The notes below the pieces were generated by a model. That model saw nothing but the letters and a program-made list of their open reading frames with translations, had not been told where the DNA came from and made no database searches. From CBDBIG01 sp965205845 [NCBI: bacterium] (GTDB lineage: Bacteria > SAR324), in the NCBI GenBank assembly GCA_965205845.1, contig CBDBIG010000005.1, positions 248,001 to 312,000 of the forward strand: a stretch of DNA of 64,000 nucleotides. Reading direction: 5' to 3'. This document shows positions 1 to 64,000 of this stretch, piece by piece (the stretch's first letter is position 1; each line of letters begins with the position of its first letter). The position numbers and the translations under genes are program-made.

Positions 1-37
1 CTGAATGGAGAATTGCTCTTGCCGGAATGAATATGAA

Positions 38-118
38 TTACCTCACGCATGCCACTAAATCCTGAGAGCGTAAATGCTTGCCTGTCATTCTTTTTACGAT
101 GATTTGGATTTGGGTCAT
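38..118 (-). CDS. possible 26-aa peptide with strong RBS
   Basis: A 26-codon frame lies downstream of the acyl-CoA dehydrogenase gene on the same strand. It starts at an ATG preceded by AAGGAG at 9-nt spacing, the best ribosome site in the first kilobase. The peptide (MTQIQIIVKRM...) is basic and has no recognisable domain. It may be a short leader, or the start of a gene broken by a frameshift close to the window edge. Only the RBS supports it. Confidence 0.25.
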   Translation of the reverse strand: MTQIQIIVKRMTGKHLRSQDLVACVR

Positions 119-273
119 GGTATTTTTCTCCTTAGACGTTGTGTCGCCTTGCAAATTTGCCTCCTGAGCGATGGACGTATTTTGAACGCATGTGATGGTG
201 TTTTCCGATATATCCACGCTTGAAGGATAAAGCCCCCCACCCAGCAAAGTCGAACACAAGGGCGTTGGAGGAT

Positions 274-1428
274 TTATCTTGTTTGGGAGATTTTTTGCCC
301 AAAAATTTCATCGCCAATTACGTTGCGCAAGGCTTGAATGGTCCCGCCACCAATGGTAAACATGCGCGCATCGCGCACCATACGTTCAAGGGGGTAGTCG
401 CGGGAATAGCCCTTTGCACCAAAAATTTGCAAAGCCTCATTCGAGACGTAAATGGCGGTTTCTCCCGCGGCTGCTTTGGCAAGGGCCGCGTAGTCGCGGC
501 GTGGAAATCCTGTGTTGGGTTCGAGGTCGCTGGCAGCGCGATGGAGTAGCAGCCTGGCAGAATCTAAGCGGATCCGGCAATCGGCCATCATCCAGCGCAG
601 CCCTTGAAATTCTGCAATAGGGCGCTTAAACTGGTGGCGTTCTTTGGCGTAACCCAAAGCGAGTTCGTAAGCTCCCTGTGCCACCCCAAGGGCCACGGTG
701 CCCGCCCCCAGACGCTGTGCATTGTAAGCCGCCATCAAGCGCCCAATGCCTTTAGCCAGCAGGTTCCCCGCGGGCACGCGGCAGTTGCGCAAATGCAGTT
801 CGGTTTCTGGAATGGCACGCAAACCCATCATGGGTGAACGACGCCCTACCTCAAAGCCAGCACTCCCTTTTTTAACCATAAAAGCACCGATGTGTGGTCG
901 CTCACTTTCGGCATCAATTTGAGCAAATACCACGTTAACTTGCGAGACTCCACCCCCTGTAATCCAAATTTTATCGCCATTAAGCACCCATTCATCATTT
1001 TCGAGGCGTGCATGGGTGACCATTGAGGAAGCATCGGTCCCTGCCTCGGGCTCACTAATGGCAATCACCGGTTTGTCACCTGCCAGCACAAGGTTGGTGC
1101 AAAAGGATTTTAAAGCCTCGCTGCCGTAGCACAAAATAATCCCCAAGGCACCCATGTTCGCTTCTACCACAATGCGCCCCGTTGCCCCGCAAACCTTGGC
1201 CATTTCTTCAACCACCAATAAGGCATCGAGCAAACTAGCCCCCAAGCCCCCATATTTACGGGGAATCGTCATGCCCATAAAACCTGCTTCAACCAATTTT
1301 TCGACATTTTCATGAGGATAGGTTTCGGTTTCATCCCATTTTGCGGCCCGTGGTGCCACCCATTCTTGGGCAAGATTGCGTGCTTTTTCTTGCAAGGTAA
1401 ATTGCTCTTTGGTGAGTGAAAAATCCAT
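274..1428 (-). CDS. acyl-CoA dehydrogenase family, likely 3-sulfinopropanoyl-CoA desulfinase
   Basis: Flavoprotein of the acyl-CoA dehydrogenase fold, 384 aa with the start at MDFSLTKEQF, the usual N-terminus and length; the in-frame upstream extension to 1590 lacks family similarity. FAD-binding segments (SEPEAGTDASS, KIWITGG, GAKGYSRDYPLERMVRDAR) are intact. Both known positions for the catalytic glutamate are changed: the usual EGT motif reads GGGT, and the helix-G alternative is Gln (about residue 238). Arg85 sits in CGATGRIVVEA. Loss of the glutamate together with a conserved Arg near 84 and a Gln is, as I recall, the signature of the desulfinase Acd from the 3,3'-dithiodipropionate pathway. 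That enzyme releases sulfite from 3-sulfinopropanoyl-CoA. An ordinary dehydrogenase or a catalytically dead paralogue remains possible. The next gene is divergent. Confidence 0.75.
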   Translation of the reverse strand: MDFSLTKEQFTLQEKARNLAQEWVAPRAAKWDETETYPHENVEKLVEAGFMGMTIPRKYGGLGASLLDALLVVEEMAKVCGATGRIVVEANMGALGIILCYGSEALKSFCTNLVLAGDKPVIAISEPEAGTDASSMVTHARLENDEWVLNGDKIWITGGGVSQVNVVFAQIDAESERPHIGAFMVKKGSAGFEVGRRSPMMGLRAIPETELHLRNCRVPAGNLLAKGIGRLMAAYNAQRLGAGTVALGVAQGAYELALGYAKERHQFKRPIAEFQGLRWMMADCRIRLDSARLLLHRAASDLEPNTGFPRRDYAALAKAAAGETAIYVSNEALQIFGAKGYSRDYPLERMVRDARMFTIGGGTIQALRNVIGDEIFGQKISQTR

Positions 1429-1613
1429 CTGTTTTTTTAAAAACCTGTTAGAATTTGTGAGGATAGCGATCTTAAAAAAGAGTGTCAAAGCGGTTCTCAA
1501 CGATAACGATATCGAACCCACACAGTATGCACAAAACCAAAAATATCGATTCCCCTTAACAACCGCACCCAATAGATAAAGCCAGCGCAAAAAGCGGCCT
1601 TCAAATTGCCCTT

Positions 1614-2894
1614 GTGAGTTCTAAAACCTTCTCAAAAACGCGTGTCAAAACAGCCCCAAAAGCACTCCCTAAAACGCCTGTAACCGTTGGAAATCCCGTA
1701 CTTAGTGGGGTTAAAGTGGCCATTGTGTGCGATTGGCTCGAGACCTACGCGGGCGCAGAGCGGGTCCTTGAGCAGATGATTACGTTGTTTCCTCAAGCCC
1801 AGATATTTTGTGTTGTCGATTGGGTTCCCCCAGCAGAACGCGCCTTTTTGCAAGAACGCCCCACTACCGCCAGTTTTATTCAGCATCTACCCTTTGCCAA
1901 AAAAAAATTTCGTGCCTACCTCCCCCTCATGCCCCTTGCGGTGGAATGCTTAGATGTTCGTGCTTTCGACCTCATAATCTCGAGTTCTCACGCTGTGGCC
2001 AAAGGGGTCCTTACCAGCCCCAACCAACTGCATGTATGCTACTGTCACACCCCCATGCGCTATGCCTGGGATTTACAGCCGCAATACTTAGAGCACCTTG
2101 GCCGCTGGAAGCGCCCCTTTGCTGCCATGCTATTGCATTGGATGCGCTTATGGGATGCCAGTGCTGCCTTGCGGGTGGATCATTACGTCGCCAATTCAGC
2201 CTATATCGCCCGGCGCATTGCCAAGGTGTATCGCCGTTCTGCAGAGGTGATTTACCCCCCAGTGGACGTCCCGATGACCCTGACCACCGCTGCCAAAGCG
2301 AAACACGTACCCGCAGCCATCCCTAATGCCCAGCAGCCCTGCAACTCACAAGCACAAGAATACGTGGCCTTGTCGCGTTTTGTCCCCTATAAAAACATGT
2401 CCCTCATTGCCCAAGCCTTTGCAAGCATGCCTCAGCGCCGTTTGTGCATGATTGGCGATGGCCCTGATCTAAAGAAAACCCAAAAATTAGCGACCCCCAA
2501 TGTACGCTTTTTAGGGCGTGCCTCAAGGGCCCAAGTACAAGCGCAACTTGCGCAATCGCGCGCCATGATTTTTGCGGCAGAAGAAGACTTTGGGATTGCA
2601 GCAGTTGAGGCTCAAGCGGCTGGGCTACCCGTTATTGCCTACGGCAAGGGTGGGGCTTGCGAAACGGTGCGCGGCCTTGACAGCAAACACCCTACAGGGT
2701 TGTTTTTTTTCACCCAAAGCCAGCAAGCCATTTGCGCTGCCCTCGAATTGTTTGAGCAGAACGAACGGCGGTTTTCGCCTAAAGCCTGCCATCAAAATGC
2801 CCTAGGTTTTTCAACAATCCGTTTTCAACAGGAATTTTTGGGCTTTGTCGAAAAAGCATGGCGTGCCCACCTTCATCCAAGTCCTAGGGTATGA
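1614..2894 (+). CDS. glycosyltransferase, GT4 family (WbaZ-like)
   Basis: Cytoplasmic GT-B glycosyltransferase of 426 aa beginning at a GTG codon. After a basic, threonine/lysine-rich leader of about 30 residues comes the N-terminal Rossmann half (KVAIVCDWLETYAGAERVL, with the glycine-rich acceptor loop). The C-terminal half has the donor site: YVALSRFVPYKNM, MIGDGPDLKK and the GT4 E-x7-E block FAAEEDFGIAAVEAQAAGLPVIA. The family includes mannosyltransferases of O-antigen and exopolysaccharide synthesis that use GDP- or UDP-sugars. The gene is solitary, so the acceptor cannot be told. It is divergent from the desulfinase-like gene across a gap of under 200 bases. Confidence 0.85.
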   Translation: MSSKTFSKTRVKTAPKALPKTPVTVGNPVLSGVKVAIVCDWLETYAGAERVLEQMITLFPQAQIFCVVDWVPPAERAFLQERPTTASFIQHLPFAKKKFRAYLPLMPLAVECLDVRAFDLIISSSHAVAKGVLTSPNQLHVCYCHTPMRYAWDLQPQYLEHLGRWKRPFAAMLLHWMRLWDASAALRVDHYVANSAYIARRIAKVYRRSAEVIYPPVDVPMTLTTAAKAKHVPAAIPNAQQPCNSQAQEYVALSRFVPYKNMSLIAQAFASMPQRRLCMIGDGPDLKKTQKLATPNVRFLGRASRAQVQAQLAQSRAMIFAAEEDFGIAAVEAQAAGLPVIAYGKGGACETVRGLDSKHPTGLFFFTQSQQAICAALELFEQNERRFSPKACHQNALGFSTIRFQQEFLGFVEKAWRAHLHPSPRV

Positions 2895-3341
2895 AATGCC
2901 AAACAAGCCACGGACCGTGCCCATGAGGCCAGTGATTATCCTATAACACACTTGGTGCCCCAAAACGCCCTGTGTTTTCGAGGCAAGCAAGACCGACTGC
3001 CCTCGCGTCCTTTGGGGGTCAAGGGGTACAAAGGCGAGCATGAGAAAGAGTTGTATAAGTCAGCATCAACAAGCCGGTTTGACGGAGCATTTTGTAGCGG
3101 GGACCACAGCACGAACCGCCGGCTAGCCTTTTACGGGGTTCATCGCAGTAGCGTAGCCTATTTTTCACCCTTTTCGCATACACAATGCCTCTCTCTTTTT
3201 TGAGTAGGTTGCTTCTTATTTTCAATAACCACACGCTTGTAGGCGTGTTGAAAAGCCGCCAACGATCGCGCCCTATTGGACACTCCAATCGGGGGAAGAC
3301 ACCGTGTGCATTAAACGTTTTGAGAGGTAGGATGAGGATTC
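2895..3341. other. gap without recognised gene
   Basis: About 450 bases downstream of the glycosyltransferase. A 108-codon frame on the minus strand (3019-3345) has unlikely composition, no RBS and no recognisable motif. I see no RNA gene or repeat here. Confidence 0.5.
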
Positions 3342-3707
3342 TCAAGTAAAAAACAATTTAAAGGCTGCCAGCAAGATGCCTCCAAAAAGGGATTGCAAAC
3401 CAATCATCGCCATTATCAAGCGCCAGGTCATGGTGTGGAGGTTTTGGTTTGTGGCGTCAACGCGTTGGCTAATCTCGCGCATTTCTTGGCGAAGGGCTTC
3501 AAAACCTGCTTGGGTTTCTTGGCGTTGTTTGCGCATTTCTTGGCGGAGGTCGCGCATTTCTTGGCGGAGGTCGCGCACCCCATGTTCGAGGTTTTCGAGG
3601 CGGCTTTCGATGCCGCTGGTTACGCTGGCCAAGGCGTGAGCTTGGGGCAGGTTAAACCCGGCTGCTTCGAAGGATTTTGCCATTTCGAGGTTTTGAGGAA
3701 TGGCCAT
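3342..3707 (-). CDS. coiled-coil membrane protein, DUF1640/CCDC90-like
   Basis: A 121-aa protein with a short N-terminal helical region (residues 1-30). A long coiled coil (about 30-92) carries near-exact internal repeats (RDLRQEM twice, then RKQRQETQ and LRQEMRE). One C-terminal membrane segment follows (about 95-119, IMAMIGLQSLFGGILLAAFKL). This is the architecture of DUF1640/CCDC90-type proteins; mitochondrial relatives regulate the calcium uniporter, but bacterial members are mostly uncharacterised. It is probably an oligomeric inner-membrane protein anchored by its tail. It is divergent from the 53-aa membrane peptide gene starting at 3791. Confidence 0.7.
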   Translation of the reverse strand: MAIPQNLEMAKSFEAAGFNLPQAHALASVTSGIESRLENLEHGVRDLRQEMRDLRQEMRKQRQETQAGFEALRQEMREISQRVDATNQNLHTMTWRLIMAMIGLQSLFGGILLAAFKLFFT

Positions 3708-3790
3708 GGGCAGGGCTTTAGGTTTTTAGGGTTTGAGAAAAGGATTGATGACGTAGGCACCGGGACCAGTCTACGAAGGAGGAGAACAAG

Positions 3791-3952
3791 ATGCAAGGAT
3801 GGGGCGTAAAAAATTGGTTTTTGGTGGCCCTGCCCCTTGGCTTGGTTTTAGTGCTTGGGATGCTGATCGGCTTTGCAGCCCTTTTTGTGCCAGGGGGAGG
3901 TGAGAGCACCATTCCCAGGCTAGGACCGTGGTTAAGGCGCAAAAGAGAATAA
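3791..3952 (+). CDS. 53-aa single-pass membrane peptide
   Basis: A small frame starting ATG at 3791 with an excellent ribosome site (AGGAGG about 8 nt upstream). The product begins MQGWGVKNWF, has one hydrophobic segment at residues 10-33 rich in Leu/Val/Gly, then a Pro/Gly turn and a strongly basic tail (LRRKRE). It is most likely a single-pass inner-membrane peptide with the tail in the cytoplasm. It sits 83 bases from the divergent start of the coiled-coil membrane protein, which suggests a shared control region. I know no family. A small subunit of a membrane complex or a toxin-like peptide are both possible. Confidence 0.55.
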   Translation: MQGWGVKNWFLVALPLGLVLVLGMLIGFAALFVPGGGESTIPRLGPWLRRKRE

Positions 3953-4910
3953 CCCAACCTAAAACTGCGTCCCCCTTCGCGCTTTGTCCCTCAACCCACT
4001 GCCATTTTAGGTCCAAGGGATCGGGGTTACGATGTGCCCGGGCGGCGGGGTGATTTTGCACGGTTTGTGCGGGTTTCCCGCGCAAAACAGGCAAGCAACG
4101 CTGTCAGTCCCTCGGGCAGAGTGGGGTGGTCGAACGTGCCAAGGGATCGGGCTAGCCTCCCCACGGATTTAAGGCGGATGTTCACCTGAGACCCGTGAAC
4201 CTTTTGAGGAAGGGCATCACCTTTAACCAGCAAAACATGCTTTTACGGTTGGGGGCTAGTCCTTAGTTTATGGAGGGCTGCAATGGTTTATTTGCCGCTT
4301 AAACCGTTTTCTTGCTAAGGCAAACAGAGTCACTAAGGTCGCCATGCGCTTGCAGGTTTCCTGTTGCTGGCTGGCAAAAACGGCCAAAAGTATTCCAACG
4401 GCACAAAGAAGCAACAGGACGGCCCTTTCTTGAATATTTGAAGGGCCTTGCCTGCCCTCCGACTTTTGGATGCCAACCCATGGTCAACATCGCCTGGGCA
4501 GCTGTGGTCAAGCTGGCAAACCTTGCATTAAAAAATCCGTGTTTATTGCGAGAAAACGCGCAAACCCGCACACACCGGTTTTTGGATGGCAAAGCATATG
4601 AAGGGCACAGTCAAAATTCCTAGAACTTCAAAAGCAGCCTAACGCAGGCGGGTGTTCATCTAAAGATATGATTGCACCGTGGCAAAGTAGATAAACAACT
4701 ATAGCGTATGTTTGTAAAAAATGAAGCGATATGCACTAAGACTAAGCTGCGACTACTCGCATGTTTGTGGTGGGGGAAGGACGAGCACTAAAAAAACTTA
4801 AACTTGCAAACGGCACGCGGTATCAGGCATGGTGGGGCTTAGCAAAAACCACTGTGATCGCTTACCCCGATGAAGTTGCTTACACGCTGAAGGAGAGAAT
4901 TTTTTATATT
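3953..4910. other. long gap without recognised gene
   Basis: Nearly 1 kb upstream of the ammonium channel. Overlapping frames at 4299-4623 on both strands look like chance. The frame that extends the ammonium channel upstream to 4761 has no family similarity. A promoter for amt is expected in the last 150 bases, but I see no convincing sigma-54 (GG-N10-GC) site. Confidence 0.4.
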
Positions 4911-6122
4911 ATGTTACCCGAGGTACAATACGTACTCAGTAGTTTATGGTTGTTTATTTGTTCGGCACTTGTCATGTGGATGGCAGCAGGCTTTTCGATG
5001 TTAGAAGCGGGCTTGGTCAATGCTAGAAACAACGTGGCTATTTTAACCAAAAATATCGTCTTGTATGCGGTGGCTTGCGTGATGTACTACGCCGTGGGTT
5101 ATGCCTTCATGTATAGTGAGGCAGGGGGCTGGTTTGCAGGTTGGGGTTGGGGAATTCAAGGGGTGTATGATGGCACTGAACGTGGTGAGATGGCCAACTT
5201 TTTCTTTCAAGTGGTGTTTGTTGCCACGGCCGCATCCATCGTATCAGGGGCGGTGGCAGGGCGGATGCGCTTTTGGCCTTTTATGCTGTTCATTGTCATT
5301 TTAACGGGGGTTGTTTACCCCATACAAGGGCATTGGAGTTGGGGTGGCAGTGCACTTAACGGACTGCTTGCGGGCTTTAGTGACTATGCAGGTTCCACTG
5401 TGGTGCACAGCGTGGGGGGCTGGGCGGCTTTGGCGGGGGTAATTATAGTGGGTCCTCGCCTTAAAAAATATGGCGTAGATGGCCAGATTCACCCTTTGCC
5501 TGGTTCAAACCTAACCTTGGCAGCCTTGGGTACGTTTATTTTGTGGATGGGTTGGTTGGGGTTTAACGGGGGTTCTCAACTCACCCTTAATGGCAAGGCC
5601 GATGCTTTGGCTATTGGCTTGGTGCTGGTTAACACCAACATGGCGGCGGCCGGTGGCGTGCTGTCGAGCCTTGTGCTTACCCAATGGATTCACAAAAAAA
5701 TTGACCTCACCATGGTGCTCAACGGTGCGCTTTCGGGATTGGTAGCCATTACGGCAGGGCCTGACTACCCCCCTGTATGGCTGGCAGTTGGCATTGGTGC
5801 GGTGGGTGGAATAATTACCGTTTTTTGCGTACCCTTGCTCGATCGCCTGCGGCTTGACGACCCTGTTGGTGCCATTTCGGTGCACCTGGCCAATGGCATT
5901 TGGGGAACACTGGCGGTAGGTTTGTTTCATCCCACAACCACGTTGTGGACACAGGCAAAGGGTGTTTTGGTTGTGGGGGCTTTTACCTTTGGGATTTCCC
6001 TTGGGCTGTGGTGGCTTATTAAACGATGCATTGGGCTTAGGGTAGCACCCAAGGCAGAGATAGAGGGTATCGATGTGAATGAGTTTGGCATGGAAGCCTA
6101 TCCTGACTTTATCCATCGTTAA
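4911..6122 (+). CDS. amt: ammonium channel Amt
   Basis: Inner-membrane Amt/AmtB channel that conducts ammonia/ammonium in a trimer. The start at 4911 (MLPEVQYVLSS) gives 403 aa, the size of a mature Amt, with an AAGGAG about 16 nt upstream. Eleven membrane segments are apparent. Signature parts are MWMAAGFSMLEAGLVNARNN, the first pore histidine in GSTVVHSVGGWAAL and the second in DDPVGAISVHLANGIWG. The cytoplasmic tail (EGIDVNEFGMEAYPDF) has the usual form. The partner PII gene glnK, normally adjacent, is absent; the next gene downstream is an acyl-CoA dehydrogenase after a gap of about 95 bases. Transport of ammonium is secure; regulation by PII is inferred from the family. Confidence 0.93.
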   Translation: MLPEVQYVLSSLWLFICSALVMWMAAGFSMLEAGLVNARNNVAILTKNIVLYAVACVMYYAVGYAFMYSEAGGWFAGWGWGIQGVYDGTERGEMANFFFQVVFVATAASIVSGAVAGRMRFWPFMLFIVILTGVVYPIQGHWSWGGSALNGLLAGFSDYAGSTVVHSVGGWAALAGVIIVGPRLKKYGVDGQIHPLPGSNLTLAALGTFILWMGWLGFNGGSQLTLNGKADALAIGLVLVNTNMAAAGGVLSSLVLTQWIHKKIDLTMVLNGALSGLVAITAGPDYPPVWLAVGIGAVGGIITVFCVPLLDRLRLDDPVGAISVHLANGIWGTLAVGLFHPTTTLWTQAKGVLVVGAFTFGISLGLWWLIKRCIGLRVAPKAEIEGIDVNEFGMEAYPDFIHR

Positions 6123-6217
6123 AGGGGTGGGTACCTGCACATAGTGCGCTGGGGCAATGCTTTTACCAACGATGGTTTTGCACAATCCTAAAAGGAACAG
6201 GAGGTTTTTGAAAGCCT

Positions 6218-7456
6218 GTGGATTTTGAATACAACGAACGCACAAAAACCCTGTTGGCGTCGGTATCGCGTTTTGTCGAAGAAGAGATTATTCCCAGCGA
6301 GGCGTTGTTTGAAGAACAGGTGTTGGCCTCGGGGGATAAACACCACCACCCGCAAAAACTGGCCGATCTCAAAGCCAAAGCCAAAGCACGGGGCTTGTGG
6401 AACTTGTTTTTACCCAACTCAGACTACGGTGCGGGCTTGAACAATGCCGAATACGCGCCACTGTGTGAGGCCATGGGGCGATCACTTTGGGCCGCGGAGG
6501 TGTTTAATTGCAGCGCACCCGATACGGGAAATATGGAGATTTTGGCCGAATTTGGGACCCTAACTCAAAAAGAACGATGGCTAAAACCTTTGCTTGAAGG
6601 CGAAATTCGGAGCTGTTTTTCGATGACAGAACCCGATTCGGCGGGATCAGACCCCACCTTGTTGCGTACCCAAGCGGTGCGTGAAGGCGATACTTATGTG
6701 ATTAATGGGCATAAATGGTTTACCAGTAACGCTGCACACCCCCATTCCAAATTGATTATTTTAATGGCCGTAACCAACCCAGATGCTCCGCCACACAGGC
6801 GTGCCAGCCAAATTTTGCTGCCTATGGATGCCGAAGGTATTGAGATTATCCGTCCAGTTCCTGTGTTTAATGACGACGGCGGTCATGGCCACTGCGAGGT
6901 CCGCTATCGGAATGTGCGCGTTCCTGTGACCAGCGTGCTGGGAGAGGAAGGCGCGGGCTTTGCCATCTCGCAAGCCCGCCTGGGTCCTGGGCGAATTCAC
7001 CATTGCATGCGCGCCATTGGCGGGGCGGAGCGTGCCTTAAAAATGATGGGCGAGCGCGCTACTACCCGCTATTTGCATGGGGCCTACCTGGCAGACCAAG
7101 GGGTGATTCAAGACTGGATTGCCCAAAGCCGTATGGAGATCGACCAAGCGCGTTTGTTGGTGCTGTATGCCGCCTGGAAAATGGACACCTATGGCAAAAA
7201 GGAAGCGCGCCAGGAGATCGCAATGGTGAAAGTGGCCGTGGCCAATGTGTTTACACAAGTGGTGGATCGCGCCATTCAGATCCACGGCGCCATGGGTTTT
7301 ACCAACGACACCCCTTTGGCAAAACTATACGCCTATGCCCGTACCATGCGGGTGTACGACGGTGCGGATGAGGTGCATAAAATGGTGATCGCGCGCCGCG
7401 AGTTGCGTCAATATGCCCACCTTCGCCCTCAAGCCCCGCCCCTGCCCGTTCCTTAG
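6218..7456 (+). CDS. acyl-CoA dehydrogenase, ACAD10/11-like
   Basis: FAD-dependent acyl-CoA dehydrogenase of 412 aa with a GTG start behind a perfect GGAGG (6200-6205). The N-terminal helical domain (MDFEYNERTKTLLASVSRFV), the flavin-binding block (SMTEPDSAGSDPTLLRTQ, NGHKWFTSNAAH) and the C-terminal helices (IHGAMGFTNDTPLAKLYAYART) are complete. The sequence RLGPGRIHHCMRAIGGAERAL and the C-terminal YDGADEVHK follow the ACAD10/ACAD11 branch, whose eukaryotic members act on 4-hydroxy-acyl-CoA or long-chain substrates. Human ACAD10 also carries a HAD domain; a HAD protein of that general type lies at 56225 in this window, but not adjacent. The exact substrate is unknown. Confidence 0.9.
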   Translation: MDFEYNERTKTLLASVSRFVEEEIIPSEALFEEQVLASGDKHHHPQKLADLKAKAKARGLWNLFLPNSDYGAGLNNAEYAPLCEAMGRSLWAAEVFNCSAPDTGNMEILAEFGTLTQKERWLKPLLEGEIRSCFSMTEPDSAGSDPTLLRTQAVREGDTYVINGHKWFTSNAAHPHSKLIILMAVTNPDAPPHRRASQILLPMDAEGIEIIRPVPVFNDDGGHGHCEVRYRNVRVPVTSVLGEEGAGFAISQARLGPGRIHHCMRAIGGAERALKMMGERATTRYLHGAYLADQGVIQDWIAQSRMEIDQARLLVLYAAWKMDTYGKKEARQEIAMVKVAVANVFTQVVDRAIQIHGAMGFTNDTPLAKLYAYARTMRVYDGADEVHKMVIARRELRQYAHLRPQAPPLPVP

Positions 7457-7757
7457 GGGGGAGGCATCCCAAAGGGGGGCGTTCCCCAGCGTAGCTGCTT
7501 GCAAGAATCAGGCAACCTTTAAATTTAGCCTTTTTCTTAAATCAACTTGTCGCGGCACGGTCCGCGTTTTACCCAACCCTTGGCGTGAACCGGCTTTTTC
7601 GAGTTTTTTGGAATGCCCGTACGCTTGAAGCTGCGGGTGCCCCGGCGCGCTTTTTCATTTTTCGAAACGGATTGCGGTGCTTATATCTAAGGTGGACCTT
7701 TGTACCCATGGCCAAGGTTGTTGCACCATGATTCGCTGCTCTTGCAAAAGCGACCTT
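7457..7757. other. intergenic, nothing recognised
   Basis: Between the convergent acyl-CoA dehydrogenase and site-2 protease genes. It contains GC-rich runs directly after the stop codon but no clear terminator, gene or repeat that I can support. Confidence 0.4.
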
Positions 7758-8399
7758 CTACACCACCTGCAGCCAGCCCAAAATAGTGCGTCCTAAGCGA
7801 AACACAAAAGCAAAAATAGGCAAACCAACGAAACTGAGTAACATCAATCCCATCAATGCCATGGTGCCATAGCGTGCGTTCAAGTCCTCGTAGCGCCGTG
7901 CAGCACGGCGCGGCAGAAAATAAGGCAGAATATAGCGCCCATCCAAAGGGCCAAGGGGAATAAGGTTGAACAGCATGAGTGCCATGTTAATCACCCCTAG
8001 GTAAAGCAAAAATTGGCTGGGCCCACGCCCAAGCAGCCAGCCGATCTCCCAGCGATATCCCGCCGCGAGCACGTTAATGGCCACGAATCCCAAAATAAGA
8101 TTCATGCCAGGTCCCGCAGCGGCTACCCAAAAATCTGCCCAGCGATGGCGAAAATTGTTAGGATTGATGGGCACCGGTTTGGCATAACCAAAGCCAACCA
8201 CCACCACCATCAGCAATCCCATCCCATCGATATGCGCTATGGGGTTTAGAGTGAGGCGCCCCATTCTAGCGGCGGTGTCATCCCCAAAGCACCATGCGCT
8301 AAAGGCATGCCCCCACTCGTGAAAAGACAGGGACAAAATGAGTGCAATGATGATGAGACCAAACAGAGCGTAATGCCCTTGAAACAGCAATTGGAGCAT
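7758..8399 (-). CDS. site-2 protease-like M50 metalloprotease
   Basis: A 213-aa polytopic membrane protein. The zinc site HEWGH lies in the first membrane segment (SLSFHEWGHAFSAW), and the third ligand Asp is in the later NLIPLGPLDGRYI motif, so the M50 peptidase core is complete. It has no PDZ or CBS domain and is close to the short Rip/YwhC-like subgroup often found near housekeeping genes. The start at 8399 (MLQLLFQGHY) puts the first membrane helix immediately after it; an in-frame upstream start would add 17 polar residues. Intramembrane proteolysis is inferred from the family; no anti-sigma factor or other substrate gene is beside it. Confidence 0.88.
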   Translation of the reverse strand: MLQLLFQGHYALFGLIIIALILSLSFHEWGHAFSAWCFGDDTAARMGRLTLNPIAHIDGMGLLMVVVVGFGYAKPVPINPNNFRHRWADFWVAAAGPGMNLILGFVAINVLAAGYRWEIGWLLGRGPSQFLLYLGVINMALMLFNLIPLGPLDGRYILPYFLPRRAARRYEDLNARYGTMALMGLMLLSFVGLPIFAFVFRLGRTILGWLQVV

Positions 8400-9249
8400 A
8401 GCAATAGTTTTTGTTTTTGGATAAAAAACGGGTTGCTTAAAACAAACCAAGGGACTTCAAGACCACCCACAGGGTGGGTAAGATGGCTTTGCTCTGCACA
8501 CACAGGCACGTTACGGGCTATGAAAAAAAATCACAGCCAAGGTCACGCACGGTGAAAAAAGTCAAAGCCAGGGTCATGCTGCCATAGTTTAACCATGGAA
8601 TGGTAACTTTATTAAGGGGGAGGGGGCTGTTGCCTTCACGGGGTCGGGAAAGAAAAATGGCTGATGCGTGTAAATTATAGGGGGTCTTCGATGCTTTATA
8701 GATGCCAAAGTTCTCATGAGATGCTGCCATAAAGTTTGGGTATTTTGACCAAAATATGGAGGTATTTTAAAAAAAAGCAAGGTAGGTATTCGCCATTCGT
8801 GCTTGTCCCGTCAAAAAACGGTGGCATGCGAGTGTGCTCGTTCCCATGCTTTATCAGTGTAAAAGCAGGTGTCTTGGCACATTTCATGTGGTGGCAATGC
8901 ATGTAAACGGGGACAACCGAAGCAATATACTTTGTGTTCGTTTATCCGGGCCGCAGATTGTAACAACGCTGCTGGCACTTAGAATCCTTGTCTATCGTTG
9001 ATGCAGATTGTAACAACGCTGCTGGCACTTAGAATTCTTGTCCATCGTTGATACCGTCTACAATGCACAATCATTTTTTTGGCATGCTTTGTGCTTTTAT
9101 CCTACCAAGCAAGCATGTTTAAACCCAGGGAAGTCGGCGTTGTGCCGCAGGGTTAAAAAAACATCCTTTTTCGTATTCAAATCCATGCCATGGAGCGGCA
9201 ATGTTCATGTATGACCCCCCCCTCGCGTTTTTGAAGGAAATGGGAAAAG
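8400..9249. other. repeat-bearing gap
   Basis: About 850 bases without a credible gene. It holds a copy of the dispersed AAAGCATGGGAACGA motif on the minus strand (8838-8852), a TGTAAACGGG motif near 8901, and two adjacent 50-bp repeats (listed separately). The right end should contain the promoter of the 91-aa gene. Confidence 0.5.
8953..9052. repeat. two tandem 50-bp direct repeats
   Basis: Units start at 8953 and 9003 with GCAGATTGTAACAACGCTGC and end ATCGTTGAT. They differ at only two positions (cctt/tctt and tcta/tcca). The period of 50 is not a multiple of three and no frame runs through, so the repeat is non-coding. It lies upstream of the 91-aa gene and could be regulatory or a recent slippage product. 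Confidence 0.9.
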
Positions 9250-9525
9250 ATGGAAGCAATTAATATCGGTCTAAAAAAATTTAAAAAAGGTAGATCCAAC
9301 TCTGTTCTTAACATGGTAGACACCATGGGTGCGCGCTTAGAGCAAATTTGTCGTGCTGGTGTTTCGTTAGAGCAAGCGTTTGAGGAACTGGAGCGTACTT
9401 CGGTAGGTTTGCAAGAAATCGTCGTGGTCGAGGTTATGCGTGAGTCATACCGAGAGTCCTTGGAAAATCAAAATACCTTAGATGAAAAAGGGCGTTTGTC
9501 GCGTTTATGGGCTGCCGCAAATTAA
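9250..9525 (+). CDS. hypothetical 91-aa helical protein
   Basis: A soluble, charged, mostly helical protein (MEAINIGLKKF...). It is preceded by GAAGGA and GGGAAAAG and ends shortly before the convergent RSH gene. It has no membrane segment and no motif that I recognise. It occupies a place near gmk and RSH where rpoZ is often found in proteobacteria, but it lacks the omega-subunit N-terminus (MARVTVEDC...) and is on the opposite strand, so I do not call it RpoZ. Composition and RBS suggest it is real. Confidence 0.6.
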   Translation: MEAINIGLKKFKKGRSNSVLNMVDTMGARLEQICRAGVSLEQAFEELERTSVGLQEIVVVEVMRESYRESLENQNTLDEKGRLSRLWAAAN

Positions 9526-9547
9526 ACATCCACCCGAGTAATAACGC

Positions 9548-11683
9548 CTAATTCACTTCCAAGGTACGGCGGGCAGTAATCCCCTCGACCGCGTTGAGGT
9601 GCATTAAAATACGCTGCACCTGTGCGTAGTTGTCCACCATTAAGGTGATTTGTTGTGTATACACCCCGTTACCAGAGTGGATCCGCCCACTGGTCACTTC
9701 TGCTTTTTCTGCCTCGATGATTGAGATGAGCCCTAGCATTTCGCGCATGGAAGTTTTGCTTTGGATTTCAATGTGTACGGGGGAGAGATTTCTTTGGACA
9801 TCAGACCACCTGACATTGACCACCCGCTCTGGATGCAAAGCCTTGCGTACCAGGCCCATGCAGTTTTGATGGTGCACCGAAACCCCCCTCCCACGGCTAA
9901 TCAAGCCCACCACAGGATCACCATTTACGGGAGCGCAGCAGCGCGCCAAACGCGTGGGGACACCTTCTACCCCATCCACAATTAAGACCTCTGGCGAATA
10001 TGCCTTAGCCGTGGGCTCTTTTTTTACAGTGGGTTCCTTGGTCAAAAACCCTTTGGTATGCGGCAGCATAATCTCAAGTTCTTTGGCCAAGCGGATGAAA
10101 GATTGTTTGAAATGGATCCTCTTAAACCCTTCGGCAAGATAAATATCCTCAACAGTGTGTAGGTTGTTTCGCCTCATCCATTCTTGTACGGGCGGTTTTT
10201 CTAACAATGTTTCCAACTTGATTTCAAGAGGGCGCAGTATTTTTTGAATGGCCACCTTGCCTACATGGATGGATCGGTCGCTTTCTTGTTGGCGCAGCGC
10301 AGCACGAATGCGATGACGCGCCTTGGCACTGACTACAAAATTGAGCCATTCGCGTTTAGGGTTTTGGTGGTTATTGGTTAAAATTTCCACCACACTCCCA
10401 TTTTTTAAGGGCGTGCGAATCGATACCATCCGCGTATCCATTTTGGCACCAACGCAGGTCTCCCCGAGTTTGGTGTGAATGGCATAGGCAAAATCGACAG
10501 CGGTGGCCTTAGGCGGCAATTTCACAACCTCACCTTTAGGTGAAAATAAAAATAACTGGTCTGCAATCAACTCTCGGCCAATTAAATCCACCGAATCGTT
10601 AAAGGCAAGACCTTCTGGCAAATGCTCTAACAAACTACGAAACCATTTTAAGGACGCCACTTCTTGAGCATCTGCCAGGTTTCCATGCTTATAACCAAAA
10701 TGGGCAGCAACCCCCAATTCGGCTTCGCGGTGCATGAGACGGGTACGAATTTGAATTTCAAAACGCCCTCCTTGGTTGTCACTGATGGTCGTGTGCAAGC
10801 TCCGATAACCGTTGGCTTTAGGTAAGGCGATATAATCTTTAAAACGCCCTGGCACAGGCACCCCATCGGCGTGAATGATACCCAGAGCACGGTAACATTC
10901 TTCCTCGCTATCTACAATAACCCTTGCGGCGATCAGGTCATAAATGCGTTCGATGGGGGATTGGCGACGCTGCATTTTAATATGCAACGAGCGTAATCCC
11001 TTTAAACGCCCAGAAACTTCAGCATCAATCGCTTGTGCTTTTAGCAATCTAGAAAGACGCATTTTAAGCCAGTCTAAATGCGCTTGACCTTCCTCAGTGA
11101 GATGTTTTACCTTCGCCTGCAGGCTTTGGTACGCCGTGGGTTCCAGAACGGCAAAACACAGATCTTCCATTTCAGAATGGAGAAAATCAATGCCTAAGCG
11201 ATGGGCGATGGGGGCATAAATCGTTCGGGTTTCTTGGGCCATCTCCACGCAGTTGTCTGTGTGCGTTAGCTGAGATTGTCGCAAAGATTGGAGGCGTTCG
11301 GCAGAGAGGATGAGCAATACGCGGGGATCATTCACCGAGGCCATAATCATTTGCCGCATGTGCTCTGCGCGTGACACCCCGGCACCCAAAAAAGAGGCTC
11401 TGCCTATCTTTTGCGTTTCCGCCATCAGCCCACTGGCCTGAGAGCCCAAAATCTGCTCAACCTGTTGCAGGCGTTCGACGGAGTTTTGCATCATGGAAGT
11501 TTGTAACAAGCCCACCGCTTGTTCTAACGCGCCCATATTCAAGCATTCCAAAATATCGCGCACACCCAGCCCATGAAGAAGATGCGTTTTGGCATCTTCC
11601 CCATGCCACCGACGTAACAACGCAACAGCTTGCTGTATTTCAGGGGCGATGTTTTGGTTTAGGTCCTCTAAACGATTTTCCAT
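9548..11683 (-). CDS. RelA/SpoT-family (p)ppGpp synthetase, hydrolase site lost
   Basis: Stringent-response alarmone enzyme of 711 aa with the standard order: N-terminal hydrolase-like domain (about 20-185), synthetase (210-330), TGS (370-435), zinc-finger/RIS region with a CC pair (RLARCCAPV) and C-terminal ACT. The synthetase looks active: GRFKDYIALPKANGYRSLHT, then EIQIRT and AELGVAAHFGYK. The RFKD form is the Rel/SpoT type, not the EFDD of RelA. The hydrolase domain has no HD dyad (the place of LLHDVVED reads LLQTSMMQNS), and the later hydrolase motif is degenerate (SAERLQSLRQ). It is therefore probably synthesis-only. It lies downstream of gmk on the same strand with a gap of under 200 bases. 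Confidence 0.92.
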   Translation of the reverse strand: MENRLEDLNQNIAPEIQQAVALLRRWHGEDAKTHLLHGLGVRDILECLNMGALEQAVGLLQTSMMQNSVERLQQVEQILGSQASGLMAETQKIGRASFLGAGVSRAEHMRQMIMASVNDPRVLLILSAERLQSLRQSQLTHTDNCVEMAQETRTIYAPIAHRLGIDFLHSEMEDLCFAVLEPTAYQSLQAKVKHLTEEGQAHLDWLKMRLSRLLKAQAIDAEVSGRLKGLRSLHIKMQRRQSPIERIYDLIAARVIVDSEEECYRALGIIHADGVPVPGRFKDYIALPKANGYRSLHTTISDNQGGRFEIQIRTRLMHREAELGVAAHFGYKHGNLADAQEVASLKWFRSLLEHLPEGLAFNDSVDLIGRELIADQLFLFSPKGEVVKLPPKATAVDFAYAIHTKLGETCVGAKMDTRMVSIRTPLKNGSVVEILTNNHQNPKREWLNFVVSAKARHRIRAALRQQESDRSIHVGKVAIQKILRPLEIKLETLLEKPPVQEWMRRNNLHTVEDIYLAEGFKRIHFKQSFIRLAKELEIMLPHTKGFLTKEPTVKKEPTAKAYSPEVLIVDGVEGVPTRLARCCAPVNGDPVVGLISRGRGVSVHHQNCMGLVRKALHPERVVNVRWSDVQRNLSPVHIEIQSKTSMREMLGLISIIEAEKAEVTSGRIHSGNGVYTQQITLMVDNYAQVQRILMHLNAVEGITARRTLEVN

Positions 11684-11871
11684 ACATTAAACACAACCCG
11701 GCGTGCACTGAGAAGGTGCTATATTCCAAAAAGCCAAGGGCCGCAGAACCGTGCCCCACCCCTTAATCAACTTTCCCAAAACCGGAAACCGCCCCTTGTT
11801 TGCGCTAAACACAATATACATACCGTTTTTGATCCCCATTGCTTTAAAAAAACAAATTCAATCCGCTCATT

Positions 11872-12693
11872 TTACGCAGTGCGTTGAGCATTTTGATAGG
11901 TTTCGTGTACAACATGGTCCAAATCCACATTCGCAAACCCTTCGGCCATTTTTTTGCGGATTTGCAGCAAAACATCATGGGTTAGAGCTTCACGCACCCC
12001 AACATCCAACTGGTTGAGGGTAGCATTACTCTCGAGCATTTCTAAGGCATAAAGCACGGCACGATCAAGGATGGGAACCCCACACTCCTCGTGTCTCGAT
12101 GCAAAAATCACATCCTTGCGTTCTTCTATCCGAATCAGATCGACAATTTGATGAATGGCTTCATCCACCTCTTCATTCACAACCACTTGGTCATATTCTT
12201 TCATATGGTTCATTTCCTGCCGCGAACTGGCGGTGCGAATTTCAAAAGAGCGATCATTCTCTGTGCCCCGATCGCGCAGGCGGCGTTCTAGTTCTTCAAA
12301 ACTTGGCGGCGCAATAAATACCGAGAAAGCACCTGAAAAGCGTGAGGTCACCTGACTCATGCCTTGGTGATCCATGTCGAGTAGGACGTGAATCTTGCGA
12401 TTGCGTAAAATATAATCGATTTCGGAGCGCGAGGTACCGTACAGATTGTTAAACAAGTGCGCCCATTCAATAAAATCCTCTTGGTCAATCATTTTCAAAA
12501 AAGAGTCTTTATTCACAAAGTAATAATCTTTGCCGTTAATCTCACCGGGGCGCGGGTGTCGACTGGTAACCGAGGTACTCAGGCGAAGATTCTCTACTTG
12601 TTGGAGCAGCCCGCGAATAATCGTGGATTTCCCCACCCCACTGGGGCCAGAAATAATGAACACACGGGGATAGAACTGTTGTATTCCACTCAT
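11872..12693 (-). CDS. gmk: guanylate kinase with C-terminal extension
   Basis: Phosphorylates GMP to GDP with ATP. The P-loop is GPSGVGKST (about residues 15-23). The GMP-binding segment (SVTSRHPRPGEINGKDYYFV) and the YGTSRSEID and LDMDHQG motifs are present, as is the lid (RRLRDRGTENDRSFEIR). The kinase core ends near residue 205, where most bacterial enzymes stop. This protein continues for some 65 residues (from about RHEECGVPILDRA) with a helical, acidic extension that I cannot assign. Pairing with the (p)ppGpp synthetase gene is a common arrangement and makes functional sense, since (p)ppGpp is made from GDP/GTP and inhibits many guanylate kinases. Confidence 0.93.
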   Translation of the reverse strand: MSGIQQFYPRVFIISGPSGVGKSTIIRGLLQQVENLRLSTSVTSRHPRPGEINGKDYYFVNKDSFLKMIDQEDFIEWAHLFNNLYGTSRSEIDYILRNRKIHVLLDMDHQGMSQVTSRFSGAFSVFIAPPSFEELERRLRDRGTENDRSFEIRTASSRQEMNHMKEYDQVVVNEEVDEAIHQIVDLIRIEERKDVIFASRHEECGVPILDRAVLYALEMLESNATLNQLDVGVREALTHDVLLQIRKKMAEGFANVDLDHVVHETYQNAQRTA

Positions 12694-12826
12694 GATGAAA
12701 ACCCTTACCTCGATTCAAAAGACGCACAGGCTAACGCGTATCAGGAAAATAGCATTAAAAAAACTAAAATGCTATCCATTATCCTTAGATTTTCATTTAG
12801 CACGAAATACCACCCAAAAAATGCCC

Positions 12827-15403
12827 TTAGCGAAATCGTTGGCGCGGTGTAAGGCCTTTTTGATGCAAGACCAAGTCATAATCCGCTCGCTTTTTTAAAT
12901 CGATAAGCACTTGATAGGCCTCACTAATTCTGCGACTCATCCGCTCGGCTTCTTCATACACCCATGGGTATTTGGATTGCACATGATGATCTGGATGATA
13001 CTGCTTAAGTAGGCGGTGATACGCTTTTTTTACCTCGTCGGGACCCGCAGTAAACGCTACCTGCAATATCTCGTAATGGCTTAAGCCTTCCATGGGAGTG
13101 TTTTGAACTGTGCGTTGGCTACCCATTTGTTGCTTTGAAACACGGGATTGAGGCTGCTCCTTTGTTTCGCGATCTCGTTTCCAGTCTCGAGCCTTGGAAT
13201 TGCCTTGCTTTTGCTTGGTTTGTTGTGCGCTGCGTTGGGTATTGGCGGATACACCATGGCCACTACCCGTTGAATTTTTGACGGTTGTGACCGTTGACAG
13301 CCTTTGAAGTTGCTGTTCAATCATTTTGAGTCGTTGGTGTATTTGACCAATGCTCTCTGGCTGGTGGCTTAGCACGTGGCTTAATGCGTTCAATTCCGCT
13401 TGCCATTGTAACCAAGTACCGCGCAGCTGGCGTTGTTTGTTATTTTTTTCGAACAGCCCCTGTTCAATACGTTCTTGCAGAGATTCTAGCAAATTGCGTA
13501 CAACCTGGACACGTATGGGGTCCGTTTTTGGCGTAACACGCGAAAAAAGATTTTTAGTGGACTGGAATGCACCCTTCCTTAGGCCTTTTACCCCCTCTCC
13601 CGGGGGTGGCGTACCCCCAGGATCATGCCCATGGCGGCGGCGCCATCCATAGTAGCCAATCCCCATGGCCAATGCCAGCAAGGCACCCAACACCACAGCA
13701 ATCCAATCACGCCAGCTGCGCCTTTTTTGGAATTGCAGTTGCTGCTGCAACGCTAAAGCTTGGCTGTTTTGTTTATCTTGGGTTAAAACCTCTGCCAGTA
13801 ATGCCTTGGCAGAAAAATCATCCCCCATGTGTAATTTTTCTTGTACTTGTTCAAGGATTAGATCTTGATTGATTTTTTCTTCTGCTTGGGCAATCCCTTT
13901 TTTAATCTGCTTGGGTAATAAACTATCCAAGGTTAATTTTTGTGTAAGCAGTTTTAAGGCTTCGCGTGGTTTCCCCGTTTTAGTCAGTTCTGCCGCTTGG
14001 GTAAGGGTCGCTTTTTCCTGGCGGAGGCGAATCGCCTTCAATGCCGCCAAGGCTTCTGGTTGATTGGGTTGTAATTGTAGAATTTCCGAGGCTGTTTTTT
14101 GTGCAGCAGAAAAATCACCCCCATTGAGATGCCCACGTAAAATACGCTTTAGCCCTTGCAATGACATCCTTTGCGTTTTTGCTTCAAGCCCGTTGAGCCA
14201 TCGTTTTTTTTGTGTCGCCGTCGCGATTCGCTCATCCAAATGGCGCACATAACTGCGGGCAAGCTCAGTAGAACCCAAGGTCCGCAAACGCGTTAAATAA
14301 CGTAAGGGGCTGGGCTGTTGATTGAGCAGTAGTAACGTGGCGTGCTTTTCCTTTCCAACCAATACATAGCTGCTACTAGGGCTAATGGCGAGCAATTGAA
14401 CAGAATTCGCTCGAATACGCTTGGCTTGCACGCGGCCAGTTTGGCTTAAAAACACCATCTCACCGTGAGAATTTTCGCTTTTGCCAAGCAGTACAAGCCC
14501 ATCGTTTGCAATAGGCTGAATGTGGATTGGTGCAAACTTTTTATCCAAATGAGACAGCACTTTCGCTGGATCTGGAATTAGGTTTTCTCTCCAGCGAATC
14601 AGGGTGAAACTGCGATCTAGCGAGAGCTTTTCTTGTGTGCCAAACCAAGCAGCCACGACGGGAAAGCGATGCCCAGACAGGCGTATCGAGGGAGCGTTTT
14701 CTTGCACCGGGGTTTGCACAAGGTGCTTTTCTTCATTGGTTTGCACAAGGACCAACGGTGTCTTGACATCTAGCCTCGGGTTTAGATTGGTAATATTCCC
14801 TGTATGGGATTTGTAAAAAGGCTTTTGCCCAGCATTTTTACCCGCTTGTGTGGAGCGCTTATAGAGTTTATGTTTTTGCGACCACACCACCATGCCTGCG
14901 GATGCTGTAAAAGCCGCTGTGCCCACGGGCCCTTGTGTTTGATGCATAGGCATTCGCCATAGGCGAAAACGCTCAGGGAGCGTTTTGTTACTTCGCAAAT
15001 TGGCCAAAGAAACCTCCCACAAAGCCAACGCTTTGGTACCAGTGACCAACAACAAATCTCGGCTGGGTGCAAAGCGCAGCGTGACGTTACTCCCCACCTG
15101 TGTTTTAATGCTCCCCAACAAGGCTTGGCTTGGGCGATCGTACAACTGAATATGCGTACTTTTTTTGCCTGCTGTGGCCGTGGCAATGAGTGATTCATCG
15201 GCATTGATTGCCACGGCCTGTAGGGTGCTTTTACTGGAAAAGGTCGCAACTTTCTGCCAAGCAAGCACGGGGGTTTTGCCCGCATTATCCGCGGAGACCT
15301 GATTGTGTAATATAATGTAGGTCAAAAACAACACGCTACACACCAGGCTTTTAAGCCTATATATGGCAAACCCGTTAGACTTGCTTTTGCAAAACCATGC
15401 CAT
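12827..15403 (-). CDS. membrane protein: outer propeller-like region, TM, coiled coil, C-terminal J domain
   Basis: An 858-aa protein starting at ATG 15403 with GGGAAG just upstream and overlapping the end of trmB by 29 bases (likely coupled). Residues about 18-39 form a signal-anchor or signal peptide. About 45-400 contain beta-propeller-like repeats of WD40 type (for example LQAVAINADESLIATA, LRFAPSRDLLLVTG, LLAISPSSSYVLVG). About 430-560 are helical TPR-like repeats. Residues 567-587 are a clear membrane segment followed by RRRH. A coiled coil and a Gln/Lys/Ser-rich linker lead to a J domain (about 775-848) with an intact HPD in KQYHPDHH. By the positive-inside rule the propeller is periplasmic and the J domain cytoplasmic, where it could recruit DnaK to the membrane. 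The domain combination is new to me. Confidence 0.8.
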   Translation of the reverse strand: MAWFCKSKSNGFAIYRLKSLVCSVLFLTYIILHNQVSADNAGKTPVLAWQKVATFSSKSTLQAVAINADESLIATATAGKKSTHIQLYDRPSQALLGSIKTQVGSNVTLRFAPSRDLLLVTGTKALALWEVSLANLRSNKTLPERFRLWRMPMHQTQGPVGTAAFTASAGMVVWSQKHKLYKRSTQAGKNAGQKPFYKSHTGNITNLNPRLDVKTPLVLVQTNEEKHLVQTPVQENAPSIRLSGHRFPVVAAWFGTQEKLSLDRSFTLIRWRENLIPDPAKVLSHLDKKFAPIHIQPIANDGLVLLGKSENSHGEMVFLSQTGRVQAKRIRANSVQLLAISPSSSYVLVGKEKHATLLLLNQQPSPLRYLTRLRTLGSTELARSYVRHLDERIATATQKKRWLNGLEAKTQRMSLQGLKRILRGHLNGGDFSAAQKTASEILQLQPNQPEALAALKAIRLRQEKATLTQAAELTKTGKPREALKLLTQKLTLDSLLPKQIKKGIAQAEEKINQDLILEQVQEKLHMGDDFSAKALLAEVLTQDKQNSQALALQQQLQFQKRRSWRDWIAVVLGALLALAMGIGYYGWRRRHGHDPGGTPPPGEGVKGLRKGAFQSTKNLFSRVTPKTDPIRVQVVRNLLESLQERIEQGLFEKNNKQRQLRGTWLQWQAELNALSHVLSHQPESIGQIHQRLKMIEQQLQRLSTVTTVKNSTGSGHGVSANTQRSAQQTKQKQGNSKARDWKRDRETKEQPQSRVSKQQMGSQRTVQNTPMEGLSHYEILQVAFTAGPDEVKKAYHRLLKQYHPDHHVQSKYPWVYEEAERMSRRISEAYQVLIDLKKRADYDLVLHQKGLTPRQRFR

Positions 15404-16016
15404 ACACTTCCCGTTGCTTTTGTTGAAAAAGCATTCCAAATTCGCTGTATACACCGCCAATTGGGGTTGCTTGCCTGTTAATATCGTTACTAAAAAAAAC
15501 CGTTTCAAAAGTGTTTTGCCTATGTACCGCGCTAAGGAAATGCAAGAATTGTCCCGAATAGTCTGTTTTAACGCATAACAAACCCCCAGATTTTAGGACT
15601 CTTCCAGCCTTTTTCAGCAATGCCCCATTGAGCAAGCGCTTATCCCAATCACGCCACTTTGGCCATGGCTCTGGAAATAGTATATACAGTCGGTCGACCG
15701 TTTGCGGGGGAAAATACGTGTCAAAGCTCTCTGCACGTTCATGCAAGAACCAAACGTTGTGTAACCGCAACCGCTCGGCTTTTTGAGCACTGCGTACAAG
15801 GCGTTTGTAACGCAATTCAAAACCCACAAAACGATGTTCGACAAATGCCTCAGCATGCTGTAGCAAAAAGCCTCCTGCACCACAGCCTAAATCAACCCAT
15901 AATTGATCGTAAGGTTTGCTCTGCGCCATGCATTGGGTTAAAAGGCGGGCGTTTGGGTAGGGCAGCAAATGCTTAGGATGCAATGCAATTTGGCTTTTGT
16001 AAGGATTAATCTGCAT
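15375..16016 (-). CDS. trmB: tRNA (guanine-N7-)-methyltransferase
   Basis: SAM-dependent enzyme that methylates G46 in the tRNA variable loop. The 213-aa sequence has the SAM motif WVDLGCGAGGFLLQHA, the acidic FVGFE loop and the TrmB signature FPEPWPKWRDWDKRL (usually FPDPWPK.RH.KRR), followed by LLCVKTDYS. The length is typical. Its stop lies inside the start of the J-domain membrane protein, so the two are probably one transcript. The next gene upstream, another J-domain protein, is divergent. Confidence 0.93.
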   Translation of the reverse strand: MQINPYKSQIALHPKHLLPYPNARLLTQCMAQSKPYDQLWVDLGCGAGGFLLQHAEAFVEHRFVGFELRYKRLVRSAQKAERLRLHNVWFLHERAESFDTYFPPQTVDRLYILFPEPWPKWRDWDKRLLNGALLKKAGRVLKSGGLLCVKTDYSGQFLHFLSAVHRQNTFETVFFSNDINRQATPIGGVYSEFGMLFQQKQREVYGMVLQKQV

Positions 16017-16190
16017 TAAAACTAAAAAAATTTGCTTTTTGCATGTTACTCATTTTGGCTTGACAAACCGTGTTTATTGCCTATGTTCAACCTTACACAG
16101 TAGAATGATGCCATTATTGCCTTGACCTTAAAACCAGCATCAACCCTTTTTGTGTTTTTTACCGTGCCAACCCGTTTTTCCGCACAAAAT

Positions 16191-17153
16191 ATGGAAAGAG
16201 ACTATTACCACATTTTGCAAGTTGCCCCTCAAGCGTCTTTTGAGGTGATTAAAAGTGCTTACCGCGCTTTGCTAAAAGATGGTGCCATGCACCCCGATTT
16301 GGGGGGCAATCCCAAAGTTGCCCAGGCGCTCAATGAGGCATATCAAGTGCTAAGCGACCCTGCAACACGCAGCGAGTACGACGCCATGCTGAAAAAAGCC
16401 GCACGTATTCCCAACATGCCACCCAACAGGCCAAAGCGTAACCCAAACCAACTGCTTTGCCCACACTGCAAAGCACCCAATGCCATCGAATCATGGGATC
16501 ACGCACCCAAACAACGCTGCCACGCGTGCAAGCGGCGTTTACTTCCAGTATTTAAAACCGAGGGTAGTGAGGTTAAGAGCGCACACCGCCTAGGGATTTT
16601 TCTATTTGAAAAAGGGATGGTCGAGCGCGCATTACGCGAGTTTGAAATGGCCGTGCATTTACGCCCTAAATCGGACACACTGCACTATTGGAAAGGGCGT
16701 TGTTTATACAGCCGACATCTATTTAAAAAAGCCAAGTTTAGCTTCTCCGCCGCCGCGCAATTGCAACCCGCCAAGTTTCATTACCATTTCTGGCTGGGGC
16801 AAGCGTGTTTTGCCATCCACCATAAACACGAGGCCATTCTAGCATTTCAAAAAGCCCTCACCAAGCGCCCACATCACGCAGGTACCATGCTACGCTTGGC
16901 CAACTGCCACTACGAACTGGGAAATGGCGATAAAGCGAAAGCATTGCTCCAAAAAGGGCTGATGCGTCACCCCGATCAAATACAAATGTATGTATTGCTT
17001 GGTTTTATTTTGATTCGCCAAGATGATCATGCCAATGCCTTAAAGGTGTTTTCGCGTCTGCAACAACTCTTTCCCCGCCATGCCCTTGCCCAAAAATACA
17101 CCACCTTGCTTTCTTCTTCTTCACAAAAAGCAGAAGAAATCCCCCATCATTAA
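16191..17153 (+). CDS. J domain - zinc ribbon - TPR protein
   Basis: A cytoplasmic protein of 320 aa from ATG 16191 (MERDYYHILQV); an upstream in-frame TTG would add 23 hydrophobic residues of doubtful meaning. A J domain (residues 1-68) has HPD in AMHPDLGG. A small CPHC...CHAC zinc ribbon (about 88-112) follows, then several TPR units (about 130-300), each with the alternating W/LG/Y/A/P pattern. Class III J proteins with TPRs usually target Hsp70 to particular clients. It is divergent from trmB and is the second J-domain gene within 3 kb. It converges on crcB, with the two stop codons overlapping. Confidence 0.85.
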   Translation: MERDYYHILQVAPQASFEVIKSAYRALLKDGAMHPDLGGNPKVAQALNEAYQVLSDPATRSEYDAMLKKAARIPNMPPNRPKRNPNQLLCPHCKAPNAIESWDHAPKQRCHACKRRLLPVFKTEGSEVKSAHRLGIFLFEKGMVERALREFEMAVHLRPKSDTLHYWKGRCLYSRHLFKKAKFSFSAAAQLQPAKFHYHFWLGQACFAIHHKHEAILAFQKALTKRPHHAGTMLRLANCHYELGNGDKAKALLQKGLMRHPDQIQMYVLLGFILIRQDDHANALKVFSRLQQLFPRHALAQKYTTLLSSSSQKAEEIPHH

Positions 17154-17521
17154 CCTTGGCGCATCAACTGCAAGCCCAGCCACGCGCTCACCAGGCAAAG
17201 CAACACATTGGTTAGCACATTTGCCACCGCATAACCCACCGCACCTTGGCGCAATAAATCGAGGGTGTTTATCGAAAAAGTTGAAAATGTGGTGAATGCC
17301 CCACAAAAACCCGCCCCCACAAACACCTGCGCTTCCTCACGCAAACCGCGAGCAGCCAAACCATAGACAACCCCCAGTACAAAAGTACCAAGCACATTAA
17401 CCGTTAAAATACCCACCGGAAAAACCCCAGCCAACCCGCCTTGTACGCGTTGACTAACCCAGTAGCGCATCGAGGCCCCCAAAGCACCTCCGAGTGCAAC
17501 CATCAAATGGACCATCGCCAA
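17150..17521 (-). CDS. crcB: fluoride ion channel FluC/CrcB
   Basis: A four-helix membrane protein of 123 aa forming dual-topology dimers that export fluoride. The motifs are GGALGASMRYW at the N-terminus, VNVLGTFVLGV in helix 2, and GFCGAFTTFSTFS in helix 3, which holds the pore phenylalanines and the central Na+ site. The start at 17521 gives the family length. The preceding 110 bases do not show a fluoride riboswitch that I can recognise. Its stop codon overlaps that of the convergent J-TPR gene. Confidence 0.93.
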   Translation of the reverse strand: MAMVHLMVALGGALGASMRYWVSQRVQGGLAGVFPVGILTVNVLGTFVLGVVYGLAARGLREEAQVFVGAGFCGAFTTFSTFSINTLDLLRQGAVGYAVANVLTNVLLCLVSAWLGLQLMRQG

Positions 17522-17633
17522 AGCCTACTTACCTATCATTAAAAGCACAAAATCGCCCAACCCACCCCTACCAGCAATCCGCGGCAACAAAATGCGCAAA
17601 GGGTTATTTGAAGCATGCCCTTATCAAAAAAGA

Positions 17634-17706
17634 TGGAGACGAGGAGGATCGAACTCCTGACCTCGGCATTGCGAACACCGCGCTCTCCCAGCTGAGCTAC
17701 GCCCCC
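17634..17706 (-). tRNA. tRNA-Ala(CGC)
   Basis: A complete 73-nt cloverleaf. The acceptor is GGGGGCG paired with CGTCTCC including the G3-U70 wobble that specifies alanine. The D arm is GCTCAGCTGGGAGAGC, the anticodon loop TTCGCAA gives CGC, and the T arm is AGGAGTTCGATCCTCCT. The discriminator is A and CCA is not encoded. It reads GCG codons. Confidence 0.96.
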
Positions 17707-17944
17707 ATTCCTCGTACATAAAATCCTCTTTTTGCACCTATGCCCCTAAAATACGGATGCTTTTGTGAAATCGTCAAACAAAGCAAGCACCATCACTGTT
17801 ATCCCTGTTTTTCCATCACATCCACGCGAAGCCTGCACCACGGTTTGGCACGCACAACGGGGCCCGTTTTCGATGGAGACTTGGAGCCCCCTTTGTTTGT
17901 CTTGGCTTTGAGCGGTCAAAAGGTTTTAACGCTTCATCTGTTTT

Positions 17945-20545
17945 TTAATCTGGAGGGTATACAATCACACGATTCCTTCCATGTCCTTTCGCATGATACA
18001 TCGCTTTGTCAGCATTTTGAATCAATTCCTCAGAAGACGTGCTATCTTCTGGAAACGCGGCCACACCCAAACTCGCAGAAATAAGACCCAAAGGCTGTTG
18101 TTCCCCTTCTGGCATATCAATTGCGCTAATGGCTTTGCGTACTTTTTCTGCAATTACACGCGCCATGGACTTAGGTGTTTCGGGCAGTACAATCACAAAT
18201 TCCTCCCCTCCATAGCGGGCTGCCAAATCTGAAGAGCGCACAGAATCTACCATGACGCGAGACAAGATACGCAACAAAGCATCTCCACGTTGGTGACCGT
18301 GGTTGTCGTTAAAGTGTTTAAAATTGTCCACGTCGAGCATAATGAGCGAGCAGGGTTTTCCTGTCTGTTCGGAATACGCCGTTTGGATATCCAGAAAGTC
18401 GTCAAAATATTTGCGATTGGCCAACTTGGTTAAGCCATCGGTATGGGCTTGTTTGTTTGCCATATTCATGGTGTGGTGCAGCGAGATTTCATGCTTATGC
18501 CGTTCAACCATGGTACGTATTTTAAAATGTACATCAGAAATGGAATAGGGCTTGGGCAAAAAATCGTTCACTCCACGGCGCATGGCAATGTCACGCTCGG
18601 CAAAATCTTGATAAAGCGTGCTAATGGAAAGCACGGGACAAATGTGGTGTCGATTTTGCGCCAAAGATGTCAGCAAACGGTGACTATGCCAGCCTTTTTC
18701 GGCGATTAAGGGGTCAATAATGACCAAATCGGGGACAAAAACCTCATAGCGAGAAAGCAGTTCATAAGGTGTTGCGGCAACAATACAATGCGAATCGGGC
18801 CATATATTTTTTGCCAAACCGCTCAAAATCAATTGGTCCGCCTCGGATTCGTCATAAATCAAAATACGAGACGGAATTTCGAGGGCATCCTCATGATCTA
18901 TCACGGGCAAGCGCAACACAATGTGTGCGTTATCGCCCTGAGTGGAAAAGTCCAAAACACCATGATTTTGCAACACATTACGCCGCACCAAAGGAATCGC
19001 AACTTGCCGTGTGGAGTTCATGAGCAAACTTTTTTTCATGGCCTCTTTGTCATCGAGCGCCACACCCCGATAAGAAATGCGTATATCGACAAACTGTGCC
19101 TCTTTCTCCTGAACCACCTTAACCCGCACAAAGCTCCTGGGATGAGAAATAGCCAAGGCTTCTTCCACCAAGATACCAATGGTTTTTTCTAACTGGCCCG
19201 ATTTCCAGTGTACGCGAATGGGGGAAAGATCTGTGGTTAATTTTAAGCGACTCTTACCTGCGGTTTGCCAATGTTCCATGGCGGTAAGAATGGTTTCGAT
19301 CACTTCTTGTAGGTCAATGTTTTGTTCGTTTAAATGAATAAATTCGGCCTGGAGCTCGTTCAAGTGGTCGATGTTATCGGAGACCAGCTTGAGCACACGC
19401 AAATGATGCTGCATTTCTTTTAGCACCTCTTGGACCTCGTCTGCTTGCCCCTTTATTTTGGCACGAATAATCTCAGCCAGATTAAGAACTTGCACCACTG
19501 GTGGGCGCATTTCAGCGGCAATGAGCCCTAGCATTTCACTTTTTACCTGATCGCTACGCTGTAATTCTTGATAGGTACTCTCTAAATCCTGCAAAGCACG
19601 TTGTATCGCTTGGGTTTTATGGGCAATATCCTTTGCTTGTTTATTTTGAACGGAAACATCCATAAAAATGTATGCGGCGGCGATCATGACATTTTTTGCA
19701 TCGCGTACCGAAGAAGCGGTAACACGATAATGCAATGGGCTGGTTTTGGCATGCCACTCTCCTTGCCATGATGCATCCGCAAGAATGCTCTCAAGACGAA
19801 ATGGACCCACATCAAAATGGGCGACAAGAGAGGTAATATTCATGGCTTTGCCAGGTGAAGCACCTACGCGTTTTAAAAAAGACTGCGCTGCTCGGTTTAG
19901 CTTAATGAACCCGCCGCTTGGAGTGGTTAAAATAATAGGAATGGGTGCCGTTTCTACGGTTTGAGAGTGCAGCAAGAGCTCACGAAGGGTATCCTCAGTG
20001 CTTAAACGGCCTTCTTGGATGCCACCTTGCATCTCACGCACGGCACCTTCGTAGCACTCGCGCTGTTGATTGCTTTTTATCAATTTCGTTGCCAAAGAAG
20101 CAGCAATGATGCGGTAGACCTCACGCGAGATAGAGGTGGGGAGGTTATCCGCTTTTTCTTCAATGTCCCTAAATACACGGGCGGGGATCTCAACCATTTG
20201 CACATCGGTTTCTGCAAGTACATTTGCCGTACGAAAGGCAGCAAATATCCTCATTTCCCCTACAATATCGCCGGGGTTATGCAGGCGAGAAACCAAATTC
20301 CCATCAGAGATTATTTGGATCGATCCTGAAATAAGAATAAACAGGCTACTGTCTTTCCCGCCTTGTTGAATAAGCATCTCCTTCGCGGCAATGCGCAACA
20401 AACGACCCGTTTTAAGGATTTTCCTCAAGACATCCTGATCGATCGCAGCAAATGCGGCGCAATGCACGATGTCATCTGCCACTGACTGGAGCAACACAGC
20501 ATCTTTTGCCAGTGAAATAGCTTTTGTTTGGCTCATAGCGGACAA
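17945..20545 (-). CDS. cNMP-binding/PAS/pseudo-histidine-kinase/REC/GGDEF signalling protein
   Basis: An 866-aa soluble signalling protein. In order: a cyclic-nucleotide-binding-like domain (about 25-150, GSIQIISDGN, NPGDIVGEM), a PAS-like domain (200-300), a histidine-kinase-like dimerisation and ATPase region (325-550), a receiver-like domain (560-680, VPDLVIIDP) and a C-terminal GGDEF domain (700-863). The GGEEF active site lies at 779-783, preceded five residues earlier by an RSSD inhibitory site, so it should make cyclic-di-GMP under feedback control. The kinase dimerisation helix reads IAAEMRPP, with Ala where the phosphorylated His should be, and the ATPase boxes are hard to find. It appears to be a sensing scaffold with a diguanylate cyclase output. 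No partner is adjacent. Confidence 0.87.
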   Translation of the reverse strand: MSAMSQTKAISLAKDAVLLQSVADDIVHCAAFAAIDQDVLRKILKTGRLLRIAAKEMLIQQGGKDSSLFILISGSIQIISDGNLVSRLHNPGDIVGEMRIFAAFRTANVLAETDVQMVEIPARVFRDIEEKADNLPTSISREVYRIIAASLATKLIKSNQQRECYEGAVREMQGGIQEGRLSTEDTLRELLLHSQTVETAPIPIILTTPSGGFIKLNRAAQSFLKRVGASPGKAMNITSLVAHFDVGPFRLESILADASWQGEWHAKTSPLHYRVTASSVRDAKNVMIAAAYIFMDVSVQNKQAKDIAHKTQAIQRALQDLESTYQELQRSDQVKSEMLGLIAAEMRPPVVQVLNLAEIIRAKIKGQADEVQEVLKEMQHHLRVLKLVSDNIDHLNELQAEFIHLNEQNIDLQEVIETILTAMEHWQTAGKSRLKLTTDLSPIRVHWKSGQLEKTIGILVEEALAISHPRSFVRVKVVQEKEAQFVDIRISYRGVALDDKEAMKKSLLMNSTRQVAIPLVRRNVLQNHGVLDFSTQGDNAHIVLRLPVIDHEDALEIPSRILIYDESEADQLILSGLAKNIWPDSHCIVAATPYELLSRYEVFVPDLVIIDPLIAEKGWHSHRLLTSLAQNRHHICPVLSISTLYQDFAERDIAMRRGVNDFLPKPYSISDVHFKIRTMVERHKHEISLHHTMNMANKQAHTDGLTKLANRKYFDDFLDIQTAYSEQTGKPCSLIMLDVDNFKHFNDNHGHQRGDALLRILSRVMVDSVRSSDLAARYGGEEFVIVLPETPKSMARVIAEKVRKAISAIDMPEGEQQPLGLISASLGVAAFPEDSTSSEELIQNADKAMYHAKGHGRNRVIVYPPD

Positions 20546-20853
20546 ACACGCAGTTTTTGATAAGAAAACAAAGCAAATGGTCCCAAGTATCGGTTGACGA
20601 AGCTCGCCCAGCCGTCACGAGGACACATCGCCTTTGGTGAGCACCAAAATAGCCAGTGCTGGCTCAAGTAGCCAATCACTACCTACCAATTCTGGCCAAG
20701 GGAGTCACCGTAACGTACTGTAACGCTTTTTTACAACGTTTACACCATAACACAATAGACCTATTAGCATTTTACAAGGTTTGCTTTTAGTAGAGGTGGC
20801 TGCAAAATGTTACAAACATCGGACAAGGGCTTTGAGCAATGACGCTTTTGGTT
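20546..20853. other. intergenic, nothing firm
   Basis: About 300 bases upstream of the GGDEF gene and downstream of lpdA. It has several short TGTAACG/TTACAACG-like words but no clear promoter, hairpin or gene. Confidence 0.4.
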
Positions 20854-22275
20854 TTAAAAGTTAGCACTCTCTCCATATGCCACACCCGTTGATTCAAAGA
20901 CGGCTTCTGATAACGTGGGATGAGCGTGCACAGTGGCCAGAATTTCTTCTGCTGTTGCTTCAAGGCGCATGGCAAGACCGAGTTCTGCCAATAGTTCAGT
21001 CACATCGGGGCCAATTAAATGGGCACCTAGGAGTTGACCATGTGGCTCGCCAAAAACGAGTTTGACCATGCCGTCAACCTGGCGAATAGCGTTTGCCTTT
21101 CCACTGGCCATAAACGGGAACTTGCCCACCCGATGGGCAATATTTTGCTTCTTGCAGTCTTTTTCACTTAGACCAAGTGAGGCCACTTGGGGTTGACAGT
21201 AGGTACATGCTGGAATTTGAGCGTAATCAACCCCCGCATTTTGTTGCTCTAAAATGCTCGCCACAACCACCTCGGCTTCTGCCGAAGCTTTGTGTGCCAA
21301 CATTTGTTTTCCCGTAACATCACCAATGGCATAGATACCCGGGATGCTGGTCCGCATTTCTCTGTCTACCCGAATCACCCCCGCATCCAAGGCAACCCCG
21401 CTATTTTCAAGGGATAAACGGCTCACGTTGGCTTGCATTCCCACGGCAATTAAAGCCGTTTCACAGGTTAAATGCTTATTTTTCCCCTCTTTTGTCTTTA
21501 GGACCGCTTTGACTTTATTTTTTTGGACCTCAAAATTTTCGACCGAATTCTCTATATGGCAAGCAATCCCTTGCTTTGTAAAAGCACGCAATAGCATGCC
21601 AGAAACCTCGGTATCCTCATGAGGTAGTAGTTGAGGCAACGCTTCAACCAGTTCCACCGCAACCCCAAAAGCGTTGAAATAATACGCAAACTCCACTCCA
21701 ATGGCACCTGCTCCAATAATTAGCATACTTTTTGGGAGCGCATCGCGTACGATCGCATCGCGGTATGTCATTACGGTTTTGTGATCCACAGGAAACATGG
21801 GAATTTCACGCGGGCTCGCTCCAGTGGCAATAATAATATGTTTTGCCTGTACCTTATCTTCTTTGGTCTCTAACTGCCTCCGAATGGCAATGCTCCTTGG
21901 TGATGTAAACCGCGCCTCTCCCAAAACATGGGCCACCTTATACTTACGAAACAAGGCATTCACCCCGCGATTCATCTTGCTTGCCACGTTACGAGAGCGC
22001 CCCACCATTTTTTTGGCATCAACGCTGATTTTTTCTATCTTAAAACCGTAAGACTCTCCCTCTTTTATTTCAGCATAAAGTTCTGCGCTCCGAAGCAGTG
22101 CCTTGGTTGGAATACAGCCCCAATTTAAACAAACACCGCCTAATTGCTCGCGTTCTACCACCAATACCTTGAGGCCTTGCTGGGCGGCTTTAATGCCCGC
22201 AACATAACCCCCAGGGCCCGATCCAATCACCACCACATCGTAGTTTGATTCTATGCTTGGCGCGTTTTTTGCCAT
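20854..22275 (-). CDS. lpdA: dihydrolipoyl dehydrogenase
   Basis: FAD/NAD disulfide oxidoreductase (E3) of 2-oxo acid dehydrogenase complexes and glycine cleavage. FAD site VVVIGSGPGGYVAGIKAA; redox pair GGVCLNWGCIPTK; NAD site MLIIGAGAIGVEFAYYF; second FAD site GIYAIGDVTG; C-terminal catalytic base HAHPTLSE. The start at 22275 (MAKNAPSIE) gives 473 aa, typical for the family; ATG 22281 two codons earlier is also possible. No E1 or E2 gene is adjacent, so the complex it serves cannot be told. A small cyclophilin-like gene starts divergently about 330 bases away. Confidence 0.95.
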   Translation of the reverse strand: MAKNAPSIESNYDVVVIGSGPGGYVAGIKAAQQGLKVLVVEREQLGGVCLNWGCIPTKALLRSAELYAEIKEGESYGFKIEKISVDAKKMVGRSRNVASKMNRGVNALFRKYKVAHVLGEARFTSPRSIAIRRQLETKEDKVQAKHIIIATGASPREIPMFPVDHKTVMTYRDAIVRDALPKSMLIIGAGAIGVEFAYYFNAFGVAVELVEALPQLLPHEDTEVSGMLLRAFTKQGIACHIENSVENFEVQKNKVKAVLKTKEGKNKHLTCETALIAVGMQANVSRLSLENSGVALDAGVIRVDREMRTSIPGIYAIGDVTGKQMLAHKASAEAEVVVASILEQQNAGVDYAQIPACTYCQPQVASLGLSEKDCKKQNIAHRVGKFPFMASGKANAIRQVDGMVKLVFGEPHGQLLGAHLIGPDVTELLAELGLAMRLEATAEEILATVHAHPTLSEAVFESTGVAYGESANF

Positions 22276-22513
22276 ATCCATCCACTTTGATATAAGGTTA
22301 GCGAGGTTAACGCAGTGCGATGCGCCGTAACCGCATTTCACCTGCCTGCCATTAGCTTTCTAGCGGGTGATTGCCTTGGGACTTCAAGCGATACGCGTTC
22401 GTGTTGTAATTGGCAGGCTGTTGTGGACAATACCCCTGGGCCGCGGGTCAGCAAATCTAACCCTCGAATGCTTCATTTGGCAACACATCTCGCGAATTGG
22501 CGAAACCGTGCTC

Positions 22514-22588
22514 GCCCCATTTACACACGCCCCATTTACACACGCCCCATTTACACACGCCCCATTTACACACGCCCCATTTACACAC
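22514..22588. repeat. five tandem 15-bp repeats
   Basis: The unit GCCCCATTTACACAC is repeated exactly five times, ending 15 bases before the start of the cyclophilin-like gene. The period is a multiple of three, so an in-frame extension of that gene would encode APFTH x5. The good RBS after the array makes that unlikely. The unit resembles, in reverse complement, the TGTAAATGGG words seen near 8901, 38559 and 56180. Confidence 0.95.
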
Positions 22589-22603
22589 GGCAAGGTACCT
22601 TTT

Positions 22604-22975
22604 ATGCGAAAATTACGCATCCGTATAGGTGATGTTATCACCTTAGTAGAAGTACTTGATACCCCAACTGGCGACAGCTTGTATGCAGCGGCACCGTTTT
22701 CTTCTGAGGCCAACACATGGGGGGAAGAGATTTATTTTTCGACCCCCGTCTCATTGCCACAAGAGGCCACGGCCAAAGATGTTATGCAAGAGGGTGAAGC
22801 GGCGTACTGGCCCGCAGGCCGTGCAATTGCCCTTTGTTTTGGGAAAACGCCCGCCTCAGTAGGTAACGAAATGCGCTTGGCAAGTGCCGCCAATATTTGG
22901 GGGAAAACCTCCGGTGGTTTCAAATCGCTAAACAAGGTGAAGGCTGGAGCTGTTGTGAAGGTAGAAATCGCCTAA
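22604..22975 (+). CDS. cyclophilin-like fold protein (TM1367 family)
   Basis: A 123-aa protein starting at ATG 22604 (MRKLRIRIGDVI), with AAGG about eight bases upstream. It fits the cyclophilin_TM1367 family: a small beta barrel with the signature WPAGRAIALCFGKTPAS and a later NIWGKTSG. Members lack the prolyl-isomerase active-site set and their function is unknown. A longer in-frame start at 22367 would pass through the 15-bp repeat and is unlikely. It converges on the gene ending at 23001. Confidence 0.82.
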   Translation: MRKLRIRIGDVITLVEVLDTPTGDSLYAAAPFSSEANTWGEEIYFSTPVSLPQEATAKDVMQEGEAAYWPAGRAIALCFGKTPASVGNEMRLASAANIWGKTSGGFKSLNKVKAGAVVKVEIA

Positions 22976-23000
22976 ATGGCAACTCCTCACCAAGCCCGCA

Positions 23001-23756
23001 TTAAGCGGTGCTTTTTGGAGGTGCTGGGCCACGTTCGACAGGGTTTAAAACCTCACGCACCCACAGCGCTTTACAGCCCAGTACACCGGCGATTTCGCGT
23101 ACTGAAAACCCATTGGCATACATAGATTTGGCAGTTTCACGTAATGAGTTTTGAGAAGCCACGGCTTTCCCATCACTCCCCACCATCAATTCCCCTAAAA
23201 GGCCCGCCTCCCCCTCCTCGATGAAGGGTGTGGTTTGCTTGAGCGCCGATGGGTGCTTGTTGTGAGGCGTTTTGACCTTGTTCTTGAGCAAAGCACTCTG
23301 GCTATCTTGCTTGTTTTGAATATCCAGCCATTGCGCAGCAGGGTTTGTTGCCGATTTTACGGGTGCCGACGCTTCTACCACCCCGTGTTGACTGCGATTG
23401 GGTGTGGGTTGCGCCAAATGCTGGCCTGGGCTGTGCGCGATGGTTTGGTGAATTTGCTGCCGCTCTCTGGCTTTTTCCTCGAGGGATGCTGTCATTAGCA
23501 AGGCTATGGCGCTCAAACGCAGCGCACGCGCAGCGGTCACCGAGGTCAATTCTTCACCCTGACCCTCCTTGATACAAAGGGTTTGTACGGCTTGCGCTAA
23601 GCGCCCCGTTTCGATGCTGCATTGAACCAGCCATTGTTCAGCATTGTCCAAAGCAGGAGCAATGGTTTGACATGCCTGGGCCATATCTCGGGTGAGGCGT
23701 TCCGCCAAGCGTTGATCAAACCAGGCACTTTTCCAATCGGGTGTCACAAGAGCCAT
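23001..23756 (-). CDS. hypothetical protein with C-terminal helix-turn-helix-like segment
   Basis: 251 aa from MALVTPDWKSAWF. The N-terminal third is helical (about 10-100), the middle is a low-complexity polar linker rich in Gln, Ser, Pro and His, and the last 50 residues contain AKSMYANGFSVREIAGVLG. That segment resembles the resolvase/sigma-type helix-turn-helix used in DNA binding. I do not recognise the whole protein. It may be a regulator or a phage-derived DNA-binding protein, since a decayed prophage lies about 2 kb away. Confidence 0.55.
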   Translation of the reverse strand: MALVTPDWKSAWFDQRLAERLTRDMAQACQTIAPALDNAEQWLVQCSIETGRLAQAVQTLCIKEGQGEELTSVTAARALRLSAIALLMTASLEEKARERQQIHQTIAHSPGQHLAQPTPNRSQHGVVEASAPVKSATNPAAQWLDIQNKQDSQSALLKNKVKTPHNKHPSALKQTTPFIEEGEAGLLGELMVGSDGKAVASQNSLRETAKSMYANGFSVREIAGVLGCKALWVREVLNPVERGPAPPKSTA

Positions 23757-23923
23757 GGGTATTTTGCCGGATATTTTGAATTTGCGCTTCAAGTTGGGAG
23801 GGGATGAATAGGCACCTTGGTTTCTAAGCGAATCACCGATGGATATCGCACCAACATCCATCGGAACCCGCAAAGTAACATGCAAAACGTGTGCAATTCA
23901 AAGATTGCCCAGCATTTAAAACA

Positions 23924-24175
23924 TCAAAAGCTGTCGACCCATTTCAAAATACCAACCAGGAAAAGCGAGAAGGAAACGATGCTGACGACAAACCCAAGTA
24001 AACTGACACCCTCGCCATGCGGAATATTATAAAAGGGTGCAAAATGAAACTCCTCGATATTTTCTAAGGTATGGCGCCGTTCAGCACGGCGCTTATGCTG
24101 ATACGCCAATGCGTAGGGCAAACCTACTGCCAAGGCGAGCCATAAAAACCAGCTATTCGATAAAAAGGTAAGCAT
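23924..24175 (-). CDS. hypothetical small membrane protein
   Basis: 83 aa from MLTFLSNSWF, with two predicted membrane segments (about 8-22 and 58-80) separated by a basic and then acidic cytoplasmic-type loop (YQHKRRAERRHTLENIEEF). In-frame starts upstream would add a Pro-rich stretch without support. There is no known family. It is followed upstream by another small gene on the same strand. Confidence 0.5.
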   Translation of the reverse strand: MLTFLSNSWFLWLALAVGLPYALAYQHKRRAERRHTLENIEEFHFAPFYNIPHGEGVSLLGFVVSIVSFSLFLVGILKWVDSF

Positions 24176-24262
24176 TACGCCATTTGATGGGGAGGTGGGT
24201 GGATAGGGTGTGGGTATTTTAGCGCGTGTTGCCAAACAAACGTGTGATGTGCAAGGGCACGC

Positions 24263-24475
24263 TTATGCACCCGATGGATCGAGTAATTTTTCGACCTTCA
24301 CACTATTCATCTGCTTAAAAAAAACACCCGTTTGTTTTTCTTGAAAGCGGCACATCTCCAGTTTTAAAAAGGGATATAGCGTGTTAATACGCGCTTGACT
24401 GGTGGTTGTGAGCTCGTCAAATGCGATCCACTTTCTGGGATCCATGCTGTTGGGACGCTTTTTTTCGGTTGCCAT
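24263..24475 (-). CDS. hypothetical 70-aa protein
   Basis: A small soluble protein (MATEKKRPNSMDPRKWIAFDEL...). It has a tryptophan and aromatic centre and no membrane segment. It lies between the tRNA-Leu gene and the small membrane protein, all on the minus strand. Codon composition looks coding but I see no strong RBS and no family. Confidence 0.45.
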   Translation of the reverse strand: MATEKKRPNSMDPRKWIAFDELTTTSQARINTLYPFLKLEMCRFQEKQTGVFFKQMNSVKVEKLLDPSGA

Positions 24476-24570
24476 GCTTTATTTCGAACCTATTCGTGAA
24501 TGTTTCATCATGCCAAGTGGTTGTGGATGATGGTATCGTTGGCCAGTGCAATACCTCGGTTTTTGGAAAA

Positions 24571-24654
24571 TGCCCAAGAGAGGACTCGAACCTCCACGGA
24601 GTTGCCCCCACTAGAACCTGAATCTAGCGCGTCTACCAGTTCCGCCACCTGGGC
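24571..24654 (-). tRNA. tRNA-Leu(CAG)
   Basis: An 84-nt class II tRNA. The acceptor is GCCCAGG, the D arm GGCGGAACTGGTAGAC, the anticodon loop TTCAGGT gives CAG, there is a long variable arm, and the T loop is GGTTCGAGTCC. The discriminator is A; CCA is not encoded. It lies at the border of a decayed prophage, so it may mark an old integration site, although I could not find a matching duplicated 3' end. Confidence 0.96.
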
Positions 24655-25156
24655 TTTTTTTTCAGCAAAGTAATAACCCTTTGCCAAACCAAGGGGTTTT
24701 TTCTGCTATCCCGCAAAAGGTTGCCCCCATCGATTAAATGCAGTATGTGAGCCACACAAGGTCACAGTCTGTCACAAGGGCTGTCACCCTATCACATAAG
24801 TTGCTTGCTTAACCCCAACAAATGCGCGCTGTGGTTCAATTTTTTTTACCATTCCAATGCTCGACTAACGACTTGGTATCCACATCCATGGCACAACACC
24901 ATTGGCCAAGCCTTGCCCGGGGGCAGCAGTTGGCTGCATCGCTTTTGTGTGTTGCGCTTGACTTGGCATCGCCTTAGCCCCCTTCTCCAAACGCAACATT
25001 GCCAAGCATGGGAAGCACCCCTTTTTCTGGGGAAATAGCCTCGGTTGGGTTGATGATATCCCAGCGGGTGAGCCCGCCTAGGCTTGCCAGTATGCCTTGA
25101 ATAACGCTCAAAGCCATTTTTGCCCCAGGCTTGCTCCGGGTGCTCATGGCCTGGGC
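24655..25156. other. decayed region at prophage edge
   Basis: No intact gene. Minus-strand frames just downstream of the baseplate pseudogene (about 24990-25146, beginning MSTRSKPGAKM) continue the phage gene order in fragments. A TGCCAAGCATGGGAA word related to the dispersed repeat occurs at 25000-25014. Confidence 0.4.
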
Positions 25157-26112
25157 TTAAGGTTTCCCCTCACTGGCTCCCTGAAAAATCGGGGTGTCAG
25201 GGGTAATGCCAAGGTGAATATCCACCTCGAGCAAAGGCGGGGTGTAGACGCGTAGGATTGCGGGGCTGGGTTTTTGTGCTTCAAGGGCGGCTTTGATCCA
25301 AAGGCTATTTTTTCATCCCCTGCTCAGAGGCCCGCCCGCAGCCCTTGGCACGGTGAAAAACACCGCCACTACGCCAGGTTCCCCGCCATAAAGCCCAAAA
25401 GCCCAGGCCCTATCCACGCCCTCAATTTCCAAAGCCCAGGCCACATAATCTGCTTCCTTGCCTATTCGCACCTGCACCTTAAATGCTGCCAAAACGCGTG
25501 CGCGTAATGCATCATCGCTTTCACGGGCAGCCCCCCCATCAAGGCCCTGGGAACCCACAAAGGCAGCGTTTTTAACTCCTGCCACAACGCTTGTCAAGTT
25601 CAGGGCACTGCCTCAGGCGTAGGTTGCCTCAGGCCTCCGCCTTTGCTTGCCACGAGGGGGATGCTTACCCAAGCCCCTTGCCCCAATCACCCCGGGCTCG
25701 GTGGTGGCCAGAGTGCACATTGCCTAAGGGCTTGCAATTCCAATGGTTGGGGTATGCTCCCACGCCACTTAGCAACACCCGCCCCCTTGCCTGGGGCTGC
25801 TTGTTTGCGCGTGATGCCAAAAATACGCCCCCATGCTTGTAAAGCATCTGCCTGGGCTGTGGTGGGCAGGATTTGTTGTGCGATGGTTTCAAGGTGGAGG
25901 TATGCGCCCCGCGCAGATGCAGCATGGATGCTCGCCAACACCCCCGCTACCCCACGCTCGGGTAACACCCCTACCACGCCTTTAGCCCGATCGATGCCAG
26001 CGGTGCGGCTATTACCTTCAACGCCATAAGCACAGGGCAACTCGTGATGTTTAAGGCGGAAACCTTGACCCACCCCGACCTGCGCGGGTGAACCCCCATT
26101 GGGGCGGGGCAA
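25157..26112 (-). pseudogene. phage baseplate J-like protein, Mu gp47 type, frameshifted
   Basis: Pieces of one baseplate protein appear in order but in different frames. The N-terminal part GVAGVLASIHAASARGAY, LETIAQQILPTTAQAD and WGRIFGITRKQAA (about 25790-25950) match the QILPDTAE/W-x-x-I-W-GI-x-R-K pattern of gp47-type proteins. The middle has DYVAWALEIEGVDRAWAFG (about 25390-25450). The C-terminal end is DIHLGITPDTPIFQG before a stop at 25157-25159. Stops and shifts between the parts show that it is not functional. It indicates a former Mu-like or other contractile-tailed phage. Confidence 0.7.
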
Positions 26113-26398
26113 GGGGAAGGCCTGACAAATAGAGTACTTGGATCAAAAATTGGGGAAGAAACGCACACATTAACGATTGCGGAAATGCCTAGCCACCGCC
26201 ACCAAGCAGGGTTAGGTGCATTTGATACAGGTGGGAATCTTCGCAGGGGGCGGGATCGGTTTCCCGATTTTGCAAGGCAATATTCGTCCCCAGTTCTTTT
26301 TGTTGATTTGGAGGGAGGCGGTCTGCCACACAACATTATGCAACCCTCTTTAACGCTCAATTACATCATCAAAACCTAGCCACAGGAGAACCCTTAGC

Positions 26399-26758
26399 AT
26401 GCCTTTATTGCAACAACATCCCGATGGACGAGTGCACATAAAAAACAACAATCAGACCTACGGCGACGGCCTTGCAAATTTTGCCCAAGATTACGCCAGC
26501 CCTTTACCCGCCTTACCCCAAGGCGAGATTGTGCGCTTTTATGATAAGGAGGTCATCCATTACACCAGCGACGGGTACACCCAAAAGGCAGCCCCTGAGG
26601 GACGCTCTTGGGCACAAGGCGATGCCATCATCGCAGCCCTGCCCACACTGCTTGAAAAACAACAAGCAAGAGAAGAGGCCCAACAAGCAGCGAGGGAGGA
26701 AAGCCAAAGCCAAGAACAGGGGCAAGAACAGGGGCAAGGGCATGGTGGGCGTGCTTAA
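26399..26758 (+). CDS. phage-associated hypothetical protein
   Basis: 119 aa beginning MPLLQQHPDGRVHIKNNN with a good RBS (CAGGAG). A compact N-terminal half (about 1-85) includes IVRFYDKEVIHYTSDGYT; the tail is repetitive and rich in Gln/Glu/Gly (EEAQQAAREESQ, then EQGQEQGQ), probably disordered. It lies between two phage pseudogenes and may be a tail-region or assembly protein of the same element. The reading frame is intact, unlike its neighbours. Confidence 0.5.
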   Translation: MPLLQQHPDGRVHIKNNNQTYGDGLANFAQDYASPLPALPQGEIVRFYDKEVIHYTSDGYTQKAAPEGRSWAQGDAIIAALPTLLEKQQAREEAQQAAREESQSQEQGQEQGQGHGGRA

Positions 26759-26770
26759 AGGAAGCAAATT

Positions 26771-27469
26771 ATGAAACGTTTTTTTAATCGAAGCGGTGGA
26801 AAGCGTCTGCTTGCCAAAAGGTTGGCTGGCGTGATTGATGGCCGTGCCCCACGCACGTTACTGCGAGCCCTTTATGGGCGCAGCCCAGGCGTTTTTTGCG
26901 CGACAACGCACACGCACTATTTCCGAGGTACTCGGGTGATATCGACAGCGAATTGGTGAACCTATTCCGGGTGCTTAAATTCCACAAAGAGGCGTTTTTG
27001 CAGGGCTTGGAGTGGGTGCTCTACGCACGCGAGGTATTTGAAAACCTCCAAAAAACAAGACCCCCAAACTTTGACCGACATCCAGCGTGCACAACGCTTT
27101 TATTGCCTCAATAAAATGTCTTTTGGCAGTTTGGCTAAGGCGTTTGGCTACTCAAAAAAAATCCCGGCGCGCAACCTGCAATCCTGAAAAAATCCTTTAA
27201 GCAAGCCCATCAAGCCCTGCAACGGGTACACCTTGAGCGCAAGCCTTGGCCAAGATGTGCTCACCCGCTACGATTCAAAAAACACCCCCTTCTACCTCGA
27301 CTTAGCCCTACCACGGGCACGAAAAGCGACGATGGCAAGGTTTTTTGTTGAGCGAGACTTTGAAAGTCTCGCAACGGTTAAAGGGCAAGGCAAGTTTCTC
27401 CTGAGCATCACTAACAAAGAAGGCAAGCGATTGATAGCAAAATCGATACGCAAAAAAGATGCTATCTGA
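26771..27469 (+). pseudogene. D12-class DNA adenine methylase, frameshifted
   Basis: The parts of a Dam-like N6-adenine methyltransferase are spread over three frames. They are SGGKRLLAKRLA (SAM motif I region), then CEPFMGAAQAFFARQRTRT, then DIDSELVNLFRVLKFHKEAF and LYAREVFENLQKT, then TDIQRAQRFYCLNKMSFGS, and finally DFESLATVKGQGKFLLSI. At least three frameshifts are needed. The DPPY catalytic motif appears degraded (FYLDLALPR). It belongs to the prophage remnant. Confidence 0.75.
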
Positions 27470-27552
27470 AATTAAACGGCGAAACCGACGGTGGCAAAGC
27501 ATGGGAAAGAAGATGCAAAACCATGTGAACGTTTACAACGTTATAAAGCGTC

Positions 27553-28362
27553 TCACCCTGGGCTGCGATTGAGCAATGGCTGCAAAAAATCGGGATGATG
27601 CACGCTGCGCAGTTCATGTTCGAGCTGGCCCAGTACTTGACCGGTGGAAGGGCAAGCGATTTGGTAAATGCGAAACTGAGCATCTTGAAAAGGCGTGACC
27701 AGTTCCAAGCGCTTTAGCCTTTGGTGAATACGCTGATGCAAGGTAAGGTAAAGGGCAATGTGATTGCTGGCTGCATTGAGGACCGCGCCCTCGTGCGCTT
27801 GAAAAATAAGCTGCTGCTGGGGCCCGACCGCCACATGCACAGCATCCTCCTTTGTTATCACAGGGCAATAGAATATGCGGGTATAAAACCTGGCAATGTT
27901 GCTCAATGCCTGTGCAGGCACCCAAAAGCGCACATAAGCAAGGCTTGCTGCAGGGGCGATATGGAGCACCAAAACGCGCCCCCACGGGTCTTGGACACAC
28001 AAGGTTTTGTCCGCCTCACGCCAGCTGGGCTTACATCCCGCAGCAAGCAGGGCTAAATCGTTTTGCAGCCTTTTTTCAACCATTTTTGGCTGGGGGTGCA
28101 TCACTCCAATTTCCCCACCCAAAGGTTCTGGATCCCCTGTGGGGAGATGGAATTGACAGCGCCCAAAATTGATCCACATATTGCGCAGGCCCACCCTGCG
28201 GTAAGGGTCACGCGTAAACCCTAATGCCTCCACGTAAAACAACGTACTCAACGCTTGATCGGGAACACGCAAGTTTACGTGCTCTAAATGAATCAAGGCA
28301 CCCAATTCGCTGTGGGTATCAAAGGGAAACAGCGCACCTGTTACAGGGGAAGCGGATGCCAT
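27553..28362 (-). CDS. VOC-superfamily (glyoxalase-like) protein
   Basis: 269 aa with two vicinal-oxygen-chelate modules. The first (about 22-130) starts LIHLEHVNLRVPDQALSTLFY and ends with LCVQDPWGRVLVLH. The second (about 140-260) starts LAYVRFWVPAQALSNIARFY. Such proteins are metal-dependent lyases, dioxygenases or resistance proteins; the substrate cannot be told. The gene ends only three bases before the DUF2333 gene's stop on the same strand side, so the two are closely spaced and probably co-transcribed, with DUF2333 upstream. Confidence 0.8.
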   Translation of the reverse strand: MASASPVTGALFPFDTHSELGALIHLEHVNLRVPDQALSTLFYVEALGFTRDPYRRVGLRNMWINFGRCQFHLPTGDPEPLGGEIGVMHPQPKMVEKRLQNDLALLAAGCKPSWREADKTLCVQDPWGRVLVLHIAPAASLAYVRFWVPAQALSNIARFYTRIFYCPVITKEDAVHVAVGPQQQLIFQAHEGAVLNAASNHIALYLTLHQRIHQRLKRLELVTPFQDAQFRIYQIACPSTGQVLGQLEHELRSVHHPDFLQPLLNRSPG

Positions 28363-28365
28363 TCT

Positions 28366-29244
28366 TTAACCATCGGTAAGGAGTTTTTCCAAATCGCGCA
28401 TGCGCTGTAAAGCATCATCCAAAAATACTTTTAGATTGCTGGTGTGGTTGGCAAACAGGCCCGACTTCCCATCGTTAAAGACGATCAGAGGTTCAAATTG
28501 AGTCTGTTCGAGGGCATGAACGATTCGGTCGACAATATCACTTGCTCTTTTGTCACGCAAAGTTTCTGCAAAATCATGGCGAATGGCACGCATCAGCACC
28601 AGCGTGCCATAGCTTACCCCTTTTGCATAAAAAAACCGATCATCCACCTCCCACCACGCAATTTCTTCGCCTTCTAAGGCCACCAGCAGGCGGTTGCTCA
28701 CCCCACCCATTTCGGGAATCAGCAAGCCGAGCAATTGCACCAAATTATCTGCCCTTGGGTAAAAGGTCCCTCCTCCTTGACCCAATTGCTGTGCATAGTT
28801 CTCCAGGGCAAGGTTGGCACGCTCGTACACCGTTTCAGGGGCGGGCAAAAGCCACTTATAGGCATCGTTGGCATAATAGGAATAAGCACGGTCCGTTTCG
28901 GGTTGCACAGCATCTGAAGCGCGCTGGCGGGTGAGGTGGTCGCGCAACGAAAGGCTTGACTGGCGTGCTACCTGGAGCACTCCCAATTGAAATTGCGGGT
29001 TGTTATCGGCATAAAAACTGGGCAAAAGCGGGGTGTCGTTGGGCTGCCAGCCTCCATGAGAACGCAATTGGGCACGCATCATGTCCACCACCGCTAAAAT
29101 GGTAGCGCTGCCCGCAGGGGCGCCTTCGACTTGGCGCAGTGGGGGGGGGGCAGGGGATATAGAAAGCCACCACGCGAGCACACCATAAGCACCGCCCGCA
29201 AGCAAAACCATCGCCATCAACAGTTTGCGTTTAAAGCGTTTCAT
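28366..29244 (-). CDS. DUF2333 family membrane-anchored protein
   Basis: 292 aa with an N-terminal membrane anchor (about 8-28) and a large periplasmic-type domain. Features typical of DUF2333 include MMRAQLRSHGGWQPND, PSFYADNNPQFQLGVLQVARQSS and the acidic helix AYSYYANDAYKWLLPAPE. Function is unknown. The gene has a run of ten identical bases (29141-29150, poly-C on the coding strand) just after the anchor; a length change there would shift the frame. Confidence 0.85.
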   Translation of the reverse strand: MKRFKRKLLMAMVLLAGGAYGVLAWWLSISPAPPPLRQVEGAPAGSATILAVVDMMRAQLRSHGGWQPNDTPLLPSFYADNNPQFQLGVLQVARQSSLSLRDHLTRQRASDAVQPETDRAYSYYANDAYKWLLPAPETVYERANLALENYAQQLGQGGGTFYPRADNLVQLLGLLIPEMGGVSNRLLVALEGEEIAWWEVDDRFFYAKGVSYGTLVLMRAIRHDFAETLRDKRASDIVDRIVHALEQTQFEPLIVFNDGKSGLFANHTSNLKVFLDDALQRMRDLEKLLTDG

Positions 29245-29665
29245 AGAAATCCTTTGCTGTTAGACATTCAATTTTAAAGCATGCCCTGTTTTGTATCGCT
29301 GCTGATTTGATTTGGGCATCCCTCGCCACCCATATTAGCCCAACGAGCAGCATGTGTGCGCACATGATTTCAGCATTTGCTTTGCGCAGCCGCGATTAAG
29401 ACAAAATACCCATGTTTTTGTGAGGTTGTACACAGATTAAGAAAAAAATATGGTAGCCTGTGATACGGTGTTCTTCCTTGAAACACTCTAGCATGACTGC
29501 CTCATGGCAGTTTGGATGGTAATTCTGGCGATTGTTTTGCTGATCTCACGAGCCACAATCGTTGCTGTGTTCCACCACACCAAAGTGCTTGCTGAAGCCT
29601 TTTGTGAGATTCCATGTTTCCTTTTTTACCCCCCAGCCCACATCATGGCATAGAAAGTTATTCTT
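29245..29665. other. gap; possible 49-aa membrane peptide
   Basis: The divergent control region of DUF2333 and msrP. A 49-codon plus-strand frame at 29504-29653 (MAVWMVILAIVLLISRA...) is hydrophobic and ends 12 bases before msrP, but it has no visible RBS, so I leave it as a possibility. A short inverted repeat (ATGACTGCC/GGCAGT) precedes it. Confidence 0.3.
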
Positions 29666-30649
29666 ATGGCAAATATCATTCTTCCAAAACCATGGGTCTC
29701 TCCCATGCGTGCCACGACCCCTGAATCCCTTTTTATAAGCCGCCGCCAAGCCATTAAAGCTTTGGGCGTGGCGTCAGCGGGTGCTTTATTTTCCACCACT
29801 TATGCAAAGCACCTTTATGCGGGTGCTAGCGTTCAGGAAACCTATCGTAAGCTAAAAGCCATTAAGGCAAAGCGCAACGGGCGTTATCCGGTTTCTGTGC
29901 CGTTCACCCCGCGTGAAATTGCCGCCCAATACAACAATTTTTACGAATTTGGTACCCAAAAAGACATTTGGGAGTCCGCTCAAGCCCTGACCGTTTCCCC
30001 ATGGCAGGTTAAAGTCGATGGGCTTGTACACAAGCCGCGTGTTTTTGATATAGATGACCTGCGAAAGGGCATGCCCATCGAAGAGCGTGCTTATCGTTTT
30101 CGCTGCGTAGAAGCATGGAGCATGGTGGTCCCATGGACAGGTTTCCCTTTAAGCGCATTGCTAAAGCAAGTAGAACCGCTTTCCAAAGCAAAGTATGTGA
30201 TGTTTCGCACCTTCTTACGCCCCCATGAAGCACCGCGCCAAAAGCAGGCAAAAGGTGGGTTTTTCTCTTTTCCTTCTAAAGAGGAATGGCCATACCAAGA
30301 AGGCATAACCTTGAAAGAGGCCATGAACGAACTTAGCCTACTGGCCACAGGCATTTATGGTCACGATCTTCCCAAGCAACACGGGGCACCCATCCGCTTG
30401 GTGCTCCCATGGAAGTACGGCTATAAAAACATTAAATCGATTGTACACATTCGCCTGGTAGAAAAGCAGCCTACCACGTTTTGGAACCAAATTGCTCCCA
30501 ATGAGTATGGGTTTACCTCCAATGTAGACCCTAGCAAACCACACCCTCGGTGGTCACAAGCATTTGAGCGCGATATTGGAACACGCAAGCGGATTCCTAC
30601 CCGCTATTTAAATGGCTATGAACAGTTTGTTGGCAAACTCTACACCTAA
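29666..30649 (+). CDS. msrP: protein-methionine-sulfoxide reductase catalytic subunit
   Basis: Periplasmic molybdoenzyme (YedY family) that repairs oxidised methionines. The 327-aa precursor has a twin-arginine signal (SRRQAIKALGVASAGALF, about 29-46). The molybdenum ligand Cys lies in RFRCVEAWSMVVPWTGFPL, followed by GIYGHDLPKQHGAPIRLVLPWKYGYK, all standard for MsrP. The start may be the ATG at 29666 or the one at 29708. The membrane haem partner MsrQ usually follows directly but is absent; the next gene is trpEG. Confidence 0.93.
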   Translation: MANIILPKPWVSPMRATTPESLFISRRQAIKALGVASAGALFSTTYAKHLYAGASVQETYRKLKAIKAKRNGRYPVSVPFTPREIAAQYNNFYEFGTQKDIWESAQALTVSPWQVKVDGLVHKPRVFDIDDLRKGMPIEERAYRFRCVEAWSMVVPWTGFPLSALLKQVEPLSKAKYVMFRTFLRPHEAPRQKQAKGGFFSFPSKEEWPYQEGITLKEAMNELSLLATGIYGHDLPKQHGAPIRLVLPWKYGYKNIKSIVHIRLVEKQPTTFWNQIAPNEYGFTSNVDPSKPHPRWSQAFERDIGTRKRIPTRYLNGYEQFVGKLYT

Positions 30650-30735
30650 CCTTAAGGGGGTGTGCCGAGCCATGTTCCATGTGCAAAATTGCCCAGGACC
30701 CTTTTTAAGGATGGGGCGTTTAATTTTGGGAAAAA

Positions 30736-32943
30736 ATGATGGAAACACGACCTTTTTTGAGCGCTGGTGGAATTGCTGGCAAGCAAACCACTGAGCCCGT
30801 TCCCTATGCCAATGCCCTTGAGACCATTTGGCAAGGAATTGATACTGGCCTCGGTGGGTTGCTGATTAGCAATTATGAGGCGCCCAACCGCTATGCGCGC
30901 TGGGATATTGGCTTTTTACATCCCCCCATCGAACTTAGCTGTTATGGAAGGCATGTCATTCTTACTGCCTTAAATGGCGAAGGCTTGCGCTTGCTTGGTC
31001 TGATGGAAGGCATGCTCAAGGGCAACGCTCATATTGCCACGCTAACCCGCGAAAGCGCACAGCTCCATGCCCATATTGTCCCAAACCATTCTTTTTTTAC
31101 CGAAGAAGAACGCAGCCGTCAACCCAGCCTGTTTAGCGTGCTGCGTGCGATTCAAAATGTATTGTTGCTCCAAGATGCCCCAGGGCTTGGCTGGTGCGGT
31201 GCTTTTGGCTTTGACTTGGTGTGGCAGTTTGAGCCATGCGCTTTACGGTTACCCCGCGATAAAAGCCATGCGGACTGCCGACTATTTTTCGTTACCTCCG
31301 TGGTGATGGTCGATCGCAGCAAAAAGACCGCCATGCGCTATTCCTACTGCTTTGAGACGCCCCAAGGTCCCTCGTTGGAAGGCGAAGGAGGCGGGTTAGA
31401 GGTGACCCAGCCCCCCCCTGGGAGGAGTCCTGATTTGGACGAACATGGCCCGATGAGCGACCACACCGAGGGGGAGTTTCGTCAGAAAGTCGAGCGTGTG
31501 CGCCAAGGCTGTAAGGCGGGAGATTTTTTTGAGGTCGTCCTCTCGCAACGTTTTAGCGCACCCTCAAAACATCCACCCAGTTTGCTGTTTAAAACCTTGT
31601 TACAGCAAAACCCCAGCCCTTACAGTTTTTTGTTTAATTTTGGAGTTGAACAACTGGTTGGGGCTTCTCCCGAAATGTATGTGCGTGTAACGGGAAGAAA
31701 AGTGGAAACCAGCCCCATTTCTGGGACGGTTCCTGTTGGTCAGTCTCCCATGGAAACCGCGGCCGAAATTAAGCGGCTGATTTCATCGGAAAAGGAAGAA
31801 TCGGAATTGACCATGTGCACCGATGTTGATCGCAACGACATGTGCCGTGTATGTGTGCCTGGGTCCGTACGCTTAATTGGGCGGCGCTTGCTTGAGACTT
31901 ACTCGCGTTTGGTGCATACCGCCGATCACGTGGAGGGAAATTTAGCAGAGCCTTATGATGGGTTGGACGCTTTTGCGGTACATTTATGGGCTTGCACGGT
32001 TACAGGCTCACCTAAACCCGCCGCCCTGCGCTTTATTGAAGCCAATGAAAACACCGCGCGCCGTTGGTATGCAGGAGCAATCGGCTTTTTGTTTGCCAAT
32101 GGGGATTTAAACACAGGCATGACTTTGCGCACGGTCCATATTGAAAATGGCTGGGCACATATTCGCGCAGGGGCGACGCTATTATACGATTCGAAACCCG
32201 AAGAAGAGGAACGCGAAACCCATATTAAGGCCTCGGCTTTTTTGGATGTGGTTACCAAGGGGAAAGCCCCTTTAAAGCTGGCAAGATCCCCTTTTGATCG
32301 TACAGGAGAGGGCAAAAAGGTTTTGTTGGTCGACTTTATGGACAGTTTTGTGCACACATTGGCGGCATATTTGCGGTGTGCGGGGGCAGAGGTAACCACA
32401 GTGCGTGCCGAGTTCCCCGATGCGGTTTTGGCGCAAATCAAGCCCGACTTGGTGCTGCTTTCCCCAGGTCCAGGAACCCCCGATAACCGTGGTGTAGGGC
32501 GGGTTATTGAACGCTGCTTGGCGCAACATTTGCCTTTGTTTGGGGTATGTTTAGGGCATCAAGGTTTAGCTCAATATTTTGGTGCACGCTTAAACACGCT
32601 CGAAACCCCCATGCACGGCAAACAAGTACGCGTGCAACACAATCGCCAGCAGCTTTTTACCAACATACCACACCCTTTTACGGCCGCGTTGTACCACAGT
32701 TTATACGTGTGCGAAGAGGGTTTGCCAAAGGATTTAGAAATTAATGCCCGGAGCGAAACGGGGACGATTATGGGCCTCAGGCATCGCAGTTTGCCCATTG
32801 CTTCTTTCCAATTTCATCCAGAGTCGATTTTAACGTTAACCCACAACGCAGGGCACCGGCTTATTGAAAACCTGTTTATACATTTGGTAAACCATGCCAA
32901 GCACGGACAACATTCCCCTGTAAAAGCGCTTTCCTTTTCTTAA
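30736..32943 (+). CDS. trpE(G): anthranilate synthase, fused TrpE-TrpG
   Basis: Makes anthranilate from chorismate and glutamine, the first step of tryptophan synthesis. The 735-aa chain has the chorismate-binding part (about 1-510; SPISGTVPVGQSPMETAAEI, DRNDMCRVC, VTGSPKPAALRFIEANE) and a C-terminal class I glutamine amidotransferase (about 530-730). The latter has GPGTPDN, nucleophile Cys in LFGVCLGHQGLAQYFG and the HPES end of the triad. Such fusions are typical of Alphaproteobacteria. No leader peptide rich in tryptophan codons is visible in the 86 bases before it. A CPBP protease gene follows after about 16 bases. Confidence 0.93.
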   Translation: MMETRPFLSAGGIAGKQTTEPVPYANALETIWQGIDTGLGGLLISNYEAPNRYARWDIGFLHPPIELSCYGRHVILTALNGEGLRLLGLMEGMLKGNAHIATLTRESAQLHAHIVPNHSFFTEEERSRQPSLFSVLRAIQNVLLLQDAPGLGWCGAFGFDLVWQFEPCALRLPRDKSHADCRLFFVTSVVMVDRSKKTAMRYSYCFETPQGPSLEGEGGGLEVTQPPPGRSPDLDEHGPMSDHTEGEFRQKVERVRQGCKAGDFFEVVLSQRFSAPSKHPPSLLFKTLLQQNPSPYSFLFNFGVEQLVGASPEMYVRVTGRKVETSPISGTVPVGQSPMETAAEIKRLISSEKEESELTMCTDVDRNDMCRVCVPGSVRLIGRRLLETYSRLVHTADHVEGNLAEPYDGLDAFAVHLWACTVTGSPKPAALRFIEANENTARRWYAGAIGFLFANGDLNTGMTLRTVHIENGWAHIRAGATLLYDSKPEEEERETHIKASAFLDVVTKGKAPLKLARSPFDRTGEGKKVLLVDFMDSFVHTLAAYLRCAGAEVTTVRAEFPDAVLAQIKPDLVLLSPGPGTPDNRGVGRVIERCLAQHLPLFGVCLGHQGLAQYFGARLNTLETPMHGKQVRVQHNRQQLFTNIPHPFTAALYHSLYVCEEGLPKDLEINARSETGTIMGLRHRSLPIASFQFHPESILTLTHNAGHRLIENLFIHLVNHAKHGQHSPVKALSFS

Positions 32944-32959
32944 AAAAATCTCCTCATCT

Positions 32960-33718
32960 ATGATTTTTTTGTCTAAAGCCCCCGGAAAGGCGGGTTTTTT
33001 CTCTTTGTATCACCACGCGTCACGATCTGCTTATTACGGCGTGGTCACCGCGATTCCCTTGTTGCTGCTATATGAAGGCCTGCTAGCAGCTACGGCCAGC
33101 CGTTGGCGTAATACCAGTGATATATGGTTGCGCTTTGCCCTAGAAAGCCTTGATATTTCCCCGCAATATGCGGGAGGAGTTGCCATTTTTGCCCTCTTGC
33201 TGGCCTTGCCTTGGACACGGCGCAATGCCCCACCCATACGCCCCGGCATTTTGGGTTTGATGCTGTGCGAAACCTTTATTTTAAGTGCCCTGTTGGGACC
33301 CACGGTCCATCTGTTACTACACCCTTGGCAAGGTAGCTTTGCCAGCATTCACCTGCCACACTGGATGCACACACGCCTCTCTCTTGGTGGCAGTTCCGCC
33401 GAGGGACTCGCATTGTCGATTGGTGCGGGTTTGTTTGAAGAAATGCTGTTTCGCGTGGTGCTTTTTGGTGGGTTGTGGGTTTTGTTGCGTCAAATACTAC
33501 CCAGCTGGCTTGCCCTATGCAGTGCTGCCGTGGTCGCATCCTTACTGTTTTCCATTGCCCATCATGTGGGGGCGTATGGAGAGACCTTTGCTTGGTCTAT
33601 TTTTGGCTTTCGTACGGTAGCGGGCCTTTTGCTAAGCACCCTTTATGCGTGGCGGGGTTTTGCCATTACCACCTACACCCATATGTTTTACGATATTCTC
33701 GTGATCGTCATTTTATAA
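32960..33718 (+). CDS. CPBP (CAAX/Abi) family intramembrane protease
   Basis: 252 aa with about seven to eight membrane helices. The protease signature is present: EE-x3-R in GLFEEMLFRVVLFG (about residues 155-168), FSIAHH (about 197) and a later HMFYD. Bacterial members process peptides or lipids or give immunity to bacteriocins; the target is unknown. It begins about 16 bases after trpEG and is probably co-transcribed, with no strong RBS of its own. Confidence 0.85.
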   Translation: MIFLSKAPGKAGFFSLYHHASRSAYYGVVTAIPLLLLYEGLLAATASRWRNTSDIWLRFALESLDISPQYAGGVAIFALLLALPWTRRNAPPIRPGILGLMLCETFILSALLGPTVHLLLHPWQGSFASIHLPHWMHTRLSLGGSSAEGLALSIGAGLFEEMLFRVVLFGGLWVLLRQILPSWLALCSAAVVASLLFSIAHHVGAYGETFAWSIFGFRTVAGLLLSTLYAWRGFAITTYTHMFYDILVIVIL

Positions 33719-33981
33719 CAGAATTACCCTTTTACCAGCGGGTATTTTAAGGATATTTTCTCTGCTTGCGCCCAAGCCCTTTGCTTTGCCACTCGTATTT
33801 TTGGGATAGCGGGGGTTAAGAGCCGCATTGCTAAGCATGGGTGCACCACCATTTACAACCCATAAATACCAAGCAAGCTTAGAGCGAAGCCTGTTTCACG
33901 CAAAACGCAAGCACAAGGTGCGCCAAGGTGCGTACACGTCGACTAAAAATAAGAATGAGAAAAAAGCACTTGGCCAAGGCC

Positions 33982-34504
33982 TTTGAAACGTGAAGAGGGG
34001 AGTTCTCAATAAGCCGGGTTCTGTTCCCTCAAAATTACGACGAGACAATCGGCAATGCAACCCCCTAACAACAAAGCCAAAGGTTTTGCGCAACGATATT
34101 CACGCGTAAAAATAAGGGTGTGGGACCATCTATCTAGGATGCATGTTACCATGCACCTCAAGCATCCTACCCTGCGGCGGAGCAGAGTTACACCCCATAA
34201 GCCGCTTTACTTGGATTTGCTCCGGATGGGGCTTGCCATGCCAATGCTGTCGCCAGCACTGCGGTGGGCTCTTACCTTGCCAGCGTTTTCTTGTATCAAC
34301 GCTCCCACCTTTTCACCCTTACCTGCTTTCGCCAAAGGCGCGCGATCGGCGGTATATTTTCTGTGGCGCTTATCCTTAGGGTCACCCCCACTGGCTGTTA
34401 GCCAGCATCCTTTTTTATCAAAAACTCTGTGGAGCCCGGACTTTCCTCTCCTTAAAAAAAGCGCCTTGTTGCGCAGCATTAAGCAGCGGTACCCACGTTT
34501 CAAA
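33982..34504 (-). ncRNA. rnpB: RNase P RNA (type A)
   Basis: The conserved 5' block GGAAAGTCCGGGCTCC and the 3' block ACAGAACCCGGCTTAT are both present, with GGTAAGAGCCCACCGC and CCTAGATAGATGG in between. Ends are set by a perfect 11-bp P1 helix: 34494-34504 pairs with 33982-33992 (TTTGAAACGTG/CACGTTTCAAA). The total of about 520 nt exceeds the usual 350-430. The extra length lies mainly between the CCTAGATAGATGG block and the P4 3' strand (about 34029-34123), where relatives have a short link. Confidence 0.95.
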
Positions 34505-34742
34505 CTCTCCTCCCTATCACATGACACACAAACGTTGTTCTTGGTTTGTTCGCGCTTTTTCCCCACGCCCGCTAGCCTACTCCAAAGGGCGGTTTATATT
34601 CAACCCCCCAAAAGGCCCTCTGGATTTGCGGCACCCATGATCAGGGCATTGCCAGCAAGTATGCTGGGATTCCAGCTGAGTTAAACTTGAGCACCCTTGT
34701 GCTTTTCCATCCAAGCGTTGGCCTTTTGAATAAAAAAGGGTG

Positions 34743-34763
34743 GCCTCTCGCGAGAGGCTTTTT
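34743..34763. terminator. hairpin with flanking T/A runs
   Basis: A perfect 8-bp stem (GCCTCTCG/CGAGAGGC) followed by five T on the plus strand and preceded by an A-run, so it could terminate in either direction. It lies upstream of rnpB on the minus strand; no credible gene on either side explains it. Confidence 0.6.
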
Positions 34764-35208
34764 AAAAAAACCCACATTCACGCGCGCATGCAAGCGCTAC
34801 TCCAATCCGTAGCTATGAAACAACAGCGGAGCCCCAAGCTAAGGGAGAAAAGTTATTTTTTGCTGGAAGCAAGCCCGTAAGGCACACGATGAATACCCAC
34901 ACCCATCGCAGACTTTGATCTTGGTGGGGCAGAAAAAAAGATGTTCCCATGCTCCCAATCGTGCTGTTGGCAGTATGTGTGCGTGGAGGCCCATGCTTGG
35001 CGCAGTGAGTTCCATTTCTCGAACCAGTGCCCCAGGAGAAATGCAATCATTTAACCGTAGCCTACATGTATGGTCTTGAGGTAGCCTGATAGGCAGCACA
35101 CGCCCCATAAGGTGGCTCGTTTCGACGGATGGCTGTGCATATGGGTGTGTTGATAGGTTTTTTGTTCAAACATTTTCCGCTTATCCCCCAAACCTCATAA
35201 AAGGATGA
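34764..35208. other. gap without recognised gene
   Basis: Several overlapping minus-strand frames (34813-35108) compete and none has an RBS or a recognisable motif. The last part should hold the promoter of ygfZ. Confidence 0.4.
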
Positions 35209-36315
35209 ATGCGCCCATTGACTACAAATACCGATAGCCATGCCCCCCCCAAGGCGACGCTACATAATATTCCACTCACCTTGCTAAGTAAGCAGGTAGA
35301 AACTTGTGTGCCAAGCCACCAAGCAAAAAATGGGGTGGGGGTGTTTGAACAAAACCCTGGGAGCACTTTGGTGGTACGCGGTAAGGATGCTGCCCCTTTT
35401 TTGCATGGGTTAACCACCAACCATAACAAAGGCTTGAGGGTGGGAGTATGGCAACCCAATTTGCTGTGTGCAAACAAGGGAGGCATTTTGTATTCCGTGG
35501 AGGTGTTGCGCTTATCTCCCGAACAATTTTTGCTGTACTGCAACGCCCAACACATGGCAGGCATTGCCAGCCACTTGCAAACCTATTGTTTTAGGGAGGC
35601 GGTTGAAATAGGTCAAGTGCCTATGGTGCGCGTTGAGGTTTTAGGCCCTCAAGCAGAACAGGTGCTTGCAGACATGGGAATGGATATGCAGCATCCCTTG
35701 ACCAAGGTTGATGAATCCCCTGCAGTGGTGGCGCGCAATCCATGGGGTAAGGTGCCGCGGGTGAGTGTGCTCATGCATGCTCATTCAGTACAAGCGTGGC
35801 TTCAAGCCTTGTCCCAAGGTGATGCAGTTATGACACTGGGGCCCGAGGCAATCGAAGAACTGCGCCTGGTGGGTGGTGTCCCGCGGATGGGAGTGGACTA
35901 TCAGCAAGGTTCTTTGCCTCAAGAGGCAGGCTTGTTGGGCTATCTCTCATTTCGTAAAGGGTGTTATATGGGCCAGGAAATACACGCAAGGTTGCAGCAT
36001 CGCGGTGGGTTGAACCGCACGTTGATGGCTTTTTCCATGCCCGAGGATGTTATAGGGAGCACAACGGACGGGGCGGTGGCATCAAGGGCGTTGTTGGGCG
36101 CATCCTTATACCAGTCTGAAAAGGTGGTGGGGAAAATTACCAGCCTAACCCATGCCCCGTGGAACGCCTGCTGGCACGGAATAGCCAAGGTGGAACTCAA
36201 AAAATGGGACCCAGCACAACCCACTACCTTGGCTACACCCAGCCAGGCGCCGCTTAGTCTCGGTCCCGTGGCTTTTGATTGGTTAGAGCCAAGGCCAGTT
36301 CCACCTCCCCCTTAA
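35209..36315 (+). CDS. ygfZ: YgfZ/GcvT-domain protein
   Basis: A folate-binding protein related to the glycine-cleavage T protein, needed for iron-sulfur enzyme maintenance and MiaB-type tRNA modification. The 368-aa sequence has the N-terminal VVRGKDAAPFLHGLTTN and the family signature KGCYMGQEIHARLQHRGG, whose Cys is essential in E. coli. The first 35 residues are variable and the true start may be later. It fits the presence of an Isc cluster in the same window. Confidence 0.92.
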   Translation: MRPLTTNTDSHAPPKATLHNIPLTLLSKQVETCVPSHQAKNGVGVFEQNPGSTLVVRGKDAAPFLHGLTTNHNKGLRVGVWQPNLLCANKGGILYSVEVLRLSPEQFLLYCNAQHMAGIASHLQTYCFREAVEIGQVPMVRVEVLGPQAEQVLADMGMDMQHPLTKVDESPAVVARNPWGKVPRVSVLMHAHSVQAWLQALSQGDAVMTLGPEAIEELRLVGGVPRMGVDYQQGSLPQEAGLLGYLSFRKGCYMGQEIHARLQHRGGLNRTLMAFSMPEDVIGSTTDGAVASRALLGASLYQSEKVVGKITSLTHAPWNACWHGIAKVELKKWDPAQPTTLATPSQAPLSLGPVAFDWLEPRPVPPPP

Positions 36316-36558
36316 TAAAACACTGTGGTTCGATATCTGCGGTATTTTTGCGCACCCTTTGTAATGGCAAAATTTTTCTTGCTTATAGGGTAGGTTTTTG
36401 GTCGCGTAGCCTACCCATACAGCGCACTGGGTTTTCCTTTGTGCGGTTTCCTCAGTGTTGGTCACCAAGGCCTCATTATCAACGCTTTTTACCCCAAAGG
36501 ATGCGGAGGGATTGTGAGGCAAAAAAACAAGACAGCCGTTTCATGGAGGTACTCACCT

Positions 36559-37545
36559 GTGCTCGAGGCACCGCAGCGCACCCAAACGCTGCGCACCACA
36601 AGATTAGAGAGCCCGTTTTTCGGCCCGTTGGGATGGCTCTTGGCTGCACTGTTGATGGTCAGCTTCTTGGAGGGGTGCACCACCCATGAAAGAATCCATT
36701 TAGGCAGTGTCCCCCAACACCTTGTCTCTGTGGGCGAGGTGTATGATACCACCCGTGCCATGGAGGTTGATCTGCAAAAAATGGCCGTGAGTCTACACAA
36801 TGTGCGCCTCTTATTTTTGGGAGAACGGCACGGCGATGCACGCACCCATGCTTTACACTTACGCATATTGCGTCAACTGGTGGCAGCAGGGCGCAAGGTG
36901 CACGTGGCCTTAGAAATGCTCCCCGCCCAAGCCAACCCCACCCTTGATGCATGGCGCCTAGGCAAACTCGACCAAGCGGTATTTTTACAGCAAGCACAAT
37001 GGAAACAGCGCTGGGGTTGGGCATTTGAGCATTATGCGGCTTTATTTGCTTTTTTTCGTCGGGAACACCTACCCTTGTACGGGGTCAATGTGAGTGCCAA
37101 AACACGGCGTTTGGTACGCCAAGGTAGACCTTTGCCCTTGGCGTTGGCTCGAGAAATTGGCCCATTAAGCGCACCCATTCCTGCCCACACGACGCAATTT
37201 GCCCAGTTGATGAAAGCCGCAGGTGGGCATCATGGGCAAATTCACCCACATTCCGAGAATTTTAACGCTTTTTTAAGCGTACAGCGCTTGTGGGAGCAAG
37301 CCATGGGGCGTAGGGTTGCACACTTGGTACAAACGTTGCCCCCAAAAGGGATTGTGGTAGCATTGATGGGTGCAGGGCATGTGCGCTTTGGCTTAGGGGC
37401 CAATTTGCAGGCAGCGCGGGCCAGCAATCAGCCACAATGGACACTGTTGAGCATGGTAATACCCCCAACCGTGCCCCTCGAAAAAGACCGCGTGCGCATT
37501 CCCGCAGGCATTGCCCAATGGGTACAGGTACTACCCCCACGATAA
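36559..37545 (+). CDS. ChaN-like lipoprotein (Tiki/haem-binding family)
   Basis: A lipoprotein of about 328 aa. The chosen GTG start has GGAGG 9 bases upstream; it gives a 40-residue signal region ending in a lipobox (SFLEGC). The ChaN-type core begins NVRLLFLGERHGDARTHALHL, with the conserved Glu and His, continues HVALEMLPAQ, and ends GIVVALMGAGHVRFGLG. Campylobacter ChaN binds haem, and the fold is shared with TraB/Tiki metalloproteases; the function here is unproven. The protein is expected in the outer or inner membrane facing the periplasm. Confidence 0.82.
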   Translation: MLEAPQRTQTLRTTRLESPFFGPLGWLLAALLMVSFLEGCTTHERIHLGSVPQHLVSVGEVYDTTRAMEVDLQKMAVSLHNVRLLFLGERHGDARTHALHLRILRQLVAAGRKVHVALEMLPAQANPTLDAWRLGKLDQAVFLQQAQWKQRWGWAFEHYAALFAFFRREHLPLYGVNVSAKTRRLVRQGRPLPLALAREIGPLSAPIPAHTTQFAQLMKAAGGHHGQIHPHSENFNAFLSVQRLWEQAMGRRVAHLVQTLPPKGIVVALMGAGHVRFGLGANLQAARASNQPQWTLLSMVIPPTVPLEKDRVRIPAGIAQWVQVLPPR

Positions 37546-38040
37546 AACCCACATCCCTAGCAAAATCAACGGCTTTGCGCCCTTTTGAGTACCAAGCCTG
37601 GTGTCGCTATCGGCTTCAATGCGCCAATGGCTTGTTGCATCGCTTGCGCTACGCTTCGAAAAGGGTCCTTGTCTGCACCTTGCAAAAGTGCACCATGTTG
37701 GCCCACAAGGGGCAGAGCAAATGTTTCTTTACAACAGCCTTTACGCCCTTGACGGGCGCTGCGGGTGCCGCCAATATCTTAGCAGCCCTAAAAGCGGTGG
37801 CCCCGACAACGGCAGCCGCTCTGGAGCACCGCCAATCTTTCCAGCCAATGCCCCAGTGCCCGCAGCAAGACGCACCCGTCAAAGAAACCGCCATTTCTGG
37901 AACACGCGATAACTAAAGTCCCCCAAAGACAATGAGCAAGAAGACCAAACTCAAAACGAAGGCAAGTGCCAAAGGAGAGGGCTTGTTATCTGCCTTCTTG
38001 GGGTGGCTATTTCCTTAGGGCAAAAATCGAAGGGGCAGCT
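37546..38040. other. degenerate region
   Basis: Two overlapping plus-strand frames (37437-37916 and 37601-37912) are both open but neither has an RBS or a recognised motif. A tiny frame at 37932 encodes a lysine-rich 28-mer without RBS. I read this as decayed sequence. Confidence 0.35.
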
Positions 38041-38502
38041 CAGGCAAACATGGTGTTGGGGGCTGTTCCATGGGTTGGTTCCTTATTTGAAGCAAGGTGT
38101 GATGCAACCTCACCCCCGCCCGTTGCGATAAGTGGTATTGCCAGCATGACCTCCGCTGGGCTTGGCGGAATGCGGGCTGGCAGGCTGGCAGTTAAAGAAC
38201 TTTTAAGCGCAACCACCACATGCCATGAGAGCATAAACCCCGAAAGAGACTTTGCCGTGATAACCACGAGGCAAAGCCTGGTTTACGCGGGCATCGAGCC
38301 TGGTTCTAGCTGTTTTTGTTCCCCAAAAAGTGCGCCGCGGGTGGGCGATGTGGTGTTTGTGCTAAAGCCGAACAGCCTTGCCCGTTTGGGGTTGGTGAAA
38401 GAATTGAGGCAGCAAGAAGGGGGGGCTAAATGGCCGATGCTGCAAAAATGGCAGGATTCCGACCCCAAAGCGGGGGAGCGCAAACCCTACATGCCGCGCT
38501 GA
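38041..38502 (+). pseudogene. possible remnant of an S24/LexA-like phage repressor
   Basis: A frame of about 153 codons. The second half (YAGIEPGSSCFCSPKSAPRVGD followed by VVFVLKPNSLA) resembles the S24 peptidase-like C-terminal domain of phage repressors, in which IEPGD...P..GDIV precedes the catalytic lysine strand. The first half (VPWVGSLFEA) resembles the usual linker start VPVVGYVGAG but the sequence is odd and no helix-turn-helix is seen upstream. It is probably a fragment. The resemblance is weak, so a different origin is possible. Confidence 0.3.
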
Positions 38503-38581
38503 AAGTATGGCAAAGGTTGAAGAAATTGTGCCCGTGATTTCCACGTAATCTAGAAGTATGTAAATGGGCACAGTTTCTAAC

Positions 38582-39043
38582 CTAATACTGTAAATGGGTT
38601 AGCTGTACCTCTTGTGCCCTAAAGCACTCCCTTAAAACATGGTCCATGGATGCGCGTAACAACGAGGTTTTGCAGGTTACCACATCCAAATGGGCGTAGC
38701 CGTATTCTGGCCATGTATGAATGGAGAGATGTGATTCGGCCAGAATAATCACCGCACTCACCCCAGGGCCAAAATGATGCCCATGCTCACTGACATAGGT
38801 CAGTTGCAATGCACAGGCAGCTTTTTTCAGGTGCGCCAGAACACCCCCAACGGCGTTAAGCATGTTAGGGGGTGTTTTGCGCAGCTGCGCTACCCAGTGC
38901 TCTAGGGATGGCGTGCCGTGCGCGGCGATATTGTGATTGATTTGTAAACTGTTAGGCCCTTGAGTGCCAGCGAACGGCACGTGGTTATAATGCTTAGAGG
39001 GGGTTTTTAAGGGCCGCAGCACAGCATTTTGCAAAGTGGTCAT
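38582..39043 (-). CDS. speD: S-adenosylmethionine decarboxylase proenzyme
   Basis: Makes decarboxylated SAM, the aminopropyl donor for spermidine. The start at 39043 ([10 protein letters not shown]) has AGGAAGG about eight bases upstream and gives 153 aa, a class 1B enzyme with about 25 extra N-terminal residues. Self-cleavage before Ser to form the pyruvoyl group is expected in [18 protein letters not shown]; the partner Cys is in VVTCKTS, and [12 protein letters not shown] is also standard. speE is not in the window. Confidence 0.94.
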
Positions 39044-39675
39044 CGGTCTACCTTCCTCTTCGCAAGTAACAGCGATGGCGAGGGGCTTGGAAAACATGTG
39101 CTTTTCACGAGAGTTACGGTCCACCAAAAGTACGTGAGACAAAAAACGCCTCGCTTTGCTGATTGGGGGAAAACCTACTTTTTTACCCCTTTTTATGAGA
39201 GGGTAGCACTAACCTGGATAACCACTAAAGTACTCGGCTACGGGTATCCAAAAAACCTTAAACCATCTGTATACCCTCGGCTGGTCATCCCCTCCAACCC
39301 ACTTAACAATTTGAGATTTCGAAAAAATGCATCCCACACAGTGATGCAAAATAAAATACCTCTGCATAGATAAAGTAGGCATGCCCGTTGAGGTAAGGTT
39401 TGCAAGGGGGTTATGAGGAAACCCTTATAAACCATTTAGCAGCAGTCTTACGCTGGGTTTTGATTGTTTTCATGCACATGATACGCTATTCCAAAACAAG
39501 CGAGAACACTTGGCTGCAACCAGAGGAGGTTGCATTTTTTTCGCGAGTTTGTCAAGCATTTTATCCGCCCCCACCCATGGGATCCCTGACCCTTGCATGG
39601 GTTTGTAGGTAGGTTGCAGTTGCACCGCCTACGCCCATTCGTAAAACCGTATCCATAAGGCTTCGTTCTTTAAAG
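39044..39675. other. gap without recognised gene
   Basis: A divergent region between speD and tyrA. The plus-strand frame at 39400-39612 has no RBS or motif. I see no clear riboswitch or terminator. Confidence 0.4.
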
Positions 39676-40512
39676 GTGACAGCAAAAAAAAAATTTCACC
39701 AACCTAAAATGGTTGGTATTATTGGCGGTGACGGTGCCATGGGGCAAATGTTTACGGAAATTTTTAAAGCCTATGAAGCCACGGTGCGTATTGGTAGAAA
39801 AACCGATGTCCCTAACCATTTGCCAATGCTCACCCACTGCGATGTGGTGGTGGTGAGTGTTCCCATTGATCAAACACCCAAGGTCATTCAAAACATTGCA
39901 CCTCATTTGCAGCCAAAACAACTCCTTTGCGACCTTACCTCGGTCAAAGAAACTCCTATAAAAGCCATGCTCCAAAGTACCGCCAGTGTCATTGGCTGCC
40001 ACCCTTTGTTTGGGCCTACGGCCAACCTCCAAAAAGAGCGCATTGCCCTTTGCCCCGCACGCCCTGGCATCTGGCTGCCTTGGTTAACAAATTGTTTTAC
40101 CCATGCGGGCATGGAGGTAATTGAAATGAATGCCAAAGCCCACGATCGTGCCATGGCCATTGTCCAAAGTGCTACCCATTTTACCCACATGGTCTATGCA
40201 GAAATGATGCATGAGATAAACCAAGAAGGTCTGGATGGCAACGACCTCGCACATATCCTTTCCTTAAGTACCCCCGCCATGCGCGCACACCTCCAAGCTT
40301 TGCAGCGCGTTTTAGGGGGAGACCCCGCCTTGTACGCGCAAATTCAAACTGCAAACCCCAACACACCCAAAGTGCTCAATCGTTTGCTCGCCATTGCCCA
40401 AAACCTTGCCCAACACGTCTCCCAAGGCGATACAAAGCGCGTTTCTCAGCACTACAAAAGGGGTTCGGCTTTTGTGCAACATTTAAAGCAATGCACAAAT
40501 CAACCTCCATAA
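39676..40512 (+). CDS. tyrA: prephenate dehydrogenase
   Basis: NAD(P)-dependent oxidative decarboxylation of prephenate to 4-hydroxyphenylpyruvate in tyrosine synthesis. Nucleotide site VGIIGGDGAMGQMF; DVVVVSVPIDQTPKVI; catalytic-site region TSVKETPIKAM; GCHPLFGPT; and the helical dimerisation domain with His in SATHFTHMVYAEMM. It is 278 aa with the GTG start at 39676; ATG 39709 directly before the Rossmann strand is an alternative. There is no fused chorismate mutase or ACT domain. Tryptophan (trpEG) and tyrosine genes are in the same window but not linked. Confidence 0.9.
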   Translation: MTAKKKFHQPKMVGIIGGDGAMGQMFTEIFKAYEATVRIGRKTDVPNHLPMLTHCDVVVVSVPIDQTPKVIQNIAPHLQPKQLLCDLTSVKETPIKAMLQSTASVIGCHPLFGPTANLQKERIALCPARPGIWLPWLTNCFTHAGMEVIEMNAKAHDRAMAIVQSATHFTHMVYAEMMHEINQEGLDGNDLAHILSLSTPAMRAHLQALQRVLGGDPALYAQIQTANPNTPKVLNRLLAIAQNLAQHVSQGDTKRVSQHYKRGSAFVQHLKQCTNQPP

Positions 40513-40646
40513 CTTTAAAGCAAAAAACTCCGTGCTGCGTTAGGCATATACAAGTGGCCAATAAACATGTTAGGTGGTAATCTGTCTGCTGCTTATGTTA
40601 ACCCTTATTCTTAAAAGATAAGTTTATTTCTAAAAGGGAGTTTTGC

Positions 40647-41138
40647 ATGGAACAAATCATCTTTCACCTCTTGCGCTGGACACACTTTTTGGCAGGCATT
40701 ACATGGATCGGCCTGTTGTATTACTTTAACTTTGTTCAAGGGGCATTTATGGCCCAAGCGAAAGCCGCGGCCAAAATCGAGGTGACACAAAAATTGCTTC
40801 CACGTGCGCTGTGGTGGTTTCGTTGGGCTGCTATGGTTACCTGGTTGACGGGGATGGCTATGATAGTCTCGAATCACTCCAGCATTGGTCCTGGGTATTG
40901 GAGCACAGCACGGGGTATTTATATTGCGATTGGTGCTGTGATGGGGACCATTATGTGGTTTAACGTGTGGTTTATCATTTGGCCAAATCAAAAAATTATT
41001 ATTGCCGCCAAGGGAGATGCGAGCAAAATAGGCAACCGTCCGCGGGTCGCGTTTTTGGCTTCTCGTACCAACACGCTCTTGTCGATTCCCATGCTTTATT
41101 TCATGGCTACCTCCCCCCACGGTCCTTGGGTATTCTAA
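40647..41138 (+). CDS. PuuD-like (urate hydroxylase N-terminal domain) membrane protein
   Basis: 163 aa with four membrane helices: FHLLRWTHFLAGITWIGLLYY, LPRALWWFRWAAMVTWLTG, GIYIAIGAVMGTIMWFNVWF and the C-terminal segment. It matches the membrane domain of PuuD-type urate oxidases (Urate_ox_N), whose conserved His and Trp residues suggest haem contacts, but it lacks the C-terminal cytochrome c. Stand-alone forms are common in proteobacteria and of unknown function. RBS AAAGGGAG precedes the start. A 31-aa membrane peptide gene follows about 110 bases later. Confidence 0.8.
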   Translation: MEQIIFHLLRWTHFLAGITWIGLLYYFNFVQGAFMAQAKAAAKIEVTQKLLPRALWWFRWAAMVTWLTGMAMIVSNHSSIGPGYWSTARGIYIAIGAVMGTIMWFNVWFIIWPNQKIIIAAKGDASKIGNRPRVAFLASRTNTLLSIPMLYFMATSPHGPWVF

Positions 41139-41248
41139 AAGCCTTTTTGCTGGGGGCTACAAGCAGGCCTATGTTAGTGGCTTGTTATCCTACCCGCGTT
41201 ACTATAACCAACCCTATTAAACACTCTTAAACCGAGAGAGAATGTTTC

Positions 41249-41344
41249 ATGAAAAATCCATTGGATAGCGTGGCTGGCACCATTTGGTCTGGCTTTATTC
41301 TCACAGCGGTCATTTTGCTGGTGCTCTACGCATTGGGCAATTAA
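41249..41344 (+). CDS. 31-aa single-pass membrane peptide
   Basis: A short frame with a purine-rich GAGAGAGAA upstream of ATG 41249. The product (MKNPLDSVAGTIWSG...) has a polar start and one hydrophobic helix from about residue 12 to the end (FILTAVILLVLYALGN). Its size and place just after the PuuD-like membrane protein suggest a small subunit of that complex. No family is known to me. Confidence 0.5.
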   Translation: MKNPLDSVAGTIWSGFILTAVILLVLYALGN

Positions 41345-41394
41345 ACCCGCTTCGCCCCCCTCCCCCTTCTTTTGCATAGGCCTATTAAAAGGCA

Positions 41395-41856
41395 GGGGAG
41401 GATGCTTTGCTTTTTGTGAAAATAGCGGCGTTTTACCCAAAAAACGCATCAGCAAAAAATCGGCTGTGCACGGGGAGGGTGCTTTGCTTTTTGTGAAAAT
41501 AGCGGCGTTTTACCCAAAAAACGCATCAGCAAAAAATCGGCTGTGCACGGGGAGGATGCTTTGCTTTTTGTGAAAATAGCGGCGTTTTACCCAAAAAACG
41601 CATCAGCAAAAAATCGGCTGTGCACGGGGAGGATGCTTTGCTTTTTGTGAAAATAGCGGCGTTTTACCCAAAAAACGCATCAGCAAAAAATCGGCTGTGC
41701 ACGGGGAGGATGCTTTGCTTTTTGTGAAAATAGCGGCGTTTTGCCCAAAAAACGCATCAGCAAAGAATCGGCTGTGCACGGGGAGGATGCTTTGCTTTTT
41801 GTGAAAATAGCGGCGTTTTACCCAAAAAACGCATCAGCAAAAAATCGGCTGTGCGC
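41395..41856. repeat. six tandem 77-bp hairpin repeats
   Basis: Units start at 41395, 41472, 41549, 41626, 41703 and 41780 and are nearly identical; the last loses its final two bases. Each unit begins GGGGAGGATGCTTTGC and ends CGGCTGTGCAC. In its centre is a perfect 7-bp inverted repeat GCGTTTT/AAAACGC with a 6-nt loop. Around it GATGCTTTGCT can pair imperfectly with AGCAAAAAATC (the fifth unit carries a G that improves the pairing). The period is not a multiple of three, so it is not coding. Confidence 0.97.
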
Positions 41857-42057
41857 AGCTGTGTGTGGCATTTCTGGGTAAGCCAAGACGACCCGCTGGG
41901 GGCTCCTCAAATGAATGCCCTCATCAATGTGTGTGACACTCAGGCCGCCCTTTTTTTCAGTGCAATGTGTGATGGTTGCCCAGACAGTGAGTACCGAATT
42001 GCCGTTCGTAATGAACCAAATTCATACTGAGAAATGAGGAACGTGGTTTGCTGGTGC
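41857..42057. other. intergenic between repeat array and gci
   Basis: Downstream of gci and of the repeat array. I see no gene; a short G/C-rich stretch near 41895 offers no clear terminator. Confidence 0.3.
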
Positions 42058-43188
42058 TCATTGTGGGGCAAATTTTTTGAGCGCATCCCGCTTTATTTCA
42101 ATGCCCAAACCGGGCCCACTCGGCACCGTCACAGTCCCATTTTGATGCTCGATGGGCTCCAAGACAATGGCCTGGCAAAATGGGTTGTAGGTACGGTCAA
42201 ATTCCAACCTCGGTGAGCGTGCCTCATGAGACGGTGGTGAAGGTGGGATGATTGCGTGGAAATGGAGTGCCGCGGCGAGCGCAACTGCCGTACCCCAAAC
42301 ATGAGGCACCAGGCGAACGTGATGGGTATCTGCCAAGGTAATGATTTTACGCACCTCACTCAGGCCACCCATACCACAGACATCAGGCTGCAAAATATCA
42401 ACTGCCTGACTTTCTAAAGCCTGATGCACAGCCCAACGCCCGTGCCATGTTTCTCCCCCCGCTACGGGGATAGACTGAGCCCCTCGGATTTTGTGATAGG
42501 AAGCCAAAGCTTCGGGAACAACGGGCTCTTCAAACCACTCAATGTTATATTGCACTGCTCGACGACCCATTTCAATGGCATCTATGGCATCATAACCGTG
42601 GTTCGCATCAATCATGAGTTCCACATCCGAACCAATCGTATCACGGACCGCTGCAATGGTTTTAAGGTCGCTCTCGATGCCATATCCGATTTTGATTTTT
42701 ACAGCCCTAAACCCCTTTGCAACAAAACCCGCCACTTCTTCAGCACAATGCGCAGTATGATCTCCGCCTTCAGGACGGAAACCACCCGTGGCATAGGCAG
42801 GGATTTTTGTGCGATAAGCACCGCCCATTAATTGATAAACAGGCGCATTAAAATGCTTGCCAGCGATATCCCATAACGCGATATCTATCCCACTTAGAGC
42901 AGTATGTATCGATCCTCGCTGCCCCTGATCCCTAAACTGGTTATAAAGTTCGAGCCAAATGGGTTCTATATCCAGGGGATTACGTCCAATGATAAAAGCA
43001 GCCATCGATTCGACGACTGCAACGTTGATATCCGCAGGGCCCAGACACTCCCCCCACCCTATCAAGCCGTTGTCACACACAACCTCAACCAGACAGTTTC
43101 TGCGTGCCTTGAATACAGAGAATGAGGACTGAAAAGGCTTTTCGAGGTCATGATGTAAAAGGTAAGTATTTATCTTAGATATCTTCAT
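42058..43188 (-). CDS. gci: D-galactarolactone cycloisomerase
   Basis: Enolase-superfamily enzyme that opens and isomerises galactaro-1,4-lactone to 5-dehydro-4-deoxy-D-glucarate. It closely follows the Agrobacterium Gci pattern: VGWGECLGPA-like GLIGWGECLGPADIN, DQGQRG, LSGIDIALWDIAGKH, KIKIGYG (general base Lys), IDANHGYD, WFEEPVVPE and VAGGETWHGR (metal ligands Asp, Glu, Glu), LQPDVCGMGGLSE, VPHVWGT (catalytic His) and GPGLGIEIKRDAL at the end. The start at 43188 gives 376 aa. It is divergent from the TRAP transporter and uronate dehydrogenase genes, which supply its substrate. Confidence 0.9.
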   Translation of the reverse strand: MKISKINTYLLHHDLEKPFQSSFSVFKARRNCLVEVVCDNGLIGWGECLGPADINVAVVESMAAFIIGRNPLDIEPIWLELYNQFRDQGQRGSIHTALSGIDIALWDIAGKHFNAPVYQLMGGAYRTKIPAYATGGFRPEGGDHTAHCAEEVAGFVAKGFRAVKIKIGYGIESDLKTIAAVRDTIGSDVELMIDANHGYDAIDAIEMGRRAVQYNIEWFEEPVVPEALASYHKIRGAQSIPVAGGETWHGRWAVHQALESQAVDILQPDVCGMGGLSEVRKIITLADTHHVRLVPHVWGTAVALAAALHFHAIIPPSPPSHEARSPRLEFDRTYNPFCQAIVLEPIEHQNGTVTVPSGPGLGIEIKRDALKKFAPQ

Positions 43189-43614
43189 TATCGGCAACCC
43201 GTAACAATTTTACGATAACCTTTCAATTTCCTCATTTGTTAAGTCTGTCGGAGGAGGGCGAAAACCATGCTCATCACAGCCATATAACCTTTATAACCAG
43301 CCTATACGATGGAGACAGCACAATCCGGGGCACGATAGGGCCAATGTATTTTGAGGCGCATTTGGCTTACAGCAATAAAAAATCCAGCGCAATGGCGTGA
43401 AGTCAGAAGCCCATCCGCTTTTCGCCAAGATGCAGTTTCACGTACTCAACCGTCTGCGACGAACACCACACGCTTCAACCCCAACGCCATTTCATCGATC
43501 CTCTTTACACAGAAGTATACATAAAAAATTTAAAGCATACAGTATTTTTCACCATAACTGATTGACAGTTAATCGTAACATGACTTAGGCTCTGGGGGCA
43601 TCATCTCAAGATTG

Positions 43615-43676
43615 AAACTTAAGCATAAAGGGACCGTTCCAAATGGGCGGGCCGTTGCAATTTGATACTTAAGTAT
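43615..43676. promoter_or_regulatory. paired palindromic operators upstream of the TRAP operon
   Basis: A perfect 12-bp palindrome ATACTTAAGTAT at 43665-43676 and a near copy AAACTTAAGCAT at 43615-43626, exactly 50 bp apart (about five helical turns), in similar context (TTGAaACTTAAGCATAAA and TTGATACTTAAGTATAAA). The second lies 29 bases before the dctP start. A TTGACA at 43562 could be the -35 element. They are likely binding sites for a uronate-responsive repressor, which is not encoded in the window. Confidence 0.6.
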
Positions 43677-43705
43677 AAACAACCCCTACACCTGGAGGTT
43701 TCAAC

Positions 43706-44698
43706 ATGTTGAAGAGAATATTGTCCCGCAAAACAGTGATCTCGACCCTGATCGCATCCACCTTGGCCCTGGCGTCTTTGCCCGTACAGGCACAATGGAA
43801 GGGTTGGAATATTCATGTTCCTGATTATCCTGTGTCCGTGGCTATGGATCAATTCACAGCACTCATCGCTAAAAGAACCGGTGGTAAAGTCACGGCAAAA
43901 ACATTCCATAGTGGCGTTCTTGGATCTCAGCCCGATGCCATCAAGCAAGTCCAGCTCGGCGGCCTCGATTTTGCTGTCTTTAACCTTGGCCCCATGGGGC
44001 CAATCGTGCCTGAAACGAATGTCGTATCCCTTCCCTTTATCTTCAAGAGCATGGACCACATGCACCGTGTTATGGATGGTGCTTTTGGTGATGTGATGAG
44101 CGCAGCCATGAAGAAAAAAGGCCTTGTAGCTCTTGCGTGGTATGATTCAGGTGCGCGATCTTTTTACAATTCTATCCGCCCGATCAATAAGCCAGCAGAC
44201 CTTAAAGGGCTGAAATTTCGCGTGATGAACAATGATTTGTTCGTTGGGATGGTTGAATCTTTGGGCGGAAACGCGACGCCAATGGCTTTTTCCGAGGTTT
44301 TCCAATCGCTCAAATCCAATGTTATTGATGGCGCAGAGAACAACTGGCCTTCATACGAATCGACCAATCACTTTGAAGTTGCCAAGTATTATTCAGGTAG
44401 CGAACACCTGATTTTGCCCGAATGCCTTTGTGTCAGTAAATCCAGTTGGGATAAGCTCTCAAGCAAGAACAAGGCAATCGTAAAAAAAGCAGCCCGTGAA
44501 AGTGCCGTGCTTCAACGTAAACTTTGGGCGAAACGTGCAGAGAAAAGCCGTGCTAAAGTGAAAGCCAGTGGGATTACATTTAACAAAATTGCCAACAAAG
44601 CTCCTTTTCAAGATGCGATGGGTGCTGTCTACACAAAAGCCGTGGCCAAAACCCCTGTTTTGAAAGATCTCATCAAACAAATTCGTTCTGTCAAATAA
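43706..44698 (+). CDS. dctP: TRAP transporter solute-binding protein, DctP family
   Basis: Periplasmic binding protein of 330 aa with a Sec signal (about 1-30, ending VQAQ) and RBS CTGGAGG. The TRAP SBP signatures are present: HSGVLGSQPDAIKQVQLGGLDF, the LKGLKFRVMNN block whose Arg binds the substrate carboxylate, and SEVFQSLKSNVIDGAENNWPSY. Genomic context points to hexuronates (galacturonate or glucuronate) as ligands. It is the first gene of dctPQM-udh. Confidence 0.92.
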   Translation: MLKRILSRKTVISTLIASTLALASLPVQAQWKGWNIHVPDYPVSVAMDQFTALIAKRTGGKVTAKTFHSGVLGSQPDAIKQVQLGGLDFAVFNLGPMGPIVPETNVVSLPFIFKSMDHMHRVMDGAFGDVMSAAMKKKGLVALAWYDSGARSFYNSIRPINKPADLKGLKFRVMNNDLFVGMVESLGGNATPMAFSEVFQSLKSNVIDGAENNWPSYESTNHFEVAKYYSGSEHLILPECLCVSKSSWDKLSSKNKAIVKKAARESAVLQRKLWAKRAEKSRAKVKASGITFNKIANKAPFQDAMGAVYTKAVAKTPVLKDLIKQIRSVK

Positions 44699-44777
44699 TC
44701 ACCATCGAGCATCGCCTCCCGTTTTTGGGTTGCGGTGCTGTTTTTTATGAGCAGGAATCTAATTAGGGTACCCCTTA

Positions 44778-45317
44778 ATGGGCCGTCAACCTCGTTTTCT
44801 CTTCGCTATGGAGAGAAAACTGACACTTCTTGCAAAACTTTGCACCCACATCTCAGGGTTTTGCCTAATCCTTTTAGTCGTCACTTTTGGATGGTTGGTT
44901 TTTGGGCGCTATGTGTTAAACTCCACCCCAACTTGGGTCGAGCAGGTTGCCCTTCTCCTCATCGTTGTAATCACCTTTCTTTCCTCTGCCGTGGGCGTTA
45001 AGGAGAAAACGCATTTAAGCGTCGAAGTCCTCCCTTACATGCTAAAACAGCGTGCTCGAGCGGCACTCTATATTATTATTTATCTCCTTCTCGGCATCTT
45101 TGGTCTTGTGATGATGACACAATCTTACGCCCTTACGGTTTTCAATTGGTCCACCATCATCCCTCTTCTCGATATACCTGAAGGATCTAGAACCCTCCCT
45201 ATGGCCATAAGCGGAGGTCTTGTCGCCCTGTTTTCTCTGGGCACTATTTTGCAAGAAATTGGCTCTCTCATGGCAGATGTTCAGAGTAAAAATAATCCGA
45301 CAAAAAATACCGAATAA
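44778..45317 (+). CDS. dctQ: TRAP transporter small permease, DctQ family
   Basis: A four-helix inner-membrane subunit of 179 aa. Helices include ISGFCLILLVVTFGWLVFGRY, VEQVALLLIVVITFLSSAVG (with the family's glutamate) and LYIIIYLLLGIFGLVMMT. The ATG at 44778 is taken as start; ATG 44808 is possible and would give a more usual N-terminus. It works with DctM to move substrate with sodium. Confidence 0.88.
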   Translation: MGRQPRFLFAMERKLTLLAKLCTHISGFCLILLVVTFGWLVFGRYVLNSTPTWVEQVALLLIVVITFLSSAVGVKEKTHLSVEVLPYMLKQRARAALYIIIYLLLGIFGLVMMTQSYALTVFNWSTIIPLLDIPEGSRTLPMAISGGLVALFSLGTILQEIGSLMADVQSKNNPTKNTE

Positions 45318-45357
45318 AGCATTAAAGCGCAGTACTTTATCTTGAGGAGAACTCATC

Positions 45358-46638
45358 ATGGGTTTAGCAATCCTGCTTGGGCTGTTCGTCCTTTGTATTG
45401 CCATTGGGATGCCAGTAGCCTATGCCATAGGCATCGCTGCGGTATCCACCTTTGCCTATGAGGGTCTGCCCCTTCTCATTGCCTTCCAACGCATTGTATC
45501 AGGCGTATCCGTATTCTCTTTGCTTGCCATCCCCTTTTTTATCTTTGCCGGAGAGCTTATGCTCCATGGAGGGATAGCGGCCCGTCTTGTACAACTTGCA
45601 TCCTCTGCCTTGGGCTGGATGCGTGGTGGACTGGGACAAGTCAATGTGTTTTCCAGCATGCTTTTTGGCGGCATCTCGGGATCGGCGGTTGCTGATGTGT
45701 CTGCACTCGGCTCCCTCCTTATCCCTGTTATGAAAGAAAAGGGTTATGAACCCGAGTATGCCGTCAATGTAACCGTTACCTCATCGATTGCAGGGATCAT
45801 GATCCCGCCCAGCCATAATATGATCCTCTACGCTGTGGCTGCTGGCGGTGGGGTGTCGATTACCAAACTCTTTACAGCGGGTATCGTCCCTGGTGTGCTC
45901 ATGTGTCTGGGGTTGGCCATTGCAGCTCGATGGATTGCGGTTAAGAAGAATTATCCAACCGAACCCTTTGCGGGATGGGCAGTCGTTCTCTCGACATTGA
46001 TCGCGGCATTGCCAGGGCTTTTTACCGCAGTTATCATTGTTGGCGGTGCCTTATCAGGGGTTTTTACCGTAACGGAATCTGGTGCTATTGGGGCAATTTA
46101 TGCCATCGCTATTACGGTTTTAGCTTACCGCTCTTTGACACTCGATGCTTTTTGGCTCGCAGTGAGAAGGTCTGTCCGGACAACAGGGATGGTTATGATC
46201 TTGGTCGCTTGTGCTTCAGCATTTGGTTACATGCTGGCTTTTTACCGCGTACCGGAACAACTGACATCATTGCTATATTTCTTCTCAGACAACCCCATTA
46301 TCATTCTGCTTACATTGAATGTGATGTTGCTAATTCTGGGAATGATCATGGATATGGCTGCCCTTATCCTTATCTGCACCCCCATCTTTTTACCCGTCGC
46401 AACGAGCCTTGGCATGGACCCCATACAGTTCGGTGTCATGCTGATGATGAATTTGGGACTAGGTCTTTGTACCCCACCTGTGGGTGCCTGCCTCTTTGTT
46501 GGTTGCTCGATTGGTGAAGTTCCAATCGAAAAGGCGGTTAAATCCATATGGCCTTTTTACATCGCCATACTGATAGCCTTAGTGCTAATTACCTTTGTCC
46601 CCGCAATTTCCATGACCTTGCCAAACCTCATCGATTGA
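45358..46638 (+). CDS. dctM: TRAP transporter large permease, DctM family
   Basis: A 426-aa polytopic protein, the sodium-coupled translocation subunit. The start has TTGAGGAGAA upstream. Typical segments are FFIFAGELMLHGGIA, GGLGQVNVFSSMLFGGISGSA and SSIAGIMIPPSHNMILYAVAA, and the late GMIMDMAALILICTPIFLPV with NLGLGLCTPPVGACLFVGC. It is followed 26 bases later by udh and is clearly one operon with dctPQ. Confidence 0.94.
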   Translation: MGLAILLGLFVLCIAIGMPVAYAIGIAAVSTFAYEGLPLLIAFQRIVSGVSVFSLLAIPFFIFAGELMLHGGIAARLVQLASSALGWMRGGLGQVNVFSSMLFGGISGSAVADVSALGSLLIPVMKEKGYEPEYAVNVTVTSSIAGIMIPPSHNMILYAVAAGGGVSITKLFTAGIVPGVLMCLGLAIAARWIAVKKNYPTEPFAGWAVVLSTLIAALPGLFTAVIIVGGALSGVFTVTESGAIGAIYAIAITVLAYRSLTLDAFWLAVRRSVRTTGMVMILVACASAFGYMLAFYRVPEQLTSLLYFFSDNPIIILLTLNVMLLILGMIMDMAALILICTPIFLPVATSLGMDPIQFGVMLMMNLGLGLCTPPVGACLFVGCSIGEVPIEKAVKSIWPFYIAILIALVLITFVPAISMTLPNLID

Positions 46639-46664
46639 AAACCTCAATACATGGGAAATTTACG

Positions 46665-47462
46665 GTGACTAGAATCTTATTAACCGGTGCTGCAGGAATG
46701 CTGGGCAAGGTTCTTCGAAAAAAACTGAATGGCTGGAAAACGATTTTACGTGTTTCTGATATAGCGGATCTTGGTCCCGCGAGAAAAAACGAAGAAGTCG
46801 TTCTCTGTGATCTTTCCGATATGGACGCTGTGCAAAATCTTGTCGAGGGGTGTGATGGAATAACTCACCTTGGTGGCGTATCAACTGAAAACACCTTTGA
46901 GAGCATCTTGAGTGCTAATATCCGAGGTACGTACAACGTTTACGAAGCGGCCCGAAAGGCTGGTGTTCCCAGAATACTGTTTGCTAGTTCCAATCATACA
47001 ATTGGATTTCATGAGAGAGAAACTCGGCTAGATGCAAATGCACCTGTGCGCCCCGACAGCCTTTATGGTGTTTCAAAATGTTTTGGGGAGAACTTGTCAC
47101 GCTATTACTACGATAAATTTTCTATTGAGACTGCCTGTATCCGTATTGGCTCCAGCCTGCCAAAACCCTTGAACCGCCGCATGCTGGCGACCTGGCTAAG
47201 TTTTGACGACTTGACAGCCTTGGTTAAACGGATATTTGAAGTGGATCGATTAGGCCATGCAATCGTATATGGCGTATCTGATAACAAAGAACGATGGTGG
47301 GATAACCATCTGACCACCTATATCGGCTGGATCGCGAAGGACAGCTCAGAACAATTTGAAAATAACGAAGAATTTACGAGTAAAGCCGTGGACCGCAATG
47401 ACCTTGATGTTCGTTATCAAGGTGGCAGTTTCGCCGCCGCGGGGCACTTTGAGGATCCATGA
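46665..47462 (+). CDS. udh: uronate dehydrogenase
   Basis: NAD-dependent short-chain dehydrogenase/epimerase-type enzyme that oxidises galacturonate or glucuronate to the aldaro-lactone. The GTG start at 46665 gives 265 aa (VTRILLTGAAGMLGKVL, the Udh length). Diagnostic parts are NEEVVLCDLSD, HLGGVSTENTFE, FASSNHTIGFHE (active-site Ser), RPDSLYGVSKCFGENLSR (Tyr-x3-Lys) and ACIRIGSSLPKP. Its product is the substrate of gci across the divergent promoter; the transporter genes are upstream in the same operon. Confidence 0.93.
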   Translation: MTRILLTGAAGMLGKVLRKKLNGWKTILRVSDIADLGPARKNEEVVLCDLSDMDAVQNLVEGCDGITHLGGVSTENTFESILSANIRGTYNVYEAARKAGVPRILFASSNHTIGFHERETRLDANAPVRPDSLYGVSKCFGENLSRYYYDKFSIETACIRIGSSLPKPLNRRMLATWLSFDDLTALVKRIFEVDRLGHAIVYGVSDNKERWWDNHLTTYIGWIAKDSSEQFENNEEFTSKAVDRNDLDVRYQGGSFAAAGHFEDP

Positions 47463-47551
47463 GATAATAGAAACTCACATTAAAGGCCATCGATGGCAAG
47501 GGTATTTTTGCCGAGACCGATTTTTCCCTATTGGCAGGCAAATTGGCGGGT

Positions 47552-47665
47552 CTAAAGTTCACGTTTTTGCTCAACACCCACACCCAACATGCGCGCGATC
47601 TTTTCACCTTTTGACTGCCAGCGGGTTGATACCCAATACGTCATCAGCGCAAACACGCCCACCAT
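47552..47665 (-). CDS. possible 37-aa membrane peptide
   Basis: A small frame with AGGA seven bases before ATG. The product (MVGVFALMTYWVSTRWQS...) has one hydrophobic segment and a basic tail. It lies in the spacer after udh, next to dispersed repeats. Composition is plausible but evidence is limited to the RBS and hydrophobicity. Confidence 0.3.
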   Translation of the reverse strand: MVGVFALMTYWVSTRWQSKGEKIARMLGVGVEQKREL

Positions 47666-47753
47666 AAAAACATCCTAGAACGGCTTATAGAGCCATTTGA
47701 AAACCCCCACCCTAGTAAGCAGCCTCGCAAAAGGAGGTGAAGATTGACATTGG

Positions 47754-47868
47754 CAACGATGCGCAAAAAACATGTGCCAAAACCGCGAGTGGCAAAGCAT
47801 GGGAACGATGCGCAAAAAACATGCTAAAAACTTGCGCCAAAACCGCCAGTGGCACGCCATGGGAACGT
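47754..47868. repeat. two diverged direct repeats with dispersed motif
   Basis: Two copies of a block running from AACGATGCGCAAAAAACATG through CCAAAACCGC and AGTGGCA to ATGGGAACG, starting at 47755 and 47804. The first copy contains GTGGCAAAGCATGGGAA, found identically at 27491-27507, and AAAGCATGGGAACGA, found in reverse at 8838-8852. It lies just downstream of hscA. Confidence 0.8.
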
Positions 47869-47884
47869 TTACACAGTTGTTGTT

Positions 47885-49726
47885 TTAGTCGAGGCGTTTG
47901 AGTTCTTGCAAGGCAGCACTGCCCATCACTTCATCGGCTAGGGGTTGGGTAAGCAGGCCTAGGGCATCCATTTCTTTTTTTAACATGCTAGGATCTTGGC
48001 CTTTTGCGGCCTTTTCCACTTTTTGAACCTGCACCTGCATGGCGTGCTGTGCATTGGTTGATAAGATGGTTTGCGCCTGGGGCCACGCTTTTTGAACGCC
48101 ACGCAACACCGCTTGGGCTGTGTTTCTAAACTCCACCAATTGGCGGTGATGAAAATCCTCTTCGGCAGAGGAAAGTGCCTCTTCCATCATGTGATCAATT
48201 TCATCGTTGGTAAGCCCGTGAGAGGGGGTGACCTCAATTTTTGCTTGGGTTTGGCTGCGTTCTTCAAAAGCACTCACAGCCAGCAAGCCGTTGGCATTCA
48301 CCGTAAAAGAGACGCGAACGCGCGGCAAACCTGCAGGCATCAAGGGGAGGCCTTTGAGTTTAAAGCGTCCTAGATGACGGCAGTTTTCAACCAGTTCGCG
48401 TTCACCTTGATAAATGTTAATGTCGACACCCGTTTGGTTGTCGACATAGGTTGAAAAAAGTTCTTGGGTATTGGCGGGAATCGTGGTATTGCCCATAATC
48501 AATTTATGAAACGAACCGCCTAGGGTTTCAATCCCCAAGGCCAAAGGTACCACGTCTAGCAGCAGAAAATCGCGCTGCTGACCTGCCAAAATGGCGCCTT
48601 GCACAGCAGCACCCACGGCCACCACCTCGTCAGGATCAATGGATAAGTTTGCAGGCCTGCCAAAAAAAGCCTCGACCTGACGCCGTACCAAAGGCAGACG
48701 CGTCGACCCGCCCACTAACACCACCTCGTCGACCTCACGGACCTGTTTTTGGGCTATTTGCAAGGCCTTACGGCATGAAGCCAAGGTGCGCTCCACCATG
48801 GGGGTAAGCAAGGTGTCCATTTGTGTGGCACTCAATATTCCATTCACCTCTTCGCCACGGGCAAAGGTCATTTTCCAGGGAACTTCATCGGTGTGGCTCA
48901 ATTGAATTTTAAGCCATTCGGCGGTTTTTTTAAGCAGTTGGGTGGCCATTGGGGTGTTGAGACTTAAGCTCGGGTGCTGGCGAACCGCATCTTTTTTTAG
49001 GGCACTGGCAATCAATAGGTCGGCATCGTCACCACCCAGGTGGGTGTCACCATGGGTGGCCAGTACACGAAATACTTTTTCTTTAAGAGACAAAATGGAC
49101 ACATCAAAAGTGCCCCCCCCGAGGTCGTACACGGCAATTAAGCCACGCTGTTTTGTGTCTAAGCCATAGGCTAAAGCGGCGGCGGTGGGTTCGCTCACAA
49201 TGCGCACAGCGTTCAAGCCTGCCAGTTTGGCAGCATCGCGAGTCGCCTGGCGTTGGGCATCGTCAAAATAGGCAGGTGTGGTAATAACCGCTTTGCTTAT
49301 GGGTTGTTTTAGTGCCATTTCGGCGCGGGTTTTTACGCCTTTTAAAATTTCTGCACAAAGTTCTTGGGGGGTAAAGCACTCCTCTCCAATACGCACCCGC
49401 ACCATATCGCGCAGCCCCGCTTCTACTTGGTAGGGCAAGGTTTTGATCTCGTCTTTTAGTTCGGCATCACTGCGTCCAAGCAGGCGTTTTGCAGAGTAAA
49501 TAACATGTTCGGGGTGATGTGTACGCTGCCTTTTGGCTTCCTCACCTACCACCCACGCGCCGTTGTTGCGCCAGAGCACAGAAGGCAAAATAGGCGAGGC
49601 TTGAGGGTGTGGGCGCAGTGCTTGCGCTTGCGCGGAGCGCACCACGGCAGCAAGGCTGTTGGTGGTACCAAGGTCAATCCCAATAATGTATTCTGCGCTG
49701 TCATGGGTTGTGGAAGACGAGGACAT
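47885..49726 (-). CDS. hscA: Fe-S cluster assembly chaperone HscA
   Basis: Specialised Hsp70 that helps release Fe-S clusters from IscU. 613 aa from MSSSSTTHD. ATPase motifs are [31 protein letters not shown], and [14 protein letters not shown], followed by the substrate-binding domain ([14 protein letters not shown]). The position directly after hscB and downstream of iscU distinguishes it from DnaK. The ferredoxin gene that normally follows is missing; the next downstream region holds repeats. Confidence 0.94.
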
Positions 49727-49809
49727 GGGGTTCTTATCAAGGGTAAACGGGCAAAAAGGAGAAAGCAAAGGAGCGATTGGTGATGGCAATGTTCGGGGAC
49801 AGAAAACTT

Positions 49810-50397
49810 TTATGGGTCAACCAACATCGCTAAAATACGGCGCAAATAGCGCTCTACATTCAAGGTTTCGCAAATTTTTTGTAAAACACCCCCTAACATA
49901 GGCACATTAGGTTGCAGGGGGCTTATGCTTGAAAATAGCATGCCACGTTCCGCGACACACTGCTGGCAACTTTGTTGAACCTGCTGTTTCAAAGCCAATT
50001 TAGTCTTAGGGTTGGTTTGCGCCTTTTCTACCTCCTCTTGAAGGAGCAGCATTTTTTCTAAAAACCCTTGGGGCAGAGCACTGTGATTGAGCTTTTGTCC
50101 TTGGCTAAGCAGTTCAAGCAAATGGACTGAGCGGCTGTTTTCAGCGGCAAGCACTTGATAGGCACGGTTAATCGCAGCACTGTTTTCAAGAGCCTTGGCT
50201 TTTTCTTCCTCGCTGGTCAACGGCAAAAAATCAGGGTGTGTCGCTAAGCATTGCGCTTCATAAGCCTTGTCCAAAACCTTGCTATCGACACGATACGAGA
50301 GAGGCAGGTGAAAATAGTGAAAAAAGTTGACAACTTGCGGCGTTTTGTCAAGGTGCACGCCATGCGAAGCCGGGTTTTTGGCAGGGGAGGTGGTCAT
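49810..50397 (-). CDS. hscB: Fe-S cluster assembly co-chaperone HscB
   Basis: J-domain partner of HscA that brings IscU to it. 195 aa. The J domain (about residues 24-95) has HPD in LATHPDFLPL; most HscB proteins have HPDKF here. The C-terminal three-helix IscU-binding domain (about 100-190) has the typical LLQEEVEKA. About 20 N-terminal residues are variable. It is 83 bases upstream of hscA. Confidence 0.9.
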   Translation of the reverse strand: MTTSPAKNPASHGVHLDKTPQVVNFFHYFHLPLSYRVDSKVLDKAYEAQCLATHPDFLPLTSEEEKAKALENSAAINRAYQVLAAENSRSVHLLELLSQGQKLNHSALPQGFLEKMLLLQEEVEKAQTNPKTKLALKQQVQQSCQQCVAERGMLFSSISPLQPNVPMLGGVLQKICETLNVERYLRRILAMLVDP

Positions 50398-50805
50398 AGA
50401 TTATACATCTGATAAGGAGGGAGAAAATTTGCAGTGCTCTTTATTTCTAAGGGGTATGATTTTGCAATGGCTTTGATTCTCAGTAGGTACGATAGAAATA
50501 TTGCAAAGGTCAGGCTTAGCCACGCGATGAACCTTGGATAATAGGATACGCTGAGGGGGGTTTTAGGGTAACGTGACCCTTCCCTTTTTTCAGCTTGAAT
50601 TGGGGAGGATCACGAAAATCCCATGCTTATCCTTCCTGATTGCATACAACGCCCATGTGCTAACAACCCGCCATTGCCAAAACAGGCTGGCACACCGCCG
50701 CAGAAGGGGGTATTTGCCAACAAAAAACCGCTATCTCCCTACCAAGCAAAAAAAATAGGGAGAGACCCAAGCAAACTTTCGCAAAGCAGGTGCCATAAAC
50801 CCTTT
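50398..50805. other. spacer where iscA is usually found
   Basis: About 410 bases between iscU and hscB. No IscA-like frame exists on the minus strand. An inverted repeat TCTCCCTA/TAGGGAGA (around 50734-50763) lies after iscU; its A/T tract is in the loop, so it is not a standard terminator. The hscB start has AAGGAGG-like sequence (near 50414) on the plus strand only, so the promoter arrangement is unclear. Confidence 0.5.
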
Positions 50806-51189
50806 TTATTGGCTAACCACCTTCTTTTTATAATCTGCAATCGCCGATTTAATGGCGTCCTCCGCCAAGACAGAGCAATGAATCTTAACGGGTGGCAAAG
50901 AGAGTTCTTCCACAATGTGGGTATTGGAGATCGAAAGCGCTTCATTCAAGGTTTTGCCCTTAACCCACTCGGTGGCCAAGCTCGAACTGGCAATGGCACT
51001 CCCGCAGCCAAAGGTTTTAAAGCGTGCATCCGTAATGCGTCCCTCTTCAACCTTAATTTGCAGTTTCATTACATCGCCACATTCCGGGGCTCCCACCACC
51101 GCCGTCCCCACAGCATTGTCCTCTTTGCTTAGCGAGCCCACATTGCGCGGATTATTGTAGTGATCTAGTACTTTTTCGCTGTATGCCAT
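50806..51189 (-). CDS. iscU: Fe-S cluster scaffold IscU
   Basis: The scaffold on which 2Fe-2S clusters form. 127 aa beginning MAYSEKVLDHYNNPRNVGS. The three cluster cysteines are in PECGDVMKL, TFGCGSAIASSS and KIHCSV; the HscA-binding LPPVK motif is present (SLPPVKIHC). The start and length are standard. About 200 bases separate it from iscS upstream. Confidence 0.97.
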   Translation of the reverse strand: MAYSEKVLDHYNNPRNVGSLSKEDNAVGTAVVGAPECGDVMKLQIKVEEGRITDARFKTFGCGSAIASSSLATEWVKGKTLNEALSISNTHIVEELSLPPVKIHCSVLAEDAIKSAIADYKKKVVSQ

Positions 51190-51385
51190 AGTGTTATGTA
51201 TTACCTATCTCGATTAAAAATAATGTGTCCTGCAAAATAAATTTTAAAAAAGGGAGCGAGATGGTTGCACTGTGTGCCGTCAACACCCCACCACGCGGCA
51301 ACCAAACACGGGCAGATAGCCCACACCTGGTTTTTTTTCCTACCCATAAAACCTTGCTTAGTCAAGCAGCCTTCCAAGAACTTGT

Positions 51386-52600
51386 TTAGTGAGCATTCCA
51401 TTGCACCTGGTTTAGGTCAATGCCCTCTTTGGCCATTTCGTACAAAGGAGACATTTCACGCAACCGCGATACCTCTTCAACCACCCTTCGAATGGCATAG
51501 TCCACTTCTTCCTTAGTGGTGAAGCGCCCCACGCCAAAGCGAATCGAAGAGTGGGCCAGTTCGTCGCCCACGCCCAAAGCACGGAGCACATAAGAAGGCT
51601 CGAGACTGGCAGAGGTACAGGCAGATCCCGAAGATACGGCCAGTTCCTTGATGCCCATAATCAAGCTTTCGCCTTCAACAAAAGCAAAACTAAGGTTTAA
51701 ATTGCCATGGTGACGTTTTTCAGGATGACCATTCAAGTATACCTCTTCCAACTCACGTACAATCCCTTGGTGCAAGCGCTCACGCATCCCCAAAATACGC
51801 TGGTGCTCAGCTGCACCGTCAGCCATTACCAGCTCAGCTGCCTTGCCAAAACCCACAATGCCAGGCACGTTCAGGGTGCCAGAACGCATGCCGCGTTCAT
51901 GTCCACCCCCATGCATAATGGGACTGACACGCACACGGGGCTTGCGGCGACGTACATAAAAAGCCCCCACGCCTTTTGGCCCATACATTTTGTGGGCGGT
52001 AAAAGAGGCCATGTCAATGTTCATCGCATCGACATCAAGTTTCAAGGCACCCACCCCCTGGGTGGCATCGGTATGAAACCACACCCCGCGTTCACGGGTA
52101 ATTTCACCAATCTCCTTTAAAGGGTTTAGCGTCCCAATCTCGTTATTGGCAGCCATTAAAGACACCAAAATGGTGCGATCGGTAATGGCGTCACGCAGCT
52201 GGTCAAGGTCAATCCTGCCGTGCTTGTCGACCTTTAAGTAGGTTACCTCAAAGCCTTTGCTTTCAAGGTAGTGGCAGGGATCAAGCACCGCCTTATGCTC
52301 GATGGGACTGGTGATGATATGGTTGCCCTTTTGGCGCAAAAACTCGGCAGCCCCCAAAATGGCCAAATTGTCTGATTCCGTGGCCCCGCTGGTAAACAAA
52401 ATCTCCTTGGCACTGGCACCAATTAACTGCCCCACGCTTGTGCGTGCTTTTTCCACAAATTCCTCCGCACGCCAGCCAAAATAATGATTACGGCTTGCAG
52501 CGTTGCCATAATCTTCTTCAAAAGCGGGCAACATCGTCTCCACCACCCGCGGATCAACCCGAGTCGTGGCATGGTTATCTAAGTAAATAGGGGTTTTCAT
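51386..52600 (-). CDS. iscS: cysteine desulfurase IscS
   Basis: PLP enzyme that supplies sulfur for Fe-S clusters and thiolated tRNA. 404 aa. The PLP-lysine is in [12 protein letters not shown], the cofactor His in [11 protein letters not shown], and the persulfide Cys in [14 protein letters not shown]. The C-terminal tail [17 protein letters not shown] is the usual IscU-contact region. It is the first gene of the cluster here, as iscR is absent; upstream is a repeat array. Confidence 0.96.
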
Positions 52601-52680
52601 AAAAACAAACCGATACCTTGCATGAAATTAAGTTAGAGTAGGCCCGGGCATGAGTTTGCGCGCCCCCAACGCAGCACGCA

Positions 52681-52857
52681 AGAGCACCCATTGATAAGCC
52701 CAATACACATGATGCTACACACACCCAAGAGCACCCATTGATAAGCCCAATACACATGATGCTACACACACCCAAGAGCACCCATTGATAAGCCCAATAC
52801 GCATGCTACACACACCCAAGAGCACCCATTGATAAGCCCAATACACGCGCTACACCA
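52681..52857. repeat. four tandem repeats of about 47 bp
   Basis: Units begin AGAGCACCCATTGATAAGCC at 52681, 52728, 52775 and 52819; spacings are 47, 47 and 44, the last shortened by a 3-base loss near ACGCATGC. They occupy the region upstream of iscS where iscR or the promoter would be expected. The period rules out a coding repeat. Confidence 0.93.
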
Positions 52858-52991
52858 CAGGTGGTCATGCCAGCACGCTCATCTTTTGCTGATAGCGCTG
52901 CCTGTTCTCTTAAATACGCCTTTTTTGAACGTATTTGTCAAGCACATTTATGCGCCAGTAGTGATTTTAAAAAAATCACAGCCGCTAACTG

Positions 52992-55193
52992 CTACAGTTT
53001 GAGCCTATTTAAACGGCTGGCGTTCACGATAACACAAACCGAACTACACGCCATTGCAGCCGCTGCATAAGTGGGGGTAAGCTGTAAGCCCAGCCATGGG
53101 TAGAAAGCACCCGCAGCCAAGGGAATACCAAGGGAATTATAAATGAAGGCAAAAAACAGATTTTGATGCATGTTGCCTACCACCGCCTTGCCAAGTTTAA
53201 GCGCACGTACTAAGGCGTGAATATCTCCATTGACCAAAGTGATTTGCGCACTGGCAATGGCAGCATCCGAACCAGCATCCATCGCTGCACCTAGGTCGGC
53301 TTGAGCTAGCGCAGGGGCATCGTTTACGCCGTCCCCCACCATCAATACTTTGGCCTGTTTTGCTTGTAAGGCTTTGATTCTCTGCCATTTTTCGGAAGGT
53401 AGCAAACCACCATAAGCCTTGTTTATGCCTACTTGGGAGGCAATCTTTTGAACGGTTTGAGGGTGATCACCGCTTAAAATACAGACCTCAAAACCGCTTG
53501 CTTGCAAACTGCTTACGGCCTGCTTGGCTTGTGGTTTTAAGGCATCTTGTACGGCAAGCAAACCCGCCAGTTGTTGGTCAATCGCCACCCAGATAACAAT
53601 GGCTCCTTGAGCACGCCATTCCACAGCTTTGCCCTGCAAGGTAAGGGTGGCAACATGGTGCGTTTCAAGCAGATCTTGCTTACCCAAAAGCACTGCATGC
53701 CCGTCTACTTCGGCCCTGGCACCTTGGCCATGTAGGGCTTCAAACTGGGTGGCAGGTAACAATGGTTTTTGGTGTTGCGCTGCAGCCTTTACAATGGCAG
53801 GACCCAAAGGGTGCTCGCTTACATGTTCCACACTGGCAGCCAGCTGGAGAAGCGTGCCTACAGGATAATCGGCGTTGGGAATGCAGGCAGCCAAGCTGGG
53901 GCGGCCTTGAGTCAGCGTGCCCGTCTTATCTAAGAGTACGGTATCAATTCGAGCGAGGCGTTCCAACGTTTGGGCATCGCGCACCAGGATGCCTGCTTTG
54001 GCACCACGCCCCACCCCCGCCACCACCGACATCGGTGTGGCCAAACCCATAGCACAAGGGCAAGCAATAATAAGCACAGACACCAAAGCCAACAAAGCCT
54101 GAGGCAGACTGCCCCATAAAACCCATGCACCAAAGGCAGCCCCTGCACACACCACCACCAATGGCGTGAGCCATGCAGCCAATGTATCGGCACTTTGCTG
54201 AATGGTGGTACGGCTTTGAATAGCCTTGGTGGTCAAAGCAATCATGTGTGCTAGTACGGTTTCTTCACCCACTTTTTTGGCTTGCATCACAAAACTTCCA
54301 CTGCCATTTTGTGAGCCGCCAATCACCTTGCTGCCCTTGGTTTTTCGTAGGGGCAGTGCCTCACCACTTAGCAGCGATTCATCCACAGAACTCCTCCCTT
54401 CTTGCACCACGCCATCCACAGGAATGCTGGACCCCGGGCGAACGCGGAGAAAATCGCCCACTTTTACCTGCTGCAAGGCGATCTCTGTGGTTGTGCCATT
54501 TGCTTCCACGCGCAAAGCTTTGGCAGGCGATAAATGCAGTAACGAGCGAATAGCATTGCTTGAGCGCTCACGCCCTCGCAGTTCAAGCACTTGCCCTAAC
54601 AAGGTCAGCAAAACGATAAACGTAGCGCCATCAAAGTAGGTAAAGGGGCGGTGGCTGGGAGGCGGTGCAAAAACAGGTGGCAACCAAGGGGCAAACAGCA
54701 AAACCACCGCACTGTAACCATAAGCCACCCCCACTCCCAAAGAAATAAGGGTAAACATGTTAAAGCGCAAACGGCGTAAAGACTGCCATCCGCGCACAAA
54801 AAACAAACTGCCACACCCCAACACAACGGGGGTAGCACTTGCAAATTCAATCCATGGGACCCACGCTAGCCAAGCTGTGGGCAGCATATGCTTGCCAACG
54901 TGAGCAAATAGCAAAGGGCACGCAAAACCCAAGCCCCACCAAAAGCGCTTTTGCATGTTGGTGCGTTCGGGATTAGGGGGGGCATCGGCACTTAAATGCA
55001 CTGTTTCCAAAGCCATGCCGCATTGGGGGCAGTTTCCTGGGGTGTTGCTGTGCACCTTGGGGTGCATGGGGCAAGTGTAGGCTTGGCTGGGGATCAAAGG
55101 GGCTTCCAAGGCCATGCCACATTGGGGGCAATTGCTGGGGATGGGGCTTTGCACCTTGGGGCACATGGGGCAGGTGTAGGCGGGTTTTTCCAA
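52992..55193 (-). CDS. copA: P1B-type copper-transporting ATPase
   Basis: 733-aa inner-membrane heavy-metal ATPase. Two N-terminal metal-binding modules of the YTCPMHPKV...NCPQCGMALE type (residues about 5-30 and 37-63) replace the usual HMA domain, as in CopB/SilP-like pumps. The core is complete: TGES-like LLSGEALPL, the membrane CPC in IIACPCAMGLATPM, DKTGTLTQGRP (phosphorylated Asp), SEHPLG and VGDGVNDAPALAQAD. CPC suggests Cu+ or Ag+ export. The likely start is a TTG with GGGGG about nine bases upstream. Confidence 0.93.
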   Translation of the reverse strand: MEKPAYTCPMCPKVQSPIPSNCPQCGMALEAPLIPSQAYTCPMHPKVHSNTPGNCPQCGMALETVHLSADAPPNPERTNMQKRFWWGLGFACPLLFAHVGKHMLPTAWLAWVPWIEFASATPVVLGCGSLFFVRGWQSLRRLRFNMFTLISLGVGVAYGYSAVVLLFAPWLPPVFAPPPSHRPFTYFDGATFIVLLTLLGQVLELRGRERSSNAIRSLLHLSPAKALRVEANGTTTEIALQQVKVGDFLRVRPGSSIPVDGVVQEGRSSVDESLLSGEALPLRKTKGSKVIGGSQNGSGSFVMQAKKVGEETVLAHMIALTTKAIQSRTTIQQSADTLAAWLTPLVVVCAGAAFGAWVLWGSLPQALLALVSVLIIACPCAMGLATPMSVVAGVGRGAKAGILVRDAQTLERLARIDTVLLDKTGTLTQGRPSLAACIPNADYPVGTLLQLAASVEHVSEHPLGPAIVKAAAQHQKPLLPATQFEALHGQGARAEVDGHAVLLGKQDLLETHHVATLTLQGKAVEWRAQGAIVIWVAIDQQLAGLLAVQDALKPQAKQAVSSLQASGFEVCILSGDHPQTVQKIASQVGINKAYGGLLPSEKWQRIKALQAKQAKVLMVGDGVNDAPALAQADLGAAMDAGSDAAIASAQITLVNGDIHALVRALKLGKAVVGNMHQNLFFAFIYNSLGIPLAAGAFYPWLGLQLTPTYAAAAMACSSVCVIVNASRLNRLKL

Positions 55194-56224
55194 AAAATTT
55201 CCCCCTTTGACGGGCAGTAACGATTCAATGTTTTAAACGAAGGTTAACAAGCCCATCAATGCGCGATGATGAAAAAAACGATGCCAAGGGCACAGGCTGT
55301 TTTTCATGAAAATACCCACAAACGCTCCGGCAGCAGGCTGCCAGAAGCGTTGGCACCGCGTCCCACCCTTGGACCACACATGATTTTCTACTGGGCGTTT
55401 TGTTGCAAGTTTTGGGAACAAGATCACGATACCAGACATGGTCGTTATGTGCTATTTGATGGCTTGCCGTTTCAGCAGGCCAGCCCGCGATCCGCACATC
55501 AAATTTGAGTGAAGGTTCACACGTGCTTGATGCGTTGTCCATCTTAATAAGAATCGAGGCCATTGCCCGTTCGTGGTCATCAGCCAAGGTCGGTTTGCTG
55601 CCTTGCTTAGCAAAGCGATTTGCACAATGCGGTCTATTCTTTTTCACCTCTCTACTCCATCCTTGAAGGTGTCATTCATCTTGAATGCGGCTATGCTTGT
55701 GCGACCGTTCTCTTTTATTACATCACAGAGGTTGCCCTACTTCAAGCCTTGAATCGCTTGCGCCTTAGCAACAAAGCTGCCTTTGTAGCGGAATTTTTCA
55801 TACCCGTTAGCATGTTCGGCTTTGTATGCCGTAAATTGCTCAGCGCAATGCTTCAGCATTGTTAGCAGCATCGCTTGTGTTAATTGGGGAGCTCCGGATG
55901 CACAAAAAAGCCTTTGCTATCGCGTACTCGTATATTTTCCCGGCTCAACTTGGGTGGGCATTAAGCAACTGAGTTCTTGGTATGGTTCATGCCGTAAGTC
56001 GATTGGGGCTTTTGCATAGCAAAACCCTTACGGCATGCCTGCCTCCCATCTCACAATCATTGAATCGGCTCTGTGTGGTTTGCCGGGCCTTCCCTATTTG
56101 GGGCCCAGTTGTGTCAAAAATCCCCGTAAATCCTGCTATATCCCGTTATTTTTCGCCATTTCCTTGGTGGTGTAAAAGCATGTGAACGGGCACAATATAA
56201 TTAAAAGCATGTGAACGGGTACAA
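55194..56224. other. gap with hairpin and short repeats
   Basis: About 1 kb without a credible gene. Competing frames on both strands (55225-55865) look degenerate and may be a decayed insertion sequence, but I cannot name it. A strong inverted repeat ATGCCGTAAG/CTTACGGCAT at 55989-55998 and 56027-56036 encloses TTTTGC/GCAAAA. The right end has two copies of AAAGCATGTGAACGGG (near 56175 and 56202). Confidence 0.4.
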
Positions 56225-56932
56225 ATGCATCGCTTCTCTAATACAATCGACCCTTTTGCTTATGTGCCGCACTTGGCGCGTATACAGGCCGTGGTGTTTG
56301 ATTTTGGCGGGGTGCTCATGGAAGCAGGCCCCAGGCATGCTGCGCAGTTTGGTATGCTGCACGGCCTTTCTCAGGAAGCATGGGAACAACTGGCTCGAGA
56401 ACTGTTTGTGGAAGGGGATCAATGGAATGCCGTGGAGCGTGGTGAACGCACGCTTGATGATTTTGGCGTGTATTTGCAATCCCGCTTGCGTGCATTGGGG
56501 GGCAAGATGGATGTCGGGGACGTTTATCAATTGATGGGGGATATGGAAAACCCTCAAGAAACGCCCTTACGAGAGGAGACGGTTCGTGTCTGCGCGGCAT
56601 TGCATCGCGTAATGCCGGTGGCACTTTTGACCAATAATGTGCGCGAATGGAGTGCGTTATGGCGCAAGCGCTTACAGGTTAAAGCATTGTTTGACATGGT
56701 TATCGACTCGTGTGAGGTGGGCATTCGCAAACCCGACGCGCGAATCTACCGTGTGGTAGAAGAGCGATTACAACTCATGGGTGATGCGCTGCTGTTTGTA
56801 GATGATTTAGGTGTGAATCTCAAAACAGCATCTGCACTGAAATGGCAGACAGTACGCGCCACGCCCCACGGAAAAGAAGCTTTGCTGGTGTTAAATCAAT
56901 TACTGGTTTTGCGCAAAGGTGCCCCAGCCTAG
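56225..56932 (+). CDS. HAD-family phosphatase-like protein
   Basis: 235 aa of the haloacid dehalogenase superfamily. Motif I is VVFDFGGVL, with Gly where the second Asp often stands, as in soluble epoxide hydrolase N-terminal domains, YihX and ACAD10. Motif II is ALLTNNV, motif III lysine in SCEVGIRKPDARIY, and motif IV LFVDDLGVN. It may act on a phosphorylated metabolite, or be catalytically reduced because of the motif I change. It converges on the ABC ATPase gene with overlapping stops. Confidence 0.85.
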   Translation: MHRFSNTIDPFAYVPHLARIQAVVFDFGGVLMEAGPRHAAQFGMLHGLSQEAWEQLARELFVEGDQWNAVERGERTLDDFGVYLQSRLRALGGKMDVGDVYQLMGDMENPQETPLREETVRVCAALHRVMPVALLTNNVREWSALWRKRLQVKALFDMVIDSCEVGIRKPDARIYRVVEERLQLMGDALLFVDDLGVNLKTASALKWQTVRATPHGKEALLVLNQLLVLRKGAPA

Positions 56933-57924
56933 CGTAAATGGCAAGCTGCCCAATGGCCTGGTTCAACTTCGCGCAAAGCGGGAGACTCAACCTTGCAACG
57001 CTCTTCAGCATACAAGCAGCGCGTATGAAAGTGGCAACCGCTTGGTGGGGAGACTGGGCTTGGCACATCACCTGGTAAGATAATGCGCTTGCGATTCCCA
57101 GCCTGCCTAGGGTCAGGGTTTGGGGCAGCGGAGAGCAGTGCCTCTGTGTAGGGGTGCTTTGGGATCGAGAATAACTTTTTCTTAGTGGTGTGCTCAACCA
57201 CACGTCCCAAATACATTACGGCTACCCGATGGCTGATATGCTCAACCACAGCAAGGTCATGAGCAATAAAAAGGTAGGAAATCCCTAACTCTTCTTGTAA
57301 CTCCATAAGCAGGTTGATTACTTGCGCTTGAATCGATACATCTAACGCCGAAACGGGTTCGTCGCCAATAATGAGGTTTGGGTTAAGTGCCAAGGCGCGG
57401 GCAATGCCAATGCGCTGGCGTTGACCACCCGAAAATTCGTGAGGATATTTGGTTAAATGGTCCTGACGCAAGCCTACTCGCGCAAATAGGGCCTTTACTT
57501 TTTCATCAAGTTCACGACCAGAGGCAACTTGATGAATTCGCAAAGGCTCACTCACAATATTGCCCGCAGACATACGTGGGTTTAAAGACGAGTAAGGATC
57601 TTGAAAGATGATCTGCATCTCTTTGCGATAGGGGCGTATTCCCTTTTTATTCAAGTTGGCAATGTTCGTTCCGTTGACTTTGATCGAACCCGCAGTGGGT
57701 TCAATCAGTTTGAGTACGGTCTTTCCCACAGTGGATTTGCCACATCCACTTTCTCCCACCAAACCAAGGGTTTCTCCGTGGCCTATATGAAAGCTAATTC
57801 CGTCAACAGCATACACATACCCAACCGTGCGAGATAGCACGCCTTTTTTAATGGGGAAGTGCTTTTTTAAGCCTATCACTTCCAGCAAAGGTGTTGTGTG
57901 CATTGCTTTTTTGTGCGTTGGCAT
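56929..57924 (-). CDS. oligopeptide/nickel-type ABC transporter ATPase (second)
   Basis: 331 aa from the ATG at 57924, which has AGAGGA at good spacing; the longer in-frame start overlaps the preceding gene. Walker [14 protein letters not shown], signature FSGGQRQRIGIARAL, Walker B LIIGDEPVSALDV, and the C-terminal oligo_HPY segment with Cys (CHFHTRCLYAEERC) that can bind a 4Fe-4S cluster in this family. It is the DppF/OppF half of the ATPase pair; last gene of the operon, 14 bases after its partner. Confidence 0.93.
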   Translation of the reverse strand: MPTHKKAMHTTPLLEVIGLKKHFPIKKGVLSRTVGYVYAVDGISFHIGHGETLGLVGESGCGKSTVGKTVLKLIEPTAGSIKVNGTNIANLNKKGIRPYRKEMQIIFQDPYSSLNPRMSAGNIVSEPLRIHQVASGRELDEKVKALFARVGLRQDHLTKYPHEFSGGQRQRIGIARALALNPNLIIGDEPVSALDVSIQAQVINLLMELQEELGISYLFIAHDLAVVEHISHRVAVMYLGRVVEHTTKKKLFSIPKHPYTEALLSAAPNPDPRQAGNRKRIILPGDVPSPVSPPSGCHFHTRCLYAEERCKVESPALREVEPGHWAACHLR

Positions 57925-57938
57925 TTTACTCATTCCTC

Positions 57939-58952
57939 TTATACATTTCCTTTCAAACGCTTCGAATGCCAACAGGCGGCAAAATGCCCGGGTTTTTTCT
58001 CTTCTAATGGGGGGTTTTCCTGAAGGCACTGTGCATCTGCATAAGGACACCTTGGTGCAAAAAGGCACCCTGGGGGTAAGTGATGCAAAGAGGGCACAAC
58101 GCCATCGATTTCGTTAAGGCGGGCTTGTGGCTTGTTGCCAAAATGGCTACTTACCTTAGGAATCGATTTAAGCAAACCTTCGGTGTATGCATGTTGAGGG
58201 TTTTCAAATAAATCAACCACACTCGCTTCTTCCACTTTTCTCCCTGCATACATCACCACCACACGCTTTGCCGTTTCTGCAATTACCCCTAAATCGTGGG
58301 TAATCATAATAATTGCGGTGCCAGTCTTTTCTTTCAATTCAGACATCAAGTCTAAAATTTGCGCTTGAATGGTTACATCCAAAGCCGTGGTAGGCTCGTC
58401 GGCAATCAGCACTTTAGGGTTACACGAAAGTGCCATGGCAATCATTGCCCGCTGGCGCATACCGCCAGAAAGTTGATGGGGGTATTCTTGGGTACGTTGG
58501 GCTGGCTCCGGAATGCGTACCAAAGAAAGCATTTCAATTGCCCGCTCCCATGCATCCTTTCGGCTTAAATCTTGGTGTAATCGAATCGCTTCACTAATTT
58601 GCGCACCAATGGTCATCACGGGGTTGAGTGAGGTCATGGGTTCTTGAAATATCATCGAAATATCATTGCCGCGAATACCTTGCATTTGATCATCACTCAA
58701 GGTCAGTAAATTTTTCCCCTGAAAGCGTATCTCTCCCGAAACGAATTCACCGGGCGGAATAGGGATAAGGCGCAAGATTGACATGGCGGTTACACTTTTC
58801 CCGCAGCCACTTTCACCTACCACGCCCAGCGTTTCCCCTTCGTTCAGGGAATAAGACACACCATCCACTGCGCGCACCAGCCCTTCACGTGAGTGAAAAT
58901 ACGTACGCAGGTCATCAATTTCCAAAAGGTGTTGGATATTCTCACTCATCAT
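57939..58952 (-). CDS. oligopeptide/nickel-type ABC transporter ATPase (first)
   Basis: 337 aa from [12 protein letters not shown]. Walker [17 protein letters not shown], signature [15 protein letters not shown], Walker [14 protein letters not shown], and the C-terminal Cys-rich [15 protein letters not shown]. It is the DppD/OppD member and pairs with the downstream ATPase to drive import. Confidence 0.93.
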
Positions 58953-59039
58953 GATGTCTAAAAATGACAGGTTAATTGGCACATATGGATGCTTTTATTT
59001 CTATTAAAGTTTCTATAATGGGATAGAAAAAAACCGAGG

Positions 59040-59939
59040 TCAGATTCGCAATCGCGGGTCTAACGTATCGCGCAAAGCATCCCCTAATAAATTAATTCCA
59101 AACACAGCAAAACTAATCACCACGCCCGGTGCAATCACCAGCCAAGGTGCTACGCGTGCGTACTCCGAGGCAGAGGTAGATAGCATGCGTCCCCAAGAAG
59201 GATGAGGCTCTGGAACTCCCAATCCCAAAAATGAAAGGGATGCCTCGGTTAAAATGGCCGCACCCAACTGGGCTGTTACCAGCACAATAAAAGGTGCTAG
59301 GGTGTTGGGCAAAATATGAAAAAACGCAATGCGCATTTCGCTCATTCCCTGGGCACATGCGGCCTCGACAAACGGTAATTCGCGGATGCTCAGTGTACTG
59401 GAGCGCACAACCCTTGCCGCCCGTGGAATCAAAGGGATAGAGATGGCGATAATTGTATTGGGCAAGGAAGGGCCCAAAGAGGCTGCCATCACCAAAGCCA
59501 ACACCAGCAAAGGCAAACTTTGCATAACATCCATGACGCGCTGAAAGATCAAATCAATCCAACCCGATAGATAACCTGATACCAGACCAATGACCAGCCC
59601 AATGACTCCACCTAGGATAGTCGAAGATAACCCAACCAAAAGAGAAATCCGCGCACCATGTACAAGACGGCTGTACACATCTCGCCCTAACACATCATTG
59701 CCCAAATACCCTCCACTACCAGGGGCTGCCAAAGACAATTTGGGATTGGTTAGAACAGGGTCTTGTGAGGCAACAACATCGGCAAAGATCGCTACCAGCA
59801 CATACAAAAGCATCATCAAAAAACCCAACGTGCCTAAGGGTTGCTGAAGGACAAAACGCTTTAACCGGCGCCATTTTGTCTCGCTGGCGGTGGTTTCTTC
59901 GACGTTGGCAAGGGATTCACGCATGAGCTTGGCCCGCAT
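59040..59939 (-). CDS. ABC transporter permease, DppC/OppC type
   Basis: Inner-membrane permease of about 299 aa (start at MRAKLMRESL; a shorter start is possible). It has the N-terminal OppC_N helix (FLMMLLYVLVAIFADVVA), LGNDVLGRDVYSRLVHGARISL and the EAA loop EAACAQGMSEMRIAFFHILPN, which contacts the ATPases. The C-terminal GINLLGDALRDTLDPRLRI is typical. It lies between its partner permease and the ATPase genes. Confidence 0.92.
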   Translation of the reverse strand: MRAKLMRESLANVEETTASETKWRRLKRFVLQQPLGTLGFLMMLLYVLVAIFADVVASQDPVLTNPKLSLAAPGSGGYLGNDVLGRDVYSRLVHGARISLLVGLSSTILGGVIGLVIGLVSGYLSGWIDLIFQRVMDVMQSLPLLVLALVMAASLGPSLPNTIIAISIPLIPRAARVVRSSTLSIRELPFVEAACAQGMSEMRIAFFHILPNTLAPFIVLVTAQLGAAILTEASLSFLGLGVPEPHPSWGRMLSTSASEYARVAPWLVIAPGVVISFAVFGINLLGDALRDTLDPRLRI

Positions 59940-60035
59940 TACGGTAAGATAAAAAGAGGTTAAAAAATAAAAAACAAAGTCGGCTTGCACCGTGGGTGTT
60001 GTGGCTATTTTTTTGAAATAAAAACGGGTTGGAAA

Positions 60036-60983
60036 CTAGCCTTTGAGTTGTATGCGCGGATCTAAAGCGACGTAGAGCAAATCTACCGTAAAATTTACAA
60101 TAACCACCACAATCGCAATAAACAGTACTAAATTTTGCACAATAGGGTAATCGCGCCACTGAATAGACGTCACCAAAAAGCGCGCAACCCCGGGGATGTT
60201 AAATACCGTTTCGGTGATAATCAAGCCCCCAATTAAAAAGGCAGCCTCGATTCCAATGACTGTAATAATAGGCAGTACCGCGTTTTTAAGGGCATGATAG
60301 TAATGAATCGTAGGCAGTGACTGACCCTTGGCAAATGCCGTGCGGATGTAGTCCTGTCGCAACACCTCGAGCATGCTTGAGCGAGTCAGGCGCATGATAA
60401 GAGCCGAACTCCTAAACCCAACGGCAGCTGCAGGTACAGACAGCAAACCAAGCTCCTGCCACCATGTTTCGGGGATGTCGGAATAAATCGGAATAAAACC
60501 TAAAAACTGTACAAAAAGCACCAAAATGATCAGCCCCAGCCAAAACGAGGGGATAGAAAGCCCGCTAAGGCTGATGAGGCGCAAGGCATAATCGGCATAA
60601 GTGTTTTGGCGTACAGCACTCAACACGCCCAAGGGCAATCCAAAGAGAATCGAAAAAAACAGGGCCAGCACAGCCAATTTGACGGTAATGGGAATGCGAG
60701 GCCCGATCAAGCTCCAAGCGGGCACTTCAGCAGCGTAAGAAATGCCCAAATCTCCTTTAAACATCTTGAAGATCCAGTCGAAATATTGTACGGCAATGGG
60801 TCTATCGATGCCTAATTCCTTTTCAATCTGTGCTTTTGCAGCAGGGTCAACAAAGCCAGCAGAGTCGAACAAAATATCGACGATATTGCCTGGCACCAAC
60901 CTTAATAAACAAAAAATAAGAACAGAAACCCCAAAAAGGGTTACCAACATCAGCAAAAAGCGTTGAATTACGTAAGTTCGCAT
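60036..60983 (-). CDS. ABC transporter permease, DppB/OppB type
   Basis: 315 aa from MRTYVIQRFLLML. Motifs are RLVPGNIVDILF, the long periplasmic linker, LSIPSFWLGLIIL, and the EAA loop RTAFAKGQSLPTIHYYHALKN, ending LLYVALDPRIQLKG. It forms the translocation pore with the DppC-like protein. About 160 bases upstream, including a run of nine G (61032-61040), separate it from the binding protein gene. Confidence 0.92.
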   Translation of the reverse strand: MRTYVIQRFLLMLVTLFGVSVLIFCLLRLVPGNIVDILFDSAGFVDPAAKAQIEKELGIDRPIAVQYFDWIFKMFKGDLGISYAAEVPAWSLIGPRIPITVKLAVLALFFSILFGLPLGVLSAVRQNTYADYALRLISLSGLSIPSFWLGLIILVLFVQFLGFIPIYSDIPETWWQELGLLSVPAAAVGFRSSALIMRLTRSSMLEVLRQDYIRTAFAKGQSLPTIHYYHALKNAVLPIITVIGIEAAFLIGGLIITETVFNIPGVARFLVTSIQWRDYPIVQNLVLFIAIVVVIVNFTVDLLYVALDPRIQLKG

Positions 60984-61146
60984 AAGGCACGGTAAGGACG
61001 CATAATGTGGTTGGCGTAGCCCCACTTAAAAGGGGGGGGGCTTACTACAACAGATGGCGTTCCAAACTTTTGTTTGGCAATGGGCTATGAGTGCATCTAG
61101 CAAGACCAGTGTAGGATGTCAAACTCTTTATCCTAACAGCACTGAC

Positions 61147-62796
61147 TTATTTATCGAGCCAAACCTCATCCATCCGCCATGTATTATAGAGGCTTTGGTG
61201 TAGTACAATGTTTTTGACGTAAGGCTGCCATGCGGTGTGGCTGCGCAGATGCATTACAATGGGCCGTGCCCCCTCTTTAATGAGTTTGCGCTCAATGGCA
61301 TGTACCATCTTCAAACGCTTCTTAAAACTTCTCTCTTGAGATTGCTGATCAAACAATTTTTCAATGGCACGATTGCAGTACTTCCCATAGTTTCGTTGGG
61401 AATCACAAGTAAAATTCTCGTAAAACATGGCATCAGGGTCATCTGGTCCAAGGCCAGTAAAGTTCATGCCCACTTGATAGTCGCGCCTGGCCAAGCGTGC
61501 AAACCAGAGCGAACTCTCCACTTCTTCTAATTGTGCTTGCACATAAATTGTTTTTAACTGCCCTACCAACAAAATGGCAGGGTCGCGGTATACAGAAATA
61601 TTACGCGTAGAAACGGTCATTTTAAGTGGGTTATTGGGGCTATAACCTTTTTTAGCCATGATACGTTGTGCTTTTTTGCGGTTTTCCGCAGCATTGCCGT
61701 AAAGTTTGTTAATTTGGGCAGTTGGCAGTCCCCACACGCCATACGGGGGGGGCATCAGGACACCACCCGCAAGGTTATCGCCACGGGATATGCTGTCAAT
61801 AAAAGCCTGCCGATCAAGCGCTAAAGAAAATGCCCGCCGAATGTCTGGGTCGTTTAAAGGGGGGCGATCGGGGTTTAAAAGTAAATTGCCTGAGACATTG
61901 GCGGTTTTCAATACCGTCATTATCTTTGGGTTTTTGGCCACAAGGGAGTCGCGTAACAGTTTGGTTAGGTCGGAAGGATAGGACATATCGTGCTCACCCG
62001 CAGCCAAGGCCAGCACGCGTGTATCGCGATTTTTAACAATAAAGTAGGTAATCCCTTTAAGATATGGGCGCCCTTTGCGGAAATAGTGAGGATTTTGCAC
62101 AAGGCGAATTTTCTGACCACGGTTCCATTCCTTAAACATAAAAGGCCCTGTGCCTATGGGTGCGGTCCGCATGATAACAGGGGAAACGTGGGATGGGTAG
62201 ACGGGCGCATACCCTGATGCCAGAAAAGCTAAAAAAGAGGGTTGGCGGCGCTTTAAATGAAAAACAACTTGATAATCACCGCGTGTTTCAACGGATTTTA
62301 AAAATCGGTACCAGATTTTGCGTGGGTTTTTGCGCAGTTTTGCAGGGGAAGCAAGGTCGCGTACCAAACGCCACGTGTACTTTACATCCTTCGCTGTAAA
62401 GGGCTTCCCGTCGTGCCATTTTACCCCTTTTCGCAAATCAAAGGTCAAACGGGTTCCGTTCTTGTTCCAGCGCCAGGCCTTAGCAAGCTCGCCTTTAATG
62501 GTACGAATGCTCTCTACTTCTTTAAACACATCGTAAAGCACCAAGTTATTCATTACGGGCATGGCAACCCAGTTTACGGCATTGGTTGCTTCTTCATGAA
62601 TAGAAAGGCTGGGTGGATCGCCCACATGCTGTGTGCGCAAGGTTTTACCATGTTTTTGAGCACTGGCGGTTGCTGTTAGCATGATGATGAGGGCAATGCA
62701 CCAAGCAGCTCCCAGCCCGGTGTGCAAGCAGTATTTTTCAAGCACTTTTTGGGATGTACGCCAACATTTACTTAGGGGTAAAACGGTAAAAAACAC
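61147..62796 (-). CDS. ABC transporter substrate-binding protein, family 5
   Basis: A periplasmic SBP_bac_5 protein of up to 549 aa. The signal segment is AAWCIALIIMLTATASAQ (about 30-47), so the real start may lie inside the long N-terminal leader. The family signature TFDLRKGVKWHDGKPFTAKDV is followed by GTGPFMFKEW and the lobe II segment NDPDIRRAFSLALDRQAF. The C-terminal part resembles the second binding protein at 63167 at most positions. Ligand unknown; peptides, opines or nickel complexes are family options. Confidence 0.92.
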   Translation of the reverse strand: MFFTVLPLSKCWRTSQKVLEKYCLHTGLGAAWCIALIIMLTATASAQKHGKTLRTQHVGDPPSLSIHEEATNAVNWVAMPVMNNLVLYDVFKEVESIRTIKGELAKAWRWNKNGTRLTFDLRKGVKWHDGKPFTAKDVKYTWRLVRDLASPAKLRKNPRKIWYRFLKSVETRGDYQVVFHLKRRQPSFLAFLASGYAPVYPSHVSPVIMRTAPIGTGPFMFKEWNRGQKIRLVQNPHYFRKGRPYLKGITYFIVKNRDTRVLALAAGEHDMSYPSDLTKLLRDSLVAKNPKIMTVLKTANVSGNLLLNPDRPPLNDPDIRRAFSLALDRQAFIDSISRGDNLAGGVLMPPPYGVWGLPTAQINKLYGNAAENRKKAQRIMAKKGYSPNNPLKMTVSTRNISVYRDPAILLVGQLKTIYVQAQLEEVESSLWFARLARRDYQVGMNFTGLGPDDPDAMFYENFTCDSQRNYGKYCNRAIEKLFDQQSQERSFKKRLKMVHAIERKLIKEGARPIVMHLRSHTAWQPYVKNIVLHQSLYNTWRMDEVWLDK

Positions 62797-63166
62797 GATG
62801 CAAATCGATCCTTTGTCAGTGAATTATTGTAACCAAACAAACCGAACAGCCCTCATAGATGCGTGTTGGAACACCATGGGGACAGTTCAATGTGGTGGTA
62901 TGGAATGGGTTTTCAAATGGGGTATTGTAAGTTTTTGGAGGAAACAAAAGCAAGGCAAAACAGAGCCTTAAACGTTGTAAGGCACGCTTATTTTAAGCGA
63001 AGCATTTTTGGGGTGGGTAACACAAAACATCCCCTTACCTTTAGACCACCGTAACACTTGGGGCTGCAACCAGCAACAAACGAAACACCCGGGGACAAAC
63101 GAAGGGGATGGGATAGGTGCATTTCAAGCGTTTTAGAACGCAAACGCTTGAAAAAGCGGACCGCGC
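62797..63166. other. spacer between two binding-protein genes
   Basis: About 370 bases with no credible gene. Short inverted sequences near 62985 (ACGCTTATTTTAAGCG) and 63137 (AAACGCTTGAAAAAGCG) could form weak hairpins at the end of the second binding-protein gene, but no proper T-tract follows. Confidence 0.4.
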
Positions 63167-64000
63167 TTATTTGTCAAGCCATACTTCATCCATGCGCCAT
63201 GCGTTATAGGTGCTTTGGTGAACGAAGATGTTCTTAACATGAGGCTGCCATGCAGTATAGTTCCTGCGGTGATAGAAAAGAGGCCTCGCAACATCTTTGA
63301 TGAGTTCGCGCTCAATCCTATGCACAAGTTTCAGGCGTTTTCTAAAGTTGCGCTCCTGAGACTGCTTATCGAACAACTTCTCGAGCTCCGGATTGCAGTA
63401 TTTTGCGTAGTTGCGTTGAGAGGTGCAGTCAAAGTTCTCATAAAACATGGCATCAGGATCATCGGGTGCCAAACCCGTGAGGTTTAAGCCTACTTGATAA
63501 TCACGGCGTGCCACCTTGGCGTGCCAGTTGCTGGTTTCTACCAATTCAAGTTCTGCTTCGACACCAATTTGCTTCAGGTGGTCAATCAGCAACGCCGCAG
63601 GATCACGATAGATGGAAATGTTGCGTGTCGAAATCTTCATTTTTAAAGGCTTGCTTGCACTGTAACCTTTTTTCTTCATGACGGCTTTGGCACGCGCACG
63701 ATTCTTCTTGACGCTACCGTAGAGCTTGCGGAGCTCTTTTTGGGGCAAACCCCAGACACCGTATGGGGGTGGCATGAGTGAACTCGAAATAATCCCGTTG
63801 CCTTGAGATAAGGTGTCAATGAACGCTTGACGGTCAATGGCCAAGGTCAATGCACGGCGTAACTCAGGGTCATCCATAGGGGCTTTTTCGGGGTTAATAA
63901 TCAAGTTTACCGACACGTTGGAAGGCTTTAGCACGGTGACAATATCTTTCTTACGCGCTTTTAAGTCCTTTTCCAAGGCGGTTGTCACATCGTAAGGCAG
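63167..64000 (-). CDS. ABC transporter substrate-binding protein, family 5 (partial)
   Basis: The C-terminal 278 codons of a second SBP_bac_5 protein; the frame is open to the window edge (LPYDVTTALEKD...). It shares with the neighbour such blocks as MPPPYGVWGLP, STRNISIYRDPA, RRDYQVGLNLTGLAPDDPDA and the end YNAWRMDEVWLDK. The pair is a tandem duplication. It lies upstream of the importer operon on the same strand and probably feeds the same permease with a related ligand. Confidence 0.92.
   Translation of the reverse strand: MPYDVTTALEKDLKARKKDIVTVLKPSNVSVNLIINPEKAPMDDPELRRALTLAIDRQAFIDTLSQGNGIISSSLMPPPYGVWGLPQKELRKLYGSVKKNRARAKAVMKKKGYSASKPLKMKISTRNISIYRDPAALLIDHLKQIGVEAELELVETSNWHAKVARRDYQVGLNLTGLAPDDPDAMFYENFDCTSQRNYAKYCNPELEKLFDKQSQERNFRKRLKLVHRIERELIKDVARPLFYHRRNYTAWQPHVKNIFVHQSTYNAWRMDEVWLDK

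What the first reader, a model, noticed from the sequence alone, without database searches (positions are those of the whole stretch)
12827..15403. Membrane J-domain protein with an outer beta-propeller-like domain
One chain combines a signal-anchor, WD40-like repeats, TPR-like helices, a membrane helix, a coiled coil and a C-terminal J domain with intact HPD. If the topology is right, a periplasmic sensing surface is tied to cytoplasmic recruitment of Hsp70. I know no described system with this order. Its start overlaps trmB, so expression is coupled to tRNA modification.
Basis: partly seen in the sequence, partly recalled or inferred. Interest (0 to 1): 0.75.

Follow-up and report, generated by a model that had tools for sequence, protein, structure and literature searches.

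The report
Membrane co-chaperone with periplasmic propeller domain
A bacterial gene encodes a membrane protein that probably carries a propeller-shaped domain outside the inner membrane and an Hsp70-recruiting J domain inside it, an arrangement that resembles the known co-chaperone DjlA but with a much larger outer part.

Summary
The ORF at 12827-15403 (-) is one 858-aa chain: N-terminal signal sequence (about 1-38), WD40-type beta-propeller (about 45-373), short TPR-like helical region (about 400-560), membrane helix (567-586), coiled coil (about 655-705), basic low-complexity tether (706-772), C-terminal J domain (773-858) with intact HPD (803-805). The J domain is certain. The propeller is supported by sequence profiles (0 of 1000 shuffles score as high) but not by a confident structure model, because no relatives were found to align. 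[quoted passage not shown] That is the layout of DjlA, a known membrane DnaK co-chaperone, except that DjlA's periplasmic part is short and it has a TerB domain, not detected here. My reading: a DjlA-like, membrane-tethered recruiter of cytoplasmic DnaK whose outer domain binds an envelope partner. Sensing, as opposed to positioning, is not shown. The 29-bp overlap with trmB is real, but 'coupled to tRNA modification' is over-read: the gene sits in a same-strand housekeeping run trmB-J-gmk-relA. Novelty: new variant of a known kind.

The parts
12827..15403 (-). 858-aa membrane J-domain protein, whole gene
15290..15403 (-). residues 1-38: N-terminal signal sequence, basic n-region (K6, K8, R16, K18), hydrophobic 19-32, possible cleavage VSA|D after residue 38
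   Evidence: hydrophobic peak; cleavage site read by eye with the -3,-1 rule (recalled)
14285..15271 (-). residues 45-373: WD40-type beta-propeller, about seven blades of 42-55 residues by eye (57-373); predicted periplasmic
   Evidence: blade self-similarity; strand pattern in low-confidence models
13724..14206 (-). residues 400-560: TPR-like helical hairpins, one repeat (419-455) over the Pfam cut-off; predicted periplasmic
   Evidence: helices with 10-residue mean pLDDT 70-88 over residues 410-489
13646..13705 (-). residues 567-586: transmembrane helix, followed by WRRRHGH
13289..13441 (-). residues 655-705: coiled-coil-like heptad region
13088..13288 (-). residues 706-772: Q/K/R/S-rich basic low-complexity tether
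   Evidence: sequence; residues 587-772 have pI 11.25
12830..13087 (-). residues 773-858: J domain
12989..12997 (-). HPD motif, residues 803-805
   Evidence: invariant columns
15375..16016 (-). trmB-like gene; its last 29 bp overlap the start of the J-protein gene
   Evidence: Pfam PF02390 E=2.6e-31; TIGR00091 105.0 bits vs cut-off 112.65
11872..12693 (-). guanylate kinase gmk, downstream on the same strand
   Evidence: TIGR03263 E=2.4e-64, over cut-off
9548..11683 (-). relA/spoT, downstream on the same strand
   Evidence: TIGR00691 E=7.5e-153, over cut-off

Best explanation
It is a membrane-tethered Hsp70 co-chaperone that works like DjlA. The Sec machinery exports the N-terminal half; a WD40-type propeller plus a short TPR stalk sit in the periplasm and bind one or more envelope proteins; a single helix stops transfer; a coiled coil probably pairs two chains; and a long basic flexible tether lets the J domain recruit ATP-bound cytoplasmic DnaK and trigger its ATPase next to that envelope partner, helping a trans-envelope complex to assemble or come apart. 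Shown here: the gene, the J domain with HPD, the hydrophobic helix, and a propeller signature by profile. Inferred: export, topology, DnaK as partner, dimerisation, and what the propeller binds. Whether binding outside changes J-domain activity inside is left open.
For: J domain: Pfam E=5.8e-16, 47% identity to E. coli DnaJ, HPD aligned in all six J domains compared. Propeller. Membrane helix and N-terminal hydrophobic segment. Basic outer half (pI 10.6), as for DctP 9.9, OppA-like 10.1 and MsrP 9.9, which are exported kinds of protein (recalled); weak, because TrmB (9.6) and the J-TPR protein (9.9) are basic too. The order outer part - one helix - spacer - C-terminal J is that of DjlA, a bona fide DnaK co-chaperone with a short periplasmic N-terminus (PMC11709261, passages). 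The loop between HPD and helix III is DjlA-like in length: a one-residue gap against DjlA, six residues against DnaJ. Caulobacter DjlA, in an HPD-dependent way, boosts AcrAB-NodT pump function, and its overexpression lowers AcrA aggregation (PMC10754441, section 12): a precedent for envelope clients.
Against: No relatives were found, so no conservation supports the function. AlphaFold models without an alignment are low confidence (pLDDT 44 and 40), and no PDB fold match reaches E<=0.001. No PDB sequence match to residues 1-758: 3 chains at E<=10, none a propeller. Profiles of one WD repeat separated poorly or not from shuffles (-0.1 bits, top of 500 shuffles 7.8; 4.4 bits, 1 of 1000 shuffles as high). 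Charge beside the membrane helix is not decisive. The only Hsp70 among the window ORFs I scanned is an HscA; no dnaK was seen, and the rest of the genome is not held.
Confidence: 0.6

Rival explanations
1. Anchor, not sensor (a sub-reading of the best explanation): the propeller and TPR part binds a fixed envelope site (cell wall, outer-membrane or polar protein) only to position the J domain; nothing is signalled across the membrane.
For: A single helix and a 67-residue low-complexity tether (sequence) would transmit conformational change poorly (inference); DjlA fused to MalF transmembrane domains still activated Rcs (PMC11709261, passage).
Against: None found here; whether outer binding changes inner activity is untested.
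Confidence: 0.45
2. Whole protein on the cytoplasmic side: the N-terminal hydrophobic stretch does not export the chain, and the propeller, TPR and J domain all act in the cytoplasm at the membrane.
For: WD40 and TPR domains are often cytoplasmic (recalled). The charge beside the inner helix is ambiguous.
Against: A basic n-region, a hydrophobic core and a VSA cleavage site, then about 520 residues and a second hydrophobic helix, fit export followed by stop-transfer; basic pI like three exported-type proteins, weakly. Absence of cysteine after residue 22 tells nothing, since it holds on both sides of the helix.
Confidence: 0.12
3. Membrane-coat-like protein: a beta-propeller followed by an alpha-solenoid, as in the coat-like proteins of Gemmata, shaping or lining a membrane, with a J domain for Hsp70-driven uncoating.
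For: Propeller then helical hairpins is the defining order of that architecture (PMC2799638, passages). Some weak fold matches are ciliary and SEA-complex subunits.
Against: The helical part is short (about 160 residues; the three modelled Gemmata solenoid fragments are 188, 273 and 277), the fold is not confirmed, and the words DnaJ and transmembrane do not occur in that paper's main text.
Confidence: 0.05
4. The first half is another beta-rich fold, not a propeller; the protein is still a membrane J-domain protein.
For: Profile matches fall mainly at the two ends; residues about 190-230 match nothing, and about 140-280 are the lowest-confidence part of both models (block means 23-33). Single-repeat profiles fail or nearly fail.
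Against: All 4 Pfam families at E<=10 are propellers; all 13 versions of the 7-blade profile score it above every one of 1000 shuffles; blade-to-blade similarity exceeds shuffles in 498 of 500 (blade ends picked by eye).
Confidence: 0.15

Closest known systems
DjlA, membrane DnaK co-chaperone (E. coli, Caulobacter)
   Same: N-terminus outside (predicted here), one membrane helix, spacer, C-terminal cytoplasmic J domain; long loop between HPD and helix III.
   Different: DjlA's periplasmic part is short and a TerB domain lies between helix and J domain (PMC11709261, passage); here the outer part is about 530 residues with propeller and TPR, and no TerB is detected. The J domain is closer to that of DnaJ than of DjlA (58.9 vs 32.7 bits).
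DnaJ/CbpA class A/B J-domain proteins
   Same: J domain with HPD.
   Different: The J domain is at the C-terminus of a membrane protein; no DnaJ client-binding or zinc-finger family appeared in the Pfam scan.
P58IPK/DNAJC3, ER-lumen TPR-J protein
   Same: TPR then C-terminal J domain, signal sequence (recalled; its TPR part is among weak fold matches).
   Different: Both parts on the same side of the membrane, no membrane helix, no propeller (recalled).
Membrane-coat-like proteins of Planctomycetes
   Same: Propeller followed by helical hairpins (PMC2799638, passages).
   Different: No DnaJ or transmembrane mentioned in that paper's main text; longer solenoid.

Membership tests
J-domain protein (class C) | J domain with HPD motif, recognised by family model above cut-off | tested here: met
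   PF00226 58.8 bits vs cut-off 27.8; HPD 803-805
J-domain protein (class C) | Stimulates Hsp70 ATPase | not testable with these tools
   needs a biochemical assay
DjlA | One membrane helix with J domain at the cytoplasmic C-terminus | tested here: inconclusive
   helix 567-586 and C-terminal J found; sidedness predicted, not shown
DjlA | TerB domain between helix and J domain | tested here: not met
   no TerB family in the Pfam lists at E<=1 (whole protein, 8 families) or E<=10 (residues 584-858, 13 families); HMMER's filters drop most weak matches
DjlA | Score above the DjlA equivalog cut-off | tested here: not met
   PRK09430 32.3 bits vs cut-off 162
WD40-type beta-propeller | Above-cut-off match to a propeller family | tested here: not met
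   best PF23409 20.1 bits vs 88.2
WD40-type beta-propeller | Similarity to WD40 domains beyond chance | tested here: met
   21.3 bits; 0 of 1000 shuffles as high; best of 20 control proteins 1.5; holds without the query-selected row (18.2 bits). Single-repeat profiles did not separate well
WD40-type beta-propeller | Confident 6-8-bladed fold | tested here: inconclusive
   models at pLDDT 44 and 40; no fold match at E<=0.001
Membrane-coat-like architecture | N-terminal propeller followed by alpha-solenoid | tested here: inconclusive
   order fits, but solenoid short and propeller not structurally confirmed

The most novel reading that the evidence does not exclude
A periplasmic WD40 propeller acts as a true ligand or partner sensor whose occupancy, passed through the TPR stalk and coiled coil, switches recruitment of cytoplasmic DnaK: a transmembrane chaperone receptor in a bacterium.
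Probability: 0.25. Interest if true: 0.75.

Novelty: new variant of a known kind. Interest (0 to 1): 0.45.

Why it matters
Bacterial Hsp70 is usually thought of as a soluble cytoplasmic machine (recalled). [quoted passage not shown] A DjlA-like protein with a large outer recognition domain would give a concrete handle on how Hsp70 can be aimed at particular envelope complexes from outside the membrane.

Tried and rejected
Searches for relatives: viral contigs with the whole protein, genome contigs with residues 1-758 and, to find the organism, with RelA: none. Plasmids with the whole protein: 87 records; the 20 listed rows all start at residue 726 or later, i.e. the J-domain end; 67 were not listed. 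Plasmids with residues 1-758 at E<=10: 1 record, Streptomyces, E=2, which proved to lie in a WD40 region. The genome and viral scans use six exact 8-residue peptides, so they find only close relatives; their silence is no evidence that the architecture is rare.

Placing the organism: for dihydrolipoyl dehydrogenase the top listed plasmid matches are alphaproteobacterial (47.6%, capped at 5000 records), but for RelA the listed rows run from 31.5 to 34.0% identity, and the highest bit score is Acetoanaerobium (387) against 358-360 for the Azospirillum rows ranked first to third. The lineage stays unplaced.

Propeller tests that did not help: a single-repeat profile from one Streptomyces protein, a single-repeat profile from 12 proteins (1 of 1000 shuffles as high), PDB sequence search, AlphaFold without alignment. 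TPR1 vs TPR2: 1962 of 2000 shuffles score as high; TPR2 vs TPR3: 174 of 2000; TPR1 vs TPR3: 23 of 2000.

Defence role: PADLOC gives 0 families at E<=0.01; the 4 PHROGs matches at E<0.05 all lie in the J domain. Promoter-like and terminator-like sites are about as frequent as in shuffles (6 vs mean 9.3; 13 vs mean 11.6), so operon limits were not set from them.

Literature: ten full-text searches. Searches found no paper; the others I saw as listings (20 of 232, 25 of 88, 10 of 53, 10 of 17, 12 of 24, 1 of 2, all 14, the single one). No listed title or abstract start described this order. I read passages of PMC11709261, PMC2799638 and PMC7159879, and the abstract and section 12 of PMC10754441. 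In PMC7159879 a DnaJ domain fused to FNIII repeats occurs in HSP70-containing conflict systems (passage), a different architecture.

Full report
What is there. The ORF on the minus strand at 12827-15403 starts at ATG 15403 and encodes 858 residues. Codon usage agrees with 16 other genes of the window in all five segments tested and disagrees in the other five frames, so this is one gene and not a chance or frameshifted fusion. An in-frame TTG 105 bp upstream gives a longer frame, but that stretch (which lies inside trmB) has first-position GC of 0.31, outside the 0.51-0.62 of those genes.

J domain. Residues 776-843 match Pfam DnaJ at 58.8 bits (cut-off 27.8). The region matches 46 distinct solved sequences at E<=0.001, is 47% identical to E. 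coli DnaJ over 72 positions (58.9 bits) and weaker against DjlA (32.7 bits). Yet the loop between HPD and helix III is long, aligning to DjlA with a one-residue gap and to DnaJ with a six-residue gap. HPD lies at residues 803-805 and is invariant in the six J domains aligned.

First half. Scanned alone, residues 40-400 match four Pfam families at E<=10, all WD40-type propellers (best E=5.1e-4, well below the curated cut-off). Reversed and three shuffled versions match none. A profile of 12 seven-repeat WD40 domains from bacterial plasmids scores 21.3 bits; none of 1000 shuffles reaches this (759 gave any score, top 6.0), the reversed sequence scores -0.1, and the best of 20 other window proteins (9 gave any score) 1.5. 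Without the Streptomyces row that had been found with the query, the score is 18.2 bits, 0 of 1000; leaving out in addition each of the other 11 rows in turn gives 16.2-21.2 bits, always 0 of 1000 (top shuffle up to 7.9, best control up to 4.0). In each profile the first match starts at residues 54-61 and ends at 131-138 (173 in one), and a weaker second match starts at 233-317 and ends at 351-355. Seven segments of 42-55 residues can be read by eye; their mutual similarity is reached by 2 of 500 shuffles, but I picked the boundaries. Against this: profiles of a single repeat separated poorly (-0.1 bits against a top shuffle of 7.8; 4.4 bits, 1 of 1000 as high), PDB sequences give nothing, and AlphaFold without an alignment is low confidence (pLDDT 44 and 40). 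The fold search from the N-terminal model has no match at E<=0.001 and whole-length superpositions are poor (rmsd mostly 15-21 A), but many of the 50 rows shown are propeller proteins by name or by recall, with five local matches of 69-79 columns at 2.3-2.7 A to coronins and to ribosome chains that I take to be RACK1 (recalled). I take the propeller as likely, about 85%.

Helical part and C-terminal half. Residues 419-455 match TPR_14 over cut-off when the region is scanned alone; in the whole-protein scan they were below it. The whole-chain model gives helices with block means of pLDDT 70-88 over residues 410-489, its best part. A membrane helix follows at 567-586. Residues 655-705 show a heptad pattern (0 of 3000 shuffles; chosen after viewing; 12, 321 and 5 of 3000 for three other segments tried), and 706-772 is a basic low-complexity tether.

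Topology. The N-terminus has a basic n-region, a hydrophobic core of about 14 residues and VSA|D, which reads as a cleavable signal peptide (by eye; no signal-peptide program was on hand). Export followed by stop-transfer at 567-586 leaves the propeller and TPR outside and the J domain inside. Charges beside the inner helix do not decide (+3 before and +2 after in 15-residue windows, +3 and +4 in 30-residue windows). The outer half is basic (pI 10.6), as are three exported-type proteins of the window, but so are TrmB and the J-TPR protein.

Surroundings. Same strand, in order: trmB-like (15375-16016), the J protein overlapping it by 29 bp, gmk (11872-12693) and relA/spoT (9548-11683). A second J-domain protein with TPRs is divergent at 16191-17153. 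The only Hsp70 among the window ORFs I scanned is an HscA in an isc cluster, which normally works with HscB (recalled), so a DnaK elsewhere in the genome is the presumed partner. No genome is held for the window.

How it likely works. The nearest working model is DjlA: N-terminus in the periplasm, one helix, a spacer, C-terminal J domain, needing DnaK and GrpE to activate the Rcs relay (PMC11709261, passages). In Caulobacter it supports efflux-pump function in an HPD-dependent way, and its pull-downs hold outer-membrane proteins and pump components (PMC10754441, section 12). The present protein fits the same logic with a large outer recognition domain. It is not a DjlA by membership: no TerB is detected and the DjlA model score is 32.3 against a cut-off of 162. 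Whether the outer domain senses or only anchors is open.

Verdict. The sensing claim is plausible but unproven, and the link to tRNA modification is not supported beyond gene overlap. New variant of a known kind.

Noticed in passing
16191-17153 (+): Second J-domain protein, divergent from trmB: N-terminal J domain, a CPHC...CHAC zinc-ribbon-like stretch (by eye), then several TPRs; the listed TTG start at 16122 is probably too early, an ATG is at 16191.
   Followed up: partly
11872-12693 (-): Guanylate kinase with about 85 C-terminal residues beyond the kinase match (which ends at residue 188 of 273), unidentified.
   Followed up: no
47885-52600 (-): isc cluster: iscS, iscU, a protein with an HscB-like place and HPD motif (49810-50397; no NCBIfam match at E<=1e-20), and hscA.
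   Followed up: partly
17945-20545 (-): 866-aa protein joining a CRP-like N-terminal part, a histidine-kinase-like middle and a PleD-like diguanylate cyclase end.
   Followed up: no
15375-16016 (-): TrmB-like protein scores just under the NCBIfam TrmB cut-off (105.0 vs 112.65 bits): a diverged member.
   Followed up: no
9548-11683 (-): RelA/SpoT: none of the 15 plasmid rows listed (of 68 records) exceeds 34.0% identity, and the genome scan with it found nothing, which may mean a lineage far from well-sampled bacteria.
   Followed up: partly
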